64,000 nucleotides of DNA from Alistipes sp. (GTDB lineage Bacteria > Bacteroidota > Bacteroidia > Bacteroidales > Rikenellaceae): positions 1-64,000 of the forward strand of contig JAIDUK010000006.1 in assembly GCA_029060215.1 (NCBI GenBank). Reading direction: 5' to 3'. Under the pieces are notes generated by a model that did not search any database, was not told the origin of the DNA, and saw only the letters and a list, made by a program, of their open reading frames with translations. Each line of letters opens with the position of its first letter. Within the stretch, counting starts at the first letter, position 1. The translations under genes were made by a program, and so were the position numbers. Shown piece after piece: positions 1 through 64,000 of the stretch.

Positions 1-1
1 G

Positions 2-90
2 CGGAGAGAACGAGATTCGAACTCGTGGTACGGATTACTCCGTACGTCGGTTTAGCAAACCGGTGGTTTCAGCCACTCACCCATCTCTCC
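2..90 (-). tRNA. tRNA-Ser (anticodon GCT)
   Basis: Read on the minus strand, the ends form a perfect 7-bp acceptor stem (GGAGAGA with TCTCTCC), followed by discriminator G. The T arm carries GTTCGAATC. The anticodon loop reads TTTGCTA, giving GCT, which decodes AGC/AGT serine codons. A long variable arm (TACGGA/TCCGTA) is the class II hallmark of tRNA-Ser. Position 1 would be the first C of a CCA end, but the window edge hides whether CCA is encoded. Confidence 0.95.
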
Positions 91-178
91 GGGCACCCTC
101 GGCGCACCACAGCGCGTGAAAAGGTGTGCAAATATAGAATCTTTTTGGCAAACGACAAAGAAATGCCGCCAAAATTTC

Positions 179-186
179 TATATTTG
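179..186 (+). promoter_or_regulatory. Bacteroidota -7 box (TATATTTG)
   Basis: It matches TAnnTTTG and lies 24 bases before the esterase start. No clear TTG -33 box is visible at the expected distance, so the promoter call is moderate. It would drive the esterase and the DUF4861 gene as one transcript. Confidence 0.5.
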
Positions 187-209
187 TCCTGCCGGAAAAC
201 CGAGAAAGG

Positions 210-1676
210 ATGAAAACGACGCTTTGCAGAATCTTTTTTGTCGTGGTGCTGTACTGCTGCGCGGGACGCTTGCCGTTGTGGTCGCAGGAGCTGCTGCCGC
301 TGTCGGTTCCGGAGGGTCCGGCGGAATGTCCGGATACCGTGCTGCTCCCTCGGGCGCGTCCGGCCGTTGTCGCGGCATCGCCTGCAATCGGAGCTCGGCC
401 GCTGTCCGAAATGCTGGGCCGCGCGGAAGCGCATTTCGGGGTGCGGATCCGGTGCAAGAAATTTTCGCCAGATACGCTGCGGGTCGCCTATGCCGATTCG
501 CGATGGAGGCCCTATTCGCTCGAGGAGACGCTCGACAATCTGTTGCGGCCGCTCGATCTGGTGTGGAGCGGCAGCGGCAAGATCACCATACAACCTTATG
601 AATATTACCGCCGTACGCCTGACGACGGTGACAAACTGCTGGCGTGGCTTTCGGCGCAGTATGCCGACCGGGAGCAGTGGGAGCGGCGCCGGGCCGTGCT
701 GCTCGAAGAAGCGAAGCAGGCGCTGGCGCTCGAACCTTTCGTGCGGGGGCTGGCCGCCGAGCCCGAGGTGCGGCTGGGGCGGAAAATCCGCCGCGACGGT
801 TATACGACGCAGAACTATGCGCTCGAAACTCTGCCGGGTCTCTATGTTTGCGGGACGATCTATGCGCCGACCGGCGGCAAGCGCCACCCGCTGATCGTCT
901 CCCCGGCGGGCCATTGGGAGGGCGGCCGTTGCAGGCCCGACCAGCAGCTGCGCATGGCGGCTTTCGCCCGCATGGGGGCCGTGGCGGTCGACATGGACAT
1001 CGTCGGCTGGGGCGATTCGGACCAGCAGATAGGCCGCGAAGCCCATACGGCGCCTTATGCCATGCAGTTGCAGGTGCTGTGGTCGAAAGCGGTCACCGAT
1101 TGGATCGTGGCCTCGCGCCGCGACATCGATACGGCCCGGATGGCCGCTACGGGCGGTTCGGGCGGCGCGACGCATGCGCTGCTGCTGGCGCTGGTCGACG
1201 GCCGTTTTGCCGCGTTGGCTCCTGTGGTTCACCTTGTGTCGCACTTCGACGGCGGTTGCCCGTGCGAAAGCGGCCGCCCGGTGACGCTGGCCGGGGGCGG
1301 GAGCTGCACGCCCGAACTGCTGGCGGCGGCGATGGCTCCGCGGCCCGTGCTGGCGGTGAGCGACGGCGGCGACTGGACGGCGACCTACCCGCAGCTGGAG
1401 TACCCTTTTCTGCGCCGCATATGGGACTTTTATGGGGCGGGGGAGTGCGTGCGCAACGTGCATCTGCCCGATGAACGCCACGACTACGGGCCCAACAAAC
1501 GCCGGGCGGTCTACCGGTTTTTGGCCGAAACGCTGGGGCTCGACCTTTCGCTGGCCGACGAATCGCGGGTGGAGCTGCTGCCCGAGGAGGCCTTGCGGAG
1601 TTTCGCCGATGGGCTGCCCGCCGGGGCCATCCGCTCGCGCGACGAACTGGAACGAATGATCGAAAAACTCGAATAA
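210..1676 (+). CDS. Secreted alpha/beta-hydrolase esterase (acetyl xylan esterase-like) with STN-like N-terminal domain
   Basis: A 488-residue exported esterase, probably removing acetyl or similar esters from pectic glycans. After a signal peptide and a Pro-rich linker, residues of about 65-130 (LSEMLGRAEAHFGV ... LEETLDNLLRPLDL ... GKITIQP) look like the STN/DUF4974 fold found in TonB receptors and FecR proteins. The hydrolase domain follows. The nucleophile is Ser317 in GGSGG, the likely acid lies near Asp385-Asp388, and His424 sits in DERHDYG. The ATG follows AGAAAGG closely. The gene lies 12 bases from the DUF4861 gene and starts the pectin locus. The exact substrate is unknown; acetyl ester hydrolysis is inferred from family and neighbours. 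Confidence 0.8.
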   Translation: MKTTLCRIFFVVVLYCCAGRLPLWSQELLPLSVPEGPAECPDTVLLPRARPAVVAASPAIGARPLSEMLGRAEAHFGVRIRCKKFSPDTLRVAYADSRWRPYSLEETLDNLLRPLDLVWSGSGKITIQPYEYYRRTPDDGDKLLAWLSAQYADREQWERRRAVLLEEAKQALALEPFVRGLAAEPEVRLGRKIRRDGYTTQNYALETLPGLYVCGTIYAPTGGKRHPLIVSPAGHWEGGRCRPDQQLRMAAFARMGAVAVDMDIVGWGDSDQQIGREAHTAPYAMQLQVLWSKAVTDWIVASRRDIDTARMAATGGSGGATHALLLALVDGRFAALAPVVHLVSHFDGGCPCESGRPVTLAGGGSCTPELLAAAMAPRPVLAVSDGGDWTATYPQLEYPFLRRIWDFYGAGECVRNVHLPDERHDYGPNKRRAVYRFLAETLGLDLSLADESRVELLPEEALRSFADGLPAGAIRSRDELERMIEKLE

Positions 1677-1688
1677 CTCGAATAACTT

Positions 1689-3008
1689 ATGAAACGTATC
1701 TTATTGTTTGTGCTGGCGCTTTGTGCGGCCCTCGCCGTCGAAGCGAAGACCACGAGGGTGCATTACCGTCTTTCGGCCCCCTGCGAGGCTGCTGCGTGGG
1801 CCGTCGTGCGCGACGTTCCGGCCGATGCCAAGGGGGCGACGGTCTACATGCGCAAGGCGGCCTACGAGGGCGAATACGTCTATTCCGAAATCGTCGAGGT
1901 GCCCTCGCAGCTGGACGATCTGGACGGCGACGGGGTCTTCGACGAACTGGTCTTCGCGGTCGGGCTCAACCGGAACGAGCCCGTAGATGCGTGGGTCGAT
2001 TATTCGACCCGGCCCGTTGCGCACGGCTACAAACCGCTGGTCAATGCGCAGATGTGGTGGAAGAACCCCGACAAGACGCTCGCGGAGAAGTCGCAGCTTT
2101 CGTCGGACAAGGACGACATGTACCGCAAGCTGCACCACCACGGCCCGGCTTTCGAATCCGAATACGCCGCCTACCGCGTCTATTTCGACAAGAAACAGAG
2201 CATCGACACCTATGGCAAGAAGCGCCCGGGGCTGGAGTTGCGCGAAACGATGTGGTATCCGACCGACGAGCAGCTCGCGGCGGGTTACGGCCACGACAAT
2301 CTGCGTGTGTTCGGCACGGTGTCGGTGGGGGCGCTCAAGGGCTGGAACCCCGCGAAGCGCCGCATGGAGCACATCGTCGACATGCGCCGCCGTGAGGCGA
2401 CCATCCGCGCCTACGGTCCTCTGCGGACGGTGGTCGACATGCGGGTCGAGGGCTGGAACTACGGCGGCCGGGAGATCGACATGACTTCGCGCTACATTCT
2501 CTATGGCGGGGGCTCGGTCGTCAAGGTGGAAAACCGGATCTCGGGCGACGGGGTCGACACGCTGCTCTTCGCCACGGGCGTGATGAAGATGCGCGACAAC
2601 CGAACGTCGATTCGGCATTACGGCAAGGAAGAATATATGTATCCGGACTGCTGGGTGATGCAGACCGTCGGCTGCGACTATCCCGAGAACGATACGCTCA
2701 AGTGGGAGCGCGAAACGGTGGGGCTGGCTCTGTGGCTCCCGGACCGTCATGTGGTGTCGCGGATCGACGATGCGGGCAGCTACCTCTGTCAGGTGCGTCC
2801 GGTAGACGGGCGCATCGACTACTGGTTCGTCATGGGGTGGCGCAAGAGCGAGGGCAACGAATGCGCCGACGAAGACTTCGGAACGATGTTCGGGGCCAAC
2901 TATACTTCGTTCGAGTTTCCCCGCAGCGGCAACTATCCCTATGCCGAGGTGAGCGTCGAGCGGGTGGAGAAGCCGTCGGCAGGCCGCAGGGCTGCGGCGC
3001 GGCGGTGA
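1689..3008 (+). CDS. DUF4861 family secreted protein
   Basis: A 439-residue protein with a signal peptide (MKRILLFVLALCAALAVEA). The sequence fits DUF4861: an N-terminal beta-rich part with DDLDGDGVFDELVF, then a long galactose-mutarotase-like beta-sandwich body. Members of this family sit in pectin loci of Bacteroidota next to GH105, GH28 and esterases, as here. No catalytic activity is assigned from the sequence. It is probably cotranscribed with the upstream esterase, and the next gene has its own promoter. A role in sugar binding or epimerisation is only a guess from fold similarity. Confidence 0.8.
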   Translation: MKRILLFVLALCAALAVEAKTTRVHYRLSAPCEAAAWAVVRDVPADAKGATVYMRKAAYEGEYVYSEIVEVPSQLDDLDGDGVFDELVFAVGLNRNEPVDAWVDYSTRPVAHGYKPLVNAQMWWKNPDKTLAEKSQLSSDKDDMYRKLHHHGPAFESEYAAYRVYFDKKQSIDTYGKKRPGLELRETMWYPTDEQLAAGYGHDNLRVFGTVSVGALKGWNPAKRRMEHIVDMRRREATIRAYGPLRTVVDMRVEGWNYGGREIDMTSRYILYGGGSVVKVENRISGDGVDTLLFATGVMKMRDNRTSIRHYGKEEYMYPDCWVMQTVGCDYPENDTLKWERETVGLALWLPDRHVVSRIDDAGSYLCQVRPVDGRIDYWFVMGWRKSEGNECADEDFGTMFGANYTSFEFPRSGNYPYAEVSVERVEKPSAGRRAAARR

Positions 3009-3038
3009 AAAATCCCAGTTTTGCGTCAAAAAGTCCTA

Positions 3039-3067
3039 TTGCGTCGTGCCGCCTTTGACTACATTTG
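3039..3067 (+). promoter_or_regulatory. Promoter of the GH28 gene
   Basis: TTG at 3039-3041, an 18-base spacer and TACATTTG at 3060-3067 match the Bacteroidota sigma factor pattern. The GH28 start codon lies 46 bases downstream of the box. Confidence 0.6.
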
Positions 3068-3113
3068 TATAGTCAAGCCGACAACCATCGAAACAACATA
3101 AACAACCTCGTAA

Positions 3114-4787
3114 ATGATGAATTTGAAACACCTTCTGATTTTCCCGGCTGCGGCGGCTCTGGCCACCGCCTGCTGCACTTCTTCCGCCGGCCGGAGCGGC
3201 TTGCCCGCAGACATGCCTTTCGAGATGCCTGCCGTGGTGCGGCCCGCCATTCCGGCGCGTTCGGTGAGCGTGGCCGATTTCGGCGGCCGGGGCGACGGCC
3301 ATACGCTTTCGACCGATGCGTTCGCTTCGGCGATCGAGGCGCTTTCGCAGCAGGGCGGCGGCCGCGTGGTGGTGCCTGCGGGCGTGTGGTATACCGGCCC
3401 CATCGTGTTGAAGGACAATATCGAGCTGCATCTGGCGCAGAATTCCATGATCGTTTTCAGCGACGACAAGTCGCTCTATCCGCTCGTGCAGATCACTTTC
3501 GAGGGGCTCAATACATGGCGTTGCCAGTCGCCCATCTCGGCCATGAATGCTAAGAACGTGGCTATCACGGGCAGCGGCGTCATCGACGGCAACGGCGATG
3601 CGTGGCGTGCCGTGAAACGCGGCAAGCTGACCGAGGGGCAGTGGAAGTCCAAGGTCCGCAGCGGCGGCATCGTCTCCGACGACGGCAATACGTGGTATCC
3701 TTCGGACAACTTCAAGTTCGGGGCTACGTCGGGTTCGGATCAGAACGTTTCGACTTGGGCCCGGACCCGCGAGGATTTCGCGAAGATGAAGGATTTCCTG
3801 CGCCCGGTGCTGGTGGCGATCCACCATTGCGAGAACGTGCTGCTCGAAGGGGTGACCTTCCAGAATTCGCCTTGCTGGCACATCCATCCGGCCATGTGCA
3901 CCAATCTGAGCGTCCATAACATCACGGTCCGCTGCCCGGACTACGCCCAGAACGGCGACGGCATCGACATCGAATCGTGCAAGAACGTGATTCTGACCGA
4001 TTCGCGTTTCGACGTGGGCGACGACGGCATCTGCATCAAGAGCGGCAAGGACAAGGCCGGACGCGACCGCGGCATTCCGTGCGAGAATATCTACGTGAAC
4101 AACTGCATCGTTTTCCACGGCCACGGCGGATTCGTGGTCGGCAGCGAAATGTCGGGCGGTGTGAAGAACGTGCTGGTTTCGGACTGCACCTTCTCGGGCA
4201 CCGACGTGGGGCTGCGTTTCAAGTCGACGCGCGGCCGCGGCGGGGTGGTGGAGAACATCCACATCCGCAACATCGCGATGAACAATATTTTGCAGGACGC
4301 CCTGTTGTTCGACCTCTTCTACGGGGGCAAGTCGGCTTCGGAAGCCGCCGAAGAGGGGGGTGAGCCGACCGATATGGCCTTGAAGCCCGTCGACGAAACG
4401 ACGCCCGCCTTCCGCGACATCCATATTGCCGACGTTTGGTGCCGCGGCGCCCGCCGGGCCATGTATTTCAATGGCCTGCCCGAGATGAACGTGGAGAAGG
4501 TCGTGGTGGAGAATGCTTGGATTCAGGCCCGCACGGGTGCTCAGATCTGCGAATCGACCGACGTCGTGCTGCGTAATGTGACGGTCGTTCCCGAAAAGGG
4601 CGCTGCGTTGATTCTCAACAATGTGAAGGAGTTCCGCGCCGAGGATTTCACCTGCCCCGCAGGATTGAAGTGCGCGCTGACCGTCACCGGAAGCCGCAAC
4701 CGCGACGTGCGGATCGCCTCGGAGGAGATCGCCGCCGCCAATGCCTGCCTTTCGGCCGGAGCTACTCCTGCCGTGACCATCGAATAG
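3114..4787 (+). CDS. GH28 polygalacturonase (lipoprotein)
   Basis: A 557-residue pectin hydrolase that cleaves alpha-1,4-galacturonosyl linkages by inversion. Lipobox-like LATAC near residue 20 suggests surface or periplasmic anchoring. The N-terminal FGGRGDGHTLSTDAFASAIEAL is the usual start of the GH28 beta-helix. Family motifs are present: NGDGID (Asn280, Asp282; the classic form is NTD), GDDGICIKSG (Asp303, Asp304), GHGG (His337) and RFK (Arg368, Lys370). All expected catalytic and binding residues are kept. The gene begins ATGATG, and I take the first ATG. Endo or exo action cannot be told from the sequence; an exo-acting enzyme on oligogalacturonides would fit the locus. Confidence 0.9.
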   Translation: MMNLKHLLIFPAAAALATACCTSSAGRSGLPADMPFEMPAVVRPAIPARSVSVADFGGRGDGHTLSTDAFASAIEALSQQGGGRVVVPAGVWYTGPIVLKDNIELHLAQNSMIVFSDDKSLYPLVQITFEGLNTWRCQSPISAMNAKNVAITGSGVIDGNGDAWRAVKRGKLTEGQWKSKVRSGGIVSDDGNTWYPSDNFKFGATSGSDQNVSTWARTREDFAKMKDFLRPVLVAIHHCENVLLEGVTFQNSPCWHIHPAMCTNLSVHNITVRCPDYAQNGDGIDIESCKNVILTDSRFDVGDDGICIKSGKDKAGRDRGIPCENIYVNNCIVFHGHGGFVVGSEMSGGVKNVLVSDCTFSGTDVGLRFKSTRGRGGVVENIHIRNIAMNNILQDALLFDLFYGGKSASEAAEEGGEPTDMALKPVDETTPAFRDIHIADVWCRGARRAMYFNGLPEMNVEKVVVENAWIQARTGAQICESTDVVLRNVTVVPEKGAALILNNVKEFRAEDFTCPAGLKCALTVTGSRNRDVRIASEEIAAANACLSAGATPAVTIE

Positions 4788-4790
4788 CGT

Positions 4791-4849
4791 GTGCGGCGGC
4801 CGCGGGCTTCCGGTTCGCTGCCGGAGCAGGTCTGCCGGGTCCGCCGCAC
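4791..4849 (+). other. Inverted repeat after the GH28 gene
   Basis: GTGCGGCGG (4791-4799) pairs perfectly with CCGCCGCAC (4841-4849). The interval is GC-rich and can fold further. There is no T-run, so it is more likely an mRNA 3' end or processing structure than an intrinsic terminator. Confidence 0.35.
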
Positions 4850-4884
4850 CGACCGGAACCCCTGCGAAATTCCATATCGTAAGG

Positions 4885-4910
4885 CGAGTGAGGGAGCGAT
4901 CCCTCATTCG
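4885..4910 (+). promoter_or_regulatory. Leader stem-loop before the CE12-CE8 gene
   Basis: CGAGTGAGGGA (4885-4895) pairs with TCCCTCATTCG (4900-4910) around a GCGA loop, with one G.U pair. It ends 18 bases before the ATG. No -7 box was found in the 141-base gap, so it may modulate stability or translation of a message running on from the GH28 gene. Confidence 0.4.
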
Positions 4911-4928
4911 TCGTATAACCCTGAGATT

Positions 4929-6602
4929 ATGAAACCGAGAAATATCCTGTCGGCTCTGCTGCTTGCCTGCGCGGTGCAGGCCGGGGCCGCCGAGCCTGCG
5001 GCGGAAGCTGCGGCCGATACTCTGCACGTCTACCTGATCGGCGATTCGACTTGCGCTACCAAGAAGCTCGACAAGCAGAATCCCGAGCGCGGATGGGGAC
5101 ACATGTTCCAGCCGCTGTTCGCCGAGGAGGTGGTCGTCGAGAACCATGCTACCAACGGCCGTTCCACCAAGTCGTTCCGCGACGAGGGGCGGTGGACCCG
5201 CGTTTTCGACAAATTGCGGCCGGGCGACTACGTCTTCATCCAGTTCGGCCACAACGACCAGAAAATCAAGGATTCGACCCGCTATTCGTCGCCTGCGCAG
5301 TATGCCGAGAACCTGCGGCGCTATGTGCGCGAGACGCGCGGGAAAGGGGCCACGCCCGTGTTGCTGACGCCCATCGTGCGACGCTGTTTCGTGGACGGCG
5401 TGCTGACCGATACCCATACCGATTACCCCGCGCAGATGCGCAGGGTGGCTGCCGAGGAGGGGGTCGTGCTGCTCGATATGGAGCCTGTGACCCGCGAGTG
5501 GGTGGCGTCGTTGGGCGACGAGGCGTCGAAAGCCTTTTTTATGTGGGTGGCGCCGGGCGTATGCCCGCTCTATCCCGACGGACGACAGGACGACACCCAT
5601 CTGAATGTCCGCGGTGCGCACGTCGTGGCCCGGATGATCGGCGAGCGGCTTTGCGAGCAGCTTCCCGAGTTGGGGCAGTACTACCGTCCGGCCGATTGGG
5701 TGGTGGCCAAAGACGGTTCGGGCGATTTCTTCACCGTGGGCGAAGCCATTGCCGCCATCCCCGATTATTGCGGTGCCGAAACCCGGGTCGTGGTTTGCGA
5801 GGGCGTGTACCGCGAGAAGGTGGCCATTCCTGCCACCAAACGCAACGTGGAGTTCGAGGGGCGCGGCGATGCTGTGATTTCGTGGGATGCCTATGCTTCG
5901 CAGATCGGGGCTACGGGCCATCCGACGGGCACTTCCGGTTCGTCGACCGTCTATTTCGGCGGCGACCATTGGACGGTGCGCAACCTCACGTTCGAGAATA
6001 CGGCCGGCCGTGTCGGACAGGCCGTGGCGGTGCAGTGTCTGGGCACCGATCTCCGTTTCTTCGGCTGCCGTTTCCTCGGCAATCAGGATACGCTCTACCT
6101 GCATGGCCGGGGCAACTGCGACGGGAAAAAGATAGACGAAAATTCGGTCTGCTTCTTTGAAGACTGTTATATAGAAGGTACGACCGACTTCATCTTCGGA
6201 GCCGCCGCCGCGCTGTTCCGCCGGTGCGAAATCCGCTCCAAGGCCGATTCCTACATCACGGCCGCTTCGACTTGCTTGGGGCAGTCCGCGGGGTTCGTCT
6301 TCTTGGATTGCCGGCTGACGGCCGACCAAGGGGTGAAAGCCTGCTATCTGGGCCGCCCGTGGCGGGACCATGCGCAGACTTGCTTCCTCCGCTGCGAGTT
6401 GGGCAGCCATATCCGTCCTGCGGGGTGGCACGACTGGAACAAGCCGCAGGCCCGCAAAACGGCCCGTTACGGCGAATTCGGCTGTACGGGCTCCGGCGCC
6501 TCGGCGGACGGACGGGTCAAGTGGGCACGGAAAATGAATGTCCGGGAAGCCGACGCAGCCGTGCGTTTCTTCGAAGTTTCGGAAGAATCCGCCCGGCATT
6601 GA
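4929..6602 (+). CDS. Bifunctional pectin deesterase: CE12 rhamnogalacturonan acetylesterase fused to CE8 pectin methylesterase
   Basis: A 557-residue secreted fusion. The N-terminal SGNH/GDSL module (about 30-250) has GDST (nucleophile Ser40), GHND (His108-Asp110) and DDTH (Asp221, His224), the CE12 signature. The C-terminal module (about 256-557) is a CE8 beta-helix with GNQDT (Asp387, acid/base), TDFIFG (Asp420, nucleophile) and LGRPW (Arg476). Both active sites look intact. It would strip acetyl and methyl esters so that PL1 and GH28 can cut the backbone. The frame is open upstream, but the ATG at 4929 starts a clear signal peptide (ILSALLLACAVQAGAAEP). Confidence 0.9.
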   Translation: MKPRNILSALLLACAVQAGAAEPAAEAAADTLHVYLIGDSTCATKKLDKQNPERGWGHMFQPLFAEEVVVENHATNGRSTKSFRDEGRWTRVFDKLRPGDYVFIQFGHNDQKIKDSTRYSSPAQYAENLRRYVRETRGKGATPVLLTPIVRRCFVDGVLTDTHTDYPAQMRRVAAEEGVVLLDMEPVTREWVASLGDEASKAFFMWVAPGVCPLYPDGRQDDTHLNVRGAHVVARMIGERLCEQLPELGQYYRPADWVVAKDGSGDFFTVGEAIAAIPDYCGAETRVVVCEGVYREKVAIPATKRNVEFEGRGDAVISWDAYASQIGATGHPTGTSGSSTVYFGGDHWTVRNLTFENTAGRVGQAVAVQCLGTDLRFFGCRFLGNQDTLYLHGRGNCDGKKIDENSVCFFEDCYIEGTTDFIFGAAAALFRRCEIRSKADSYITAASTCLGQSAGFVFLDCRLTADQGVKACYLGRPWRDHAQTCFLRCELGSHIRPAGWHDWNKPQARKTARYGEFGCTGSGASADGRVKWARKMNVREADAAVRFFEVSEESARH

Positions 6603-6650
6603 TTTCCGCAAGCCCGACTTTGCCGGAGCGGTTCCGTTCCGGCGAATGCC

Positions 6651-6683
6651 TTTGCACCCGCGCTCGATTTATTGCTATTTTTG
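6651..6683 (+). promoter_or_regulatory. Promoter of the hybrid two-component gene
   Basis: TTTG (6651-6654), a 21-base spacer and TATTTTTG (6676-6683) fit the Bacteroidota consensus. The start codon follows 22 bases later. This implies the regulator can be expressed independently of the enzymes upstream. Confidence 0.6.
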
Positions 6684-6705
6684 TTGCGAATCCGAATCCC
6701 GAACG

Positions 6706-9700
6706 ATGAAACGGTTTTTGTTCTTGCTTCTGCTGCTCTTCGGCGGGGCGCCCCGAGCCGGCGCTTCCGAGCCGCCGCAGTGTATGTTCCAGTGCTATAC
6801 TACTTTCGACGGGCTCACGCACGACCGCATCGCCGACATCTACACCGATTCGCGCGGTTTCGTGTGGGTCTGCACGTGGTACGGGGTGAGCCGTTTCGAC
6901 GGATATGCGTTCCGCAACTTCAACGCCGTGCCGGGCGATTTTTCGCCCCTGTCGCACCACCGTTTCGTGTCGGTGAGCGAGGACGCCAACGGGCACCTGT
7001 GGTTCACGACCTACAACTTGCATGTCTACCGCTTCAACCGCTTCACGGAGCAGTTCGAGGATGTCGCGACGCTGATCGAGGGCTTCGACGCCAAGCACTA
7101 CCGGACGACCCATTGTCTGCACGACCGCGAGGGCGGCACGTGGGTGGCCATCGCCGGATTGGGCGTGGTGCGTTTCGCCGGGCGTCCCGACGCATCGTCT
7201 GTGACGGTCGATGCGCTGCTCGATGCTCCGGTGTTGGGCGGCAATGTGACGGCCATGTTCGTCGATACGGCCGGTACGGCATGGATCGCTGCGGCCGACG
7301 GCCAGCTCAACCGGGTGGCGGCGGGCGACCGGAAAGATGTGCGCACCGTGTGCGAGCTCCCGGCCCGGGCGTTCGACTTCGCGGCCGATTCGCTGGGGGT
7401 CTATTGCGCTACGGCGCAGGGCGTGGTGCGTGTGGGACGGTACGACGGTCGGGCGGTGCGGCTGACGGGCGGTCGAAGCGCCCTGACGGCCATTGCGGCC
7501 GATACGGTCTGCCGCCGGATCTATGTGGGGTCGCGTTCGGGCGACTTGTACCGGGTGGCGGACGACCGGTTGGCGCTGCTGACGCCCCGCGGCCCGAAAC
7601 CCGGCCGCATCCGCAGCCTGACGGCCGATTCGCACGGCGTGGTGTGGGTCACCACGCCCGAGACCGGCATCACGCGCTACAATCCCGCCACCGACGACTA
7701 CAAGCATTTCGAGCAGCAGCCCTATACGGTCTCCTACAACCTCGATACCCTGACCAAGATCGCCGAAGGGGGCGGGCGGCTCTGGGTCAAGATGAACAAA
7801 TACGGGTTCGGCTATTACGACCGGAAGAAGGACCGCATCGAACCTTTCTACAACGACCCTCGGCGCCCCGACTGCCAGATGACCAATGCCGTGGTGCGCT
7901 TCGACGTGCAGGACGACGTGCTGTGGCTGTCGACCTACTATGAGCGCGGCCTGCGCAAGGCTGTGCTGTTGGAACAGCCGGCCGAGGTCTTCACCCTCGA
8001 ATCGCCTGCGGGGAATTCCCTGTCGGGCGAAATCCGCGCCCTGCTCAACGACAGCCGGGGGCGCATGTGGATCGGCACGCGCGACGGCGAGCTGCTGGCC
8101 TACGGGGCCGAAGGCCGCCCGGTCTACCGGCTGCCGCTGAAGAACCCCGGGATGGTCTACGCTCTGCGCGAGGACCGTGCGGGCAACATCTGGGTGGGTA
8201 CCAAGGGCGAGGGGCTCTACCGGCTGTCGCCCCGCGGCGGCGATTTTGCGGTGACCCGCTTCGCCCATTCCGCTGCCGACCCCTATTCGCTGAGCAACGA
8301 TCAGATCTATTCGATCGAGGAAGACGACCGCGGCCGCATCTGGGTGGCGACCTACGGCGGCGGCATCAACGTGCTGCCCGATCCGCACGGCGAGCGTTTC
8401 ATCCATGCCGGAAACAAGCTGGTCCACTATCCCCGCGACGAGGCGAGCCGGGTGCGGTGGCTGCTTTTCGACCGGGCCGACCGGATGTTCGCCGCGACGG
8501 TCGACGGTCTGCTGATTTTCGACCCCGGAGCGAACTACAAGCAGATGCGCTTCCGGCTGGTGCAGAAAATCCCGGGCGACGCCGCGTCGCTGGGCAACAA
8601 CGACATCATCCACATGCTCAAGGATTCGCAGGACCGCGTGTGGCTGGCGACCTACGGCGGCGGGCTGAACCGCATCGAGGGCTACGAAGCCGACGGAACG
8701 CCCCGTTTCCGCTGCTACGACCTTTCCGACGGGCTGCCGAGCAATATCTGCATGGCCATCGCCGAGGACCATGCAGGCGATCTGTGGGTCTCGACCCACA
8801 ACGCCGTGTCGCGCTTTTGTCCCGAGCGGGGCAGTTTCGATGCCTACAACCTCTACGACGGCATGCGCAACGCCGTTCTGAGCGAATCGACGGCGCAGAC
8901 CGCCGCCGACGGCAGCGTGCTTTTCGGCGGCGGACGCCGCATCTATCGCTTCGTGCCTGACCGTATCCGCTCGGCTCCGGTCGACTACAACCTGCGTTTC
9001 ACGTCGCTCGACGTGCGGAACAGGATGGCGGCCGTCGGCGAGAAAACACCTTTGAAGACCGCGGTGTCCGAAGCGCAGCGGATCGTGCTGCCCTACGACT
9101 ATACCAATTTCCGGGTGGGCTTCGCGTCGCTCAACCATGCGGTGCAGCATGCGGTCCGCTACATGTACAAACTGGAGGGCTACGACAGCGACTGGAACCT
9201 CTCGGGCGCGGTCAACCGGGCGTCCTATTCCAACGTGCCTGCGGGCGATTATACGTTGCATGTCAAGGCTTTCGTGGGTCATGCCGGCACGGCCGGCGAG
9301 GGCATCCGGATGGGGGTGAAAATTCTCCCCCCCCCTTGGTTTTCATGGTGGGCGAAGACGCTTTATGCCCTGCTGGTCTTGGGCCTCTTGCTGGTGCTTT
9401 TCCGGGTGTTCGGCTCTGTGGTGCGCATGCGCCGGGCCGCGAGCGTCGAACAGGACATGACCGACTTGAAGCTGCGTTTCTTCACGGATATTTCCCACGA
9501 ACTGCGTACGCCGCTCACGCTGATACTGGGCGGCATCGAGGATGTCCAGCGCCACGACAAACTTTCGCCGCGCGGCGAAAACAGCCTGACGCTGGCCCAC
9601 CGCAACGCCAAACGGATGCTCACGCTGATCAACCAGCTGCTCGACTTCCGCAAGATCGTGAAGGAGAAGATGGAGCTGAAGATTTCGCGTGTCGATCTGG

Positions 9701-11073
9701 TCCCGGTGGTCGAAGATGCGCTCGACGACTTCCGCGAAATGGCCGCCGAGCGGCGGATCGAACTGCTGTTCACCGTATCGCGGCGCTCGGTGCTGGTGTG
9801 GGTGGACCCCGAGCGGATCGAGAGCGTGATCTACAACCTGCTGTCCAATGCACTGAAATTCACTCCTGCGGGCGGCAAAATAGAAGTCATCATCGCCCAG
9901 CGCGATGCCGAGGAGTGCGTGACGCTGACCGTGCGCGACACGGGCATAGGCATCCCGCGCGACAAGCTGAGCCATATATTCGAACGTTTCGTGCAGGCTT
10001 CGCGGGCGGTGGACAGCAACATGAAAGGCTCCGGCATCGGTCTTTCGCTCTGCCGCGAAATCGTGGCGCTGCATCATGGCGAAATATCGGTGACGAGCGC
10101 GCCCGGCGAAGGTTCGGCCTTCACGGTCAAGCTCCGGATGGGCAACGCCCATTTCGGGATGGAGCAGATCGACTTCTCGGGCGCAGCGGGTCCCGACGGC
10201 AAACCGGCCTACATGGTCAGCGACTTCACGTCGGTCGACAGCCAGCGCCGCACCGACGTGCAGCCCCCGGCCGATGCGCAGAAGATATTGTTGGTCGAGG
10301 ACAACCGCGAGCTGCGCGTGTTCATCTATAACAGCCTGATCGAGACCTACAACGTCATCGAGGCCGACGACGGGGTGGAGGCGCTCGAAAAGATCCGCAG
10401 CGAGATGCCCGACGTCATAGTCACCGACCTGATGATGCCCCGCATGGACGGAATCGAACTGATCGACAAGGTGCGCCACGACTTCACGATGAGCCACATA
10501 CCCATCGTGATGCTGACGGCCCGGCATTCGCCCGACGACCGGCTGAAAGCCATGGAATTCGGTGCCGACGGCTACATCACCAAGCCTTTCAGCATCGAGC
10601 TGCTGCTGGCCCGGATCGACAACCTGCTCACGCGCCGCCGCACCCTCTTCGAGAAATACTCCGCCCAGTCGGCCCGCAACAAGATCGCCGAGCTGGTGGT
10701 CGATGACGTGGTGGTGACCGACCGCGACGAAGAGTTCTTGAAGGAAGTGATGTCGTGGCTGGGCGAGAACATCGAGAATTCCGACCTGACGATCGACCAG
10801 CTGGCCTCGCACCTCGGACTGGGCCGCACGACCATGTACAACAAGCTCAAGAGCCTGACGGGCAAGTCGCCTGTGGAGCTGCTCAAGGAATACCGCATCA
10901 CCAAGGCCAAACTGCTGCTGCACACGGGGCAGTTCTCCGTGTCGGAGGTGGCCTACAAGGTCGGATTCTCCGACCCGGGCTACTTCAGCCGCTGTTTCCG
11001 CGAGCAATTCCACATGTCGCCCGCCGAGTATCTGAAAACCCACAACCTCAAACCAAACCAAGACCCCAAATAA
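6706..11073 (+). CDS. Hybrid two-component system regulator (pectin sensing)
   Basis: A 1455-residue one-protein sensor and regulator. A signal peptide is followed by a periplasmic pair of propeller domains built from repeated IWVGT/VWLATYGG-type blades (about 25-770), a Y_Y_Y domain and one membrane helix (about 882-904). The cytoplasmic part has HisKA FTDISHELRTPL (phospho-His931), HATPase (DTGIGIP near 1078; GSGIGLSLC), a receiver domain (acceptor Asp1241 in VTDLMMP) and a C-terminal AraC HTH. All key residues are kept. It sits between pectin genes and 1 base before GH105, so it most likely senses a pectic oligosaccharide and activates the locus. A C9 tract at about 9327-9335 lies in the ILPPPW segment just before the membrane helix. 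Confidence 0.95.
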   Translation: MKRFLFLLLLLFGGAPRAGASEPPQCMFQCYTTFDGLTHDRIADIYTDSRGFVWVCTWYGVSRFDGYAFRNFNAVPGDFSPLSHHRFVSVSEDANGHLWFTTYNLHVYRFNRFTEQFEDVATLIEGFDAKHYRTTHCLHDREGGTWVAIAGLGVVRFAGRPDASSVTVDALLDAPVLGGNVTAMFVDTAGTAWIAAADGQLNRVAAGDRKDVRTVCELPARAFDFAADSLGVYCATAQGVVRVGRYDGRAVRLTGGRSALTAIAADTVCRRIYVGSRSGDLYRVADDRLALLTPRGPKPGRIRSLTADSHGVVWVTTPETGITRYNPATDDYKHFEQQPYTVSYNLDTLTKIAEGGGRLWVKMNKYGFGYYDRKKDRIEPFYNDPRRPDCQMTNAVVRFDVQDDVLWLSTYYERGLRKAVLLEQPAEVFTLESPAGNSLSGEIRALLNDSRGRMWIGTRDGELLAYGAEGRPVYRLPLKNPGMVYALREDRAGNIWVGTKGEGLYRLSPRGGDFAVTRFAHSAADPYSLSNDQIYSIEEDDRGRIWVATYGGGINVLPDPHGERFIHAGNKLVHYPRDEASRVRWLLFDRADRMFAATVDGLLIFDPGANYKQMRFRLVQKIPGDAASLGNNDIIHMLKDSQDRVWLATYGGGLNRIEGYEADGTPRFRCYDLSDGLPSNICMAIAEDHAGDLWVSTHNAVSRFCPERGSFDAYNLYDGMRNAVLSESTAQTAADGSVLFGGGRRIYRFVPDRIRSAPVDYNLRFTSLDVRNRMAAVGEKTPLKTAVSEAQRIVLPYDYTNFRVGFASLNHAVQHAVRYMYKLEGYDSDWNLSGAVNRASYSNVPAGDYTLHVKAFVGHAGTAGEGIRMGVKILPPPWFSWWAKTLYALLVLGLLLVLFRVFGSVVRMRRAASVEQDMTDLKLRFFTDISHELRTPLTLILGGIEDVQRHDKLSPRGENSLTLAHRNAKRMLTLINQLLDFRKIVKEKMELKISRVDLVPVVEDALDDFREMAAERRIELLFTVSRRSVLVWVDPERIESVIYNLLSNALKFTPAGGKIEVIIAQRDAEECVTLTVRDTGIGIPRDKLSHIFERFVQASRAVDSNMKGSGIGLSLCREIVALHHGEISVTSAPGEGSAFTVKLRMGNAHFGMEQIDFSGAAGPDGKPAYMVSDFTSVDSQRRTDVQPPADAQKILLVEDNRELRVFIYNSLIETYNVIEADDGVEALEKIRSEMPDVIVTDLMMPRMDGIELIDKVRHDFTMSHIPIVMLTARHSPDDRLKAMEFGADGYITKPFSIELLLARIDNLLTRRRTLFEKYSAQSARNKIAELVVDDVVVTDRDEEFLKEVMSWLGENIENSDLTIDQLASHLGLGRTTMYNKLKSLTGKSPVELLKEYRITKAKLLLHTGQFSVSEVAYKVGFSDPGYFSRCFREQFHMSPAEYLKTHNLKPNQDPK

Positions 11074-11074
11074 G

Positions 11075-12298
11075 ATGAAACGAACCCTTTTCCTCGGATT
11101 CTTCGCATTGCTGTTCGTTGCCTGCACCGGACACCGCACGCTGCTCGATTCGCCCGTGCCGCTGGCCGTGCGGATGGCCGAAAGCGAAATCGCCCGCAAC
11201 CCGTCGGCCGTTTCGCTCGACGGAATCGCTCCGGGCAAAATCAAGTGGAACTACACCACGGGCCTCGAACTGCTGGCCATGATGGATGCGGCCGATGCCT
11301 ACGACCGTTCCGATTTCTACGAGTACGCCCGGCGCTATTATGACACCATCGTACGGCCCGACGCGTCGGTGATCACCTACAAGAAAGAGAAATACAACCT
11401 CGACCATATCTGCCCCGGCCGGCCGCTCTTCATCCTTGCCGAACGCACCGGCGAGGCTCGCTATGCGCAGGTGCTCGACACGCTGTTCTGCCAACTCGAA
11501 GAACACCCGCGCAACGACGACGGCGGGTTCTGGCACAAACAGGCCTATCCGCATCAGATGTGGCTCGACGGTCTCTACATGGCCGAACCTTTCTATGCCG
11601 AATATGTCGTGCGCAAGATGGGCGAAAGCGAGCTGTTCGAGAATCTGAAATACGACATTGTCAGCCAGTTCACGCTGGTCGGAAAACACACGTATGACCC
11701 TGCTACGGGGCTCTACCGCCATGCCTGCGACGTCTCGCGCCAAATGTTCTGGTGCGACAAGGCCACCGGGCAGACGCCCCATGCGTGGGGCAGGGCGATG
11801 GGGTGGTATGCCATGGCCATCATCGAGACGCTGCAATATCTGGGCGTGGACGAAACGACGCAGCCGATGGTCGACATCCTGAACCATATCTACAAAGTGC
11901 TCCCCAAATATGCCGACCCCAAAACGGACATGTGGTATCAGGTGCTGGACCAGCCCGGCCGCGAGGGCAACTATCTCGAAGCCACGGGCTCCATTATGTT
12001 CGTCTATGCTATGCTGAAAGGCGTCCGGCTGGGCTATCTTCCCGCCGGGATGGAGGCCAAGGCCATGCGGCTGTACGAACGGTTCGTGGAGCGGTTCGTA
12101 CGCGAAAACGGGGACGGAACGATCTCCATCACGGATTGTTGCGCCGTTGCCGGATTGGGTGGCAAGGACATGCGCGACGGATCGTTCGAATACTACATTT
12201 CCGAACCGATCATCGAGAACGACTGCAAGGGCGTAGGACCCTTTATCTGGGCATCGATGGAGTACGACCTCGCCCGGGGGCGCCTGACGAAAAAATAG
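11075..12298 (+). CDS. GH105 unsaturated rhamnogalacturonyl/galacturonyl hydrolase (lipoprotein)
   Basis: A 407-residue hydrolase that removes the 4,5-unsaturated uronic acid left on oligosaccharides by lyases such as the PL1 enzyme of this locus. The signal peptide ends in a lipobox (LFVACTG). The (alpha/alpha)6 hallmarks include IKWNYTTGLELLAM, HQMWLDGLYMAEPF with the likely catalytic Asp165, HAWGRAMGWYAMA and ATGSIMFVYAM. It starts 1 base after the regulator stop, so the two are translated from one transcript, and a strong terminator follows. It yields monosaccharides for the cytosolic uronate pathway, which is not in this window. Confidence 0.93.
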   Translation: MKRTLFLGFFALLFVACTGHRTLLDSPVPLAVRMAESEIARNPSAVSLDGIAPGKIKWNYTTGLELLAMMDAADAYDRSDFYEYARRYYDTIVRPDASVITYKKEKYNLDHICPGRPLFILAERTGEARYAQVLDTLFCQLEEHPRNDDGGFWHKQAYPHQMWLDGLYMAEPFYAEYVVRKMGESELFENLKYDIVSQFTLVGKHTYDPATGLYRHACDVSRQMFWCDKATGQTPHAWGRAMGWYAMAIIETLQYLGVDETTQPMVDILNHIYKVLPKYADPKTDMWYQVLDQPGREGNYLEATGSIMFVYAMLKGVRLGYLPAGMEAKAMRLYERFVERFVRENGDGTISITDCCAVAGLGGKDMRDGSFEYYISEPIIENDCKGVGPFIWASMEYDLARGRLTKK

Positions 12299-12323
12299 CC
12301 TTTCCCTGTTTACGGCGGATATG

Positions 12324-12356
12324 AAAAGAGCACCGGAAACTCCGGTGCTCTTTTTT
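12324..12356 (+). terminator. Rho-independent terminator after GH105
   Basis: GAGCACCGGA and TCCGGTGCTC form a perfect 10-bp stem with an AAC loop, flanked by A4 and T6. It can act in both directions, ending the plus-strand pectin genes and the converging minus-strand module. Confidence 0.9.
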
Positions 12357-12377
12357 GCGAATACGGCCCGGTCGGCC

Positions 12378-13478
12378 TTATAAAATGTACCTGATGTCCT
12401 CGGCGCTGTAAGGGGGCGGCAGACGGCGGTTGTCGACCAGCACGGTGGGGGTCCCGGCGATGCCGATGCGGTTGCAATAGGCGATCTGCGCTTCCAAATC
12501 CTTGCGAGCCAAGGGATGCACGTCGGTCTGGGGCGGAAACGTGCGGGTGGCGTACCAACCGCTGATGATCCGGTCGGTCTCGGACCACGTATCCCGGATT
12601 CCGGACGACACGATCCGAAGGGCGGCATCGTAGGAACGGTTGTCGCCCTTGTTGACGATGAATATCAGGTCGATCCGGTAATTCTGCAACGAAGAGATGG
12701 CCCGATGCACCTTTGCGCATTGCGGGCAGGCAGGGTCCATGATGACGGTCAGCGTATGGTCGGCCTCCGCGTAATTGCTGACGGGCATGGCCTCGGTGCT
12801 GTCCGGCTGCGTCTCGGGCTGCCGGGCGAGCAGATGCCAGAAGGTGTCGGGCGAATTCAACAACTGCTCATGCTTGTATTTCAACTGTTTGGCCTGACGG
12901 TCCGTTACGGCTCTGTGCGCGAGCTGATAAATGATCCATGCGCCCAATATGCCGAGCAATCCGAGTGCGACCCAATCTACGGCGGCCGGAGCATGCAGGA
13001 GCATCCATCCAACAAGCACCAAGAAAAGTCCTGCCACCCAATATTCCGTAGTCCGGTCGATAAAGGCGACGCACTGCCGCATATAGTACGCGACTCGGGC
13101 TTCTTCTCTTACCTGTTCGTCCTTCCCGACCATCAGCACGGTTCCGTCCCAGCGATTGCGGAACTCCTCGAACGAAAGGACCGAAGTCTGCCCCGAGACC
13201 GACCGAAGCAGGATTTTCTGCGTGATCTCGTCCGATTTCTCGACTAAGAAGAACGGAAACTCGCTGTCCCCTGCCACCACGATGACGGGTTTGCCGATCG
13301 TGATGAGCTGTCTGAATTGCAACCGTCGCACCCTGTTCGGCACCTGCAAATCGTCCAGCGTATCGCTCAAGGCCCGGATGCTGTGCGGCAGAGGGTGTCT
13401 GTCGTAGATGGCTCGAATCCGCAGCTCGCTGATCCGGATGCCGACACGATACAACAAAAGGTAAAGCAGGTAGGACAT
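12378..13478 (-). CDS. Membrane protein with C39-like domain and DsbA/thioredoxin-like domain (reduced VKOR-type architecture)
   Basis: A 366-residue protein. The N-terminal half (about 20-120) resembles the non-catalytic C39 peptidase-like domain found before VKOR cores (HPLPHSIRALSDTLDDL ... PFFLVEK ... FRNRWDGTVLMVG) and lacks the catalytic Cys-His pair. Two membrane helices follow (about 155-200). The C-terminal domain is thioredoxin/DsbA-like with active-site CPQC (DPACPQCAKVH) and a cis-Pro segment IAGTPTVLVDN. In related proteins a four-helix VKOR core links the two; only two helices are present here. The frame runs upstream, but the ATG at 13478 gives MSYLLYLLLY. Likely role: disulfide exchange for an exported product of the neighbouring genes (inference). 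Confidence 0.7.
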   Translation of the reverse strand: MSYLLYLLLYRVGIRISELRIRAIYDRHPLPHSIRALSDTLDDLQVPNRVRRLQFRQLITIGKPVIVVAGDSEFPFFLVEKSDEITQKILLRSVSGQTSVLSFEEFRNRWDGTVLMVGKDEQVREEARVAYYMRQCVAFIDRTTEYWVAGLFLVLVGWMLLHAPAAVDWVALGLLGILGAWIIYQLAHRAVTDRQAKQLKYKHEQLLNSPDTFWHLLARQPETQPDSTEAMPVSNYAEADHTLTVIMDPACPQCAKVHRAISSLQNYRIDLIFIVNKGDNRSYDAALRIVSSGIRDTWSETDRIISGWYATRTFPPQTDVHPLARKDLEAQIAYCNRIGIAGTPTVLVDNRRLPPPYSAEDIRYIL

Positions 13479-13514
13479 AACGGAAAGTTTGATTGAAAAA
13501 TGGATATGAAACCC

Positions 13515-13570
13515 TTTCAGGCACATTCTTATGCCTGAAAATCGGCAGCGGCAAATTATTTGCCGCTGCC
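13515..13570 (-). promoter_or_regulatory. Two tandem hairpins between the DUF3244 and C39-like genes
   Basis: GGCAGCGGCAAA (13544-13555) pairs perfectly with TTTGCCGCTGCC (13559-13570). On the minus strand it is followed by ATTTTC, which could terminate weakly. A second stem pairs TTTCAGGCA with TGCCTGAAA at about 13516-13540. The pair may attenuate expression of the downstream membrane gene relative to the DUF3244 gene. Confidence 0.5.
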
Positions 13571-13603
13571 CTGAAAACATGAAAGATGGAAGCTTTGCGG
13601 CCG

Positions 13604-13993
13604 CTAATTACGGCTGTACTCTCCGTATCCCTTCAGAAAGGCGCCCTCCAGATCGATCCGATAAAAACCGGCGTCGGTCGGGACGCTCAGAACGACCATC
13701 GGCTCGAAATCCGAATTGCAGGTGGCCGCGCTGACGACTTGTCCGAAAGAATCGGTTACGGTAATGGCAACCTCGCCCACAGGATCGTCGAAATAGAAGA
13801 ACAACTGGTCTGCGAACAATTCTGCCGTGATAGCCGGCTCCGGTTGCATGGAGCGGGGACGAAAGTTGGGTTTACTATCAACAGAAAGTTCTACTTTCGT
13901 TTTGGAACTTTGGTCTGGTCCATCGTAATATAGCGATCCGAAGCACCAAGTACTAAGTAGTAAATTTAAGAGAAGGATAGAGATCTTCTTCAT
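13604..13993 (-). CDS. DUF3244 family small secreted protein
   Basis: A 129-residue exported protein. The signal peptide is MKKISILLLNLLLSTWCFG. The body (about 50-125) is an all-beta, Ig-like domain with FFYFDDPVGEVAITVTDSFG and ending DAGFYRIDLEG, as in DUF3244. Such domains resemble the carbohydrate-free Ig modules at the ends of Bacteroidota secreted proteins. No enzyme motif is present. It lies between a TPR regulator and a C39-like/thioredoxin protein on the same strand, with its own promoter box 37 bases upstream. It may be the exported product of this module. Function unknown. Confidence 0.7.
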   Translation of the reverse strand: MKKISILLLNLLLSTWCFGSLYYDGPDQSSKTKVELSVDSKPNFRPRSMQPEPAITAELFADQLFFYFDDPVGEVAITVTDSFGQVVSAATCNSDFEPMVVLSVPTDAGFYRIDLEGAFLKGYGEYSRN

Positions 13994-14029
13994 CTTACTT
14001 TTGAATTAGGTTAGTAAAATCTTTCGGTG

Positions 14030-14037
14030 CAAAAGTA
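14030..14037 (-). promoter_or_regulatory. -7 box (TACTTTTG) upstream of the DUF3244 gene
   Basis: On the minus strand TACTTTTG matches TAnnTTTG and lies 36 bases before the DUF3244 start. A -33 TTG is not evident at the usual spacing. Confidence 0.5.
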
Positions 14038-14248
14038 GTAGATATGGACGAAATATGCTACGGATTTTTGTTTATTTTGATATGATAGGGCGTTTTGCAA
14101 ATCGTTATAAATAAGTTGATTAGAAATAAACAATCATATAGGCCCGAGAGTTTCTGTGAAAGGTATTGATTATCAATTAGATATGTTGTTTGCGTGCGTT
14201 TGGGGCTGCTTGTATGGTATATTGCGTTGATTTATAGTGTGTTGCTTT
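14038..14248. other. AT-rich intergenic stretch, no gene seen
   Basis: About 210 bases, far more AT-rich than the surroundings, between the TPR regulator stop and the DUF3244 promoter. I find no credible ORF, RNA fold or terminator in it. Its composition matches the AT-rich 3' half of the regulator gene. Confidence 0.6.
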
Positions 14249-15982
14249 TTATTGCATGTTGCGGCCTAAATTTTTCATTAGGTACAAGATGTGTTCTTCC
14301 AAATTTTGGACTTGATTGGTGAGCCCCAGCTTGCTGCGGATTTTGCTCCGCATCGTATAGATGCTGTAGACATTCGTATGGTTGTAGAGAATACGGATGC
14401 TTTCCGACGAGAATCCCAAACAGATAAAACCGCAATAGCACAACTCGTGGAGCGAAAGCATCGGATAGTTTGCCTGCAGGTGATCGATGATTCCGTTGCA
14501 CGACAAGTTGGCTATGGCAATCACATCTTCCGCCAGTTCGCGGTTTTTACCTGCGGCAACCTTGATATGATCTTTGAAATGTTTGTAAAAGCTATCCGTA
14601 TTTTTCTCGTAGACGGATGCCCATTCCAGCAATTGCTGCAAACTTCTGATTCGATTGCCTAACAGCGTGAACAGGGTTTGCGCCCGTTCGTCCTGCACAT
14701 GGATGTCTCTTTTGATTTCATCGTATTGCTTGGACAACCTTATATAATGGTCGTTGCCTTCTTCGATATATCGTTTGTATTCTGCGAGTTTCCGATTCTT
14801 CCTTCGTATGGCCTTTCTGTGAGAGACGATCAGAAAACAGCATCCGACTATAAGAAGAAAGGAGATCAATACCAAAGAAAGCAATTCGTATCTTTGGACA
14901 ATTCGGGATGCTGCGTATTCTTTTTTCAAATATTCGATCTCTAATTTTCCTTCTTGTTGAGAAACTAAATTCTTACGTAATATCGCATCTATTGAATCTG
15001 AGTACTGAATATATAGTTGTTTATATTCCAGTGCTTTTTCATGATTTTTCGCCAAATTTTCGATTTCGGACATTACTGAAAAAATTCCAACATTCAGACT
15101 TGTAATTTTCGGATGCTGGCGATAATAATTTGTATAGTACCATCGGGCAGAGTCAAGATTGCCTTCATTATAATAGATATAACCGATTGTAGGGTAATGG
15201 CTCAGTGGAATGACATTTTCAGTATATTGTGTGTAAATATTAAGCAGTTCTTGTTTATAAGATGCTTGCAACGTTTTTTCCGCTAAGAATAATTGTATGC
15301 TCCCCAATGAAGCCATAACATCTAACAACGACGTTGTATCTTTTGCTTCGAGCGCTATCTGTTTGGCTTCGGAGAGGCATTCGAGGGCTTCGGGCTTTTT
15401 GTCGATAAGGCTGAGAGAAACTCCTTTGCGCCGCATGGCGTAAAGGAGATAGAAAGTCTGTCCGGTGCTTTTGAATGCGTCGACAGCTTCGGAATAAGCC
15501 GTGGCGGCATCGCCGAAGCAGAATTGTTCGTAGTACAGATTGCCGAGATAGGTGTAGACAAGCCCTTTCATCCGGGCGTCATCGGTCTTTTCGACATATT
15601 CGCGGGCGGTCAGCAGCGCCTTGATGGCGGTTCCCGATTCGGCGGCATTGCCTTTGACCACCGCGTAATAGTAGTGGGCTTTCGCCCGTTCGACGTCGCT
15701 GCCGCAGCGGGAGTAGTAGCGGACCGCTTCGCCTATGAGCGAATCGTTGTCGACGTCGATGTAGTTTTTGTCGAGGGCCTGCGATAGCAGCAGCGCGTGG
15801 CGGGCTTTCGTTCGCGGGTTTTCCAGCGTTCGGCGATCCATCGGGTTCAGAATCTTCAGCGCGCTGTCCGGATGTTCGTCCATCAGTATTTCTGCACGGT
15901 CCAGCTGCTGTCTGATGTGCCTCGGGCCTCCGCAGGCCACGGCCAAAATCGTAAAGAGCAATAGGGTCAAAGATTTTTTCAT
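14249..15982 (-). CDS. TPR-containing membrane regulator with C-terminal HTH
   Basis: A 577-residue lipoprotein-like sensor. The signal sequence has a lipobox (ILAVACGG), followed by tetratricopeptide repeats (about 20-350; for example ALLTAREYVEKT ... GLVYTYLGNLYYEQF), one membrane helix (about 367-389), a coiled region, and a C-terminal segment (about 527-560, FSSESIRILYNH ... YTMRSKIRSKLGL) that looks like a LuxR/sigma-4-type HTH. This layout is common in Bacteroidota orphan regulators. I chose the MKKS start over the ATG 10 codons upstream because it gives a clean signal peptide and lies inside a transcript from the box at 16010. The 5' part is GC-rich and the middle and 3' part AT-rich, suggesting a mosaic gene. 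Confidence 0.75.
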   Translation of the reverse strand: MKKSLTLLLFTILAVACGGPRHIRQQLDRAEILMDEHPDSALKILNPMDRRTLENPRTKARHALLLSQALDKNYIDVDNDSLIGEAVRYYSRCGSDVERAKAHYYYAVVKGNAAESGTAIKALLTAREYVEKTDDARMKGLVYTYLGNLYYEQFCFGDAATAYSEAVDAFKSTGQTFYLLYAMRRKGVSLSLIDKKPEALECLSEAKQIALEAKDTTSLLDVMASLGSIQLFLAEKTLQASYKQELLNIYTQYTENVIPLSHYPTIGYIYYNEGNLDSARWYYTNYYRQHPKITSLNVGIFSVMSEIENLAKNHEKALEYKQLYIQYSDSIDAILRKNLVSQQEGKLEIEYLKKEYAASRIVQRYELLSLVLISFLLIVGCCFLIVSHRKAIRRKNRKLAEYKRYIEEGNDHYIRLSKQYDEIKRDIHVQDERAQTLFTLLGNRIRSLQQLLEWASVYEKNTDSFYKHFKDHIKVAAGKNRELAEDVIAIANLSCNGIIDHLQANYPMLSLHELCYCGFICLGFSSESIRILYNHTNVYSIYTMRSKIRSKLGLTNQVQNLEEHILYLMKNLGRNMQ

Positions 15983-16009
15983 GGTACCAACTCTGTATCC
16001 TACCGAATA

Positions 16010-16017
16010 CAAAGATA
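16010..16017 (-). promoter_or_regulatory. -7 box (TATCTTTG) of the TPR regulator
   Basis: On the minus strand TATCTTTG lies 27 bases before the MKKS start. It overlaps the longer ATG frame at 16012, which supports the shorter start. Confidence 0.55.
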
Positions 16018-16108
16018 GAAAACATATCGGTCTTTTTCTGCTGCCAGCTTGGTTTTTATTTGCTACTTACCGGAAGTTTTGTTGGATTCGGCATCGAAAT
16101 ATAAATAT

Positions 16109-16140
16109 AAAAGAGGGCTGCCATACAGCAGCCCTCTTTT
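16109..16140. terminator. Bidirectional terminator after the SusE/F-like gene
   Basis: AAAAGAGGGCTG and CAGCCCTCTTTT form a perfect 12-bp stem around an 8-base loop, with T-runs on both strands. It lies 27 bases beyond the stop of the SusE/F-like gene and ends the minus-strand susCD transcript. Confidence 0.88.
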
Positions 16141-16166
16141 ATGGAGTGTTTTTACGATTCTGGTAA

Positions 16167-19100
16167 TCAGTCAAATACGTATTTGATGCTGAAGAAACGC
16201 AATCCGTTGCCCGAAGGATAAACGTAAATCGTCGTCTCTTCGGAGATGTCTATGGTGAATTCGCAGGTCGTAGTCGTGCTCGATGCAACACCGCCGAATT
16301 TCGTTTGCTCTACTCCGTTAACGGTTACTGCTACAAAACGGGCTGTATCTTCGGAACCGCCGGTATTCGATGCTACGACATAAAGTTTGCCGGGAGCCGA
16401 TGCCTTGAAGTAGCACGAGCGGTCTTTGTTGGCAGCGCCTTTACCGCCCCATTGGATGAAGCGCATCGTTTCCCCGTTGATAGTTGCCGTACCGTATTTG
16501 GTTTTGCCTCCGTTCAGAATCGTAAGCCCGTCCCAGATCAAATCGGGAATTGTTGCGGTAACGCTTCCTTCTGTACCTAATTTATTGGCGATTGCATCGA
16601 AGCTGCTTGCATTGCAATCCCACAGCAGAGGTTCTTTGACGCTGGCATTGGGATCCTTGATCCTGAATTTGGCTTCCCCGGCTTCGGATTGGAGATACTT
16701 GGTCGAAGTCGCGGTCGGTTTGGCTATTACCGAAATCGTGTATTCGCCGATGGCCAGCGCAGCGACCGTTTCTGCGGCGATTACAAATTCGGAATCGGTA
16801 ACTTCGGTGGTCGTGCCGTTGAACGTTACTGCATAGGTCGCTGCATGGGCATTGTGTTCCCAAGTAGCGGTTATGGCTGTCGACGAGCCTTGTTCGATGC
16901 TGGTTGCATCGATGGTCAGTTCGGGCGTTGCCAATTGTTGGGTTACCACTTCGGGCGTGGTGTCCTTGGTCCAAGCGATTCGAGTGAACGTGATGTTGGG
17001 CACGCTGGGCAGCACATAGATGTCGTTGGCACCGACGAGGTCGCCGAGTACAATCTTGTGCGGTTTGCCGTCGGCGTTGATCGAGTAGGCGTCGCCGCCT
17101 GCGATGATCTGAACCGTCGACGTGATGCCCGTACCTTGTGCCGTCACTTCGATGGAGCCGTAGCCCTCGGCGTTGAACGCCAGCGCGCTGGTCAGAGGCA
17201 CGCCCTTGGTGCTGACGGTGGCGGCCGCACCGAAGGTGATACCCTCGGACATGACTACCTCGGCAGGAGCATAGATACGGATGTTCTCGATGATCTGATT
17301 GCTCTCGATGGTTTCGGTGTCGAACTTGGTCTTGTCGGTGAAATTCCACGTCGTGGCTTCCGTAACGGTTTCCAGTTCGGTCGGACGAACGATGACCGGA
17401 GCCGAGGCGTTCCACCAGCGGGGGTCACCTACCTTGTTGGCTGTGATGGCTCCGTTTTTCAGATACATCTTGCCTGCGATCGAGTTGGTGCAGGGGTCGT
17501 CGTCGAGAATCATGCCGCCTTCTTCCAGTGCCAGTTCCTGCGAGAGGGTTTTGCCTGCAAGATTGACGGACGGTTGATTGAAGAAGAAGTTTTTCCCGTC
17601 TTTGTCAGTGGTGCCGACATTGTAGAAATAGTTGCCTACGCAGGTCGGAGCGATGCTCGTCGTTTTGTTGCTGGTCAGTTTTACCCACTGCTGACCATTT
17701 TGAGAAGCTACCTCGTTGGGGTTGTTCTCATTGAGGAACAGGCATTTCGTCAGTTTGACGGCCGAAGGTTCGAATTTCTGCAATTCGAAGATGCCCGAGT
17801 TGTTGGATGCCGAGTTGGTTGCCGTAACTTGGTTGAAAGTACAATTTTCGACGTTGACGCTGCCGATGCTTCCGCCTTCGCGGCAACGGATGAATGTACG
17901 AGCGCAGGCATAGAACGTGGAGTTCTTGATGTCTATCGTGCCGTATTGGGAACCGGCTTTGATGCGGAGGTCGATGAAGTCGCCGCCGCCGGCACCTACC
18001 GGATTGATGTCGTGAGCGTAAATTTCATCGTAAATCAGGTTATCGACATTGAATGTGTCCGCGCCGCTCCAGATACCTTTGGTGAAGCCGGTGATCTCGC
18101 AGTTGATGAATTCGGCATCGGTCAGCGAGCCGCCCGTGGTAACGAACACGCCGCACTGGTTGCCGCCGTCGATCAAAACGTCTTCGAAGTGGAGTTTGCC
18201 GCTCTTAGGTTTGATAGCGAGCTTGATGGCCGGTTTCGCACCTTCGGCGGTCGATTCGCCGTAGATCTCGAGACCGTAAGCGAACTCGAACGGATCGTAG
18301 ATGTTTTCTTTCTCATTGAGCGTCATCAGGGGCGAGAGGTCGTAGAGCTCGCCGTTGTTGTATTCGAGCAGAAGTTCCAGATCCCCCGTAGCGCTGCTGA
18401 TGGCATTGACGAGTTCTCCGCTGTTTTTGATCACTTGAGTACCCTCGGTGCTGGGGCGCGTGTAGGCTGTCAGAATGCCGCGCGAACCCGATTTGCCGAA
18501 CAGCAGCGTGAACTTGTAGTTGGTGCCGGGTTCGAGTGCGTCGATCTTGGCCTCGCAGTCTTCGATCTGCTCCTTGCTCAGAGCCAAGGTCGTAGCCGTG
18601 ACCCCCTCGACCGGAACTACCAGTTCATAGCGGACCGAAGTCAGATCTTCCTTGTCGTCGGCATTGTCCCACGAAAGGGTGACCGACGTCGAGGTGCGCT
18701 CCTTGGCCTGCGGGTTGAGTGCCTTGCGCACGGCCGAAGTCGAAACGGCTTCGGCAAGACATGCCCAGTTGGAGCTTTCGATCTTGGCGTTGACACCCTG
18801 CACACGAGCCCAGAACGTCTTGTCTACAGCCAAATCCTTGACCGTGTAGGGCACGGCATCCTTGGCTACCTCGATGGTTTTGTAGGCATTGGCCGAATCG
18901 AAGTATTCGGGCATTTCGTACACTTCGACTTCGTTGCCCTTGTCATCGGTGGTGATGGTGGGCACAGCTTCGAAAAGTTCGAGCAGGTAGGCGTCGGCGT
19001 TGGAGACGGCGCTCCACGAGAATTTGATGTCCGTGCCGACCGCGGCGTCGACATCCGCCTCGAAGTTCAGCGGTGTCAGCACGCGGGTATACGGAATCTC

Positions 19101-19193
19101 GTCCATGGCATCTTCGACATCCGAGCAGGATGCGGCGAACGCACCTGCGCAGAGCAAGAGCCCGAATTTCAGATTTCTGAATATCTTTTTCAT
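16167..19193 (-). CDS. SusE/F-like surface glycan-binding lipoprotein (FN3, DUF4957 and DUF5123-like domains)
   Basis: A 1008-residue lipoprotein (lipobox AASC near residue 23) coded 20 bases after susD. Domains in order: two FN3/SusE-like domains (about 36-250), a parallel beta-helix region resembling DUF4957 then DUF5123 (about 255-600; FEDVLIDGGNQCGVF, INCEITGF, IDIKNSTFYACART), an FN3-like domain (about 745-850) and a beta-sandwich C-terminal domain (about 860-1008). The beta-helix part is typical of pectin-related SusE/F substitutes. It should bind pectic glycan on the cell surface for SusCD. No catalytic motif was seen. Confidence 0.85.
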   Translation of the reverse strand: MKKIFRNLKFGLLLCAGAFAASCSDVEDAMDEIPYTRVLTPLNFEADVDAAVGTDIKFSWSAVSNADAYLLELFEAVPTITTDDKGNEVEVYEMPEYFDSANAYKTIEVAKDAVPYTVKDLAVDKTFWARVQGVNAKIESSNWACLAEAVSTSAVRKALNPQAKERTSTSVTLSWDNADDKEDLTSVRYELVVPVEGVTATTLALSKEQIEDCEAKIDALEPGTNYKFTLLFGKSGSRGILTAYTRPSTEGTQVIKNSGELVNAISSATGDLELLLEYNNGELYDLSPLMTLNEKENIYDPFEFAYGLEIYGESTAEGAKPAIKLAIKPKSGKLHFEDVLIDGGNQCGVFVTTGGSLTDAEFINCEITGFTKGIWSGADTFNVDNLIYDEIYAHDINPVGAGGGDFIDLRIKAGSQYGTIDIKNSTFYACARTFIRCREGGSIGSVNVENCTFNQVTATNSASNNSGIFELQKFEPSAVKLTKCLFLNENNPNEVASQNGQQWVKLTSNKTTSIAPTCVGNYFYNVGTTDKDGKNFFFNQPSVNLAGKTLSQELALEEGGMILDDDPCTNSIAGKMYLKNGAITANKVGDPRWWNASAPVIVRPTELETVTEATTWNFTDKTKFDTETIESNQIIENIRIYAPAEVVMSEGITFGAAATVSTKGVPLTSALAFNAEGYGSIEVTAQGTGITSTVQIIAGGDAYSINADGKPHKIVLGDLVGANDIYVLPSVPNITFTRIAWTKDTTPEVVTQQLATPELTIDATSIEQGSSTAITATWEHNAHAATYAVTFNGTTTEVTDSEFVIAAETVAALAIGEYTISVIAKPTATSTKYLQSEAGEAKFRIKDPNASVKEPLLWDCNASSFDAIANKLGTEGSVTATIPDLIWDGLTILNGGKTKYGTATINGETMRFIQWGGKGAANKDRSCYFKASAPGKLYVVASNTGGSEDTARFVAVTVNGVEQTKFGGVASSTTTTCEFTIDISEETTIYVYPSGNGLRFFSIKYVFD

Positions 19194-19213
19194 AATTGTA
19201 CTGTATTAACCGA

Positions 19214-21247
19214 TTATAAGTTCGCGTAACCGAAGTCGTTGACCAGCGAACCCTGTGCGTTGCTCAGGTTGTGCCGGAACAAAGGCCATGTCGAACGCGG
19301 ATAGGGGTCGTTGAAGTCGTTGTTGTAGAAATACATCCAGCGGTAGCTCTTCTCGTCCTTGTAAGTCTCTTCCGTGGCTTTTCCGGACGGTACTTGGTGG
19401 AAAATACCCTGCGAAAGGAAGTCGAGACGGTTCCAGCCGCCGTTGTCGGCCTCGCTGTTGTAGCCTGCGGGCGTCTTGCCGATTTCGTCTTTCTCCAGAC
19501 CGAAGATTTCGATGCCCTGACCTTTCTGACGCCAGAATGCGTAGTAGGTGTCGAACGTAGCGATGACCACGTTCTTGGAGTTCTTGAAATCCTTGGGCTC
19601 GGTGAGCTTGGCGTAGTCGGCGTAGTTGCCGCGCATGCAGGCCAGATCCTTCATGTCGTCGCGGGCTTGATTGAGTTTCTTGGTGAGCAGGCCCCAGCGG
19701 ATCAGGTCCTGTTTGCGGAGGAACTCGCCTGCGAACTCCAAGGCGCGTTCGTCGATGATGGCCTTCATGATGGTGCCTTCGGTTTCGAAATCGTCGATGG
19801 CGGCATCGTCGCTGTTGACGGCCGTACCGGCGGTCAGCGCATCGACATAGGCGTCGACCATCCCTTCGTTACCCTTGTAGGCACGTTTGCGGACTTCCTT
19901 GAGACAAATCTTGGCGTAGTCCAGATCGCCGGTCCAAGCTGCGATTTCGGCAGCCATCAGGTAGACGTCAGCATAGCGCATGACAATGGGCTTGCAGCCG
20001 TCGCCCGTACCGCCGGGATAGTCGATCATCCACTCGTAGCGATACTTGCCCCAATAGAAGCTGGATGCGTTGCGCATCTCCCAGCCGCCTTTGGTGCCGT
20101 CTTCGTTCTCGACATCTTGGTTCCAGCGCATAGGCACGCAGGTGATGTCGCGACGAACGTCCTGCTTCTCGTACTTCCACCACAGCGTGGGGTTGGGGCC
20201 CGTTGCGCCGCCCTTGGACGATTTGTCCTTGATGAAGGGCGAGTTGGCGGTGTGAGGATAGGCGTGGGCGTAGTTCCAGCGGCCGCGGGCGTTGCCGAAC
20301 GGCTGTACGAACATCACTTCGCGCGAAGCGGTGACATGCGAGAAATCGTTGAACTTATGCCAAAGCGATTCGAAGCTGGGGTCGAGCGAGAGCGAACCGC
20401 TGTCGATGACTTCCTTGAGGTAGGCCAGCGCCTTGGGATAGAGTTCGGCTTTGGACATGGTTTCGCGGGTCGAGAGACGCAGCGAACCGGGGTCGCCGGT
20501 GCCGGTCTTGCCGTCGGCGGGGCGCCATGCGTAACCGGCGGCGTTCAGCGCGATGCGGGCATAGAGACCCATGGCGAAAGCCTTGTTCATACGGTCGGTG
20601 CGCATGGTCTGCGTAGCCTCGTAGGGCCAGTAGAGCAGCGGAATGGCCGTGTCCAGATCGGCGAGCATGGCGGCATAGACATCGTCGCGCTCGGCCTTGG
20701 GATCGTAGAGGGTGGCGGAAGTCAGCGGCTCGAGGTGCAGAGGCACGTCGCCCCACATCTTGATGAGCTCGTAGTAGTAGAGCGCACGGTAGGTGAGCGC
20801 TTCGCCGAGCAGATAAGCCATGTCGCGGTTGTTGGTCGTATTGCCGTAGGCACGCAGGTTCTGGATGGCGAGGTTGGCACGCTCGATACCGATCATGATT
20901 TCGTTGTAGCCGTTGTTGGACGTATCCAACGAACCGTTGTCGGGTTTCGTGTTGTACTCGGACAAGGTGTATTCGTCGACCTTGGCGTCCGAAGCCTGAG
21001 ATCCCATCTTGAGTTCGATGTCGGTATTGTAACCGTACATGTGGTTCAGACGGGCGTTGTAGGAATTGGTATGGGCGAAGATCTCGCCGATGCCGATCAC
21101 CGCGAATTCAGCGGTCTGGTACTGCGAGAATACCTTCTTTCCGTCGAACGACGATTGATTTTCGACTTCCAGCGCATCGTTCAGACACGAGGTCAGAAGA
21201 CCTCCCATCAGCAGAAGCGCGGAAATGCTATATAATGTCTTTTTCAT
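19214..21247 (-). CDS. SusD/RagB-family glycan-binding outer membrane lipoprotein
   Basis: A 677-residue lipoprotein (LLTSC lipobox) that caps the SusC barrel and hands over oligosaccharides. SusD hallmarks are the N-terminal FSQYQTAEFAVIGIG, the TPR-like helical stretch EALTYRALYYYELIKMWGDVPL, and the C-terminal signature with PYPRSTWPLFRHNL. Length is at the upper end for the family. It follows susC by 32 bases and precedes the SusE/F-like gene by 20, giving one operon. Pectic substrate is inferred from the enzymes around it. Confidence 0.95.
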   Translation of the reverse strand: MKKTLYSISALLLMGGLLTSCLNDALEVENQSSFDGKKVFSQYQTAEFAVIGIGEIFAHTNSYNARLNHMYGYNTDIELKMGSQASDAKVDEYTLSEYNTKPDNGSLDTSNNGYNEIMIGIERANLAIQNLRAYGNTTNNRDMAYLLGEALTYRALYYYELIKMWGDVPLHLEPLTSATLYDPKAERDDVYAAMLADLDTAIPLLYWPYEATQTMRTDRMNKAFAMGLYARIALNAAGYAWRPADGKTGTGDPGSLRLSTRETMSKAELYPKALAYLKEVIDSGSLSLDPSFESLWHKFNDFSHVTASREVMFVQPFGNARGRWNYAHAYPHTANSPFIKDKSSKGGATGPNPTLWWKYEKQDVRRDITCVPMRWNQDVENEDGTKGGWEMRNASSFYWGKYRYEWMIDYPGGTGDGCKPIVMRYADVYLMAAEIAAWTGDLDYAKICLKEVRKRAYKGNEGMVDAYVDALTAGTAVNSDDAAIDDFETEGTIMKAIIDERALEFAGEFLRKQDLIRWGLLTKKLNQARDDMKDLACMRGNYADYAKLTEPKDFKNSKNVVIATFDTYYAFWRQKGQGIEIFGLEKDEIGKTPAGYNSEADNGGWNRLDFLSQGIFHQVPSGKATEETYKDEKSYRWMYFYNNDFNDPYPRSTWPLFRHNLSNAQGSLVNDFGYANL

Positions 21248-21279
21248 ATGTGTTGTATATCGCTTGAAGTTTTAGGCTT

Positions 21280-24200
21280 TTAGAACGAGAGGTTGAGACC
21301 GAACACCCACGAGCGGCTCTTCGGGAAGGCCGAGTAGTCGACGCCGGGGGTCAGCGGGGTCGAACGGCGCGTGTCGACCTCGGGGTCGTAGCCCGAGTAG
21401 GGGGTCCAGCAGAAGAGGTTGGTGCCCGTAGCGTAGACGCGTACGCGGGTCAGCCGGATCTTGCGGGTCAGATGCTCGGGGATGGTGTAGCCGATCGTCA
21501 GCGACGACAGACGCAGGAACGAACCGTCTTCGATGGCCCAGCTCTGAGCGATGCGCTTGTTCGAGTAGGGGGTCCACATGGTCTTGCCTGCGTTCATTGC
21601 AGCCAGCGTTGCGGGATCGTTCACCAGTTCGCCGGTAGCCCAGTCGATGTTGGTCCAGCGGTTGGAGGGCGAAACGGTGTTCAGTGCGTTCTGACCTTGG
21701 TTGGTCTTGGTGGTCGAGAATTCGATCTTGTTGGCGTTGTAGATCTGGTTGCCGTACGAGTAGGTGAAGTTGGCAGCCACGTCGAAGCCGTAGGCATAGG
21801 CCGTCAGCGAGAAACCGCCGGTGAAGAGCGGCTGCGTGTTGCCGATGCGGGTGATGTCGTTGGCCGTGATCTTCGTCGGGTCGTCGTCGCTCAGTTTGGC
21901 CAGACGGGGAGCGCCCGGACGAAGTTCGGCGCCGGTGATGGGCGACGAATCGGCGATGCCCTCCTTCAAAGTCCACGTGCCGTTGTTGTAGTCGAAGTCG
22001 TCGACGGTATACATGCCTTGGTTGACATAACCGTAGATGTCGCCTAAGGGACGGCCTTCCTGTACGATGTAGTCATAGCCGATTTCGGTCGAGAACATGC
22101 CTGCGCTGGCCGTGATGCGGTCCAGACTGCCGAGGTCCATGACACGGTTCTGGTTGAAAGCGATGTTGGCGTCGAAGTTGATGCCCCACTTCTCCTTGCG
22201 GACGATGGCCGCACCCAGCGTAACCTCGATACCGCGGTTGCGCACCTCGCCGAGGTTGCGGTACTGGGTCGAGTAGCCGCCCGTCACGGGGAAGTTGATC
22301 AGCAGGTCCTTGGTGTTCGACTGGTAAACCTCGACGCTACCGGTCAGACGGCTGTTCCAGAAACCGAAGTCGACACCCAAGTTGTGCGAATAGGTGGTTT
22401 CCCACTTCAGATCGGGGTTGGTCATGGTCGTACCGCCGGTCCAGATCACCGTGCCCTGCGAAATCCACGAAGTCTGCGACGAGCTGAACAGGGTTTCGGT
22501 CTGACCCGAGGGGATGTTGTTGTTACCCGCCGTACCGAAGCTGTAGCGGATCTTCAGGTTGTCGATCCACGTTTCGTTCTTGAGCCATTCCTCGCCCGAG
22601 AGACGCCACGAAGCGGCTACCGAGGGGAAGTAGCCCCATTGGTTGCCCTTGGCGAACTTCGACGAGCCGTCGGCACGCATCGTGGCCGATACCATATACT
22701 TGCCTTTGTAGTCGTAGTTCACACGTCCGAAGAACGAGAAGAGCACATCGTCGTTGGCATATTTGTTCGATACCGACAGCGGGTGTTCGCCCGAGGACAT
22801 GAACTTCCAAGCCATCTCCGAATCGAAGAAGTCGGGCAGACCTTCGACTACGGTGTTCATCGTGTTCTGGCTCGTGCGCAGATACTCCATACCGACCAGC
22901 ACGTTCAGATTGTGGTCCTTGGACAGTACGTCCTTGAAATCGTATTGCAGCGTGTTGGTGTTGCGGATCTTCTCGCGATAGATGCCTTCCCACTCGGCCA
23001 GCGGCTTGTTCTGATAGCCTGCCGACGCATAGCGCGAAGCGTAGGACGAAATGCCGTAGAAGCGGTCTTTGGTTTGTTTGTAGTCGTCCAGACCTGCTTC
23101 TACACGCAGACGCAGGTTGTCGATGATCTCCCATTGGAAAGCGGCGTTGGCGTTCCACGTCGTACGGTTGTAGCGCGAATCGTTCTCGCGTACGGCCTGA
23201 ATGGGGTGTACGTAGTTGTTGTAGTCATCGGGGTTGTCTTCTTCGACGATTGCTGCATAGCGCGGAATCGGCGAGTAGACGATGGCGTTCTTCAGACGCG
23301 AATTCGACGACGAGCCGCGGTCGTTCAGACCGTTGGCGCCCGAGCCGGTCACGTCTACGTCCGAGTAGCGGATGTTGACATCGATCGACACGCGCTTCAC
23401 GGGTTTGAACTGGCCTTTGAAGTTGAGGTTGTTACGCTTGTAGTCCGAGCCGATCATGATGGTCTTTTCGTCGTGGTGCGAGTAGCTGGCCGTCCACTTG
23501 TACTTGTCGCCGCTGCCCGATACCGAAAGGTTGTGATCGAACACCGTACCCGTGCGGCCGAACACCTGCTCCACCCAGTCGTTGCCGGGCATGTTGCGAT
23601 AGAGGTCCATGTCTTCCCATACGCCGTAGTTGGGCGTGTAGTAGCTCTTCGTGTTGCCCTTGATCATCGAATATTCATACTGCGTGCGTACGAAGTCGTA
23701 GACGTTCTGGGGCTCCAGCGCATCCTTGTTGGCCATGTTCTTCACACCGCCGTAGATGTTGTAGTTGACCGTGATGCGGCCCGATTCGCCGCTCTTGGTC
23801 GTCACGATGATTACACCGTTGGCACCGCGCGAACCGTAGATAGCCGTCGAGAAGGCGTCTTTCAGCACGTCGATCGACTGGATGTCCGAAGCCGGGATGT
23901 CGGAGATGCTCTCCACCGGGAAGCCGTCTACAATATAAAGAGGCGAGCTGTCCTGCGTGATGGAGCCCGTACCGCGTACGCGGATCTTCACATCGGCATC
24001 GGGGTCGCCCTCGGTCGAGGTCACCTGCACACCGGCCATACGGCCCGACATGGCTTCGCTCACCGATGCCACGGGCATCTGGGTCAGCGCTTCGTTGCTG
24101 ATGGACGATACCGAACCCACTACGTCGCGGCGCTTGACGGTGGCATAGCCGACCACCACCACGTCGTCCAGTTGGTTGGAGCTCTCCACGAGGGTTATAT

Positions 24201-24507
24201 CATAGGAGGTCTGCGACGCATGCAGCGTCACGTATGCGTCATCGTAGCCGATGAAGCTCACTTTGAGCTGCTTGGCCGATGCAGGAACGTCTATTCTGAA
24301 CTTTCCGTCCATGTCGGTGCTCACACCGATAGTCGTTCCTTCCACCACGACCGACGCGGCCAGCACAGGCCCCATGGAATCCTTGACAGTACCGGTGACG
24401 ACTCGGCTTTGGGCCGAAGCGCTTCCCGCTGCCAAAGAAACGAACGCCAAAACGAGCGCTAAGCGTAGCGCTGCCGTCTTGGTGAATGCGTAGAATTTCT
24501 CTGTCAT
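21280..24507 (-). CDS. SusC/RagA-family TonB-linked outer membrane transporter
   Basis: A 1075-residue TonB-dependent importer for oligosaccharides. Signal peptide (residues 1-32), carboxypeptidase-like regulatory domain (about 35-115, VVTGTVKDSMGPV), TonB box region (DDVVVVGYATVKRRDVVG), plug domain (about 125-235, PLYIVDGFPV, AIYGSRGANGVIIVTT) and 22-strand barrel ending in an aromatic residue (FGLNLSF). All landmarks are intact. With SusD it should import pectin fragments into the periplasm, where GH28 and GH105 may act. Expression is likely controlled by the hybrid regulator through the upstream region, which carries an AT-rich palindrome. Confidence 0.96.
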   Translation of the reverse strand: MTEKFYAFTKTAALRLALVLAFVSLAAGSASAQSRVVTGTVKDSMGPVLAASVVVEGTTIGVSTDMDGKFRIDVPASAKQLKVSFIGYDDAYVTLHASQTSYDITLVESSNQLDDVVVVGYATVKRRDVVGSVSSISNEALTQMPVASVSEAMSGRMAGVQVTSTEGDPDADVKIRVRGTGSITQDSSPLYIVDGFPVESISDIPASDIQSIDVLKDAFSTAIYGSRGANGVIIVTTKSGESGRITVNYNIYGGVKNMANKDALEPQNVYDFVRTQYEYSMIKGNTKSYYTPNYGVWEDMDLYRNMPGNDWVEQVFGRTGTVFDHNLSVSGSGDKYKWTASYSHHDEKTIMIGSDYKRNNLNFKGQFKPVKRVSIDVNIRYSDVDVTGSGANGLNDRGSSSNSRLKNAIVYSPIPRYAAIVEEDNPDDYNNYVHPIQAVRENDSRYNRTTWNANAAFQWEIIDNLRLRVEAGLDDYKQTKDRFYGISSYASRYASAGYQNKPLAEWEGIYREKIRNTNTLQYDFKDVLSKDHNLNVLVGMEYLRTSQNTMNTVVEGLPDFFDSEMAWKFMSSGEHPLSVSNKYANDDVLFSFFGRVNYDYKGKYMVSATMRADGSSKFAKGNQWGYFPSVAASWRLSGEEWLKNETWIDNLKIRYSFGTAGNNNIPSGQTETLFSSSQTSWISQGTVIWTGGTTMTNPDLKWETTYSHNLGVDFGFWNSRLTGSVEVYQSNTKDLLINFPVTGGYSTQYRNLGEVRNRGIEVTLGAAIVRKEKWGINFDANIAFNQNRVMDLGSLDRITASAGMFSTEIGYDYIVQEGRPLGDIYGYVNQGMYTVDDFDYNNGTWTLKEGIADSSPITGAELRPGAPRLAKLSDDDPTKITANDITRIGNTQPLFTGGFSLTAYAYGFDVAANFTYSYGNQIYNANKIEFSTTKTNQGQNALNTVSPSNRWTNIDWATGELVNDPATLAAMNAGKTMWTPYSNKRIAQSWAIEDGSFLRLSSLTIGYTIPEHLTRKIRLTRVRVYATGTNLFCWTPYSGYDPEVDTRRSTPLTPGVDYSAFPKSRSWVFGLNLSF

Positions 24508-24602
24508 AGTTAGAAGTTTTTAGATTAGAGTTTTGGAAAATTTTTATTAATTCGCTTGGTTTCGGTAAACGAAATTAAGGATTCCGGGGCGGGCAGGCGG
24601 GT

Positions 24603-24630
24603 AAATTTTATCAATTATCTGGTAAAATTT
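24603..24630 (-). promoter_or_regulatory. AT-rich palindrome upstream of susC
   Basis: AAATTTTATCA (24603-24613) and TGGTAAAATTT (24620-24630) form 11-base arms with one mismatch, about 95 bases before the susC start. It stands out in an otherwise GC-rich leader and is a candidate operator or activator site. Confidence 0.4.
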
Positions 24631-24741
24631 GTCAGGCTTGTCTGGACGGATATTCCTCTTTCGGGCCGTTCGTGCGGTCGTTCCGGGGCGTATCTGTCTC
24701 TTTTTTAGCGGAAAACCTTGTTTCGGGGACGGTAATTCGAT

Positions 24742-24790
24742 CGCGGCATAGGGAAATGTACGTTGTCGCGCAATATTTCCCTATGCCGCG
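24742..24790 (-). terminator. 16-bp perfect inverted repeat after the pectate lyase gene
   Basis: CGCGGCATAGGGAAAT (24742-24757) and ATTTCCCTATGCCGCG (24775-24790) pair perfectly around 17 bases. It lies 12 bases past the PL1 stop on the minus strand. There is no T-run, so it may be a 3' stabiliser or partial terminator that lowers read-through into susC. Confidence 0.6.
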
Positions 24791-24802
24791 GTCGGATTCT
24801 TC

Positions 24803-27343
24803 TTACTTGATTTCGGCGTAGCTGCCCGTTGCGGTCTGCGCCTTGGTGATGTCTTTCACCAGATAGTGGAGATAGATTTCCAGATTGGTGTAGAGACCTT
24901 GCGGGTCGAGCGTCTTTTCGTTGCCGTCGGCCTTGTTGTCGCTGTCCAGACCGAACAGGTCTTCATAGTAGTCCGGAATTCCGTCGCCGTCGCCGTCGGT
25001 CGCAGCCCGGACAATTTCATCGTCGGTAGCCGTCAGCGTCGGATAGCCGCCTTTGTCTTCCGGCGTGTCTATCAGACCGTACCAGCTTCTCTTCAGTCCG
25101 TTGGCGTTGGTCGTATTCGTGTTTTCACCCGAAGTGCCCGTGCCGTTCTTTACGTCGGCCAGTACGCGGGCGTCGGCGTCATCCTGTCGGAGCGAAGCAC
25201 CGCAGAGCTGCGTCATCAGGTTGAATGCTTCGTTGGCCGTGTGGGTCGTTACGCTGCAAACCTTGCCATTGCTCTCTACAGGGTACGCACTACTCGAATA
25301 GATGAATTCTTGCGGAACCGTTGATGCACTGTTGGCATTGACAACCATCGCTTTTTTGTTGTCGGCCGTCAATGCTTCGCCTTTGGATGCGTCGCCGATC
25401 GTCGTGTCGAACTTGTTGTTTCGGTTGTCTCCGATATAGATGTGCGGCTGTCCCTGAACGGGAGTTGCCAGACCGTTGCCATTATAATAAGTATCGGCAT
25501 AGAAGAACCACAGCCGCTGACAAGCCTTGCTTGCGCTTTCTACGCCATTTTTGTAGCTCGGTCCAGTACCTTTGTACGAAGCGGGTCCCCATTTGTAGTA
25601 GTTGCCGATGTAGTTCATCTTGATGCCTACGCCGCCGTATCCGGGGAAGTTGCAGAAGTTGTAGACCACGTTGTTGCGGAAGTCTACCAGACGTTTGTCG
25701 GAGGTGATGCCTTTCTGTTTGGACGCATCGCGGCCCTGTTCTTGATCGCCATACTGCTCGGGCCCGTCGAATCTCGGGTTGCGGGAGTCATGATGCGCAA
25801 GGATATTGTGGTGGAACGAGGCCGGAGCACCTCCCCAGATGCCGCCGTATCCGTGCGAGCCTTTGCCGTGTTTCCCGTTCCGCAGCGATTCGTACATCAT
25901 GCACCACTGCATGGTCATGTTCTTGTTCACGTAGAACGACGCGCACTCGTCCGTGGACCACGACATCGAGCAGTGGTCGATGATGATGTTCTGCATGTCG
26001 CGGGCCCCGATGGCATCGAGCCCGTCGTTGCCGGCCATATCTCCCGGACGGATGCGGATATAACGGATGATGACGTTGTCGGCAGCAATGCTCAGCTCGT
26101 AGTTCTTCAGGCAGATGCCGTCGCCCGGTGCGGTCTGTCCGGCGATGGTCAGGTCGCCGCGCTGGATCTTCAGCGTGGACTTCAGTTCGATGGTTCCCGC
26201 TACGTCGAAGACGATGGTGCGGGCACCGGACTTGCCTACGGCTTCGCGCAGCGAGCCCGGGCCGCTGTCATTGAGATTCGTAACATGGTAGACGGCACCT
26301 CCGCGGCCGCCCGTGGTGAACATGCCTGCGCCCTCGGCACCCGGGAATGCACGCAGGATGCCGTCCATTTCGTGTTCGGGCAGTTCGGCGTCGAATTCGA
26401 CGGTTGCCGACGATTTGGTGCGGAAGCGCACCGGTTCGGCTTCTTCCGAATCGCTCATGTAGGGATCGGCTTCGTCGGCCACGGCCCGGATCACGAACAG
26501 ATAGTCGGTCAGTTCTTTCAGATCGCCGATCGTGACGCTCGTTTCTGCGGTCTCGCTTTCCTTCACGGGCGTGCTTTCGACCGTTGCTTCGTAGAGTTTA
26601 TAGGCGTATTTCTTGGCGCCGGTCACTGCGGCCCAGCTGATTTCGGCCGATGCGGCCGTGCGGTTTTTGACCACGGCTGCCGGAGTTCTCAGCTGTTCGT
26701 GCGCCCGGGTCTTGAAGCTCACGTAGGCCGACCACGGCGAATCGGTCTTGCCCGTTTCCTTGGAGACGGTCATCGCCCGGAATCGGTATTCGGTGCCTTC
26801 GGTCAGTTCGTCGAACGTCACGCTCAGCGCCGTTTCCGACCCTTCGGCGACGATCTCGCCGCTCCTGTCGGTCAGCTGGTATTTGTAGCTTCCGGCTCCT
26901 TCGACGGCTTCCCATGCCAGCGTCGCCGAGGTGTCGGTCAGCGTCTTTTCGTCTACGACGGGTTTCGGGGCCGGGAGCATGTTGCTCGATGCGGTCACGT
27001 ATTCCGACCACTCCGAATCCTTGTATTCCGAGTTGGGCCGTGCTTTTGCCATCACGCGGAATGAGTAGATCGTCTCTTCTTCCATTGTGAACGAGTAGGC
27101 TGCGGCGAAGACGGTGCCGCTTTCGACGCTTTCGCTGGCATCCGTTTTCAGTTCCCAGCCGTATTGATGGGCATTTTCCACGGCGCTCCAGCGCACCGTA
27201 GCCGTGTTGCCCTCCACCGCGACCACAGGGGTCGGGGCGGCAAGCGGGGTGTTCCCGTTCATGGGATCGGTTCCGTCCGAGCCGCACCCTGCCAGCAGGG
27301 CCAGCATGCAGGCTCCGAAGAGCCGTTCGATCGATTTTTTCAT
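24803..27343 (-). CDS. PL1-family pectate lyase with N-terminal FN3 domains (lipoprotein)
   Basis: An 846-residue surface lyase that cuts polygalacturonate by beta-elimination, creating the unsaturated ends removed by GH105. Lipobox LLAGCGS, then three FN3-like domains (about 35-310, with the repeated pattern ATLAWEAVEGAGSYKY). The catalytic beta-helix (about 340-846) has FPGAEGAG, GGRGG, PGSLREAV, DHCSMSWSTDE and HDSRNPRF, the last giving the catalytic Arg region. The C-terminus has DGDGIPDYYEDLFGLD, a Ca-binding-like end common in Bacteroidota PL1 enzymes. MKKS is the preferred start; an ATG 4 codons upstream also exists. Confidence 0.9.
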   Translation of the reverse strand: MKKSIERLFGACMLALLAGCGSDGTDPMNGNTPLAAPTPVVAVEGNTATVRWSAVENAHQYGWELKTDASESVESGTVFAAAYSFTMEEETIYSFRVMAKARPNSEYKDSEWSEYVTASSNMLPAPKPVVDEKTLTDTSATLAWEAVEGAGSYKYQLTDRSGEIVAEGSETALSVTFDELTEGTEYRFRAMTVSKETGKTDSPWSAYVSFKTRAHEQLRTPAAVVKNRTAASAEISWAAVTGAKKYAYKLYEATVESTPVKESETAETSVTIGDLKELTDYLFVIRAVADEADPYMSDSEEAEPVRFRTKSSATVEFDAELPEHEMDGILRAFPGAEGAGMFTTGGRGGAVYHVTNLNDSGPGSLREAVGKSGARTIVFDVAGTIELKSTLKIQRGDLTIAGQTAPGDGICLKNYELSIAADNVIIRYIRIRPGDMAGNDGLDAIGARDMQNIIIDHCSMSWSTDECASFYVNKNMTMQWCMMYESLRNGKHGKGSHGYGGIWGGAPASFHHNILAHHDSRNPRFDGPEQYGDQEQGRDASKQKGITSDKRLVDFRNNVVYNFCNFPGYGGVGIKMNYIGNYYKWGPASYKGTGPSYKNGVESASKACQRLWFFYADTYYNGNGLATPVQGQPHIYIGDNRNNKFDTTIGDASKGEALTADNKKAMVVNANSASTVPQEFIYSSSAYPVESNGKVCSVTTHTANEAFNLMTQLCGASLRQDDADARVLADVKNGTGTSGENTNTTNANGLKRSWYGLIDTPEDKGGYPTLTATDDEIVRAATDGDGDGIPDYYEDLFGLDSDNKADGNEKTLDPQGLYTNLEIYLHYLVKDITKAQTATGSYAEIK

Positions 27344-27399
27344 AGGTTCGTACATAGGTTATTTGTTCGTTTCGGATTTCATCCTTGGTTTCGGGTATA

Positions 27400-27407
27400 C
27401 AAAATTA
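27400..27407 (-). promoter_or_regulatory. -7 box (TAATTTTG) of the pectate lyase gene
   Basis: On the minus strand TAATTTTG lies 56 bases before the MKKS start. A G9 run (C9 on the plus strand, 27415-27423) lies 7 bases upstream, inside the region that should space it from the -33 box. No clear TTG is seen upstream. Confidence 0.45.
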
Positions 27408-27414
27408 TCCATTA

Positions 27415-27423
27415 CCCCCCCCC
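27415..27423 (+). repeat. C9 homopolymer in the pectate lyase promoter region
   Basis: Nine consecutive C on the plus strand, in the -33/-7 spacer zone of the minus-strand promoter. Confidence 0.9.
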
Positions 27424-27651
27424 GCATATTGGATTTTTTGACGCAAAACAGGGACTTTTTTTTAATCGCGAATCCGGTTCCGGCCCTTGTTGTTATATTA
27501 TATATAGGTGTATTCCTATCTCCGAATGGGCCGGGCGCTCCGTTTTTCGGGTCCGGCTGCGGTGCGTCGCTTCGGAGTTGACGCTCCGGGCAGGCTCCGT
27601 TCCGGCCGCAGATTTGCTGTTGCGCATTATGAAATTGCGAATTCATTTCGT
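27424..27651. other. Divergent intergenic region between pectate lyase and sufB, nothing further seen
   Basis: About 230 bases. Apart from a TA-rich patch near 27497-27510 I see no gene, RNA fold or terminator. It separates the pectin locus from the suf operon. Confidence 0.5.
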
Positions 27652-27659
27652 ACCTTTGC
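27652..27659 (+). promoter_or_regulatory. -7 box (TACCTTTG) of the suf operon
   Basis: TACCTTTG lies 16 bases before the sufB ATG, matching TAnnTTTG. No obvious IscR-like palindrome was recognised nearby. Confidence 0.6.
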
Positions 27660-27675
27660 GTGTTATTTCGTAGCT

Positions 27676-29121
27676 ATGGCTGAAAACGAAAAAGAGTTGT
27701 TGGAGCATATCGGCGGGCAGGAGTACAAGTACGGCTTCACCACGCAGATCGACACCGAGCTGATCCGCAAGGGGCTCGACGAGGAGGTCGTGCGTCTGAT
27801 TTCCGCCAAGAAGGGCGAGCCCGGGTGGATGACCGAGCGGCGCGTGGCGGCTTTCCGTCATTGGCTCACGCTCGACCCGCCCGTGTGGGCCCATTTGTCG
27901 ATTCCCGATATCGATTTCCAGAATATCATCTACTATGCGGCTCCCAAGCCCAAGAAGCGCTTGGAGTCGATGGACGAGGTCGACCCCGAGTTGAAGCGGA
28001 CGTTCGACAAGTTGGGCATTCCGCTCGAGGAGCAGATGGCGTTGGCCGGCGTGGCGGTCGATGCCGTCATGGATTCCGTCTCGGTCAAGACCACTTTCAA
28101 GGAGACCCTCGCCGGGATGGGCATCATCTTCTGTTCGATTTCCGAGGCACTGCGCGATTATCCCGAGTTGGTGCGCAAGTATCTCGGCAGCGTCGTGCCC
28201 CATACCGATAATTTCTACGCCGCATTGAATGCCGCCGTCTTCTCCGACGGGTCGTTCTGCTACATCCCCAAAGGGGTGCGGTGTCCCATGGAGCTCTCTA
28301 CCTATTTCCGCATCAACGCCGCGGGTACGGGGCAGTTCGAGCGTACGCTCATCGTCGCCGACGAGGGTTCCTACGTCAGTTATCTGGAGGGTTGCACCGC
28401 TCCGCAGCGCGACGAGAACCAGTTGCACGCCGCCGTGGTCGAAATCGTTGTCGAGAAGAACGCCGAAGTCAAGTATTCCACCGTCCAGAATTGGTATCCC
28501 GGCGACCGCGAGGGTCGGGGCGGCATCTACAATTTCGTCACCAAGCGCGGTATCTGCTGCGAGAACGCGCGCCTGTCGTGGACGCAGGTCGAGACCGGTT
28601 CGGCCATTACATGGAAGTATCCGAGCTGCATTCTTGCGGGCGATAACTCCGTCGGCGAGTTCTACTCCGTGGCCATGACCAACAACCGCCAGCAGGCCGA
28701 TACTGGCACTAAGATGATCCATATCGGGCGCAACACCCGCAGCCGCATCGTCTCCAAGGGTATTTCGGCCGGGCGCAGCGAGAATTCCTACCGCGGGCTG
28801 GTCCGCGTGGGCAAGGGGGCCGAGGGGGCGCGCAATTATTCGCAGTGCGATTCGCTTTTGATAGGCGACAAGTGCGGGGCCCATACGTTCCCCGAGATCG
28901 ATTGCCGCAACCGGTCGGCGGTTGTGGAGCACGAGGCCACCACGTCGAAGATCTCCGACGACCAGCTCTTCTACTGCAACCAGCGCGGTCTCTCAACCGA
29001 GGATGCCGTCGGCCTGATCGTCAACGGCTATGCCCGCGAGGTGTTGGCCAAGCTGCCTATGGAGTTCGCCGTCGAGGCGCAGAAATTGTTGTCCCTCAGT
29101 CTGGAGGGCAGTGTCGGATAG
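27676..29121 (+). CDS. sufB: Fe-S cluster assembly scaffold SufB
   Basis: A 481-residue cytosolic scaffold subunit, the usual SufB length. Typical features are the N-terminal [22 protein letters not shown]-type [29 protein letters not shown], the core [20 protein letters not shown], and the C-terminal [22 protein letters not shown]. With SufC and SufD it forms the SufBC2D complex that builds Fe-S clusters from sulfur delivered by SufS. The ATG at 27676 was chosen because it starts MAENEKELL right after the promoter. It is the first gene of sufBCDS. Confidence 0.97.
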
Positions 29122-29138
29122 AAAAAAGCAAGTAAGAT

Positions 29139-29891
29139 ATGTTGAGCGTTAAAAATCTGCATGCGTCGGTCGACGGCAAGGAGATTCTGCGGGGCATCGA
29201 CCTCGAGGTCCGGCCCGGCGAGGTGCATGCCATCATGGGCCCCAACGGTTCGGGCAAGTCGACGTTGGCTTCGGTGCTGGCCGGCAACGAGAAGTTCACC
29301 GTCACCGAGGGTTCGGCTTCGTTCATGGGGCACGACCTGCTGGCCATGTCCATCGAGGACCGTGCACGGTTGGGATTATTTCTCGGCTTCCAGTATCCGG
29401 TCGAGATTCCCGGTGTCACGATGGCCAATTTCATGAAGCTCGCCGTCAACGAGCAGCGCAAGTTCCGCGGCGAAGAACCGCTGTCGGCCGCCGAGTTCCT
29501 CAAGCTCATGCGCGAGAAGAGCGCCGTGGTGGAGCTGGACGCCAAACTGACGTCGCGCGCCGTCAACGAGGGTTTCTCGGGCGGCGAGAAGAAGAAGAAC
29601 GAGATTTTCCAGATGGCCATGCTCGACCCCAAGCTCGCCATCCTCGACGAGACCGATTCGGGTCTGGACATCGACGCCCTGCGCATCGTCGCCACGGGCG
29701 TGACGAAGTTGCATACGCCGCAGAACGCTACGGTCGTCATCACCCATTACCAGCGTTTGTTGGATTACATCGTGCCCGACGTGGTGCATGTCCTCTACCG
29801 GGGGCGGATCATCCATTCGGGCGACAAGTCGTTGGCGCTCAAGCTCGAAAAAGAGGGTTACGATTGGCTCATAAACGATTACAAGGAGTAA
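29139..29891 (+). CDS. sufC: Fe-S cluster assembly ATPase SufC
   Basis: A 250-residue ABC-type ATPase that drives SufBD conformational change. Walker A is GPNGSGKST (about residues 34-42), the signature region is FSGGEKKKNE and Walker B is LAILDETDSGLDID. It starts 17 bases after sufB, and its stop overlaps the sufD start (TAATG). It has no membrane partner, as expected for SufC. Confidence 0.97.
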   Translation: MLSVKNLHASVDGKEILRGIDLEVRPGEVHAIMGPNGSGKSTLASVLAGNEKFTVTEGSASFMGHDLLAMSIEDRARLGLFLGFQYPVEIPGVTMANFMKLAVNEQRKFRGEEPLSAAEFLKLMREKSAVVELDAKLTSRAVNEGFSGGEKKKNEIFQMAMLDPKLAILDETDSGLDIDALRIVATGVTKLHTPQNATVVITHYQRLLDYIVPDVVHVLYRGRIIHSGDKSLALKLEKEGYDWLINDYKE

Positions 29892-30712
29892 TGGCCGCCC
29901 TTACCGATATTCTCCGCGGGTTCGCGGCCGTCGAGGGCGCTTCGCTCGAAATCGGCGCGGCCGCCGCTCAGCCGTTCGTCGCTTTCGATCCGCAGAAACT
30001 GCGGGTCGGGGTCGCGGCCGGGGCTTCGGCGCGGTTGGTCGTCGTGCATGAAAAGCCGGTTGCGTCGTCGCTCTCGTTCTTGCTCGAGCGCGGGGCCCGG
30101 TTGGAGTTCACCCAGATCTTTTTGGGCGAGGCTTTCGCCGAGGTCCATGCCGTGCAGGCGGCCGACAGTTCGTGTTGCGCCACGCTCGTCCAGTTGGCCG
30201 GGGCCAACGTCTCTTGCCGGTTCGATCTTGACGGAGCGCATGCCCGAAACCGTTTGGGCGGGCTCTTTCTCGCCGCCGACAGCGAGCATTGCGTCATGGA
30301 TTTGCGTACGGGGCACAACGTGGCCGATTGCGCCAGCGATTCGTTGGTCAAGGGAATTGCGGGCGGCAATGCCGTCGGCGAGTTCCGCGGGTTGGTCTAT
30401 GTGGCGCCCGATGCCCAGCGGACCGATGCCCGGCAGCAGAGCCGCAACATCTTGTTGAGCGACGCGGCGCGCATCGTCGCCAAACCGCAGCTGGAGATTT
30501 ACGCCGATGATGTCAAGTGTTCGCACGGCGCTACGGTGGGGCAGATGGATGCCGATGCGATTCTCTACATGCGGCAGCGCGGATTGAGCCTTGCGCAGGC
30601 CCGGCGGTTGCAGATCGAGGGTTTCGCGGGCGACGTCGTGCGCCGTTGCGGGATCGAGGATTTGGGCGAGACGCTCATGGAGTGCGTCGCCCGTAAAATG
30701 GAAAGGATGTAG
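29891..30712 (+). CDS. sufD: Fe-S cluster assembly protein SufD
   Basis: A 273-residue SufB paralogue, short compared with proteobacterial SufD (over 400) because the N-terminal region is reduced. The conserved C-terminal beta-helix part has GLVYVAPDAQRTDARQQSRNILLSD, EIYADDVKCSHGATVGQ and the final MRQRGLSLAQARRL. The start is ATG at 29891, overlapping the sufC stop and preceded by AAGGAG. An in-frame upstream ATG would overlap sufC more. Confidence 0.92.
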   Translation: MAALTDILRGFAAVEGASLEIGAAAAQPFVAFDPQKLRVGVAAGASARLVVVHEKPVASSLSFLLERGARLEFTQIFLGEAFAEVHAVQAADSSCCATLVQLAGANVSCRFDLDGAHARNRLGGLFLAADSEHCVMDLRTGHNVADCASDSLVKGIAGGNAVGEFRGLVYVAPDAQRTDARQQSRNILLSDAARIVAKPQLEIYADDVKCSHGATVGQMDADAILYMRQRGLSLAQARRLQIEGFAGDVVRRCGIEDLGETLMECVARKMERM

Positions 30713-30714
30713 CC

Positions 30715-31932
30715 ATGTTCGATGTCGACGCCATACGTCGGGAGTTCCCGCTCCTCGGCCGCGAGGTCTACGGCAAGCCGCTCGTCTATCTGGACAGCGG
30801 CGCCACGGCTCAGAAGCCTTTGCAGGTGATCGAGACCCTCGACCGGCTGCACCGCGAGCAGAACGCCAACATCCACCGCGGCGTGCATTTGCTGGCCGAG
30901 GAGATGACCGAGCGCTACGAGGAGGCCCGGGCCCGGATCGCCGCATGGATCGGTGCCGCCGAAAAGGAGGAGATCGTCTTCACCGCCGGGGCTACGGCAT
31001 CGCTCAATACGGTGGCTCATGCGTGGGGCGAGAAGTTCGTCGGTCCGGGCGACAACATCGTCGTCAGCGAGTTGGAGCACCATTCCAACATCGTCCCGTG
31101 GCAGCTGCTCGCCGAGCGCAAGGGGGCCGAAATCCGCGTCCTGCCTTTCGACGACGAGGGGGCGCTGCGCATCGACCTGCTGCCTTCGTTGATCGACGAC
31201 AGGACCCGCGCCGTCGCCGTCACGCAGGCTTCCAATACGTTGGGTACGCGGCCCGATTTGCGGCCCGTGGTCGAGGCGGCCCATGCCGCCGGGGCCGTCG
31301 TCGTGGTCGACGGGTGTCAGGGTGCGGTGCATGGCGGCATCGACGTGCAGGCGCTCGGCTGCGATTTCTACGCTTTTTCCGGCCACAAGCTCTACGGTCC
31401 TACCGGCATCGGGGTGCTCTACGGCAAGCGCTCTCTCTTGGAAGCGATGCCCCCGTTCATGGGGGGCGGCGACATGGTCGACCGGGTGACTTTCGCCCGC
31501 ACGACGTTCGCTCCCGTGCCGCTCAAGTTCGAGGCCGGGACAGCCAATTTCATCGGCGCCATCGGGTTGGGCGAGGCCGTCCGGTTCATGCAGCGGTTCG
31601 ACCCGGCCGAGATCGATGCCCACGAGACTGCTTTGTTGCATCGCGCCGAGGTTCGTCTGCGCGAAGTCGACGGGCTCCGGATCTACGGCAGTGTTCCCGG
31701 CAAGTGCGCCATCCTTTCGTTCAACGTCGAGGGGGTGCATCCCTACGATATGGGGATGATCCTCGACAAGCTCGGCATCGCCGTCCGCACCGGACAGCAT
31801 TGCGCCGAACCGGTGATGGACCATTTCGGCGTCACAGGCATGTGCCGCGCGTCGCTGGCCCTCTACAATACGCTCTCCGAGGTCGACGCGTTGGCCGACG
31901 GCGTGCAGCGGGCGGTGCGGATGCTGCGCTGA
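30715..31932 (+). CDS. sufS: Cysteine desulfurase SufS
   Basis: A 405-residue PLP enzyme that takes sulfur from cysteine for SufBCD. The PLP Lys225 lies in FSGHKLYGPTG and the persulfide Cys363 in RTGQHCAEP, the group II (SufS) pattern. DSGATAQKP and NIHRGVHLLAEEMTERYE are typical. It starts 2 bases after sufD. No sufE or sufU follows, so the sulfur-transfer partner must lie elsewhere. Confidence 0.97.
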   Translation: MFDVDAIRREFPLLGREVYGKPLVYLDSGATAQKPLQVIETLDRLHREQNANIHRGVHLLAEEMTERYEEARARIAAWIGAAEKEEIVFTAGATASLNTVAHAWGEKFVGPGDNIVVSELEHHSNIVPWQLLAERKGAEIRVLPFDDEGALRIDLLPSLIDDRTRAVAVTQASNTLGTRPDLRPVVEAAHAAGAVVVVDGCQGAVHGGIDVQALGCDFYAFSGHKLYGPTGIGVLYGKRSLLEAMPPFMGGGDMVDRVTFARTTFAPVPLKFEAGTANFIGAIGLGEAVRFMQRFDPAEIDAHETALLHRAEVRLREVDGLRIYGSVPGKCAILSFNVEGVHPYDMGMILDKLGIAVRTGQHCAEPVMDHFGVTGMCRASLALYNTLSEVDALADGVQRAVRMLR

Positions 31933-31968
31933 CCCCGCATACCTTACATCATATAAAGGAAGAATCCC

Positions 31969-32661
31969 ATGTTCATCGTTCTCGAAGGTTTGGATGGCGC
32001 CGGCAAGTCGACGCAGATCGCTCTGCTGCGCGATTTCTTCGCCCGGCAGGGCATCGAAAGCGCCTACATCCATTTTCCGCGTTTCGACGCTCCCGTCTAC
32101 GGCGAGCTCATCGCCCGGTTTCTGCGGGGCGAGTTGGGCGGCGTCGGGCAGGTCGATCCCTATCTGGTCGCGCTGCTCTTCGCCGGCGACCGGGCCGAGG
32201 CCGCGCCGCAGATCCGGGAGTGGATCGCTCAGGGCAAGGCCGTGATCTTCGACCGTTACGTCTATTCGAACGTGGGGTACCAGTGCGCCAAGTTGCCCGC
32301 GGGCGAGGAGCGGCGGCGGTTGGCCCGGTGGATTCTCGACCTCGAGTTCCGGCATAACGCTCTCCCGAAGCCCGATTTGTCGCTCTTTCTCGACGTCCCG
32401 TTCTCCTTTACCGAGCGTAAGCTCTCCGCAGCGCGCGAGGGCGACGACCGCAGTTATTTGCAGGGCGCCGACGATATCCACGAGGCGTCGCTCGCCTTGC
32501 AGCGCAGCGTCCGCGACGTTTATCTCGACGTCGCCGTTTCCGATCCGGCCTTGCAGGTCGTCGATTGCAGCGATGCCTGCGGCGGCATGGCGGCTCCCGA
32601 GGTCGTTTTCGCCCGCATATGCGATTTGTTGAACCCTTTGTTTGCGAGCGATGCGAAGTAA
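31969..32661 (+). CDS. tmk: dTMP kinase
   Basis: A 230-residue kinase that phosphorylates dTMP to dTDP. P-loop GLDGAGKST (7-15), HFPRFDAP, FDRYVYSNVGYQCAKLP (DR[YH] motif) and FLDVPFSFTERKLSAAREGDDRSY in the lid region. It follows sufS by 36 bases and overlaps the DoxX-like gene by 11 bases. It is a conserved housekeeping gene riding in this transcript. Confidence 0.93.
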   Translation: MFIVLEGLDGAGKSTQIALLRDFFARQGIESAYIHFPRFDAPVYGELIARFLRGELGGVGQVDPYLVALLFAGDRAEAAPQIREWIAQGKAVIFDRYVYSNVGYQCAKLPAGEERRRLARWILDLEFRHNALPKPDLSLFLDVPFSFTERKLSAAREGDDRSYLQGADDIHEASLALQRSVRDVYLDVAVSDPALQVVDCSDACGGMAAPEVVFARICDLLNPLFASDAK

Positions 32662-33757
32662 CCGGATTTTCAAGTTCATAGCCCGTCTGTGCCGGTTGGT
32701 GCTGGCCTGCACCTTCGTCTTCTCGGGTTTCACCAAGGTGATCGACCCGTGGGGCACTTCGCTCAAGGTCAACGAGTACCTCTCGATTTACGGGTTGGAC
32801 TACTTGCAAGGTGCCAGCATGGCCTTTTCGATCTGGTTGTGCGGCGCCGAACTGATGATGGGGTGCATGTTGCTTTTCAAGGTGCGTATCCGGTTGATTT
32901 CGATCTTCGCTTTGTTGTCGATGACTTTCTTCACCGTGCTCACCTTGCTCAGTGCGACGTTTCTTCCCGTCGAGGATTGCGGGTGCTTCGGCGAGGCCGT
33001 CAAGCTCACCCCGTGGCAGACTTTCTTCAAGAATCTGGCCTTGCTGCCCTTGGCCGTCGTCGTGTGGTGGCGTTATCGTCCCGACAAGATTTTTGCTTTC
33101 AATGCGGTGGAGATCGCGCTGACTTGTTCGTTCTTCATCATGTCGATGTATCTGGGCTATTATTGTTACCGCCATCTGCCGCTCATCGATTTCTTGCCCT
33201 ACAAGGTCGGGGTCAACATCCGCGAGGCGATGCAGGAGTTCGAGACCGAGACCGATGCGGCGGAGACGGTGCTCGTCTACCGCAACCGTCGTACGGGCAA
33301 GTTGCAGGAGTTTTCGCTCGACGACACCCGCTGGCAGGACGGCGACGAGTGGGAGTGGGTCGATACCCGCATTTCGGGCGACGTGCCTGCCGTGCGGTCG
33401 ATGATCGGCGAGTTCGCGCTGCACGATGCCGAGGGCGACGCCACCGAGCAGGTGCTTTCTACGCCCGGACGGCTCTACATGTTGTGCGTCACGCGGTTCG
33501 ACCGTCTTTCCCGGCGTTGCGCCCGGCGCATGGAGTTGTTGGCCGCCGCAGCTGCCGAGCAGGGGGCCGAGGTCGTCTGCCTGACGCCCGATCCGCTTCA
33601 CGACCGGATGTGGCACATGTTCGGCGGGCAGCGGGTGCGGTGTTACAACATCGACGCTTCGACCATGAAGACCATGCTGCGGGCTCGCAACGGGTTGGTG
33701 GTGCTCGACGACGGCACCATCTCGGCTAAGATGAATTGTCGGGATATTCGTCCGTAG
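32651..33757 (+). CDS. DoxX-like membrane protein with extracytoplasmic thioredoxin-like tail
   Basis: A 368-residue protein. The N-terminal 150 residues form four membrane helices of DoxX/MauE type (CTFVFSGFTKVIDPWGT; DCGCFG at the end of helix 3 with a Cys pair). The C-terminal half (about 165-368) is soluble and ends with a thioredoxin-like region (LYMLCVTRFDRLSRRCARRMELL ... GLVVLDDGTI). The ATG at 32651 is used rather than a TTG 9 bases earlier, and it overlaps tmk. A link to disulfide or quinone chemistry is plausible from the fold but unproven. Confidence 0.75.
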   Translation: MRSNRIFKFIARLCRLVLACTFVFSGFTKVIDPWGTSLKVNEYLSIYGLDYLQGASMAFSIWLCGAELMMGCMLLFKVRIRLISIFALLSMTFFTVLTLLSATFLPVEDCGCFGEAVKLTPWQTFFKNLALLPLAVVVWWRYRPDKIFAFNAVEIALTCSFFIMSMYLGYYCYRHLPLIDFLPYKVGVNIREAMQEFETETDAAETVLVYRNRRTGKLQEFSLDDTRWQDGDEWEWVDTRISGDVPAVRSMIGEFALHDAEGDATEQVLSTPGRLYMLCVTRFDRLSRRCARRMELLAAAAAEQGAEVVCLTPDPLHDRMWHMFGGQRVRCYNIDASTMKTMLRARNGLVVLDDGTISAKMNCRDIRP

Positions 33758-33781
33758 GGGCGCCCGGCGGGATGTGGTATG

Positions 33782-33815
33782 AAAGTTGACTTCGGTGCAG
33801 AAAGTCAACTTTTTT
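33782..33815 (+). terminator. Perfect inverted repeat with T-run just before the RND adaptor start
   Basis: AAAGTTGACTT (33782-33792) pairs perfectly with AAGTCAACTTT (33802-33812) around a 9-base loop and is followed by more T. The T-run ends 3 bases before the ATG at 33819. It reads as an intrinsic terminator after the DoxX-like gene, but its position also suits an operator or attenuator of the efflux operon. Confidence 0.75.
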
Positions 33816-33818
33816 CGT

Positions 33819-34853
33819 ATGCGCCTGTTCCCCGTCTTGCTTCTGTTGTCGGTGTCGGCCGGCTGCGGCCGCCGTCCGGACGGAGCCGCCGTTTCCGCCG
33901 TGCGGCCCGTCAAGGTGACCGAGGCTTCCGGTGCCGCGTTCCTGCGCAAGGATTTCGCCGGGATGGCTACGCCCGACGATGCCGTGACCCTCGCTTTCAA
34001 GCTCTCGGGACAGGTGTCCGAGCTCCCCGTGGCGCAGGGCATGCAGGTGCTGCGCGGGGATTTGTTGGCCGAGTTGGACCCCCGCGATGTCGAGTTGCAG
34101 GTGTCGGCCACCCGCTCCGCTTTCGAGGAGGCCCGTTCGCAGCAGCAGCGCATGGAGCGCTTGTTGGCCCACGAGGCCGTTTCGCGGCAGGATGCCGAGG
34201 CGGCCCGGACCCGTTTCGCGCAGGCTCGGGCGGCGTACAACAATGCGCTCGATCTGTTGAACGACACCAAGCTCAAGGCTCCGTTCGCCGGGGTCATCGA
34301 GGCTACCTATGTCGACAATTACGAGCGCGTGCAGGCCGGACAGGCCATTTTGCGGCTCGTCGCTCCGCGTACCACCACCGTCAAGTTCACCATGCCCGAG
34401 CGCGGTCTGGCTTCGCTGGCCGATTCTTCCACCCGGTTCGAGGTCGAGTTCGACAATTTCCGCGGCATGCGTTTCCCCGCCCGTCTGAAGGATTACGCCC
34501 GTACTTCGTCCGACGCGTCGGGTTTCCCCGTGTCGCTGACCCTCGGCGGCACCGATACGCTCCGCTACGACATTTCGCCCGGCATGTCGTGCACCGTCAC
34601 CATGTTCTCGGCCGACCCCGTGCCCGATGCCGTGTCGCTGCCCTTGTCGGCCATCTACGCTCCCACCGAGGGCGGTACTTACGTCTGGGTCGTCACCGCC
34701 GGGGATCGGGTCGAGCGGCGCACCGTTGTGCTCGGCGAGTTGTTCGGCAGCGACCGGGTCGTGATCGACAGCGGGGTAGCCCCCGGCGAAACGGTCGTCA
34801 CGGCCGGGGTGTATCGGTTGCACTCCGGCGACGAGGTGCGGATTCTCAGATGA
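33819..34853 (+). CDS. RND efflux periplasmic adaptor (HlyD/MFP family), lipoprotein
   Basis: A 344-residue membrane fusion protein that links the RND pump to the outer membrane channel. Lipobox VSAGC (Cys16). Biotinyl-lipoyl-like segment VSELPVAQGMQVLRGDLLAELD, a short alpha-helical hairpin (about 90-145) and the beta-barrel part APFAGVIEATYVDNYERVQAGQ. The first ATG with a proper signal peptide is 33819; a TTG upstream would lie in the inverted repeat. It is 7 bases before the pump gene. No TetR or MarR regulator gene lies next to it. Confidence 0.9.
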   Translation: MRLFPVLLLLSVSAGCGRRPDGAAVSAVRPVKVTEASGAAFLRKDFAGMATPDDAVTLAFKLSGQVSELPVAQGMQVLRGDLLAELDPRDVELQVSATRSAFEEARSQQQRMERLLAHEAVSRQDAEAARTRFAQARAAYNNALDLLNDTKLKAPFAGVIEATYVDNYERVQAGQAILRLVAPRTTTVKFTMPERGLASLADSSTRFEVEFDNFRGMRFPARLKDYARTSSDASGFPVSLTLGGTDTLRYDISPGMSCTVTMFSADPVPDAVSLPLSAIYAPTEGGTYVWVVTAGDRVERRTVVLGELFGSDRVVIDSGVAPGETVVTAGVYRLHSGDEVRILR

Positions 34854-34860
34854 TACGGCC

Positions 34861-37800
34861 ATGACCCTTCCCCAATATTCGTTGCGTTATCCGAAAGTCG
34901 TCTGGTTCTTTCTGCTGGTCTTGCTCTTGGGCGGCGTCGCCGGATTTTTCTCCTTGGGCAAGAAAGAGGATTCGGTCTTCGTCATCAAGAGTGCGTCGCT
35001 CGTCTGTTCCTATCCCGGGGCCGATCCGTTGGAGGTCGAATCGCTCGTCACCGAGCCCATCGAGCGCGAGGTGCAGTCGATGCGCAACGTCTACAAGGTC
35101 ACGTCCGAATCTTATTACGGGCTCTCCAAAATCCTTGTCGAGCTCGATCCGGCCACTTCCGCCCGCGAGATTCCCCAGCTTTGGGACGAGTTGCGGCGCA
35201 AGGTGCTCAACATCCAGCCCAGCCTGCCCGAGGGGGCTTCGCCGATCACCGTGGCCGACGATTTCGGCGACGTCTACGGCATTTATTACGCCTTGTCGGT
35301 CGACGAAGGGTTCACTTGGGACGAGTTGCGCCGACAGGCCCAGCGGTTGAAAACTTTGCTCGTGACGGTCGACGGCGTGCAGAAGGTCACCCTTTTCGGC
35401 GAGCAGACGCCCGTGGTCGATGTCTACGTGGGGTTGGCTTCGCTGGCCAATTTCTCCATCCGGCCCGAGACCATCGTCGCGACGGTCCGTCAGCAGAACG
35501 CCGTGGTCAGCAGCGGCGAAAAGCAGGCCGGGGCGCTCGAAATCCGGATTTTGGAGGAGGGCGCCTACCGCAGTCTCGACGACATCGCCGATCAGCTGCT
35601 CATCTCCTCTTCGGGCAAGCAGTATCGGTTGGGCGACATCGCGCGCGTGGAGCGGGGCTATGCCGAGCCGCCCCGGACCCTCATGCGGGTCAACGGCCGC
35701 CGGGCCGTCGGCATCGGCATCTCGACCGAGGCGCAGGCCGACGTGGTGAAGACCGGCGACCGGATCGGCCGCCTGCTCGACGCCGAGACAGCCCGCATGC
35801 CCGTGGGGATGGAGCTCACGGTCCTCTACCCCGAAAACCGCATCGCGCGCGAGGCCAATACGACGTTTCTCGTCAATCTGGCCGAATCCGTGGCTATCGT
35901 CGTGGCCATCATCATGTTGGTCATGGGGTTCCGGGCCGGGGTGCTGATCGGCAGTTCGCTGCTCTTCTCCATCGGCGGGACATTGTTTCTGATGCAGTTT
36001 CTCGGCGAGGGGCTCAACCGCACTTCGCTCGCCGGGTTCATCATCGCCATGGGGATGTTGGTCGACAATGCCATCGTCGTCACCGACAACGCCCGGCAGG
36101 CCATGTCGCGGGGCGTCGGGCGGCAGCAGGCTTTGATCGACGCCGCCATCGCTCCCCGCTGGAGTTTGCTGGGGGCTACGTTGATCGGCATCTTTTCGTT
36201 TCTGCCTTTGTATCTCGCTCCGTCGTCTGTGGCCGAAATCGTCAAGCCGCTCTTCGTTGTGCTGGCTTTGTCGCTGTTGCTCAGTTGGGTGCTCGCCCTT
36301 TCGCAGACCCCGTTGTTCGGCAGTTTCATGTTGCGCGTCGAACCGCGTGCTTCGGACCCTTACGACACACCTTTCTACCGGGCGTTCGACCGGCTGCTGG
36401 GGTGGCTGTTGCGTTGGCGGTGGGGTGTCGTCGCGGGTGTCGTAGGCCTTTTCTTCGTGTCGCTCGTGGTCATGGGGCGGATGCCGCAGAATTTCTTTCC
36501 GGCGCTCGACAAGCCTTATTTCCGGGCCGACGTGTTGTTGCCCGAGGGTTTTTCCATTCGCCAGACCGAGCGCGACATGTTGCAGATGGAAAGTTGGCTC
36601 CGCCGGCAGCCCGAGGTGAAGAACGTTTCCATGACCTTGGGTTCTTCTCCGCCGCGTTATTATCTGGCCAGCAGTTCCGTGTCGTTGCGCCCCAATTTCG
36701 GCAACATCCTCGTCGAGTTGTTCGACAAAAGGCAGACGGCCGCCGTCGAGGAGCGTTTCGACGCCTATGTCTCGGCCGAGTTTCCCGACGTGTGGCTCCG
36801 TTCGTCGTTGTTCAAGCTCTCGCCCGTGCCCGATGCGGCCATCGAGTTCGGGTTCATCGGCGACGATATCAACACCCTCTGCCGCCTTGTCGCCGAGGCC
36901 CGGCAGATCATGTGGCATACGCCGGGTGCCGTGCGCATCCGCAACAGCTGGGGCAACCGCCTGCCTGTGTGGGCGCCCCATTATTCGCAGATGAAGGGGC
37001 AGCGCATCGGCATCGGCCGCAGCCAGATGGCGCAGGGGATCACCATCGCCACCCAAGGGTATGCCTTGGGCGAGTTCCGCGAGGACGATCTCTTCATGCC
37101 CATCTTGCTCAAGGACGAAAACGTCGATTCCTACAACCTTACCAATTTGCAGGCCCTGCCCATCTTCAATTCCGCCGGCCGCGTCTTTTCGCTCGGGCAG
37201 GCCGTCGAGGACTTCCGTTTCGGATTCCGGCGGGGTGCCGTCAAGCGCTTCGACCGCCAGCGGGTCATGAAGGCGCAGTGCGACCCCGGCCGCGGGGTCA
37301 ATACCATGCGGTTGTTCGCCGCCTTGCGCGATTCGATCGCCCGGCGGATCGTCTTGCCCGAGGGTTATTCGTTGAAGGTCTTCGGCGAGCAGGAGAGCCA
37401 GCAGGAGTCCAACGAGGCTTTGGCCCGTTACATGCCTTTGACTTTGGTGTTGATTCTGATCGTGTTGCTGCTCTTGTTCCGCAATTATCGCGAGCCTGCC
37501 GTCATCTTGTCGATGATTCCTTTGATTTTCATCGGGGTGGTGCTCGGACTGGCCGTTTCGGGCAAGGTCTTCAATTTCTTTTCGTTGCTCGGCTTGCTCG
37601 GGCTCGTGGGGATGAATATCAAGAACGCCGTGGTCCTCGTCGAGCAGATCGGGGTTCTGCGCAGCGGGGGAGCCGCTCCCTACGAGGCGGTCGTGTCGGC
37701 CGCCCGCAGCCGCATCGTTCCCGTGGCCATGGCTTCCGGAACCACCATTCTGGGCATGCTGCCCCTGTTGTTCGATTCGATGTTCGGGGCCATGGCCGCT

Positions 37801-37893
37801 ACCATCATGGGCGGACTTTTCGTGGCTACGCTCCTGACCGTCTGCGTCTTGCCCGTCGTCTATGCACTCTTCTACAACATCCGTCAGTCATGA
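34861..37893 (+). CDS. RND family efflux pump permease
   Basis: A 1010-residue inner-membrane proton-driven exporter of the AcrB/HAE-type fold. An N-terminal helix (VVWFFLLVLLLGGVAGFFSLG), periplasmic porter domain with SYPGADPLEVESLVTEPIE, and a six-helix block with GMLVDNAIVVTDNA that carries the helix-4 acidic pair region. A second periplasmic domain and second helix block follow (GLVGMNIKNAVVLVEQI, PLLFDSMFGAMAATIMGGL). The stop overlaps the next ATG (ATGA). Substrate unknown. Confidence 0.93.
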   Translation: MTLPQYSLRYPKVVWFFLLVLLLGGVAGFFSLGKKEDSVFVIKSASLVCSYPGADPLEVESLVTEPIEREVQSMRNVYKVTSESYYGLSKILVELDPATSAREIPQLWDELRRKVLNIQPSLPEGASPITVADDFGDVYGIYYALSVDEGFTWDELRRQAQRLKTLLVTVDGVQKVTLFGEQTPVVDVYVGLASLANFSIRPETIVATVRQQNAVVSSGEKQAGALEIRILEEGAYRSLDDIADQLLISSSGKQYRLGDIARVERGYAEPPRTLMRVNGRRAVGIGISTEAQADVVKTGDRIGRLLDAETARMPVGMELTVLYPENRIAREANTTFLVNLAESVAIVVAIIMLVMGFRAGVLIGSSLLFSIGGTLFLMQFLGEGLNRTSLAGFIIAMGMLVDNAIVVTDNARQAMSRGVGRQQALIDAAIAPRWSLLGATLIGIFSFLPLYLAPSSVAEIVKPLFVVLALSLLLSWVLALSQTPLFGSFMLRVEPRASDPYDTPFYRAFDRLLGWLLRWRWGVVAGVVGLFFVSLVVMGRMPQNFFPALDKPYFRADVLLPEGFSIRQTERDMLQMESWLRRQPEVKNVSMTLGSSPPRYYLASSSVSLRPNFGNILVELFDKRQTAAVEERFDAYVSAEFPDVWLRSSLFKLSPVPDAAIEFGFIGDDINTLCRLVAEARQIMWHTPGAVRIRNSWGNRLPVWAPHYSQMKGQRIGIGRSQMAQGITIATQGYALGEFREDDLFMPILLKDENVDSYNLTNLQALPIFNSAGRVFSLGQAVEDFRFGFRRGAVKRFDRQRVMKAQCDPGRGVNTMRLFAALRDSIARRIVLPEGYSLKVFGEQESQQESNEALARYMPLTLVLILIVLLLLFRNYREPAVILSMIPLIFIGVVLGLAVSGKVFNFFSLLGLLGLVGMNIKNAVVLVEQIGVLRSGGAAPYEAVVSAARSRIVPVAMASGTTILGMLPLLFDSMFGAMAATIMGGLFVATLLTVCVLPVVYALFYNIRQS

Positions 37894-39131
37894 AACGTTT
37901 GCTTCTCCTTTTCGGTGCGTGTTTTTCGTGGCCGCTCGCGGCTCAGACGGCGCTCGGCGATTACCGGCAGGCCGTGGTCGACTACAGTTTGCAGCTCAAG
38001 GCTGCGGCCGCCCGGAGCCAAGCCGCCGCGCAGACGCTCGGACAGGCTCGTACGGGGTATCTGCCGCGCCTGTCCATGGACGGAAGTTTCACGGTTGCCG
38101 CCCGCCATTACAACGGGGTCGAGCATTGGACGTTCAGCGTGTTGCCGCAGTTGGTGCAGACCCTCTACGGCGGCGGTTCGGTGCGGGCCGGGGTCGAGCA
38201 CGCCGAGGCCGGTTACGGCGCGGCGCTTTGCGACGAGGAGTTTTCGCGGCTTCAGGTCTTCTATGCCGCAGACTATGCTTATTGGAGCCTTTCGGCCTTG
38301 AACCTCTACGTCGACGCCATGCAGCAGTACGTGGCGTTGATCGCGTCGCTCAAGGAGGTGGTCGATCGGCGTTTCGAAGAGGGTTACATCGCCAAGGGCG
38401 ACGTGCTGATGACCGATGCCCGATTGAGCGAGGCCCGTTACCAGCTCGTCACGGCCCGGCAGCGGGCCGAGGTGGCGTTGCATAATTTCAATATCCTGCG
38501 GGGAGCCGATGCGGCCGCCGAGGTGCGGCTCGCCCAGAGCATCCGCGATTCGATCCCCATGCCGCAGCGGGTTCCTTTCGTCGAGGCGGTTGCGCGGCGA
38601 CCCGATTATGCGGCGGCTGAGTTGCGGTCCGGACAGGCCGAAGCCGGGGTGCGGTTGGCGCGGGCGCCTTTCAATCCGCAGGTGAGTGCAGGGATCGGCG
38701 GTTCGTGGCAGCCCTATACCCCCAACCGCACCGGCGCTACGGTGGTCGACGCTTCGGCTTTCGTCAAGCTCTCGGTGCCGATTTTCCACGGCGGGGAGCG
38801 TCGGCGCGCCGTGGGTGCGGCGCGGGCTCTTCTGCTCGAAAGCGAGTGGAACGCCGCGCAGGTCCGCGACGACATCGAGCGCGAGGAGATGAACGGTTGG
38901 ACGGCCATCGTCCAAAGCCGCGCTCAGGTCGACGCTTCGGAGCGCACCTTGCGCATCGCCGCCGAGAACCTCGAAATCAGCACCTATTCCTACCGCGAGG
39001 GGCTGGTGACGATTCTCGACGTCCTGCAAGCGCAGTTGAGTTGGATCCAGCTCTACACCAGCGACCTTACGGCCCGTTACAATTACGCCGTCGCCGTCGC
39101 CGATTATCGGCGCATCACGGCGTCCGAATAA
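37890..39131 (+). CDS. TolC-family outer membrane efflux channel
   Basis: A 413-residue outer membrane factor with signal peptide (MKRLLLLFGACFSWPLAAQ) and two OEP repeats: a first helical hairpin with AAAARSQAAAQTLGQARTGYLPRLSMDGSF and a second with FNPQVSAGIGGSWQPY and TYSYREGLVTILDVLQAQLSW. It overlaps the RND gene by 4 bases, completing a tripartite exporter. Translation is probably coupled. Confidence 0.93.
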   Translation: MKRLLLLFGACFSWPLAAQTALGDYRQAVVDYSLQLKAAAARSQAAAQTLGQARTGYLPRLSMDGSFTVAARHYNGVEHWTFSVLPQLVQTLYGGGSVRAGVEHAEAGYGAALCDEEFSRLQVFYAADYAYWSLSALNLYVDAMQQYVALIASLKEVVDRRFEEGYIAKGDVLMTDARLSEARYQLVTARQRAEVALHNFNILRGADAAAEVRLAQSIRDSIPMPQRVPFVEAVARRPDYAAAELRSGQAEAGVRLARAPFNPQVSAGIGGSWQPYTPNRTGATVVDASAFVKLSVPIFHGGERRRAVGAARALLLESEWNAAQVRDDIEREEMNGWTAIVQSRAQVDASERTLRIAAENLEISTYSYREGLVTILDVLQAQLSWIQLYTSDLTARYNYAVAVADYRRITASE

Positions 39132-39170
39132 CCGGCGAAGAATCTTTCGGCGGCAACGTTCTGTGCGGGG

Positions 39171-39581
39171 TTATCTCACCGCTTCCGGTTCGGTGGTCAC
39201 GATGGCCGTTTCGTGCGAGACGGGGGCTATGCGGCGCAGCATCTGCGTCAGTCCGCAGTGTTTTTCGTGCGTGAGCCCGATGGCCCGGCTTGCCTTTTCC
39301 TGATCGCTTCCCGTGGCGCATTCCACATTGTAGAGAACATGGAACGAGCGGAACATGCTTTCGGCTTGTACTTCGTCGGTGTCGAGGTCGCCCGAGTAGC
39401 TTATTTCCAGCCCCTTGGGTTGCATGCGCATCTTCTGCATCACCAGCATCGCCGTGCGTCCCGAGCATTGGGCCGCGGCGTAGAGCAGCAGTTCCTTGGG
39501 GTTCATCGCGTCGCAGTCCGGTCCGTCGATGGGCCGGAACTTTCCTTCTTCGGTCAGTCGTACCGTTACTTTTTCGATCAT
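39171..39581 (-). CDS. OsmC/Ohr family protein
   Basis: A 136-residue cytosolic protein of the OsmC fold. Redox Cys residues are in AAAQCSGRTAMLVMQKM and HEKHCGLTQMLRR, matching the two peroxidatic/resolving positions of the family. These proteins reduce organic hydroperoxides with thiol donors. It converges on the efflux operon, whose stop lies 39 bases away, and diverges from the TPR gene. The general OsmC branch is likelier than Ohr because the Arg-rich Ohr motif is not seen. Confidence 0.85.
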   Translation of the reverse strand: MIEKVTVRLTEEGKFRPIDGPDCDAMNPKELLLYAAAQCSGRTAMLVMQKMRMQPKGLEISYSGDLDTDEVQAESMFRSFHVLYNVECATGSDQEKASRAIGLTHEKHCGLTQMLRRIAPVSHETAIVTTEPEAVR

Positions 39582-39718
39582 TGTTCTTTCGGTTTTTTAG
39601 TGGTTTTTTCCGCTTCCGGGCAAATTTCGTTCCCCGCCGGCGGTCGGCATATTTTTTCCGGGTTGTTCCGAAGTCTCTGTTGCGTTTCGTTTTTCGGGCG
39701 GTTCAATGTTCAAATAAA

Positions 39719-39750
39719 TTTGGCATTGCGTTCGACTTGCGCTATCTTTG
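39719..39750 (+). promoter_or_regulatory. Promoter of the TPR/barrel operon
   Basis: TTTG (39719-39722), a 20-base spacer and TATCTTTG (39743-39750) match the Bacteroidota consensus. The ATG lies 100 bases downstream, leaving a leader of about 95 bases with no clear fold. Confidence 0.65.
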
Positions 39751-39850
39751 TGACCAATAAACTGCTGCCGCGGCGGGCGGTGTTCCGGTCGCGAGGGCCC
39801 GGCCCTCTCCGATCTCCGTTTTGCCTTGGCCGCTTTCGGTTACGGTTTCT

Positions 39851-42829
39851 ATGCGAAAATATCTTTTGTCGTTCTTCTTCGCGGTGTGGGGCGCCTCCGG
39901 TCTTCAGGCCGCACCCGGTTCTCCGCGCGAGTTCATCGTGCGCGGGCACGAGTTGTTCGATCTGGGGCGTTGGACCGAGGCCCGGCACGAGTTTCTGGCA
40001 GCGCGCGCTGCGCTGCGCCCCGACCAGCGGGGCGATGCCGAGGAGATCGCTTTCTTTTTGGCCGCCTGCGCCGTCGAGTTGGGCAGCGACGATGCCGAGG
40101 GGGCGTTGATGCGTTTCGTCAACGATTATCCCCGCTCCGTCTTCAACAACAATGTCCACTTCGCGCTCGGTTCCTATTATTGCGCCAAGGGCGACATGGT
40201 CCTTGCCCGGCAGGCGTTCGGCCAGACCGATTACAAGGCCTTGAGCGCTTCGCGGCGCGAGCAGTTCGACATCCGCATGGGGTGCGTCGAGTTCGCCGAC
40301 GGCAACTACGATCTGGCCTACGATTATTTCGACCGCATCGGTCCGCGCAGCAAGTATGCCGACCATGCGCTTTATTACAAGGCTTATATCGATTATGCTT
40401 CGGAGCGGACGGGGCGTGCCCGGCAGGGATTCCAGCTTTTGGAGAAAAGCGACGCTTACAAGGACCTCGTGCCTTATTACTTGCTTCAGATCGAGTTCCG
40501 CGAGGAGAATTACCGCGCCGTCGTGGAGCGGGGCGAGGAGTTGGCGCAGCGTTCCGTGCCCGAGCGGCGGGCGGAGTTGGAACGCGTGATCGCCGAATCG
40601 TGGTTCCGGCTCGAAGATTATCCGCAGGCCATCGAGCATCTCGAGGCTTTCGGCCGGTCGGGCGGGGAGTTCGACCGCGAGGCTTGTTATCTGATGGGTT
40701 TTTCGCTCTATCGGACCGCCCGTTATCCCGAGGCTGCCGACTGGTTGCGCAAGGCGTGCGGTCCCGAGGATGCGCTCACGCAGAATGCGTCGTACCATTT
40801 GGCCGATTGTTATCTGCGGGTCGGCGACAAGCAGAGCGCCATGCAGTCGTTCGCCATGGCCAACGACGAGCGTTTCAATGCCGACATCGCCGAGGATGCT
40901 TTGTTCAATTACGCTAAGTTGCAGTACGAGCTCGGCGGCGGGGCTTTCAACGGTGCCATCAACATGCTGACCCAGTATGCCGAGCGTTATCCCTCTTCGC
41001 CCCGGGCCGAAGAGGCGCGTACGCTGCTCGTGGCCGCTTATTACAATTCGCGCGATTACGATGCGGCTTACAATGCCATCAAGGCTTCTTCATCCCGGGA
41101 TGGCGATATCCGCGCCGCTTTGCAGAAGATCGCCTACTTCCGGGGATTGGAGGCCTATGCCGCCGGAAACCTGACCGAGGCCCAGCGTTATCTCGAGGAG
41201 TCGGCGGCCGTGGGCGTCAGTTCCAAATATACGGCGCTCAACCACTTCTGGCAGGGCGAGATCGCTTTCGCCAAGGGCGATAAGGTCACGGCTACGGCCA
41301 AATACAATGCTTACCTCAAGCGGGCTCCCAAAACCGAGCGGGAGTACGCTTTCGCGTGGTACAACCTCGGTTATTGCGCTTTTTCGCGCAGCCGGCTGTC
41401 GTCGGCCGGGGAGGCTTTCGCCAATTTCCTGCGCTACCATTCCGACCGCGACCGTTACCGGGCTGATGCCTACAACCGGCAGGGCGATATCTGCTATGCC
41501 GAGCGGTTGTTCGAGGCGGCGGTCGAGGCCTACGACAAGGCCATCGCCATAGGCACCGTTCCCGAAAAGCATTACGCGGCTTATAAGCGTGCCGTCACCT
41601 TCGGGTTGCAGGGGCTCACGGACCAGAAGCTCAAGGCGCTCCGACAGATCGCCGACGCCCGGGACGGGGAGTATGCCGATGCCGCTTCCTGCGAGTTGGG
41701 GCGTTCCTGCATCGCTTTGGGCCGTTATGCCGAGGGGGCCCGTCAGCTCGAAAAGTTCTTGGCCGATTATCCTTCGTCGCCCCACCGCGTGCAGGCTTGT
41801 TCCGATCTGGGGCTCGCTTATTTCAATCTGGGCGATCAGAAGAAGTCGATGCACTACTACGACATGGTCGTCAAGGCGGCTCCCCATTCGCCCGAAGCCC
41901 GCGAAGCCATGCAGGGCATCCGCGAGATCTACGTCTCCGACGGCGACATCGACGGTTATTTCAAATATGCCGCTCAGGAGGGGTTGGAGAGCGACGTGAC
42001 TTCCATTTCGCGCGATTCGCTTTCGTTCGCCGCGGCTCAAAAGCTCTACCTCACCAACCGCCACGAGGTGGCGGCCCGGTCGTTGCGCAGCTACATCCGC
42101 AGTTATCCCAAGGGCAGTTACCGCGCCGATGCGCTTTATTACCTCTCCGATTGCTATCTGCGGCTCGGACAGCGCAAGGAGGCGATCGGCACCCTCTCCG
42201 AGTTGGCCGATCTGGGTACCAACAAGTATAGCGTCACCGTGTTGGAGCGTCTTTCCGAAATGACATGGGCCGACCGGCAGTACGACAAGGCCGCGGCCGC
42301 TTACCGGAAGTTCTACGACGTGGCTCCCACCGCCGCCGACCGGCAGAAGGCCATGACCGGGTATGTCCGCGCCACGGTCGCCGGGGGCGATCCGCAGAAA
42401 ATCGCCGACATGGCCGCCGACGTCTGCGCCCGGTCCGATGCCGGGGCCGTCGCTCTGCGCGAGGCCCGTTTCGCTTGGGCCGAGCAGTTGAGAGCCTCGA
42501 AACAGCAGGACGAGGCCTTGAAGCTCTACCGGATTCTCGCTGCCGACGTGCACACCCGCGAGGGTTCGGCCGCAGCTTATTATCTGATCGAAGATACGTT
42601 CGCCGGGGGCGATTCGGAGCAGACCGAGAAGGAGATCTTCGCCTTCTCCGAGCGTGAGCCGCAGGCCTATTGGCTCGCCAAGGCCTACATCCTCTTGGGC
42701 GACGTCTACGCCCGCCGCGGCGACGGATTCCAAGCGCGCGCTACTTGGCAGAGCGTGGCCGACGGTTATTCGCCCGCCGACGACGGCATCGTCGCCGAGG
42801 CCAAGGCCCGGATCCAAAAAATGAATTGA
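39851..42829 (+). CDS. Large secreted tetratricopeptide repeat protein
   Basis: A 992-residue protein with a signal peptide (MRKYLLSFFFAVWGASGLQA) and TPR-type repeats along its whole length (for example YAEAARQ-like A-x3-L-x8-A patterns; NASYHLADCYLRVGDKQSAMQ and ADALYYLSDCYLRLGQRKEAI). This is the BamD/YbgF-like fold used as a periplasmic scaffold. It starts the operon and is followed 2 bases later by an outer membrane barrel, suggesting a partnership in envelope assembly or transport. The frame opens earlier, but the ATG at 39851 gives the signal peptide. Confidence 0.85.
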   Translation: MRKYLLSFFFAVWGASGLQAAPGSPREFIVRGHELFDLGRWTEARHEFLAARAALRPDQRGDAEEIAFFLAACAVELGSDDAEGALMRFVNDYPRSVFNNNVHFALGSYYCAKGDMVLARQAFGQTDYKALSASRREQFDIRMGCVEFADGNYDLAYDYFDRIGPRSKYADHALYYKAYIDYASERTGRARQGFQLLEKSDAYKDLVPYYLLQIEFREENYRAVVERGEELAQRSVPERRAELERVIAESWFRLEDYPQAIEHLEAFGRSGGEFDREACYLMGFSLYRTARYPEAADWLRKACGPEDALTQNASYHLADCYLRVGDKQSAMQSFAMANDERFNADIAEDALFNYAKLQYELGGGAFNGAINMLTQYAERYPSSPRAEEARTLLVAAYYNSRDYDAAYNAIKASSSRDGDIRAALQKIAYFRGLEAYAAGNLTEAQRYLEESAAVGVSSKYTALNHFWQGEIAFAKGDKVTATAKYNAYLKRAPKTEREYAFAWYNLGYCAFSRSRLSSAGEAFANFLRYHSDRDRYRADAYNRQGDICYAERLFEAAVEAYDKAIAIGTVPEKHYAAYKRAVTFGLQGLTDQKLKALRQIADARDGEYADAASCELGRSCIALGRYAEGARQLEKFLADYPSSPHRVQACSDLGLAYFNLGDQKKSMHYYDMVVKAAPHSPEAREAMQGIREIYVSDGDIDGYFKYAAQEGLESDVTSISRDSLSFAAAQKLYLTNRHEVAARSLRSYIRSYPKGSYRADALYYLSDCYLRLGQRKEAIGTLSELADLGTNKYSVTVLERLSEMTWADRQYDKAAAAYRKFYDVAPTAADRQKAMTGYVRATVAGGDPQKIADMAADVCARSDAGAVALREARFAWAEQLRASKQQDEALKLYRILAADVHTREGSAAAYYLIEDTFAGGDSEQTEKEIFAFSEREPQAYWLAKAYILLGDVYARRGDGFQARATWQSVADGYSPADDGIVAEAKARIQKMN

Positions 42830-42831
42830 CC

Positions 42832-44571
42832 ATGAGAAAATGTTTCATAGCCGCCGCCTTCGTCGCGGCGTTCCACGGGGTGGTTTCGGCGCAGGTCGAG
42901 AAGGTCGTCGAGGTGACCAAGACCTACGTCCCCAGTCTGGAGAGCGCCGTCAAGCTCTCCGTCGCGCCCAACATGACCGATACGGTGCAGATGTATCCCG
43001 ACATCGATTATTCCATCGCGCCGCTTTCGATCGAGACTTCGTTCCGTACGCGCCCCATCCGTCCCGCTTCGGTCACTTATTGGGAGTTCAACCGTCCGCG
43101 GAGTTGTTATCTTAAGGCCGGGGCCGGTTATCCGCTCAATTCCGAGGTCGATTTCTACGCTTCGTCGCAGAACCACGATACGGGTTACGTCATCGGGTAT
43201 CTCAACCACGAGGGGCGTTACGCCAATATCCGCAACGATTTCGGGAACCTTCGGAATTCCATCCGCTTGGCCAACCGCGCAGGCGCTGCCGCCGGGCTCT
43301 ACCTCGGCCGGCATGTTTTCGAGGGCGAGGTGAGCTACGACAATAGGTTGTATCATCGTTACGGCCGTCATATTCCCTTGGGCGTGGCGTTCGACGATCT
43401 CTATGCCGGGGCCGTCGTCGATTACGGCGATGCGAATCTGAAGTTGCGCATCGGCGACGATTTTCTCGACCTGAGCCGCGTCAACTTCGAGATCGCGCTC
43501 TCGGGCGGTCTCTTCTTCGACCATTCGGATGTCGCGCAGCGCGCCGGGCAGAATCTGCTCGGGGCAAGCGGCCGCATCGGCAAGGCGTTCGGACGGCATC
43601 GGTTTACGCTCGATGCCGGTTACGAGCGGTTCGGGGGCAGCAAGAACCTCAAGGGGTTGCGTCAGCAGCAGATCCATGCCGGGGTGCGTTACGGCCACGA
43701 CGGCGAGGCGGTGCGGCTCGAGGTCGGCGCCGAGTATTACCGCGATGAAATAAAGGGCCAGACCAGCGGCGATTACATCTTGCCGTTCGCCCGCGTCCAC
43801 TTCACGCTCGGGGCTCGCGAGTTCCGGCCCTTCGTCGAGGCCGACGGCAAGGTGCAGGACAACAGTTTCCGTTCGCTCGCCCGGCAGAATCCCTATGTCG
43901 CCGGGGGTGTCCAGACCGAAGAGGGGACAGGGCTTTGGCTGGATAAAAGTTCGGTCGACTACAACGTGCGGCTCGGTTTGGGCGGTACGCTTTGGCGCAA
44001 TCGGTTCGATTATCGGGTCTATGTCGGCTTCTCCATCCGCGACCACCACGTCTATTGGTACGGCAATCTGGCCGCCGACCGGCAGCAGGAGGGTTTTTCC
44101 GGGGCTTTGATGCCCGTCTTGTCGCGGCAGACGGTCTCTTCGTTGCACGGCGAGATCATCTATCGGCCCGTCAGCCAGTTGCGCATCGACCTCGGCGTGC
44201 ACGGCTTCATCTACAACGACGACCGCCTGCGTATGTATGGCCGGCGGATCGGGTTGGGCAACGGCGAGCCCCAGTTCCGGGCCAATGCCGCCATCCGTTA
44301 TCAGGGGCGTAAGATCGCCTTCGGCGTCAATGCCCTCGCTGAGAGCAAGCGGCTTTGGAGCGTCTTCGTCTCCCGTGGCGACGAGCATTCGGCCGAGCGT
44401 TATTCCGTGCCTTTCGCCGTCAACCTCGGGGCCGATTTCGAGTGGAAGATCTCGGGGCGGGTCGCCGTCTTCGTCGAGGGGCGCAACTTGCTTGACCGCA
44501 AGCTCTACGAGTATCCGTGGTATCCCGAGTACCGCATCAACTTCACCGCTGGTGCCAAGGTCGTCTTTTAG
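42832..44571 (+). CDS. Outer membrane beta-barrel protein lacking a recognisable plug
   Basis: A 579-residue protein with a signal peptide (about 20 residues), a short N-terminal segment VEKVVEVTKTYVPSLESAVKLSV reminiscent of a TonB-box/secretin-like linker, then a beta-barrel with alternating aromatic strands (YLKAGAGYPLNSEVDFYASS; FRANAAIRYQGRKIAFGVNA) ending in a C-terminal Phe (NFTAGAKVVF). The barrel C-terminal half looks like a TonB-dependent receptor barrel, but no plug domain precedes it. It follows the TPR gene by 2 bases and is probably cotranslated. Function unknown. Confidence 0.75.
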   Translation: MRKCFIAAAFVAAFHGVVSAQVEKVVEVTKTYVPSLESAVKLSVAPNMTDTVQMYPDIDYSIAPLSIETSFRTRPIRPASVTYWEFNRPRSCYLKAGAGYPLNSEVDFYASSQNHDTGYVIGYLNHEGRYANIRNDFGNLRNSIRLANRAGAAAGLYLGRHVFEGEVSYDNRLYHRYGRHIPLGVAFDDLYAGAVVDYGDANLKLRIGDDFLDLSRVNFEIALSGGLFFDHSDVAQRAGQNLLGASGRIGKAFGRHRFTLDAGYERFGGSKNLKGLRQQQIHAGVRYGHDGEAVRLEVGAEYYRDEIKGQTSGDYILPFARVHFTLGAREFRPFVEADGKVQDNSFRSLARQNPYVAGGVQTEEGTGLWLDKSSVDYNVRLGLGGTLWRNRFDYRVYVGFSIRDHHVYWYGNLAADRQQEGFSGALMPVLSRQTVSSLHGEIIYRPVSQLRIDLGVHGFIYNDDRLRMYGRRIGLGNGEPQFRANAAIRYQGRKIAFGVNALAESKRLWSVFVSRGDEHSAERYSVPFAVNLGADFEWKISGRVAVFVEGRNLLDRKLYEYPWYPEYRINFTAGAKVVF

Positions 44572-44590
44572 AGCGGTTCTCTTATAGCGT

Positions 44591-44624
44591 CAATGGCGGA
44601 ATTCCCAAGGGAATTCCGCCATTG
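44591..44624. terminator. 16-bp perfect inverted repeat between the barrel gene and the SRP RNA
   Basis: CAATGGCGGAATTCCC and GGGAATTCCGCCATTG pair perfectly around AA. It has no long T-run but lies where the plus-strand barrel transcript and the minus-strand SRP RNA meet, so it may separate both. Confidence 0.6.
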
Positions 44625-44643
44625 CGTTATGGGCATGAAAAAA

Positions 44644-44740
44644 GGGTGAGCTACTTATATCGCACCGCTGCGACCGCATACCCTTGCTCGATTCCTCGCC
44701 TAGGGGGGTTCTGCAGGAGCTGGTCGTATAAGACTCACCC
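44644..44740 (-). ncRNA. ffs: Signal recognition particle RNA (small bacterial type)
   Basis: On the minus strand the ends pair (GGGTGAG with CTCACCC, then CTTATA with TATAAG). The apex is CGA-GGAA-TCG, the conserved GGAA tetraloop, flanked by AGG on the 5' side and AGCA on the 3' side, which is the symmetric-loop signature of helix 8 bound by Ffh. The length is about 97 nt. A T6 run follows the closing stem and a consensus promoter lies 6 bases upstream. A covariance-model search would settle it; I am fairly sure. Confidence 0.87.
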
Positions 44741-44745
44741 GACCG

Positions 44746-44776
44746 CAAAAGTAGGAAAATTTTATATCTTTGCAAA
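44746..44776 (-). promoter_or_regulatory. Promoter of the SRP RNA
   Basis: On the minus strand: TTTG (44773-44776), a 19-base spacer and TACTTTTG (44746-44753), with transcription expected to start about 6 bases on, at the 5' GGG of the RNA. This is an almost ideal Bacteroidota promoter, and its fit to the predicted RNA 5' end supports the SRP call. Confidence 0.8.
44765..44772 (+). promoter_or_regulatory. -7 box (TATCTTTG) of mltG
   Basis: It lies 17 bases before the mltG ATG. Its TTTG is adjacent to the complement of the -33 TTTG of the SRP promoter, together forming the palindrome TTTGCAAA at 44769-44776. Confidence 0.65.
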
Positions 44777-44789
44777 AATTTCGCAAGCA

Positions 44790-45800
44790 ATGCGTAAAAA
44801 AATCGTCTATCTTCTCTCGGCTGTCGGGGCTGCCGTGCTCCTCGCCGCGACGATCGTCTTCGTTCAGTTCCGGGGCAATGCCGTGCGCGGCAAGAGCGAG
44901 TTGTTCGTGGCTTCGAAGGCCGATTACGGGCAGCTCGTCGATTCGTTGATGCCTCGTATCAGGCATCGGGCGGCGTTCCGTTTCTACGCCCGGCGGATCG
45001 GGTTGGCCGATAGTTTCAAGCCGGGCCATTATGTGCTCGACCGCGGTATGAACGTCATCCGTATCGCCCGCATGCTCAAGTTGGGTTTGCAGACTCCCGT
45101 CCGGGTCACCATCAACAACGTGCGTACTCCGGCCCAGCTGGCTCAGAAGCTCGCCCGGCAGCTCGATGCCGATTCCGCCGCTCTCATGCAGGCGCTCGTC
45201 TCCCGCGAGTCGGCCGAGCGGGTCGGTTTCGACAGCGTCGCGTTCTTCTCGATGTTCATCCCCGATTCCTACGAGTTCTATTGGACCGTTTCGCCCGAGG
45301 AGTTCGTGTCGAGTATGAAGCGGGAGTACGACCGTTTCTGGACCCCCGAGCGCGATTCGCTGCGCAAGCGCAGCGGGCTGAGCCGGCTGGGAGTATTGAC
45401 GCTGGCTTCCATCGTCTACGAGGAGACCCGCAAGAGCGACGAGATGCCGCGCGTCGCAGGCGTCTACATCAACCGGTTGAGGCGGGGCATTCCGCTTCAG
45501 GCCGATCCTACGGTCAAGTTCGCCATGCAGGACTTCGCTTTGCGGCGCATCCTCTACAAGCATCTCAAGTTTCCGTCGCCCTACAATACCTATATTAATA
45601 GGGGCCTTCCGCCGTCGCCCATCTGCATGCCCGGCAAGAACGCCATCGACGCCGTGCTCAATTTCGAGAAGCACGATTACATCTTCTTCTGCGCCCGGCC
45701 CGAGTTCGACGGCTACCACAATTTCGCCCGTACGTTCGCCGAGCACATGAACAACGCCCGCGCTTACAGCGCCGAGCTCAACCGGCGCAATATCAAGTAG
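44790..45800 (+). CDS. mltG: Endolytic murein transglycosylase MltG
   Basis: A 336-residue inner-membrane enzyme of the YceG/MltG family that cleaves nascent peptidoglycan strands. It has one N-terminal helix (VYLLSAVGAAVLLAATIVFV), a LysM-like part, and the catalytic region LGVLTLASIVYEETRKSDEMPRVAGVYINRL with the conserved Glu, then GIPLQADPTVKFA and YNTYINRGLPPSPICMPG. The ATG at 44790 lies just after the -7 box. The C-terminal FARTFAEHMNNARAYSAELNR is also typical. Confidence 0.95.
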   Translation: MRKKIVYLLSAVGAAVLLAATIVFVQFRGNAVRGKSELFVASKADYGQLVDSLMPRIRHRAAFRFYARRIGLADSFKPGHYVLDRGMNVIRIARMLKLGLQTPVRVTINNVRTPAQLAQKLARQLDADSAALMQALVSRESAERVGFDSVAFFSMFIPDSYEFYWTVSPEEFVSSMKREYDRFWTPERDSLRKRSGLSRLGVLTLASIVYEETRKSDEMPRVAGVYINRLRRGIPLQADPTVKFAMQDFALRRILYKHLKFPSPYNTYINRGLPPSPICMPGKNAIDAVLNFEKHDYIFFCARPEFDGYHNFARTFAEHMNNARAYSAELNRRNIK

Positions 45801-45823
45801 CCGCTCCCGCCGTTCCGATTGCA

Positions 45824-45850
45824 AAAGCCCGCCGTTCGAAGGCGGGCTTT
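45824..45850. terminator. Bidirectional terminator between mltG and the NTF2-like gene
   Basis: AAAGCCCGCC and GGCGGGCTTT form a perfect 10-bp stem with a 7-base loop. The flanking A and T tracts are short. It separates two converging genes. Confidence 0.82.
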
Positions 45851-45874
45851 CGTCGTTTCCGGGCGTCGGACAGC

Positions 45875-46258
45875 TTATTTCGCGATCGTATCCGAGTTTT
45901 GGTTGTAGGCTTTCGCCACGCATTTCCACTGTCCGTCCATTTTCAGCAGAAGCAGATAGTCGGTGAAGTCGATGCGGTCGCCCCAGCCTTCTTCGAGCAC
46001 CCGTACTACCGCAAGCGTCTCTTCGACGGCCATCACATCGATTCGGGCCTTGAATTTTTCGCCGCCGCCCACCGTGTCTACATTGCGGTAGAATTGTTCG
46101 ATGGAGCCGCGTTCCGGGGTTTCGTCCAGACAGCCGAACAGAACGGCATCTTCGGTGAAGAGTTCGCGGGCATGGCGGCTGTCGCCTTCCGCTACGCTTC
46201 TCACAAATTTCATGGCGGCTTCTTCTACGGCCGCATATTCCTTGATCGGGTCGCGCAT
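45875..46258 (-). CDS. NTF2-like (SnoaL/lumazine-binding-like) protein
   Basis: A 127-residue cytosolic protein of the cone-shaped NTF2-like fold. VEEAAMKFVRSVAEGDSRHARELFTEDAVLFG and the C-terminal DYLLLLKMDGQWKCVAKAYN match the putative lumazine-binding/SnoaL-like group. The frame is open upstream, but the ATG at 46258 begins the domain correctly. It is divergent from an HxlR regulator and shares a region with tandem palindromes, so it is probably that regulator's target. Ligand or reaction unknown. Confidence 0.8.
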   Translation of the reverse strand: MRDPIKEYAAVEEAAMKFVRSVAEGDSRHARELFTEDAVLFGCLDETPERGSIEQFYRNVDTVGGGEKFKARIDVMAVEETLAVVRVLEEGWGDRIDFTDYLLLLKMDGQWKCVAKAYNQNSDTIAK

Positions 46259-46318
46259 GGTGTTTGTGTGTGTTGGTTTGACTGCTGCAAAGTTAGCGGG
46301 CGGTTGCGGTCGGTGCAA

Positions 46319-46361
46319 GTACCGAAAAATGATTCGGGTACCGAAAATTTTTTCGGTATAC
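46319..46361. promoter_or_regulatory. Tandem HxlR-type operator
   Basis: Three half-sites in alternating orientation. GTACCGAA (46319) faces TTCGGGTAC (46333-46341), and the overlapping GTACCGAAAA (from 46338) faces TTTTCGGTATAC (ending 46361). Thus two palindromes share the middle. The site lies between the divergent NTF2-like and HxlR genes. Confidence 0.7.
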
Positions 46362-46383
46362 TTTCTGTTCTGTGGATTATCTT

Positions 46384-46391
46384 TATTTTTG
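46384..46391 (+). promoter_or_regulatory. -7 box (TATTTTTG) of the HxlR gene
   Basis: It matches TAnnTTTG, 26 bases before the ATG. The tandem palindromes end 22 bases upstream, overlapping where the -33 box should be. This suggests autorepression. Confidence 0.6.
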
Positions 46392-46417
46392 CAGCATACA
46401 ACCGAACCGTTCTGCCA

Positions 46418-46771
46418 ATGTACCAACGAAAAATTCCGGTCGATCTGAGTTGTCCTCTGCGGTTGACCATGAGCCTGATCAATTCCAAATGGAAGTCCTG
46501 CATCCTCGACGAGCTGCGCCACGGGCCCATGCGGCCCAGCTGCCTGCACCGGGCCTTGCCCGAGGCAGCGCCGCGCGTGTTGGATTTGCAGCTCCGGGAG
46601 TTGGCCGAGGACGGGCTCGTTGTCAAGACGATCTTTCCCGAGCTTCCGCCGCGGTCGGAGTATGCCATTACCGCATTGGGGCGTTCGTTGCTCCCGATCA
46701 TCGATGCCATGATCGCGTGGGGCGAGCAGAACAGGAGTTTGTTCGAGCGGAAGTTTCCGCCCCTCGATTGA
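46418..46771 (+). CDS. HxlR family winged-helix regulator
   Basis: A 117-residue DNA-binding protein. CPLRLTMSLINSKWKSCILDELRHGPMRPSCLHRAL is the HxlR signature start (Cys followed by the W-[KR] helix), followed by a recognition helix VLDLQLRELAEDGLV and wing PPRSEYAITALGRSL. Homodimers bind palindromes, and a good candidate lies just upstream. The conserved Cys near residue 12 may sense electrophiles or oxidants, as in related proteins. It probably controls itself and the divergent NTF2-like gene. Confidence 0.92.
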   Translation: MYQRKIPVDLSCPLRLTMSLINSKWKSCILDELRHGPMRPSCLHRALPEAAPRVLDLQLRELAEDGLVVKTIFPELPPRSEYAITALGRSLLPIIDAMIAWGEQNRSLFERKFPPLD

Positions 46772-46833
46772 GCCTGCCGCCGCTTCGGGCGCTTATTTTT
46801 CGGGCTATGCGTCCGTTTTCCGGCCTTTTTTCG

Positions 46834-46841
46834 TACATTTG
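46834..46841 (+). promoter_or_regulatory. -7 box (TACATTTG) of the Sua5/YciO gene
   Basis: TACATTTG ends only 6 bases before the ATG at 46848, so transcription would begin at or next to the start codon. No clear -33 TTG is seen. Confidence 0.5.
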
Positions 46842-46847
46842 TTCCCT

Positions 46848-47444
46848 ATGCTTACCAGAATCTTCGGGCAGAATCCTTCGGAGCGGGAGTTGCAGCGGGT
46901 CGTTGCGGCGCTCGAGAGCGACGATCTGATCATCTATCCCACCGACAGCGTCTATGCTTTCGGGTGTTCGGTCCGTTCGGCCCGGGCCATTGAGCGGCTG
47001 CGGCGTCTGAAGGGCAAGGACGAGTTCGCGTTGGTCTTCGCCGATCTCGCGCAGGCCGCCGAGTTCTGCCGCATCGACAATGCCGCGTTCCGGATTCTGC
47101 GGCGCAATCTTCCCGGTCCGTTCACGTTCGTGCTGCCCGCTTCGTCGCTCGTGCCCGACAAGACGCTCGGCCGGCGCAAGACCATCGGCGTGCGGATTCC
47201 CGCCCATCCCGTCGCCCGGGCCATCGTCGGGGCGTTGAGGTGTCCGCTGGTCACCGCTTCGGTGCGCGAGGACAGCGAGGAGACCGAGTACATGACTGAT
47301 CCCGAGCTCATCCACGAGCGTTACGGCCGCGAGGTCGCTTGGGTCGTCGACGGCGGGGCGGGGGACCTCGTGCCTACTTCGGTCGTCGACCTTTCCGGTC
47401 CGGAGCCCGAGATCCTGCGCGAGGGCAAAGGCGAGTTGAATTAG
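46848..47444 (+). CDS. Sua5/YciO/YrdC family protein (threonylcarbamoyl-AMP synthase-like)
   Basis: A 198-residue protein of the YrdC fold. The motifs IIYPTDSVYAFGCSV, RLRRLKGKDEFALVFADL, LPGPFTFVLPAS, KTIGVRIPAHPVA and CPLVTASVRE are the ATP/threonine-binding core used for L-threonylcarbamoyladenylate synthesis in tRNA t6A formation. The shortened length fits YciO as well as YrdC (DEFALVF rather than the usual KP.AVH). A second Sua5 elsewhere in the genome would point to YciO. ATG at 46848 is preferred over the upstream TTG. Confidence 0.85.
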   Translation: MLTRIFGQNPSERELQRVVAALESDDLIIYPTDSVYAFGCSVRSARAIERLRRLKGKDEFALVFADLAQAAEFCRIDNAAFRILRRNLPGPFTFVLPASSLVPDKTLGRRKTIGVRIPAHPVARAIVGALRCPLVTASVREDSEETEYMTDPELIHERYGREVAWVVDGGAGDLVPTSVVDLSGPEPEILREGKGELN

Positions 47445-47470
47445 TACTTATATATAAATACGGTTTTGTC

Positions 47471-48010
47471 ATGAAAAATTCTTTTTGGGGCGATGCGGCC
47501 CTTTACGGTGCTTTCCTCGGGTTGGCCGAGATCCTTTTCACTACCTTGGAGCTCGCCGTGCCCTTCACCGGGCTCGGTTTGTTGCACTTCGCCGTCTTCG
47601 TGGCGTTGTTGGTCTTCTTCACCAAGCGCCGCGTCCGTTTGTGCGCTTCCGAGGAGACGGGTTACGGTTACGGCGAGTGCTTGAAGTATATCTTGGCCAT
47701 GTCGCTCTTCGCCGGGGTGCTCGTGGGGGCTTATTCGGCCGTCGCCGCCAATTTCCTCTTCCCCGAGAAATATCAGGCCGTCATCGACCAGTCGCTTTCC
47801 GTTCTTTCGCAGACCGGGGTCTATACTTCCGACATGCTTCGGCAGATGCAGTCCATGTTGCGGCGGATGATCTTCTCGCCGGTGTGGGCGCTCTTTTCCA
47901 ACCTCTTTTCCTACGCTTTCAAAGGGGTGTTCTGCGGGTTGATCGTCGCGGCGTTCACCAAGCGTAACCCGCAGTTGTTCGGGTCCGAGCCTTCTTCCGA
48001 CCATGAGTAG
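47471..48010 (+). CDS. DUF4199 family membrane protein
   Basis: A 179-residue inner membrane protein with four predicted helices: two near the start (LYGAFLGLAEILFTTLEL; GLGLLHFAVFVALLVFF), one after YGECLKYILAM and one near the end (AFKGVFCGLIVAAFT). The layout and the YGECLKY segment are typical of DUF4199, which in Bacteroidota sits before a family 2 glycosyltransferase, as here. The two genes overlap by 8 bases. Function unknown; a role with the glycosyltransferase in lipid-linked sugar handling is inference. Confidence 0.85.
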   Translation: MKNSFWGDAALYGAFLGLAEILFTTLELAVPFTGLGLLHFAVFVALLVFFTKRRVRLCASEETGYGYGECLKYILAMSLFAGVLVGAYSAVAANFLFPEKYQAVIDQSLSVLSQTGVYTSDMLRQMQSMLRRMIFSPVWALFSNLFSYAFKGVFCGLIVAAFTKRNPQLFGSEPSSDHE

Positions 48011-48959
48011 CCCCGATATTTCGGTTGTCGTGCCCCTCTACAACGAGGAGCAGTCGCTGCCCGAGCTCGCCGCATGGATCGACCGCGTCGCTGTCGCCCA
48101 TAGCCTTTCCTACGAGATTATTTTCGTCGACGACGGGTCGTCCGACGGGTCGTGGAACGTCATCGAGCAGCTTCGGGCACAGTTTCCCGCTGTGCGGGGC
48201 ATCCGTTTCGCCCGTAATTACGGCAAGTCCGCCGCGCTTTTTTGCGGGTTCGAGGCCGCTCAGGGCGAGGTCGTTTTCACCATGGACGCCGATTTGCAGG
48301 ATTCGCCCGACGAGATTCCCGCCATGCGGAGCATGATTCTCGACGAGGGCTACGACCTCGTTTCCGGGTGGAAGCGGAAGCGTTTCGACCCCGTCGGCAA
48401 GCGGTGGCCCAGCAAGTTCTTCAATTGGACCGCGCGCGTCGCTTCCGGCATCCGGCTCCACGATTTCAATTGCGGGCTCAAGGCCTACCGGCGCAAGGTC
48501 GTCAAGTCCATCGAGGTCTACGGCGAGATGCACCGGTTCATCCCCATCCTCGCCCGCAAGGCCGGGTTCCGCCGCATCGGCGAGAAGGTCGTCGAGCATC
48601 ATCCCCGCAAGTACGGGTGTTCCAAGTTCGGGCTCGAGCGCATGGTCAAGGGCTACCTCGACCTCATCACCGTCTTGTTCATGTCCCATTTCGGACGGTC
48701 GCCCATGTATTTCTTCGGCGGGCTCGGGACCCTCATGTTCTTTTTCGGCGGCGTCACTACCGTGTGGGTCATCGCCGCCAAGCTCTGGAAGCAGGCCCAC
48801 GGCCTGCCTTTGCGGCCCGTCGCCGACCAGCCGTTGTTCTACCTCGCCATGCTCGCGGTCGTCCTCGGCGTCCAGCTCTTTTTGGCCGGGTTTCTCGGCG
48901 AGCTCGTCAACCGGGGTTCTTCCGACCGCAACAAGTATTTGATCGATAAACAATTGTAG
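48003..48959 (+). CDS. Family 2 glycosyltransferase, membrane-anchored (DPM1/GtrB-like)
   Basis: A 318-residue enzyme expected to move a sugar from a nucleotide donor to undecaprenyl phosphate. The GT-A domain has SVVVPLYNEEQSL, FVDDGSSDGSW, the DXD-like MDADLQDSPDEI, and RFARNYGKSAAL. Two C-terminal helices (about 232-260 and 275-300) anchor it in the inner membrane. It overlaps DUF4199 by 8 bases and is followed 2 bases later by DUF4293. Confidence 0.92.
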   Translation: MSSPDISVVVPLYNEEQSLPELAAWIDRVAVAHSLSYEIIFVDDGSSDGSWNVIEQLRAQFPAVRGIRFARNYGKSAALFCGFEAAQGEVVFTMDADLQDSPDEIPAMRSMILDEGYDLVSGWKRKRFDPVGKRWPSKFFNWTARVASGIRLHDFNCGLKAYRRKVVKSIEVYGEMHRFIPILARKAGFRRIGEKVVEHHPRKYGCSKFGLERMVKGYLDLITVLFMSHFGRSPMYFFGGLGTLMFFFGGVTTVWVIAAKLWKQAHGLPLRPVADQPLFYLAMLAVVLGVQLFLAGFLGELVNRGSSDRNKYLIDKQL

Positions 48960-48961
48960 TT

Positions 48962-49426
48962 ATGATACAGCGTATCCAGTCCCTCTATCTGCTCGCCGTG
49001 TCGGTTTTCATGGCCGTCGCGCTCTTCGCTCCGCTCGCTTGGTTCGCCGGCGATGCCGGGGAGTTCCGGCTCCATGCCTTCGCGCTTCGCGAGGTCGGCG
49101 GCGAGGCCGTGCATTCCGCGGTCTATATGGGCGTGCTCTTCGTCCTCGCCGGTGTGTTGCCGTTCGTCTCGATTTTCTTGTTCCGGCGGCGTTTGTTGCA
49201 GATCCGTCTCTGCGTCGTCGAGGCCGTGTTGCTCATCGGGTGCGTCGTCATGGAGGGCGTCTATTACTTTCTCGGTTGGCGGGTCTTTTCCGTCTTGACA
49301 TTCCATTTGCAGGGTCCGCGCGTCGCCGCTGCGTTGCCCGTCGTTTGTCTCGTCTTCGTGTGGTTGGCTGCCCGCGCCATCTTGCACGACGAGTTGCTCG
49401 TCCGCGCCGCCGACCGCATCCGTTAG
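48962..49426 (+). CDS. DUF4293 family membrane protein
   Basis: A 154-residue protein with four helices (SLYLLAVSVFMAVALFAPL; YMGVLFVLAGVLPFVSIFLF; CVVEAVLLIGCVVMEGVYYFL; AALPVVCLVFVWLAARAIL) and the N-terminal MIQRIQSLYLL typical of DUF4293. It closes the three-gene unit with DUF4199 and the glycosyltransferase and is followed by a terminator. Function unknown. Confidence 0.88.
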   Translation: MIQRIQSLYLLAVSVFMAVALFAPLAWFAGDAGEFRLHAFALREVGGEAVHSAVYMGVLFVLAGVLPFVSIFLFRRRLLQIRLCVVEAVLLIGCVVMEGVYYFLGWRVFSVLTFHLQGPRVAAALPVVCLVFVWLAARAILHDELLVRAADRIR

Positions 49427-49445
49427 GAGCCTTCTTTTTCGTTCG

Positions 49446-49482
49446 GCACCGGTCCGTTTCCGCGGATCGGTGCTTTTTTTTT
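49446..49482 (+). terminator. Rho-independent terminator after DUF4293
   Basis: GCACCGGTCCG pairs with CGGATCGGTGC (one G.U pair) and is followed directly by a run of T9. A clear transcription end. Confidence 0.9.
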
Positions 49483-49522
49483 GTCCGTCAGCCTTTTTTA
49501 TTATAAAAAAGGTGGCAGGAAC

Positions 49523-49553
49523 TTTGTTCGTAAATAAAAAAAGTTTATCTTTG
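49523..49553 (+). promoter_or_regulatory. Consensus promoter of the nuclease-cluster lipoprotein
   Basis: TTTG (49523-49526), a 19-base spacer and TATCTTTG (49546-49553) form an ideal Bacteroidota promoter. The coding start is about 150 bases on. Confidence 0.75.
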
Positions 49554-49559
49554 AGGTAC

Positions 49560-49703
49560 GTTTTCTTAGTCGGATGCGATGCCGGATTCGCCTGTTTTTG
49601 CCGAGACTGGAAAACCTGCATATAGTTGAACAATATTGTTATTATGTAATGGTATTGGCTGTGTAGACGGAAATCTCAAGTTGTTTTATTAAAATTCATG
49701 GTT
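49560..49703 (+). promoter_or_regulatory. Long 5' leader with a 12-base palindrome
   Basis: About 145 bases are transcribed before the lipoprotein start. They hold the perfect palindrome AACAATATTGTT (49630-49641) and no recognisable riboswitch or leader ORF. Confidence 0.35.
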
Positions 49704-52115
49704 ATGAAAAATTTCAATTTCTGGCGTTCGCTGTTTTTCGCAGCGTTGGCAGTTGTCGGGTTCGCCGCTTGTTCGGACGACGACGACAACAACGGCAATG
49801 GGAACGGGGATTCCTTGACTGTCAATGGCAAGCCGTCCGTCACTATCGGCGTGAATGGCGAGGCTGGCGAGACCGAGGCCGTCGAGGTTGTTTCGCCCGG
49901 TCAGTGGACCCTTGCTTTCGAGGAGGAGCAGGATTGGTGCGTGCCCAGCGTTACGGCCGGCAAGGGCGGTACTTCGGCGCTCAAGTTTACGGTCGAGGCT
50001 TTGCCCGAGGGTGTCGAGGAGCGTTCCGCTACGGCCGTTCTTTCGTCTCAGATCGAAATTCTCGGCGGGTTGTATCCGGTCACTGCCAAGGTCACCGTGC
50101 GTCAGTCGCCTTCCGGGTCGGCTACTCCCGATACCAACGTTGCTGCCGTCCGTGCGTTGCTTGTGGCTATGAATCCCACTTCGACTAAAGTCGATGTTAC
50201 CGAGGAAATCGCTGCCATGACCCTCACGGGTATCGTCGTTTCCAATTCGGAGGGTAAGAATACCGGCAGCACTTGGAATGTTTCTGTGCAGGACGGTATC
50301 GTTGCCAAGAATTCCGGTCTGACTATTTCCAACTCGAAATTCGCCGCAGGCACTTATACTCCCGGTATGTGCGTGACGGTTGCATTGACCGGTGCACAGG
50401 TTCAGTCCTACAACGGCTTGCTCCAGCTCAACATCGCCGATGCAGCTGCCGAGGCCATTACGAATGTGGCTACCGATGCTCCGGAACCTGTAGTTATTTC
50501 TTCCGAGGAGTTGTTCGATTACGAGTCCATGCTCGTGCAGATCGACAATTGTTATCCGACTGCCGGTTACGGCGCAGGTTGGAACACAACCACCAACAAG
50601 GGCAATGTCAATTTCGCTACTGCCGATGGGTTGTCGTTCGTTTGCCGCACGGGTTCTTCGGCGGTTTTCAAGGATCAGACTATCCCTGAGAAGATGGGTT
50701 CGTTGATCGGTATCGCAGGGCGTTACAATAACGACAAGCAGGTTTCGCCCCGTACTATCGACGACATCAAGCTCACCGAGGCCATTCCCGAGCCTGAGTA
50801 TACCAAGGCTACCATCGCTGAGCTGAAAGCCGGTAACTACGAGGTGGAAGCTACGCTTCTCGCTGTTTATCAGAAAGGTTTGTTGTTGGGCGATGAGACC
50901 GGCTATACGCTCGTCTTTTTCAACGACTGGAACACGCAGACGTCCAATCCCTATCAGAACGATGTAAACAAGAAGATTACCGTCAAGGGCGCTGTGTCCG
51001 AATACAATGGTCTGCTTCAGTTCTCGGCTCCCAAGACTGAAAATATCACTATCGGTGCCGCCAATCCGGATTACAAGTTGCCGGAGCCTATTGTTTTCGA
51101 TGCTGCCGGGTTGACCGCTTACGAGAGCGACAAGAAGTATGAGTACGTTTCGCTTACGGGGACCTTGGTTGTTACGCAGGGAACCAGCGGCGCCAATACT
51201 TATAATTCCTATACGGTTATCGTTCCCGGTTATACTGCCAAGACCGTCACGATGGCTTACGGTTTGGATTCTTACTATACGGGGCTCGTTACGGGCGACG
51301 TGGTCGATGTCAAGGGCTTTGCGCTCGGTTTCGATACTTCCAAAGTCAATATCATGGTTCGTGAGGTCGCTAAAAACACCACTACCCCCGCTTTGACTTT
51401 CACTTCGACTGTCAAGCCTTTTGCAGGCAGTAACCCCGAGGCTCAGACGCTCAATTTCGAGGCCCGTAACATTTCGGCTCTGGCGCTTGAAATGTTCTCG
51501 TTCACGGGTGCTGACGCCGATAAGTTCAATGTCGATTCTCAGAGCGATGATTCCGTGACCATCAGTGCAAAAGGTGATAATGATAGCGGTGTTACTTACT
51601 CGGCTACGCTCGTCGTTACGCTTGATGGTACGGTGTTGGACGAGATAGATGTAAAACAAACGAGTAAACCGGCGGCAGGAACAGGAACGTCTTATGTTTG
51701 GACTTTGGCAAAAGGAGATCTGACAACGAGTGGTGGCAATGTTGCTGGTAAGGGCACTCCTGCATTGACTTGGACTTCGACTGCAGCTACCTATATCGGA
51801 TTCGATACTGCGAGCAGTGCAAGAGGTGTACAAATTGGTTCTGCTAAGAATCCGACAAGCTCCTTTACACTTTCTACAGAGGGTTATACAGAAAAGATTG
51901 CAGCAATTGCAGTAAATGCCGCGACCACAGGAACGGCTACATTGACCGTTAAAGTGGGAGGGGTGCAAATCGGTGAGAAAGCGAATTTGACAACTGTTGC
52001 GACGCTTTATAAATTTGAAAGCGCTTCTCTTGTTGAGGGAAAGGTTGAAATTATTTTGGAAGCTACCGAAAAAGCGATGTATTTATCATCGGTAAGCATT
52101 AATCCAACTGAGTAA
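49704..52115 (+). CDS. Surface lipoprotein with BACON-like and DUF5689/OB-like domains
   Basis: An 803-residue lipoprotein. Lipobox VGFAAC followed by a D/N-rich surface-export-like stretch (SDDDDNNGNGNGD). A BACON-like domain (about 40-135, VEVVSPGQWTLAFEEEQDWCVPSV) is followed by at least two OB-like/DUF5689 units (about 150-260, LTGIVVSNSEG ... VQDGIV; about 360-430), another beta-domain with a further GTL/VTQGTS unit, and a C-terminal beta-sandwich (about 655-803). From about 51650 on, codon use becomes A-rich, unlike the rest. ATG at 49698 (two codons earlier) is an alternative start. Likely a binding protein for the adjacent nuclease system. Confidence 0.75.
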   Translation: MKNFNFWRSLFFAALAVVGFAACSDDDDNNGNGNGDSLTVNGKPSVTIGVNGEAGETEAVEVVSPGQWTLAFEEEQDWCVPSVTAGKGGTSALKFTVEALPEGVEERSATAVLSSQIEILGGLYPVTAKVTVRQSPSGSATPDTNVAAVRALLVAMNPTSTKVDVTEEIAAMTLTGIVVSNSEGKNTGSTWNVSVQDGIVAKNSGLTISNSKFAAGTYTPGMCVTVALTGAQVQSYNGLLQLNIADAAAEAITNVATDAPEPVVISSEELFDYESMLVQIDNCYPTAGYGAGWNTTTNKGNVNFATADGLSFVCRTGSSAVFKDQTIPEKMGSLIGIAGRYNNDKQVSPRTIDDIKLTEAIPEPEYTKATIAELKAGNYEVEATLLAVYQKGLLLGDETGYTLVFFNDWNTQTSNPYQNDVNKKITVKGAVSEYNGLLQFSAPKTENITIGAANPDYKLPEPIVFDAAGLTAYESDKKYEYVSLTGTLVVTQGTSGANTYNSYTVIVPGYTAKTVTMAYGLDSYYTGLVTGDVVDVKGFALGFDTSKVNIMVREVAKNTTTPALTFTSTVKPFAGSNPEAQTLNFEARNISALALEMFSFTGADADKFNVDSQSDDSVTISAKGDNDSGVTYSATLVVTLDGTVLDEIDVKQTSKPAAGTGTSYVWTLAKGDLTTSGGNVAGKGTPALTWTSTAATYIGFDTASSARGVQIGSAKNPTSSFTLSTEGYTEKIAAIAVNAATTGTATLTVKVGGVQIGEKANLTTVATLYKFESASLVEGKVEIILEATEKAMYLSSVSINPTE

Positions 52116-52129
52116 GAACTTTATTATCC

Positions 52130-52172
52130 AAACTCTTGACGGGAGTAACATCTCGTCAAGAGTTTGTTTTCT
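52130..52172 (+). terminator. Terminator after the BACON/DUF5689 lipoprotein
   Basis: AAACTCTTGACG (52130-52141) pairs perfectly with CGTCAAGAGTTT (52154-52165), followed by GTTTTCT. It would at least partly separate this gene from the nuclease gene 100 bases on. Confidence 0.75.
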
Positions 52173-52276
52173 CGTAGCTTTTCTTGTCTCGACATAGCTC
52201 AGATTGTCTGACTTTGCGCTTGACTTACGAAAAGTTTCGGTTTCTTTGAAACTCTTTTCTATTTTTTGTTTTTCGG

Positions 52277-53479
52277 ATGTCTCTTTTCAAGAATTTCCAT
52301 TTGCCTGCATGGGTATTTGCAGGTATCCTTTTTCTTTTCGCGGGATGCGGCGACAGCGACAGCGGACCTTCGGTTTCCGTGCGGCTCGACGCAGAGACCG
52401 TGAATTGCAATGCTACAACGAACCGGATCATCGCTACCGGCGAGGCCATGACTTTCCTCGCCACCATTCTCTCGCAGGGCGACGGCGATGCTTGGTGTTC
52501 GTTTTCTTCGTTCGATACGTCGGCCGAGCCTCAGTTGTCCAAGGAGGGGCATGTCAGCATCCCGATGAAACTCTACCTCTTGCGGAATCAGACCGACGAA
52601 GCCCGCGAGGCTCTTATCCGTGTCGTTTTTGCCAACGGTTTTAGTGCCGACCTCGTTTTGCGGCAGGGTGCTTTTTCGCCCCATCCCGACTACGACCGGC
52701 AGTGGGGCGAGCAGCCTTTCTTCCGCGAGGACGATGCTTATATATATAAGACTTATTATACAACACTCACCCGCGGCGGTTACGTCCGCAATTATTCCGT
52801 TTGTTTCGATACCGGGAAGCGTGTGTCGCATTGGGTGGCTTATCCGTTGACTATCAATTATGTGACGCCTAATCTCGGGCGGCCTAATCCCGAGCCGTGG
52901 GCCTACGATCCGAATAAGTATTTGCCTGCTATTCCGGAATCGGCGCAAGCCTATATTCTCCAAGGTTATGGTTCCGGCGCTGTGCGCGGCCACCAACTCC
53001 CGTCGGCCGATCGGTACAGTACTAAGGAGACCAATGCCATGACTTATTATGCGGTCAACATCATGCCCCAGAACTACGATTTCAATGGCGGTGTTTGGTT
53101 GGAGCTGGAGAATAAGGTTCGCGATAACATGACTCGCAATCCGTCCGATACGATCTTTGTTGTCACCGGGACTTATTTCGGCACCGGCAAGACCCTCACC
53201 GACCGCACGGGCAAGACCGTATCCGTTCCTTCCAATTGTTGGAAGGTCTTGTTGCGCGGTTCCAGCGGCAAGGCTGTCTGGGATTGTTCTGCCGACGAGC
53301 TCCACGGCATCGGTTTCTGGTTCGCCAACGATGCGTCCAACACGGCGTCGTTGCGCAGCTACGCCACCACCATCGCCGATATCGAGCAGAGAACCGGCTT
53401 CACATTTTTCCGCAACCTTCCCGCCGATGCGGCCGATGCCGTCAAGGCGCAGAATTCTCCTTCCGATTGGAACCTTTGA
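52277..53479 (+). CDS. DNA/RNA non-specific endonuclease (NucA type), lipoprotein
   Basis: A 400-residue predicted surface nuclease. Lipobox FAGC (Cys24), a beta-rich N-terminal domain (about 35-130, BACON-like), then the NucA/EndoG beta-beta-alpha-metal domain (about 160-390). The active-site motif is RGHQLPSADR with general base His239, followed by the Mg ligand Asn in AVNIMPQN (about 261-266) and Glu277 region (WLELENKVRD). The first residue of the classic DRGH is Val here, a position that varies in the family. It should cut external DNA and RNA to oligonucleotides. Confidence 0.88.
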   Translation: MSLFKNFHLPAWVFAGILFLFAGCGDSDSGPSVSVRLDAETVNCNATTNRIIATGEAMTFLATILSQGDGDAWCSFSSFDTSAEPQLSKEGHVSIPMKLYLLRNQTDEAREALIRVVFANGFSADLVLRQGAFSPHPDYDRQWGEQPFFREDDAYIYKTYYTTLTRGGYVRNYSVCFDTGKRVSHWVAYPLTINYVTPNLGRPNPEPWAYDPNKYLPAIPESAQAYILQGYGSGAVRGHQLPSADRYSTKETNAMTYYAVNIMPQNYDFNGGVWLELENKVRDNMTRNPSDTIFVVTGTYFGTGKTLTDRTGKTVSVPSNCWKVLLRGSSGKAVWDCSADELHGIGFWFANDASNTASLRSYATTIADIEQRTGFTFFRNLPADAADAVKAQNSPSDWNL

Positions 53480-53511
53480 CCGAACGTCTGAATCTAAAAT
53501 CATAAACCGCC

Positions 53512-54546
53512 ATGAAGAAAATCCTTTTCACAGGTCTGTTCGTCGTCTTGTTCGCGGCGGGCATCGCGCAGAAGCCGTATAAGATCGTCTTCTACAACTT
53601 CGAGAACCTCTTCGACACCATCCGCGATCCCGACATCTACGACGAGGAGTTCACTCCCGAAGGGGCTAAAAACTGGAATTCGGCCAAGTACAGCAAGAAG
53701 ATCGGCAATCTCGGGCGCGTGTTGTTCGACATTGCCGCCGCCGACCGCGATTTCCCCATCGTCATCGGCGTTTCCGAGATCGAGAACCGCAACGTCATGG
53801 AGGACGTCATCGCACAGCCCAAGCTCTTGCCCGCCAATTACCGCATCGTCCACTTCGATTCGCCCGATGCCCGCGGCGTCGACGTCGGTTTTTATTACCG
53901 GCCCGACCGGTTCAAGTTGGAGGGCAGCGCTCCCATTCCGTTCCGCATGCCTGAGTTGCCCAATTTCCGTACGCGCGATTTCGTCACCATGTGGGGCACC
54001 ATCGACGGCGAGCCTTTCTTCTTCCTCGTCTCCCACTGGCCTTCGCGTCTGGGCGGTAAGGAGGCTTCCGATCCCAAGCGTCTGTCCGCAGCCCGGCAGG
54101 TCCGTGCCATCGTCGATTCCGTTCAGCAGGCCAATCCCGCTACCAAGGTCGTCGTCATGGGCGACATGAACGACGACGCTACCGACGCCAGCATCGTCGA
54201 GGGGCTCAGCGCCAAGGGCCGGATCAAGGATTTGCAGCCCGGCGACATGTTCAATCCTTATATCGCTTTGCTCAAGGCCGGTTACGGAACGTTGGCTTAC
54301 CGCGATGCGTGGAACCTCTTCGACAACATCATCGTCTCAGAGAACCTCGTCGACGCGCCCGCCGGGACTTTGCGTCTGCTCTCCGTCGGCTCTTCGTCCA
54401 AGTTCTACGGCGGGATTTTCCAGCGGCCCTATATGCTTCAGCGCGAGGGGCAGTACAAGGGTTATCCCCTGCGTACGTTCGTCGGCAACAATTTCCAAGG
54501 CGGTTTCAGCGACCACTTCCCCGTCTACATCTTCATCGGTAAATAA
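53512..54546 (+). CDS. Exported endonuclease/exonuclease/phosphatase (EEP) family protein
   Basis: A 344-residue secreted metal-dependent phosphodiesterase or phosphatase of the DNase I-like fold. Signal peptide MKKILFTGLFVVLFAAGIA, then FYNFENLFDT, the metal ligand Glu in VIGVSEIENR, HFDSPDARGVDVGFYYRP, SHWPSRLGG, GDMNDDATD and the final FSDHFPVY. All catalytic positions are present. It follows the NucA-type gene by 32 bases and precedes the TonB receptor by 20, so it likely trims oligonucleotides or nucleotides in the same pathway. Confidence 0.88.
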   Translation: MKKILFTGLFVVLFAAGIAQKPYKIVFYNFENLFDTIRDPDIYDEEFTPEGAKNWNSAKYSKKIGNLGRVLFDIAAADRDFPIVIGVSEIENRNVMEDVIAQPKLLPANYRIVHFDSPDARGVDVGFYYRPDRFKLEGSAPIPFRMPELPNFRTRDFVTMWGTIDGEPFFFLVSHWPSRLGGKEASDPKRLSAARQVRAIVDSVQQANPATKVVVMGDMNDDATDASIVEGLSAKGRIKDLQPGDMFNPYIALLKAGYGTLAYRDAWNLFDNIIVSENLVDAPAGTLRLLSVGSSSKFYGGIFQRPYMLQREGQYKGYPLRTFVGNNFQGGFSDHFPVYIFIGK

Positions 54547-54566
54547 ACAGTGCAAACAATAACCTT

Positions 54567-57443
54567 ATGAAACTGAAATCTTTACTCTTCCTTTTCCTCG
54601 CTTCGGCCGTTTGCTCCGTCGCTTATGCGCAGGAGGGCGGCATCCGGGGCAAGGTCGTTTCGCGCGGCAGCCGCGAGGCGTTGGGCAACGTCAAGGTGAC
54701 GCTCGAATCCACCGGGCTCTCCGCCGTTACCGACCGCGACGGCAATTTCCTCTTCGAGAATCTGCCGCAGGGCGATTATCGCGTTGCTTTCGAGGCGCCC
54801 GATTTCGAGGACCTCGAGTTGCGCGTGCGCGTCGGGCAGAACATGCGCGACTTGGCTTCCGTCGTCGTCTCGCCTTTGATGACTTCCGCCGGGTTCGACG
54901 ATTCGGTTTTCGCCGAGTTCGACAGCGATTCGTCGGGTTCCGACGAGCAGGCGTTGCCTTCGTCGCTTTCGTCGTCCAAGGACCTTTATAACAGCGTCGC
55001 GTCGTATCGTTTCTCCGAGATGCGTTTCAACGTCCGGGGTTACGATTCGCAGTATTCGGATATTTACCTCAATGGCATCCGGTTCAACGACGCCATGACC
55101 GGTTACGGTCCGTGGTCGTTGTGGAGCGGTCTCAACGACGCTACCCGCAACCAGAATACCGTCGCCGGGCTCGGTTCTTCCGATTTCGGCATCGGGGGTA
55201 TCGCCGGTATGACCAACGTCAACGCCCGTGCTTCGCAGATGCGCAAGGGTTTGCGCGTCAGCGTCTCCAACGGCAACCAGATGTACCGGTTCCGCGCCAT
55301 GGTTTCCTACGCTTCCGGGCAGTTGGACAACGGTTGGTCCTATGGTATCTCCGTCGGTACGCGTCAGGGCGGCAACGGTTACGTCGACGGGGTTTATTAC
55401 AATTCCTACTCCTACTTCCTCTCCGCCGAGAAGCTCTTCCGCGACAACCATCGGTTGGCGCTCACCGTCTTCGCGTCGCCTTCCGAGCGCGGTGCCCAGC
55501 AGGCTTCCACCGACGAGGCTTACCAGCTCTTCGGCAGTAATTTCTACAATCCCAACGTCGGTTATCAGGACGGCAAGTTGCGCAATTCCCGCGTGCGCAA
55601 TACCCACGAGCCCGTCGTCATGCTCAATTATACGTGGGATGCTTCCGACAAAACCCGTTTGAACGCCGCCACGGCTCTGCGTTTCGGCAAGAACGGTTAT
55701 TCTGCCCTCACTTGGAAAGACGCCAGCGATCCCCGCGGCGATTACTACCGTTATCTGCCTTCGTCGCTCCTCAGCCAGATCGTGCCGGGCGTCACTTCCG
55801 AAGAGACCATCTACGAGTATAACTACCGTGCTCAGCAGTTGGCTCAGAATTTCACCGGCATGTTGCAGTACGACCGTTTCTTCCGCGAGAACCGTTTCAT
55901 CGACAATACGCTCGTCGACCAGTTCGCTTCCAGCAAGGATGAGCAGTTCAAGCAGACCATCGGTTCGCAGTACCGTTCCAACATCATCCTCGAGGAGCGT
56001 CATACCGACCAGCTCGATTACAACCTCGCTCTCGACGTCTCGCACCAGATCCGCAACAACATGCAGATTACCGCCGGCGCCAACCTCCGCGTCAACCGCA
56101 CGTGGTATTACGACGAGGTCAAGGACCTGCTCGGCGGCGATTATTGGTACGACATCGACAAGTTCGCCGAGCGCGACATGTCGCACAGCGCCATCAATTA
56201 CCAGAACGATCTGGATTATTATTACCAGACCGGCCACGCCCGCATCGCCCGCGTCGGCGACAAGATCAGTTACAACTATCGCGCGCATTTGCTCGAAACT
56301 TCCGCTTGGGCTCTCTACAACTATGCGATCGGCGGTTTCGCCATGAACGTCGGCGGCAAGATCGGTTATTCGTCCATGCACCGCGAGGGTCTTTGGCGCA
56401 AGGGGCTCTTCCCCGATAATTCGCAGGGCGATTCCAAGTCGCTCGATTACCTGATCTACAGCGCCAAGCTCAACTTGTCCTACCGTTTCTCCGGCGCCCA
56501 TTCGCTCGAGGCAGGTGTCGTTTATATGCAGAACGCGCCCAAGTTCGTCAATGCGTTCGTCTCGCCCCGCACCCGCAACACCACTACGCCCGGCATCTCC
56601 GCCGAGCAGATTTTCGGCGTCGACCTCACTTACAACCTCAATCTGCCTTATGTCAAGGGCCGCGTCTCGGGGTATTACACCACCATGACCAACCAGACCA
56701 AGGTCATTTCGTTCTACGACGACGTCGAGCGTTCGTTCACCAACTTCGCCATGAGCGGCATCGACAAGCGTTACTACGGCGTCGAGGCTGCCGTCTCCGT
56801 GCCCATCTGGAACGGTATTTCGGCCGTCGGCGCCGTCAGCTGGGGCGATTATACCTATACGTCCAATCCCGACTTCATCCAGACCATCGACAACAGCGAG
56901 GTCATCGCCCGCGGCGACAAGGTCAATTGGAAGGGCATGCACGTCGAGAGTTCGCCGCAGTTGGCTTTCAACATCGGTCTCGATTATCGCGGTCCGCGCA
57001 ATTGGTTCGCTTCGATCAACTTCAACTACTACGACAACCTCTACCTCTCGATGAACCCGCTTTACCGGACCAAGCAGGCGTCGCAGTATTATTCCAACAT
57101 CATCACCGACGAGATACAGAAGGGCAGCGGCATGGACATCGCCAAGATCAAGGAGGCCGCTCAGGGTATCGAGCGGATGCGCGCTCAGGAGAAGTTCGGC
57201 GGGTTCTATACCCTCAGCGCCAGCCTCGGCAAGAATTGGTACATCCACCGTAAGTACATGTTGGGTTTCAGCCTCGAGGTCAAGAACATCCTCAACGATC
57301 AGGACATCCGCACCGGCGGTTACGAGCAGATGCGTCTGCGCCGCGTCCGTACTCCCGAGGGCGTCAAGTTCTCCCGTTTCGATTCCAAGTATTTCTACAT
57401 GCTCGGGACCAATTATTATCTCAACCTCTATTTCCGTTTCTAA
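54567..57443 (+). CDS. TonB-dependent outer membrane receptor
   Basis: A 958-residue importer. Signal peptide (to about 21), carboxypeptidase-like regulatory domain (about 24-100, GGIRGKVVSRGSREALGNVKV), plug (about 140-235, MRFNVRGYDSQYSDIYLNGIRFND) and 22-strand barrel ending LNLYFRF. It is not SusC-like: the usual SusC TonB-box region is missing and no SusD gene follows; instead a DUF5689 lipoprotein does. Its place after two nucleolytic enzymes suggests uptake of nucleotides or oligonucleotides (inference). Confidence 0.9.
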   Translation: MKLKSLLFLFLASAVCSVAYAQEGGIRGKVVSRGSREALGNVKVTLESTGLSAVTDRDGNFLFENLPQGDYRVAFEAPDFEDLELRVRVGQNMRDLASVVVSPLMTSAGFDDSVFAEFDSDSSGSDEQALPSSLSSSKDLYNSVASYRFSEMRFNVRGYDSQYSDIYLNGIRFNDAMTGYGPWSLWSGLNDATRNQNTVAGLGSSDFGIGGIAGMTNVNARASQMRKGLRVSVSNGNQMYRFRAMVSYASGQLDNGWSYGISVGTRQGGNGYVDGVYYNSYSYFLSAEKLFRDNHRLALTVFASPSERGAQQASTDEAYQLFGSNFYNPNVGYQDGKLRNSRVRNTHEPVVMLNYTWDASDKTRLNAATALRFGKNGYSALTWKDASDPRGDYYRYLPSSLLSQIVPGVTSEETIYEYNYRAQQLAQNFTGMLQYDRFFRENRFIDNTLVDQFASSKDEQFKQTIGSQYRSNIILEERHTDQLDYNLALDVSHQIRNNMQITAGANLRVNRTWYYDEVKDLLGGDYWYDIDKFAERDMSHSAINYQNDLDYYYQTGHARIARVGDKISYNYRAHLLETSAWALYNYAIGGFAMNVGGKIGYSSMHREGLWRKGLFPDNSQGDSKSLDYLIYSAKLNLSYRFSGAHSLEAGVVYMQNAPKFVNAFVSPRTRNTTTPGISAEQIFGVDLTYNLNLPYVKGRVSGYYTTMTNQTKVISFYDDVERSFTNFAMSGIDKRYYGVEAAVSVPIWNGISAVGAVSWGDYTYTSNPDFIQTIDNSEVIARGDKVNWKGMHVESSPQLAFNIGLDYRGPRNWFASINFNYYDNLYLSMNPLYRTKQASQYYSNIITDEIQKGSGMDIAKIKEAAQGIERMRAQEKFGGFYTLSASLGKNWYIHRKYMLGFSLEVKNILNDQDIRTGGYEQMRLRRVRTPEGVKFSRFDSKYFYMLGTNYYLNLYFRF

Positions 57444-57465
57444 CCTCGTTTAGCGATTGTGCATT

Positions 57466-58755
57466 ATGAAAAATTATAGATTGTTTCTGGTTGCGGCGCT
57501 CGGCATTCTGTTGGCCGGGTGTTACAACGATTTCGATACGCCCGCTCCCGCCAAGGTCTGGACCGACGAGGATTTGGCCCAGCAGGGGTTGACGCCCATG
57601 ACTATCAAGGAAATGAAGGCTGTCTTCATCTCCGAGTTCGGGTCGTTGGAGAATACAGGGTCCAACAACAGTTGGTCCGATACCAAGACCGTCAAGTTCG
57701 GTGCTCCGTCGACATTCGTCGAGAAAGAGTTCCCCAATATCAATTTCCGCGAGGACATCGCCGACCGTTATATCAAGGGCAAGGTCATTTCCAGCGATGC
57801 GCAGGGCAACGTCTACAAGTCGCTTTACATCGACGACGGTACGGCCGCCATCGAGCTCAAGCTCTGCGGTACGTTGTACACTACTTTCAAGCTCAACCTC
57901 GCTACGATGGAAAGTACGTGGGTCTACGTCAAGCTCAAGGATTTCTACCTCGGCAACTACCGTATGATGCTTTCGTTGGGCGACGCTCCGTCCAACGCGC
58001 TCAATACGGGTTTGCGCAATAAGTACTACGCCAATTCCAACTTCGAGAGCGTCGATCTGTGGGCCAATCTCAGCAATCCCGCTTTCAACCGCGTGCTCGT
58101 GGGCGGTCCCTGCCGGTTGGACGAGACCAATATCAAGGTCGTCAATTCTTCCAATTATGCTCAGTTGGGGCAGGACGATTACGGGCGTCTGATTCGTTTC
58201 GAGGGTGTCAAGATCCGTTATGCCAACGTCACTTATCAGGACGAGGAGCGCGACGACGAGGGTAATATCAAGCGCGACGACGAGGGTAATATCATTTGGG
58301 GGCCCGACATCACCGCTCCCGCGTTCGGTACCAACGGCGATCCGTTCCCCAATTGGATCGTCACCGATTCGGGTTCGCCCGTGTTCAGCGCGTGGTATCA
58401 TTGGGCTTACACCCGTAATAATGTCAGCCTTTACGGTTCCGTGCTCATGACGTTGAACGACAGCGCCACCGGATCGGCTTCTCCCGGGGCTTATTCCATC
58501 CGTACCAGCGGTTATGCGCGTTTCTCCATGCGTCCCGTGCCACGCAACGGGACCGTCGGCAACGTGTTGGGTATCTACAGCATCTATTCCACTCGGTTGA
58601 ACGATTACGCTCAGTACCAGATCACCGTCAGCCGGATGGAAGACCTCGATTTCCCCAAGGAGTCGTTGCTCTCGCAGGAGTGGATCGACCACAATACGCC
58701 TGCTTCTTCTTATAATCCGCCCGTCAAGGACGGCGCCGGCGAGTACGACGATTAG
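57466..58755 (+). CDS. DUF5689 lipoprotein (receptor partner)
   Basis: A 429-residue lipoprotein (LLAGCY lipobox). The N-terminal 90-150 region IKGKVISSDAQGNVYKSLYIDDGTAAIELKL is an OB-like DUF5689 domain; the C-terminal part (about 300-410) is a beta-sandwich. It follows the TonB receptor by 22 bases, the place held by SusD in sugar systems. Residues around 262-277 contain a doubled RDDEGNI from an exact 24-base duplication. Expected role: surface capture of the ligand for the receptor. Confidence 0.82.
   Translation: MKNYRLFLVAALGILLAGCYNDFDTPAPAKVWTDEDLAQQGLTPMTIKEMKAVFISEFGSLENTGSNNSWSDTKTVKFGAPSTFVEKEFPNINFREDIADRYIKGKVISSDAQGNVYKSLYIDDGTAAIELKLCGTLYTTFKLNLATMESTWVYVKLKDFYLGNYRMMLSLGDAPSNALNTGLRNKYYANSNFESVDLWANLSNPAFNRVLVGGPCRLDETNIKVVNSSNYAQLGQDDYGRLIRFEGVKIRYANVTYQDEERDDEGNIKRDDEGNIIWGPDITAPAFGTNGDPFPNWIVTDSGSPVFSAWYHWAYTRNNVSLYGSVLMTLNDSATGSASPGAYSIRTSGYARFSMRPVPRNGTVGNVLGIYSIYSTRLNDYAQYQITVSRMEDLDFPKESLLSQEWIDHNTPASSYNPPVKDGAGEYDD
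58247..58294 (+). repeat. Exact 24-base tandem duplication inside the DUF5689 gene
   Basis: Two identical 24-base units (58247-58270 and 58271-58294) encode a repeated RDDEGNI segment in frame. It is a recent-looking slippage duplication in an acidic loop. Confidence 0.95.
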
Positions 58756-58804
58756 TCCCGTTTTCCCGGAACTGCGGTCTTTCCGCCGTGTCCCCCTTTT
58801 CTCC

Positions 58805-58833
58805 AAGAGGTGCCCCTCGGGCACCTCTTTTTT
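58805..58833 (+). terminator. Rho-independent terminator ending the nuclease/receptor cluster
   Basis: AAGAGGTGCCC and GGGCACCTCTT form a perfect 11-bp stem with a 3-base loop followed by T's. Confidence 0.9.
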
Positions 58834-59068
58834 CGTGTTCTTATCTTTCCGCTGATTCCGACCGCCTCGTCCTGTTACCTCTTCTTCTGCCATTCCGGGT
58901 TCTCATCCACGTCATCCCGGGTGCCCTTTCAGCCTGTCCCCCTCTCTCTTGTCATTCTGAGCGCAGCGAAGAATCTGTTTTCCTGCCCTGCCATTGCCGG
59001 AAGCAAAAGTGCGGGCGCCGTCGTAAAATATTTTTCGTCTCTCGCGGCCGGATTCGGCGTAAAATCGT
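58834..59068. other. Intergenic stretch before the structured RNA, no gene seen
   Basis: About 235 bases, C/T-rich, without a credible ORF. It contains one copy of a dispersed repeat (58951-58977). Confidence 0.6.
58951..58977. repeat. Dispersed element with core TTCTGAGCGCAGCGAAGAAT
   Basis: This 27-base motif (core quoted) is a widespread intergenic repeat known from many bacterial genomes and metagenomes, where it gives spurious peptides reading SERSEES or LSAAKNL. Only one copy is in this window. Recognition is from memory. Confidence 0.6.
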
Positions 59069-59076
59069 TACCTTTG
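59069..59076 (+). promoter_or_regulatory. -7 box (TACCTTTG) of the structured RNA
   Basis: It matches TAnnTTTG. Transcription would start near 59082. No clear TTG -33 box was found. Confidence 0.5.
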
Positions 59077-59081
59077 TCTCC

Positions 59082-59286
59082 GGCAGCCTTGTTCAGGGTT
59101 GCCGACATTCGGACATAAAGCGCATCGGCTTTACTTTCTTACTGATGAAACTTGGCGGTTTTTGAAGGTGTAGGAGTAGCAAGGTTGGTGCTCGCGTCGT
59201 TTTTCGGCGTGGGCATTCGTATCGTTCTCTACACCGGGTACGCCAAGACCTCATCAGTGGTTCGTGCGAAGTGCTCGCGCTTTTTG
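59082..59286 (+). ncRNA. Unassigned structured RNA (6S-like rod) with intrinsic terminator
   Basis: The core 59141-59258 folds into one long interrupted hairpin. ACTGATGA pairs with TCATCAGT, CTTGGCG with CGCCAAG, GGTGTAG with CTACACC, all perfect. Then comes a 14 by 12 base bubble (59174-59187 against 59217-59228), and an apical 12-bp stem (59188-59199 with 59205-59216) that needs G.U pairs, as RNA would. A terminator follows: GTGCGA/TCGCGC (59264-59280) and T5. A small hairpin (CGGCA/TGCCG) lies near the 5' end. The rod with a central bubble recalls 6S RNA, but I cannot confirm the family. It could also be a leader of the PAP2 gene. Confidence 0.6.
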
Positions 59287-59320
59287 TTGTCCGGGAAACG
59301 ATGAACCTGATCCGAATTCT

Positions 59321-60502
59321 ATGAAGTTTTCCGTTTGTTTGCTGGCCCTCGCTTGTTTGTGGGCGCCCGGCCGTTCCCTCGCCGCGCAGCGCGACAGTCT
59401 CGGCCACGGCCGGTTGGCCATCGCCGCGGTTCCGTTGGTTTTGGGCGGTGCCGCCATGACTTTTTGCGACCGCGATTTCCGCGAGTTGCGCAATAGTTAC
59501 GCCGTCGGGTTCCGTCACGACTACGACGATTATCTCCAGTACGCTCCCTTGGCTTTGACTTGGGGATTGAAGGCTTGCGGCGTTAAGAGCCGCAGTTCTT
59601 GGGGGCGGATGATCGTTTCCAACGCGTTTTCCGCCGCCGTGATGGCCGCTTCGGTCAATTCGCTCAAATATTCCGTGCGGGTCGAGCGGCCCGACGGTTC
59701 CACCCGCAATTCCTTTCCGTCGGGCCATGCCGCCACAGCTTTCATGGCGGCCGCCATCCTTCATAAGGAGTACGGCCATCGCAGTCCGTGGTTCAGCGTC
59801 GGGGGTTATGCGGCCGCCGCCGCTACCGGCATCACCCGTCAGCTCAACAACCGCCATTGGATGAGCGACATCTTGGTCGGTGCCGGCATCGGTATTCTTT
59901 CCGTCGAGTTGGGCTATTTCTTCGCCGATTTGATTTACCGCGACCGGGGGCTCTCGGTTCTCGACATGCCCGCCGAGTTCGATAGGTTGCGGCGGCCGTC
60001 GTTTTTGTCGTTGCACGTCGGGGCCGCCGCTGCTTTGGGCAGTTATTCGGTGTTGTCCGGCCATGAGGTCCGTTTCGCCGCCGGTCCGGTGGCCGGGATC
60101 CGGGGTGCTTGGTTCGCTACGCCTTACGTCGGGGTCGGCGGGCGTCTCGGGGTCGGCAGCATGCGGTTGGCCATCGATGCCGCGACACAGGACGAGGCGC
60201 AGTACAGTGCTTCGGTCTCTGCCGGGCCTTGTTTTTCCTATCCCCTCACGGATCGTTGCGCTGTCGGGTCGCATTTGTCCGGCGGGTACGAGTATTTCAA
60301 GCGGATGCGCAGTTCGGTCGGCGACTTGGGCGATCGCGGCGGTGCGTCGATCGGCACCGGACTTTCCGTCACTTGCCTTGTCTCCACCGGTTTCGGCGTC
60401 CGCTTCGCGGTCGATTACGACATCGTCTCGCCCGTGTTGCGCGGGTCGGCCGAGTGGTTGCATAAGTTGACCGTCGGCATGGAAGTCTGCACGCTTTTCT
60501 GA
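59321..60502 (+). CDS. PAP2-family phosphatase with C-terminal beta-rich domain
   Basis: A 393-residue exported phosphatase of lipid phosphates or similar. Signal peptide (to about 21). The three PAP2 motifs are intact: KYSVRVERP (Lys116, Arg123, Pro124), PSGH (133-136) and TRQLNNRHWMSD (Arg173, His179, Asp183). Beyond about residue 220 the protein is a run of amphipathic beta-strands ending in Phe, like a small outer membrane barrel. It starts 35 bases after the structured RNA terminator. ATG at 59321 fits the signal peptide best. Confidence 0.85.
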   Translation: MKFSVCLLALACLWAPGRSLAAQRDSLGHGRLAIAAVPLVLGGAAMTFCDRDFRELRNSYAVGFRHDYDDYLQYAPLALTWGLKACGVKSRSSWGRMIVSNAFSAAVMAASVNSLKYSVRVERPDGSTRNSFPSGHAATAFMAAAILHKEYGHRSPWFSVGGYAAAAATGITRQLNNRHWMSDILVGAGIGILSVELGYFFADLIYRDRGLSVLDMPAEFDRLRRPSFLSLHVGAAAALGSYSVLSGHEVRFAAGPVAGIRGAWFATPYVGVGGRLGVGSMRLAIDAATQDEAQYSASVSAGPCFSYPLTDRCAVGSHLSGGYEYFKRMRSSVGDLGDRGGASIGTGLSVTCLVSTGFGVRFAVDYDIVSPVLRGSAEWLHKLTVGMEVCTLF

Positions 60503-60512
60503 TTTCCAGTCA

Positions 60513-60546
60513 TAAAAAAACAGCCGCTTTCGAGCGGCTGTTTTTG
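60513..60546. terminator. Bidirectional terminator between PAP2 and M16 genes
   Basis: CAGCCGCT and AGCGGCTG form an 8-bp stem on a TTCG tetraloop, flanked by A7 and T5, ending both converging genes. Confidence 0.92.
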
Positions 60547-60564
60547 TTCGTGTCGGCAGGGGTT

Positions 60565-63393
60565 TTATTCTGCCTGTTCCGGGCGCATGATTACCTTCAC
60601 GAGGTTCCCGTCTTCAAGAATCTTCTTCGCCATGGTTTGTACGTCGGCGTTGGTCAGGTCGCGCAGCGCCTTTTCGTAGTCGGCCAGATAGTCGGCGCCC
60701 GAAGTGTACTTCGATTGGATGTAGCGCATCCATTGGTTGTTTTGTTCAAGGCTGTTCTTCCAGCTCTTGAGCATGAATTCGCGGTTCTTCTCGATGTCTT
60801 CGGTCAGCGGGCCTTCGGCGGCTATCTTCTCGATTTCCGCCATCACGATCTCCAGCAGTTCGTCGGCCATCTCTTCGTTGGTGTCGAATGCGATGTGCAT
60901 TTTGTAGCTCTCCTGCGGGAGATATTCGGCTCCGCCGTATACCTGTACGCCGTAGGTGCCGCCTTTCTCTTCGCGGATCGAGATCAGATAGCGCGAGTCG
61001 AGCGCCTGCGTCAGGAACGTCAGGGCCAGCCGGTTCTTGAACGTGTAGGGCATCTGGCCCGAGAACAGGTAGTGTACCGATACCTTGGGTTGCTGCATCG
61101 CCGTGCGGAAGTCTCCGGTCGTTTCGCCCGTTACCGGTGCGCTGTGGTCGTCGATGGCTTTCGTCTTGGTTTTGGCTGTGGGCAGCGAGCCGATGTATTT
61201 CTCAACCAGCGGCTTGAGCGTCTCCATGTCTACGTTGCCTACGAAGGTGAACGTGAAGTCGTTGGCGTTGCGATAGAGTTTGTCATGGATAAGGGGCAGC
61301 AGTTCGAACCGGAAGCCGTCCATCGTCTTCGCGGTCGTCACTTGGCGGCGGGGATTGTGGCCGTAGGCTACGTCCATGAAGCGTTTTTGCATCACGAAGT
61401 CGGGGTTCGATTCGGCGTTCTCCAGTTGCGAGCGCAGCATCTTCGTCAGCGTCGCGTAGTCCGTCTCGTCGTAGCGCGGTTGTACGAAGTTCAGATAGAG
61501 CAGTTGGAGCATCGTCTCTACGTCCTTGGGCGAGCATACTCCGTTGATGCCGGTCTGATAGTTGTCTGCATTGAGTTCTACCGATGCCGAGATTCCTGCC
61601 AGTTGCTTGCGCAGTTCCGTGGCCGAGAATTTGCCCGTTCCCATCATCGAGTTGTAGACGGGCAGCCATTCGGCCATCAGCAGTTCTTCGTCGGTCAGGA
61701 TCGAGAGGCCGCCTTCCGCTATGGCGTTCATGCGTACTTCGTCGGCTTTGTAGGTCGTGGGTTTCACCACGATCTTCACTCCGTTCTTCAGCGTCCATTC
61801 CGTCGTGCCGTAGGCCGCGTCTTCCGTCGTTTTCTTCACCGGCGAGCCTTTCAGTTTCGTCTCCGCAGGCAGCAGGGGTTCTTTCACCGCCGTGTCTTCG
61901 TAGGCTTCCAGTTCCGAGGCCGCCACCCGGTCGCGGATGGCCAGTATTTCGGCTTCGGTCGGGGTTTCAAGCCCTTCTTTTTCGGGTGCCGTGACGGCTA
62001 TGACTTGGTTCTTCGGCGTGATCAGTTGGTGAGCGACTGCGTTCACCGTGTTCACGTCGATCGATTTCAGCAGCATGCTGTCGATGCGCCATTCGGTTTC
62101 GGCGGCAGGCATGGGGGTGTTCTTGCTGAAGTTCGACAGGTAGGTGCGTACGTATTCGCCGTTGGTGCGGTCGTTGCGGTTGGTGTATTTGCGTTCCGCA
62201 CTGCGCAGCAGGTCGTTCTGGGCGCGTTCGAATTCGCCTTGCGTGAATCCGAAGCGGCGGATCTTTTCCATCTCGCCGTAGAGTGCTTCGAAGCCTTCCG
62301 GGAGTTTGCCGTCCTGCGTCATCGCAATGAATACCGTCAGGTTCATCGTCGGGATCACGCCCAAGATGTCGCCCGCGCTCATGCCCGCACCGAGGAACGG
62401 GGCGTCGGGTTGCATCGCGATTTCTTGCAGCCGGGCGTTGGTCATCGTCGTCATGTAGGCTTGCGCTACGTCCAGCATTTCGGCTTGCAGCGTGTTGTTC
62501 AGTTCTTTGGGCAGCGCTTCGCGTTTGATGAACAGTTGGACGCGCGAGCCTTGCATTTCCGGGTCGGTCGTGATGCTCACGATCGGGGCTTCGTTGTCGG
62601 GTACTGCGATCCGTTCCTTGTGCGAGGCGTCCGTTTCCGGGGCCGGAATGTCGTTCATCAGGTTCTTCACCTTCGCTTCGACCGCGTCTACATCCACGTC
62701 GCCTACAACGATTACCGCTTGGTAGTCAGGGCGGTACCATTGGTGGTAGAAGTCGCGCAGCACTTGGTGGTCGAAGCTCTTCAGGTAGTCGAGATAGCCG
62801 ATCAGGTTGCGGTGTTCGTACTTCGTGCCTTTGCCCAGCGCCTTGATCATCGCCATCATCGAGCGCCATTGGGCTCCGTCGCGGGTGCGGAGTTCTTCGC
62901 AGATCACACCGCGTTCCGAGTCGATTTCGTCGCCTTCCAGCGCTATGAAGTGCGACCAGTCGTGCAGGATCAGCAGCGCCGAGTCGATCACTCCTTCGCG
63001 CAGCGTCGGCACGTCCTTGATCTGGTAGGTCGTCTGGTCCCAGCCCGTCGAGGCGTTCAGGTTGTAGCCGAATTTCACGCCCACGGTCTCCAAATACTCC
63101 GTCAGCATCTTGCCCGGCAGGTTCTTCGTGCCGTTGAAGGCCATGTGTTCGAGGAAGTGGGCCAGACCTTGTTGGTCGTCGTTTTCCTGAATCGCGCCTA
63201 CATCGTGCAGGATGTAGAAGTCGGCTTGTCCCTTCGGTTTTTCGTTGTGGCGGATGTAGTAGGTCATGCCGTTTTCCAGCTTGCCCGTGCGCACCGCTTC
63301 GTCGGCCGGTATCGGGGTCATCATGCCCGGTTGGGCCGCCATGTTCCCTGCGGTCAGGACCGCAAGAAGCAGGAACATCAGTTTTTTCTTCAT
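60565..63393 (-). CDS. M16 family zinc metallopeptidase (pitrilysin type)
   Basis: A 942-residue periplasmic protease made of two M16 halves. Signal peptide MKKKLMFLLLAVLTAGNMAAQ. The inverted zinc motif HFLEH (His79, Glu82, His83) is followed by the third ligand Glu in ERGVICEELR. The C-terminal half lacks the motif, as usual in pitrilysin-like proteins. The frame extends 30 codons upstream into the gap after the XRE gene; the ATG at 63393 gives the signal peptide. It may be cotranscribed with the XRE gene 29 bases upstream. Substrate: probably small peptides. Confidence 0.93.
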   Translation of the reverse strand: MKKKLMFLLLAVLTAGNMAAQPGMMTPIPADEAVRTGKLENGMTYYIRHNEKPKGQADFYILHDVGAIQENDDQQGLAHFLEHMAFNGTKNLPGKMLTEYLETVGVKFGYNLNASTGWDQTTYQIKDVPTLREGVIDSALLILHDWSHFIALEGDEIDSERGVICEELRTRDGAQWRSMMAMIKALGKGTKYEHRNLIGYLDYLKSFDHQVLRDFYHQWYRPDYQAVIVVGDVDVDAVEAKVKNLMNDIPAPETDASHKERIAVPDNEAPIVSITTDPEMQGSRVQLFIKREALPKELNNTLQAEMLDVAQAYMTTMTNARLQEIAMQPDAPFLGAGMSAGDILGVIPTMNLTVFIAMTQDGKLPEGFEALYGEMEKIRRFGFTQGEFERAQNDLLRSAERKYTNRNDRTNGEYVRTYLSNFSKNTPMPAAETEWRIDSMLLKSIDVNTVNAVAHQLITPKNQVIAVTAPEKEGLETPTEAEILAIRDRVAASELEAYEDTAVKEPLLPAETKLKGSPVKKTTEDAAYGTTEWTLKNGVKIVVKPTTYKADEVRMNAIAEGGLSILTDEELLMAEWLPVYNSMMGTGKFSATELRKQLAGISASVELNADNYQTGINGVCSPKDVETMLQLLYLNFVQPRYDETDYATLTKMLRSQLENAESNPDFVMQKRFMDVAYGHNPRRQVTTAKTMDGFRFELLPLIHDKLYRNANDFTFTFVGNVDMETLKPLVEKYIGSLPTAKTKTKAIDDHSAPVTGETTGDFRTAMQQPKVSVHYLFSGQMPYTFKNRLALTFLTQALDSRYLISIREEKGGTYGVQVYGGAEYLPQESYKMHIAFDTNEEMADELLEIVMAEIEKIAAEGPLTEDIEKNREFMLKSWKNSLEQNNQWMRYIQSKYTSGADYLADYEKALRDLTNADVQTMAKKILEDGNLVKVIMRPEQAE

Positions 63394-63422
63394 ATGCGTT
63401 TTGTTTTGTGGAAGTTGTCGGT

Positions 63423-63650
63423 TCATTGCGTCGGCGCGTCGGGTCGGTCGGCGCGGTATTCGATGATGTCTCCCGGTTGGCATTCCAGTTCGCGGCAGAT
63501 CGCTTCGAGGGTCGAGAAGCGGATCGCCTTGGCCTTGCCGTTCTTCAGTATCGAGAGGTTGGCCGGGGTGATCTCCACGCGTTCGGCCAGTTCGCCGAGC
63601 GACATTTTGCGGCGGGCCATCATCACGTCTATGTTGATGATTATAGCCAT
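63423..63650 (-). CDS. XRE/Cro-like helix-turn-helix regulator (YozG type)
   Basis: A 75-residue DNA-binding protein with one HTH (MSLGELAERVEITPANLSILKNGKAKAIRFSTLEAICRELECQPGDII). This compact type is almost always paired with a DUF2975 membrane protein, as here (stop of that gene 41 bases upstream). A G9 run lies 2 bases before its ATG on the minus strand, in the ribosome-binding zone. It probably regulates its own operon. Confidence 0.92.
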   Translation of the reverse strand: MAIIINIDVMMARRKMSLGELAERVEITPANLSILKNGKAKAIRFSTLEAICRELECQPGDIIEYRADRPDAPTQ

Positions 63651-63652
63651 TT

Positions 63653-63661
63653 CCCCCCCCC
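63653..63661 (+). repeat. C9 homopolymer (G9 on the coding strand) before the XRE gene
   Basis: Nine C on the plus strand, reading as G9 two bases upstream of the minus-strand ATG. It could base-pair with the anti-Shine-Dalgarno region. Confidence 0.9.
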
Positions 63662-63691
63662 TTTCAGTTCGTTATTGATTGTCATGGTGCG

Positions 63692-64000
63692 TCAGATCGT
63701 TAGTTTCTGTTCTTCGCTCAGGTTCTGGCCGATGGCGAATACTTCCGCCGCAAAGATGATCAGTATGCCGATGATGATCGTCGAGTAGGAGAGGTGGAGC
63801 GCCGTGTCTACCGTGTAGGGGCTTTCTGCCAGCAGTTCGGCCGCACGGCGGTTCATCGTCCAGCCTACCAGCCCGTCCGTCAGTTCCGTCAGGATGGCCA
63901 GTGCGCCGATGGCTCGCAGATACCATACGTTGCGTTTGTCCAGCGTGCGTTCTTCGCGGATCGAGCGGCGCACCGAGTTTATTATCAGGAACATCAGTAC
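63692..64000 (-). CDS. DUF2975 membrane protein, 5' end cut by the window
   Basis: At least 100 residues of a small multi-helix membrane protein (AIGALAILTELTDGLVGW; HLSYSTIIIGILIIFAAEVFAIG, C-terminus SEEQKLTI). The C-terminal helix followed by EVFAIGQNLSEEQKLTI is typical of DUF2975, usually encoded just before a YozG-like XRE regulator. Family members are about 150-200 residues, so an N-terminal part lies beyond position 64000. An internal ATG at 63994 is not taken as the start. Confidence 0.75.
   Translation of the reverse strand, partial: VLMFLIINSVRRSIREERTLDKRNVWYLRAIGALAILTELTDGLVGWTMNRRAAELLAESPYTVDTALHLSYSTIIIGILIIFAAEVFAIGQNLSEEQKLTI

What the first reader, a model, noticed from the sequence alone, without database searches (positions are those of the whole stretch)
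59082..59286. A long, well-formed RNA rod with its own promoter and terminator
Three perfect stem segments (8, 7 and 7 bp), a near-symmetric bubble and a 12-bp apical stem held partly by G.U pairs fold 118 bases into one rod, followed by an intrinsic terminator and preceded by a TAnnTTTG box. That order is what a free-standing small RNA gene looks like. The shape recalls 6S RNA, whose bubble mimics an open promoter, but the sequence does not let me assign it. A leader of the PAP2 gene is the main alternative.
Basis: partly seen in the sequence, partly recalled or inferred. Interest (0 to 1): 0.72.

Follow-up and report, generated by a model that had tools for sequence, protein, structure and literature searches.

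The report
Widespread switch-like RNA before surface-protein genes
The folded RNA in this gut-type bacterium is one copy of an apparently undescribed RNA element, found across the phylum Bacteroidota, that sits at the start of messenger RNAs for mostly exported proteins and carries three strands that compete to pair, as an on/off switch would.

Summary
The rod is real, but it is not 6S RNA and probably not a free-standing sRNA. It is one of 7 copies in this genome of a multi-copy structured RNA, up to 8 per genome sampled and 12 or more in one MAG. The family occurs across Bacteroidota and has no match in Rfam 15. All five rod helices covary strongly. Most copies start 66-140 nt downstream of a TAnnTTTG promoter and lie just upstream of a same-strand gene with no promoter of its own. 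Those genes are mostly unrelated in sequence but 75% look exported (background 26%); in the window the gene is PAP2. So this is a 5' leader. The supposed local terminator hairpin is not conserved. Instead a tail strand T, directly before a conserved U-run, pairs with the 3' arm (A3) of the rod's tip, as strongly as the tip's own 5' arm (A5) does, and all three strands covary. T also pairs with a site before the start codon (T'; absent from the window copy). I infer a cis-acting attenuator or riboswitch-like switch with an unknown signal. About half of the Bacteroidales relatives, not the window copy, also carry an in-frame micro-ORF of AUG, 0-4 codons and a stop.

The parts
59069..59076 (+). 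TACCTTTG, Bacteroidota -7 promoter box; start of transcription expected near 59083
   Evidence: Sequence; same box in 133 of 174 relatives' upstream regions against 18 +/- 4 shuffled, median 96 nt before the rod
59081..59104 (+). P0, variable 5' hairpin CGGCAGCC...GGTTGCCG
   Evidence: Sequence and MFE fold; hairpins of other sequence at the same place in relatives (by eye)
59110..59115 (+). 5' strand of the outer closing helix (CGGACA), pairs with 59288-59293
   Evidence: MFE; 5' flank against 3' flank own vs swapped z -8.6, flanks without A/U-runs z -4.0
59117..59132 (+). P1, conserved hairpin AAAGCGCATCGGCTTT; its AAAGCGC can alternatively pair with GCGCTTT at 59277-59283
   Evidence: Conserved in relatives as AAAGCGYWNGCTTT; folds
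59139..59260 (+). The rod: H1 59139-59148/59251-59260, H2 59151-59157/59241-59247, H3 59167-59173/59229-59235, apical helix A5:A3
   Evidence: z -6.8; on 80 distinct relatives 94.6% of cells paired, 32 of 36 pairs with double changes, covariation score 0.651 vs 0.202 shuffled and at most 0.081 slid
59187..59199 (+). A5, 5' arm of the apical helix (GGTGCTCGCGTCG)
   Evidence: own A5:A3 vs swapped z -13 on 44 dissimilar copies
59205..59217 (+). A3, 3' arm of the apical helix (CGGCGTGGGCATT); partner of either A5 or T
   Evidence: A5:A3 -19.3 and T:A3 -18.7 kcal/mol in the window
59270..59280 (+). T, tail strand (AGTGCTCGCGC), a near copy of A5; pairs with A3
   Evidence: Own T:A3 vs swapped z -14.4, 0 of 100 swaps as strong, 44 dissimilar copies; helix ends within 2 nt of the U-run in almost all of 201 copies
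59281..59285 (+). U-run
   Evidence: At least 4 U in 195 of 201 copies
59288..59293 (+). 3' strand of the outer closing helix (TGTCCG)
59321..60502 (+). Downstream gene: signal peptide, PAP2 phosphatase domain, weak outer-membrane beta-barrel match
   Evidence: Pfam PF01569 E 1.5e-13; PF13505 E 0.0067, below cut-off. Relative G008 has the same RNA before the same gene

Best explanation
It is a cis-acting 5' leader RNA, a copy of an apparently undescribed, phylum-wide Bacteroidota family that controls mostly exported proteins. Transcription starts at the TAnnTTTG box, and the nascent RNA folds P0, P1 and the rod, whose tip is A5:A3. The tail T then emerges directly before a U-run. If T displaces A5 and pairs with A3, a long helix abuts the U-run and transcription stops early. 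If the rod, bound to an unknown ligand, protein or ribosome, keeps A5:A3, polymerase reads into the gene. In read-through RNA the outer helix forms and, in many relatives, T is held by T' before the start codon. Shown by sequence: the rod, the three-strand competition, the U-run, the position before same-strand genes without their own promoter, and the enrichment for export signals. Inferred: that the switch acts on termination, which state is ON, and the signal.
For: Rod covariation: (647 cells with double changes vs 187 +/- 12 shuffled). Three strands: (T:A3 -16.3 own vs -11.7 swapped; A5:A3 -16.1 vs -12.1; controls about 0); sequence fully replaced in distant clades while pairing is kept (e.g. 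L260 GGGTGTTCC/GGAACACCC). U-run directly after T. No conserved local terminator. Cis position: same-strand ORF of 80 aa or more within 160 nt in 120 of 175 vs 31% at random positions, no excess of promoters between U-run and ATG (4 vs 5.9 expected); 51 of 54 nearest downstream ORFs on the same strand. Export: 95 of 126 vs 26%. T:T' z -14.7 over 172 copies and -6.9 on 44 dissimilar copies. Not in Rfam.
Against: Forcing T:A3 as a nested hairpin in the window costs 34 kcal/mol (-49.3 vs -83.0), because the rod must open. So T:A3 must form before the rod is complete, or as a pseudoknot with H1-H3 intact, and a loop of about 51 nt is unusual for a terminator. The window copy lacks T' and the micro-ORF. 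No transcript data exist here. The T' and outer-helix tests do not correct fully for relatedness. The ligand is unknown.
Confidence: 0.6

Rival explanations
1. A cis-acting leader that works on translation or mRNA stability, not termination: T moves between A3 and T' (a loop just before the start codon), changing access to the start; the U-run is a joining segment or ribosome-binding stretch.
For: T:T' covaries. The outer helix closes the RNA beyond the U-run, so the folded domain includes it. The nested terminator state is costly.
Against: U-run kept in 195 of 201 copies and placed exactly at the end of T:A3, which translation control does not require. The window copy has no T'.
Confidence: 0.2
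2. A trans-acting small RNA (about 200 nt) made by termination at the U-run, with the downstream gene expressed by occasional read-through.
For: Own promoter, U-run, compact fold, multi-copy as for other Bacteroides sRNA families such as FopS.
Against: Nearly always directly before a same-strand gene with no promoter in between. Export signals enriched in those genes. A free-standing gene needs neither.
Confidence: 0.12
3. 6S RNA: the rod with its bubble mimics an open promoter and binds RNA polymerase.
For: Rod shape and length.
Against: No RF00013 or RF01685 match; 6S-Flavo sits elsewhere, single, in 9 of 10 genomes that carry this RNA; multi-copy and gene-linked; conserved feature is the A5/A3/T competition.
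Confidence: 0.02
4. A mobile or repeated DNA element (MITE-like) with inverted ends, the RNA fold being incidental.
For: Multi-copy, inverted GACATA...TATGTC ends, some copies near contig ends and near PDDEXK_2 genes.
Against: Fixed orientation to the gene downstream; strong compensatory change in every helix; no recurrent neighbour gene; 0 viral contigs (by one exact motif).
Confidence: 0.03

Closest known systems
Transcription attenuators and riboswitch expression platforms (e.g. Bacteroid-trp RF01692, his/trp leaders)
   Same: 5' leader, mutually exclusive helices, U-run after the last strand, gene directly downstream.
   Different: The terminator's 5' arm lies in the tip of a long covarying rod about 51 nt away; no local terminator hairpin; regulon of unrelated exported proteins rather than one pathway; no Rfam match.
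6S RNA (RF00013) and 6S-Flavo (RF01685)
   Same: Rod about 120 nt long with internal loops.
   Different: No model match; 6S-Flavo lies elsewhere in the same genomes; several copies per genome; gene-linked.
FopS sRNA family of Bacteroides (PMC11697453)
   Same: Paralogous multi-copy RNA in Bacteroidota linked to surface functions.
   Different: FopS is a single-stranded 5' seed plus terminator hairpin acting in trans; no rod, no A5/A3/T.
Flavo-1 motif (RF01705)
   Same: Dispersed multi-copy RNA motif of Bacteroidota.
   Different: No match at E up to 5 on copies from outside Bacteroidales; reported in both sense and antisense of transcripts (PMC9723704), whereas this one has fixed orientation.
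tetQ leader of Bacteroides CTnDOT (from memory, not checked in a paper)
   Same: Very short leader ORF before a structured leader.
   Different: One gene, antibiotic-induced, translational; the window copy here has no micro-ORF.

Membership tests
6S RNA (RF00013 / RF01685) | Match to the covariance model | tested here: not met
   positive control one search finds 6S-Flavo elsewhere in carriers of this RNA
6S RNA (RF00013 / RF01685) | Binds RNA polymerase and templates product RNAs | not testable with these tools
   Needs biochemistry
FopS | R1 seed in single-stranded 5' part followed by a terminator hairpin | tested here: not met
   Architecture differs; FopS is stated to be deposited in Rfam, no Rfam match here
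Any Rfam 15 family | Match at or near gathering score | tested here: not met
   Window region, 20 loci at gathering score and 24 loci to E 5: nothing on the element
Transcription attenuator / riboswitch-type leader | 5' of a same-strand gene that lacks its own promoter | tested here: met
Transcription attenuator / riboswitch-type leader | Mutually exclusive helices supported by covariation | tested here: met
Transcription attenuator / riboswitch-type leader | Terminator-type helix directly followed by a U-run | tested here: inconclusive
   T:A3 abuts the U-run, but the loop is about 51 nt and the nested fold is costly
Transcription attenuator / riboswitch-type leader | Signal-dependent change in termination or translation | not testable with these tools
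   Needs experiments
Leader-peptide attenuator | Short translated ORF upstream of the switch | tested here: not met
   Window copy has no such ORF; present in 77 of 175 relatives, all with in-frame stop

The most novel reading that the evidence does not exclude
A new phylum-wide class of RNA switch that sets the expression of much of the exported proteome of Bacteroidota, in which a rod-shaped sensor with a three-strand competition drives a terminator whose two arms are about 50 nt apart. In many copies its input is a ribosome on a micro-ORF of AUG, 0-4 codons and a stop, so the leader would read translation initiation or termination itself.
Probability: 0.25. Interest if true: 0.92.

Novelty: new variant of a known kind. 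Interest (0 to 1): 0.8.

Why it matters
A conserved RNA regulator in several copies per genome, across a phylum that dominates gut and many environmental communities, appears to have been missed by Rfam. It would give a direct handle on how Bacteroidota control exported lipoproteins, a TonB receptor and some sigma factors after transcription has started. It also offers an unusually clean three-strand covariation case for testing how a switch decides co-transcriptionally.

Tried and rejected
6S RNA: no model match, and 6S-Flavo found elsewhere in carriers. FopS: read and rejected. A linked protein or mobile element: all-against-all clustering of flanking ORFs found no recurrent neighbour. Phage origin: exact motif scan of viral contigs gave 0; this tests one conserved motif only. 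T pairing with the 5' hairpin: no covariation (z -2.3 in the wrong direction). Micro-ORF as a general feature: outside the copies with the GCCTATG anchor there is no clear excess (43 vs 36 +/- 5). Local terminator hairpin: not conserved. Rfp18 of Flavobacterium (PMC9723704) could not be compared because its sequence is in a supplement that is not readable here. Literature searches for a described family found none, but subscription journals and bioRxiv are not held.

Full report
What was checked. The promoter box TACCTTTG is at 59069-59076. The local hairpin called a terminator (59264-59280) is not better than chance by scan.

The family. A nucleotide search found relatives in the genus, three of them in one genome. 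Six copies already showed 14 pairs with changes on both sides. A covariance model from these found 6 copies in the window's own genome and matches in 40 of 61 genomes of the family and 46 of 198 of the order. A second model from 102 copies found 7 copies in the own genome and matches in 41 of 296 genomes across the phylum, including other classes. Named carriers include Alistipes, Rikenella, Odoribacter, Dysgonomonas, Tannerella, Bacteroides muris, Prevotella disiens and Hoylesella buccalis, and at least 12 contigs of one Candidatus Symbiothrix MAG. Nothing in Rfam 15 matches the element.

Rod covariation. On 80 distinct copies fetched by a short motif outside the rod, not by the model, 94.6% of cells pair, 32 of 36 pairs have double changes, and 647 cells show double changes against 187 +/- 12 when shuffled and 61-83 when partners are slid. 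The alignment was fitted to the model, which favours it somewhat; the margin is too large for that to explain.

Where it sits. Among 54 copies with long flanks, the nearest downstream ORF was on the same strand in 51; flanking proteins formed no recurrent cluster. Over 175 copies, 120 have a same-strand ORF of at least 80 aa starting within 160 nt, against 31% at random positions, and the stretch between U-run and ATG has no excess of TAnnTTTG (4 vs 5.9 expected). Of 126 such genes of at least 100 aa, 95 begin with a signal-peptide-like segment and 44 have a lipobox, against 26% and 6% in background ORFs (simple heuristics). Pfam shows PAP2 (the window gene), LRR/BACON and BspA-type surface proteins, a radical SAM enzyme, a SusC-like TonB receptor and ECF sigma factors. 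In relative G008 the RNA is about 89-90% identical and precedes the same PAP2 gene.

The switch strands. The tail strand T just before the U-run is a near copy of A5, the 5' arm of the rod's tip, so both can pair with A3. In the window A5:A3 is -19.3 and T:A3 is -18.7 kcal/mol. To test for more than shared sequence, each T was paired with its own A3 and with A3 of other copies. On 44 mutually dissimilar copies own T:A3 averages -16.3 and swapped -11.7 (z -14.4; 0 of 100 swaps as strong), own A5:A3 -16.1 against -12.1, while A3 against the downstream region and T against A5 show nothing. Copies from other classes have entirely different letters in all three strands and keep both pairings. The U-run of at least 4 U is present in 195 of 201 copies and the T:A3 helix ends within 2 nt of it almost always. 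Local folding of the 30 nt before the U-run is no better than shuffled, whereas T:A3 is -10 kcal/mol or better in 197 of 201. So the helix that abuts the U-run is T:A3, with a loop of about 51 nt.

Further pairings. T also covaries with a site T' 30-50 nt downstream, usually in a hairpin loop before the start codon as judged by eye. The 5' flank before P1 covaries with the 3' flank after the U-run, closing the domain (control stretches gave z -1.8 and -2.6, so this is weaker evidence). In the window the outer helix is CGGACA/TGTCCG; T' is absent.

Micro-ORF. In 77 of 175 Bacteroidales copies a GCCTATG-type anchor lies 44-104 nt before the rod, and all 77 have an in-frame stop after 0-4 codons (11 directly after AUG); among 73 distinct sequences 73 do, against 28 +/- 4 when shuffled. 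Copies without the anchor show no clear excess, and the window copy has none.

Reading. The best-supported account is a cis-acting leader with an A5/A3/T switch, most likely on transcription termination. The main weakness is thermodynamic: a nested T:A3 costs 34 kcal/mol in the window once the rod is complete, so the switch must work by kinetics, by a pseudoknot with H1-H3 intact, or at another step such as translation. The signal is unknown. No transcript data were available, so termination and direction of control are inferences.

Noticed in passing
L040:1501-1645 and 1775-1840: A copy of this RNA is followed by a DUF805 RNA (RF03081) before a membrane-protein gene: two leader RNAs in tandem.
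   Followed up: no
L075:7712-7987, L135:4386-4616, L157:6503-6757, L174 (downstream ORF): Similar 76-91 aa HTH-like proteins (RSVSWLAKKV.CDRSNL.K.LKN) recur directly behind copies in several genera; the two scanned have no Pfam match.
   Followed up: partly
Upstream regions of 77 relatives, e.g. L207, L181, L164, L180: AUG followed directly by a stop codon (start-stop) or by 1-4 codons and a stop, always in frame, after a GCCTATG-type anchor.
   Followed up: partly
L252:1761-2336, L267:954-1559, L246:1-1269: ECF sigma factor genes and a SusC-like TonB receptor gene behind copies outside Bacteroidales.
   Followed up: no
L115, L117, L168: Some copies lie beside PDDEXK_2 (transposase-like nuclease) genes; one such gene confirmed by Pfam (L168), the others judged from sequence.
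   Followed up: no
window 44640-44747 (-) and 1-90 (-): Bacteroidales small SRP RNA and tRNA-Ser(GCT); ordinary.
   Followed up: yes
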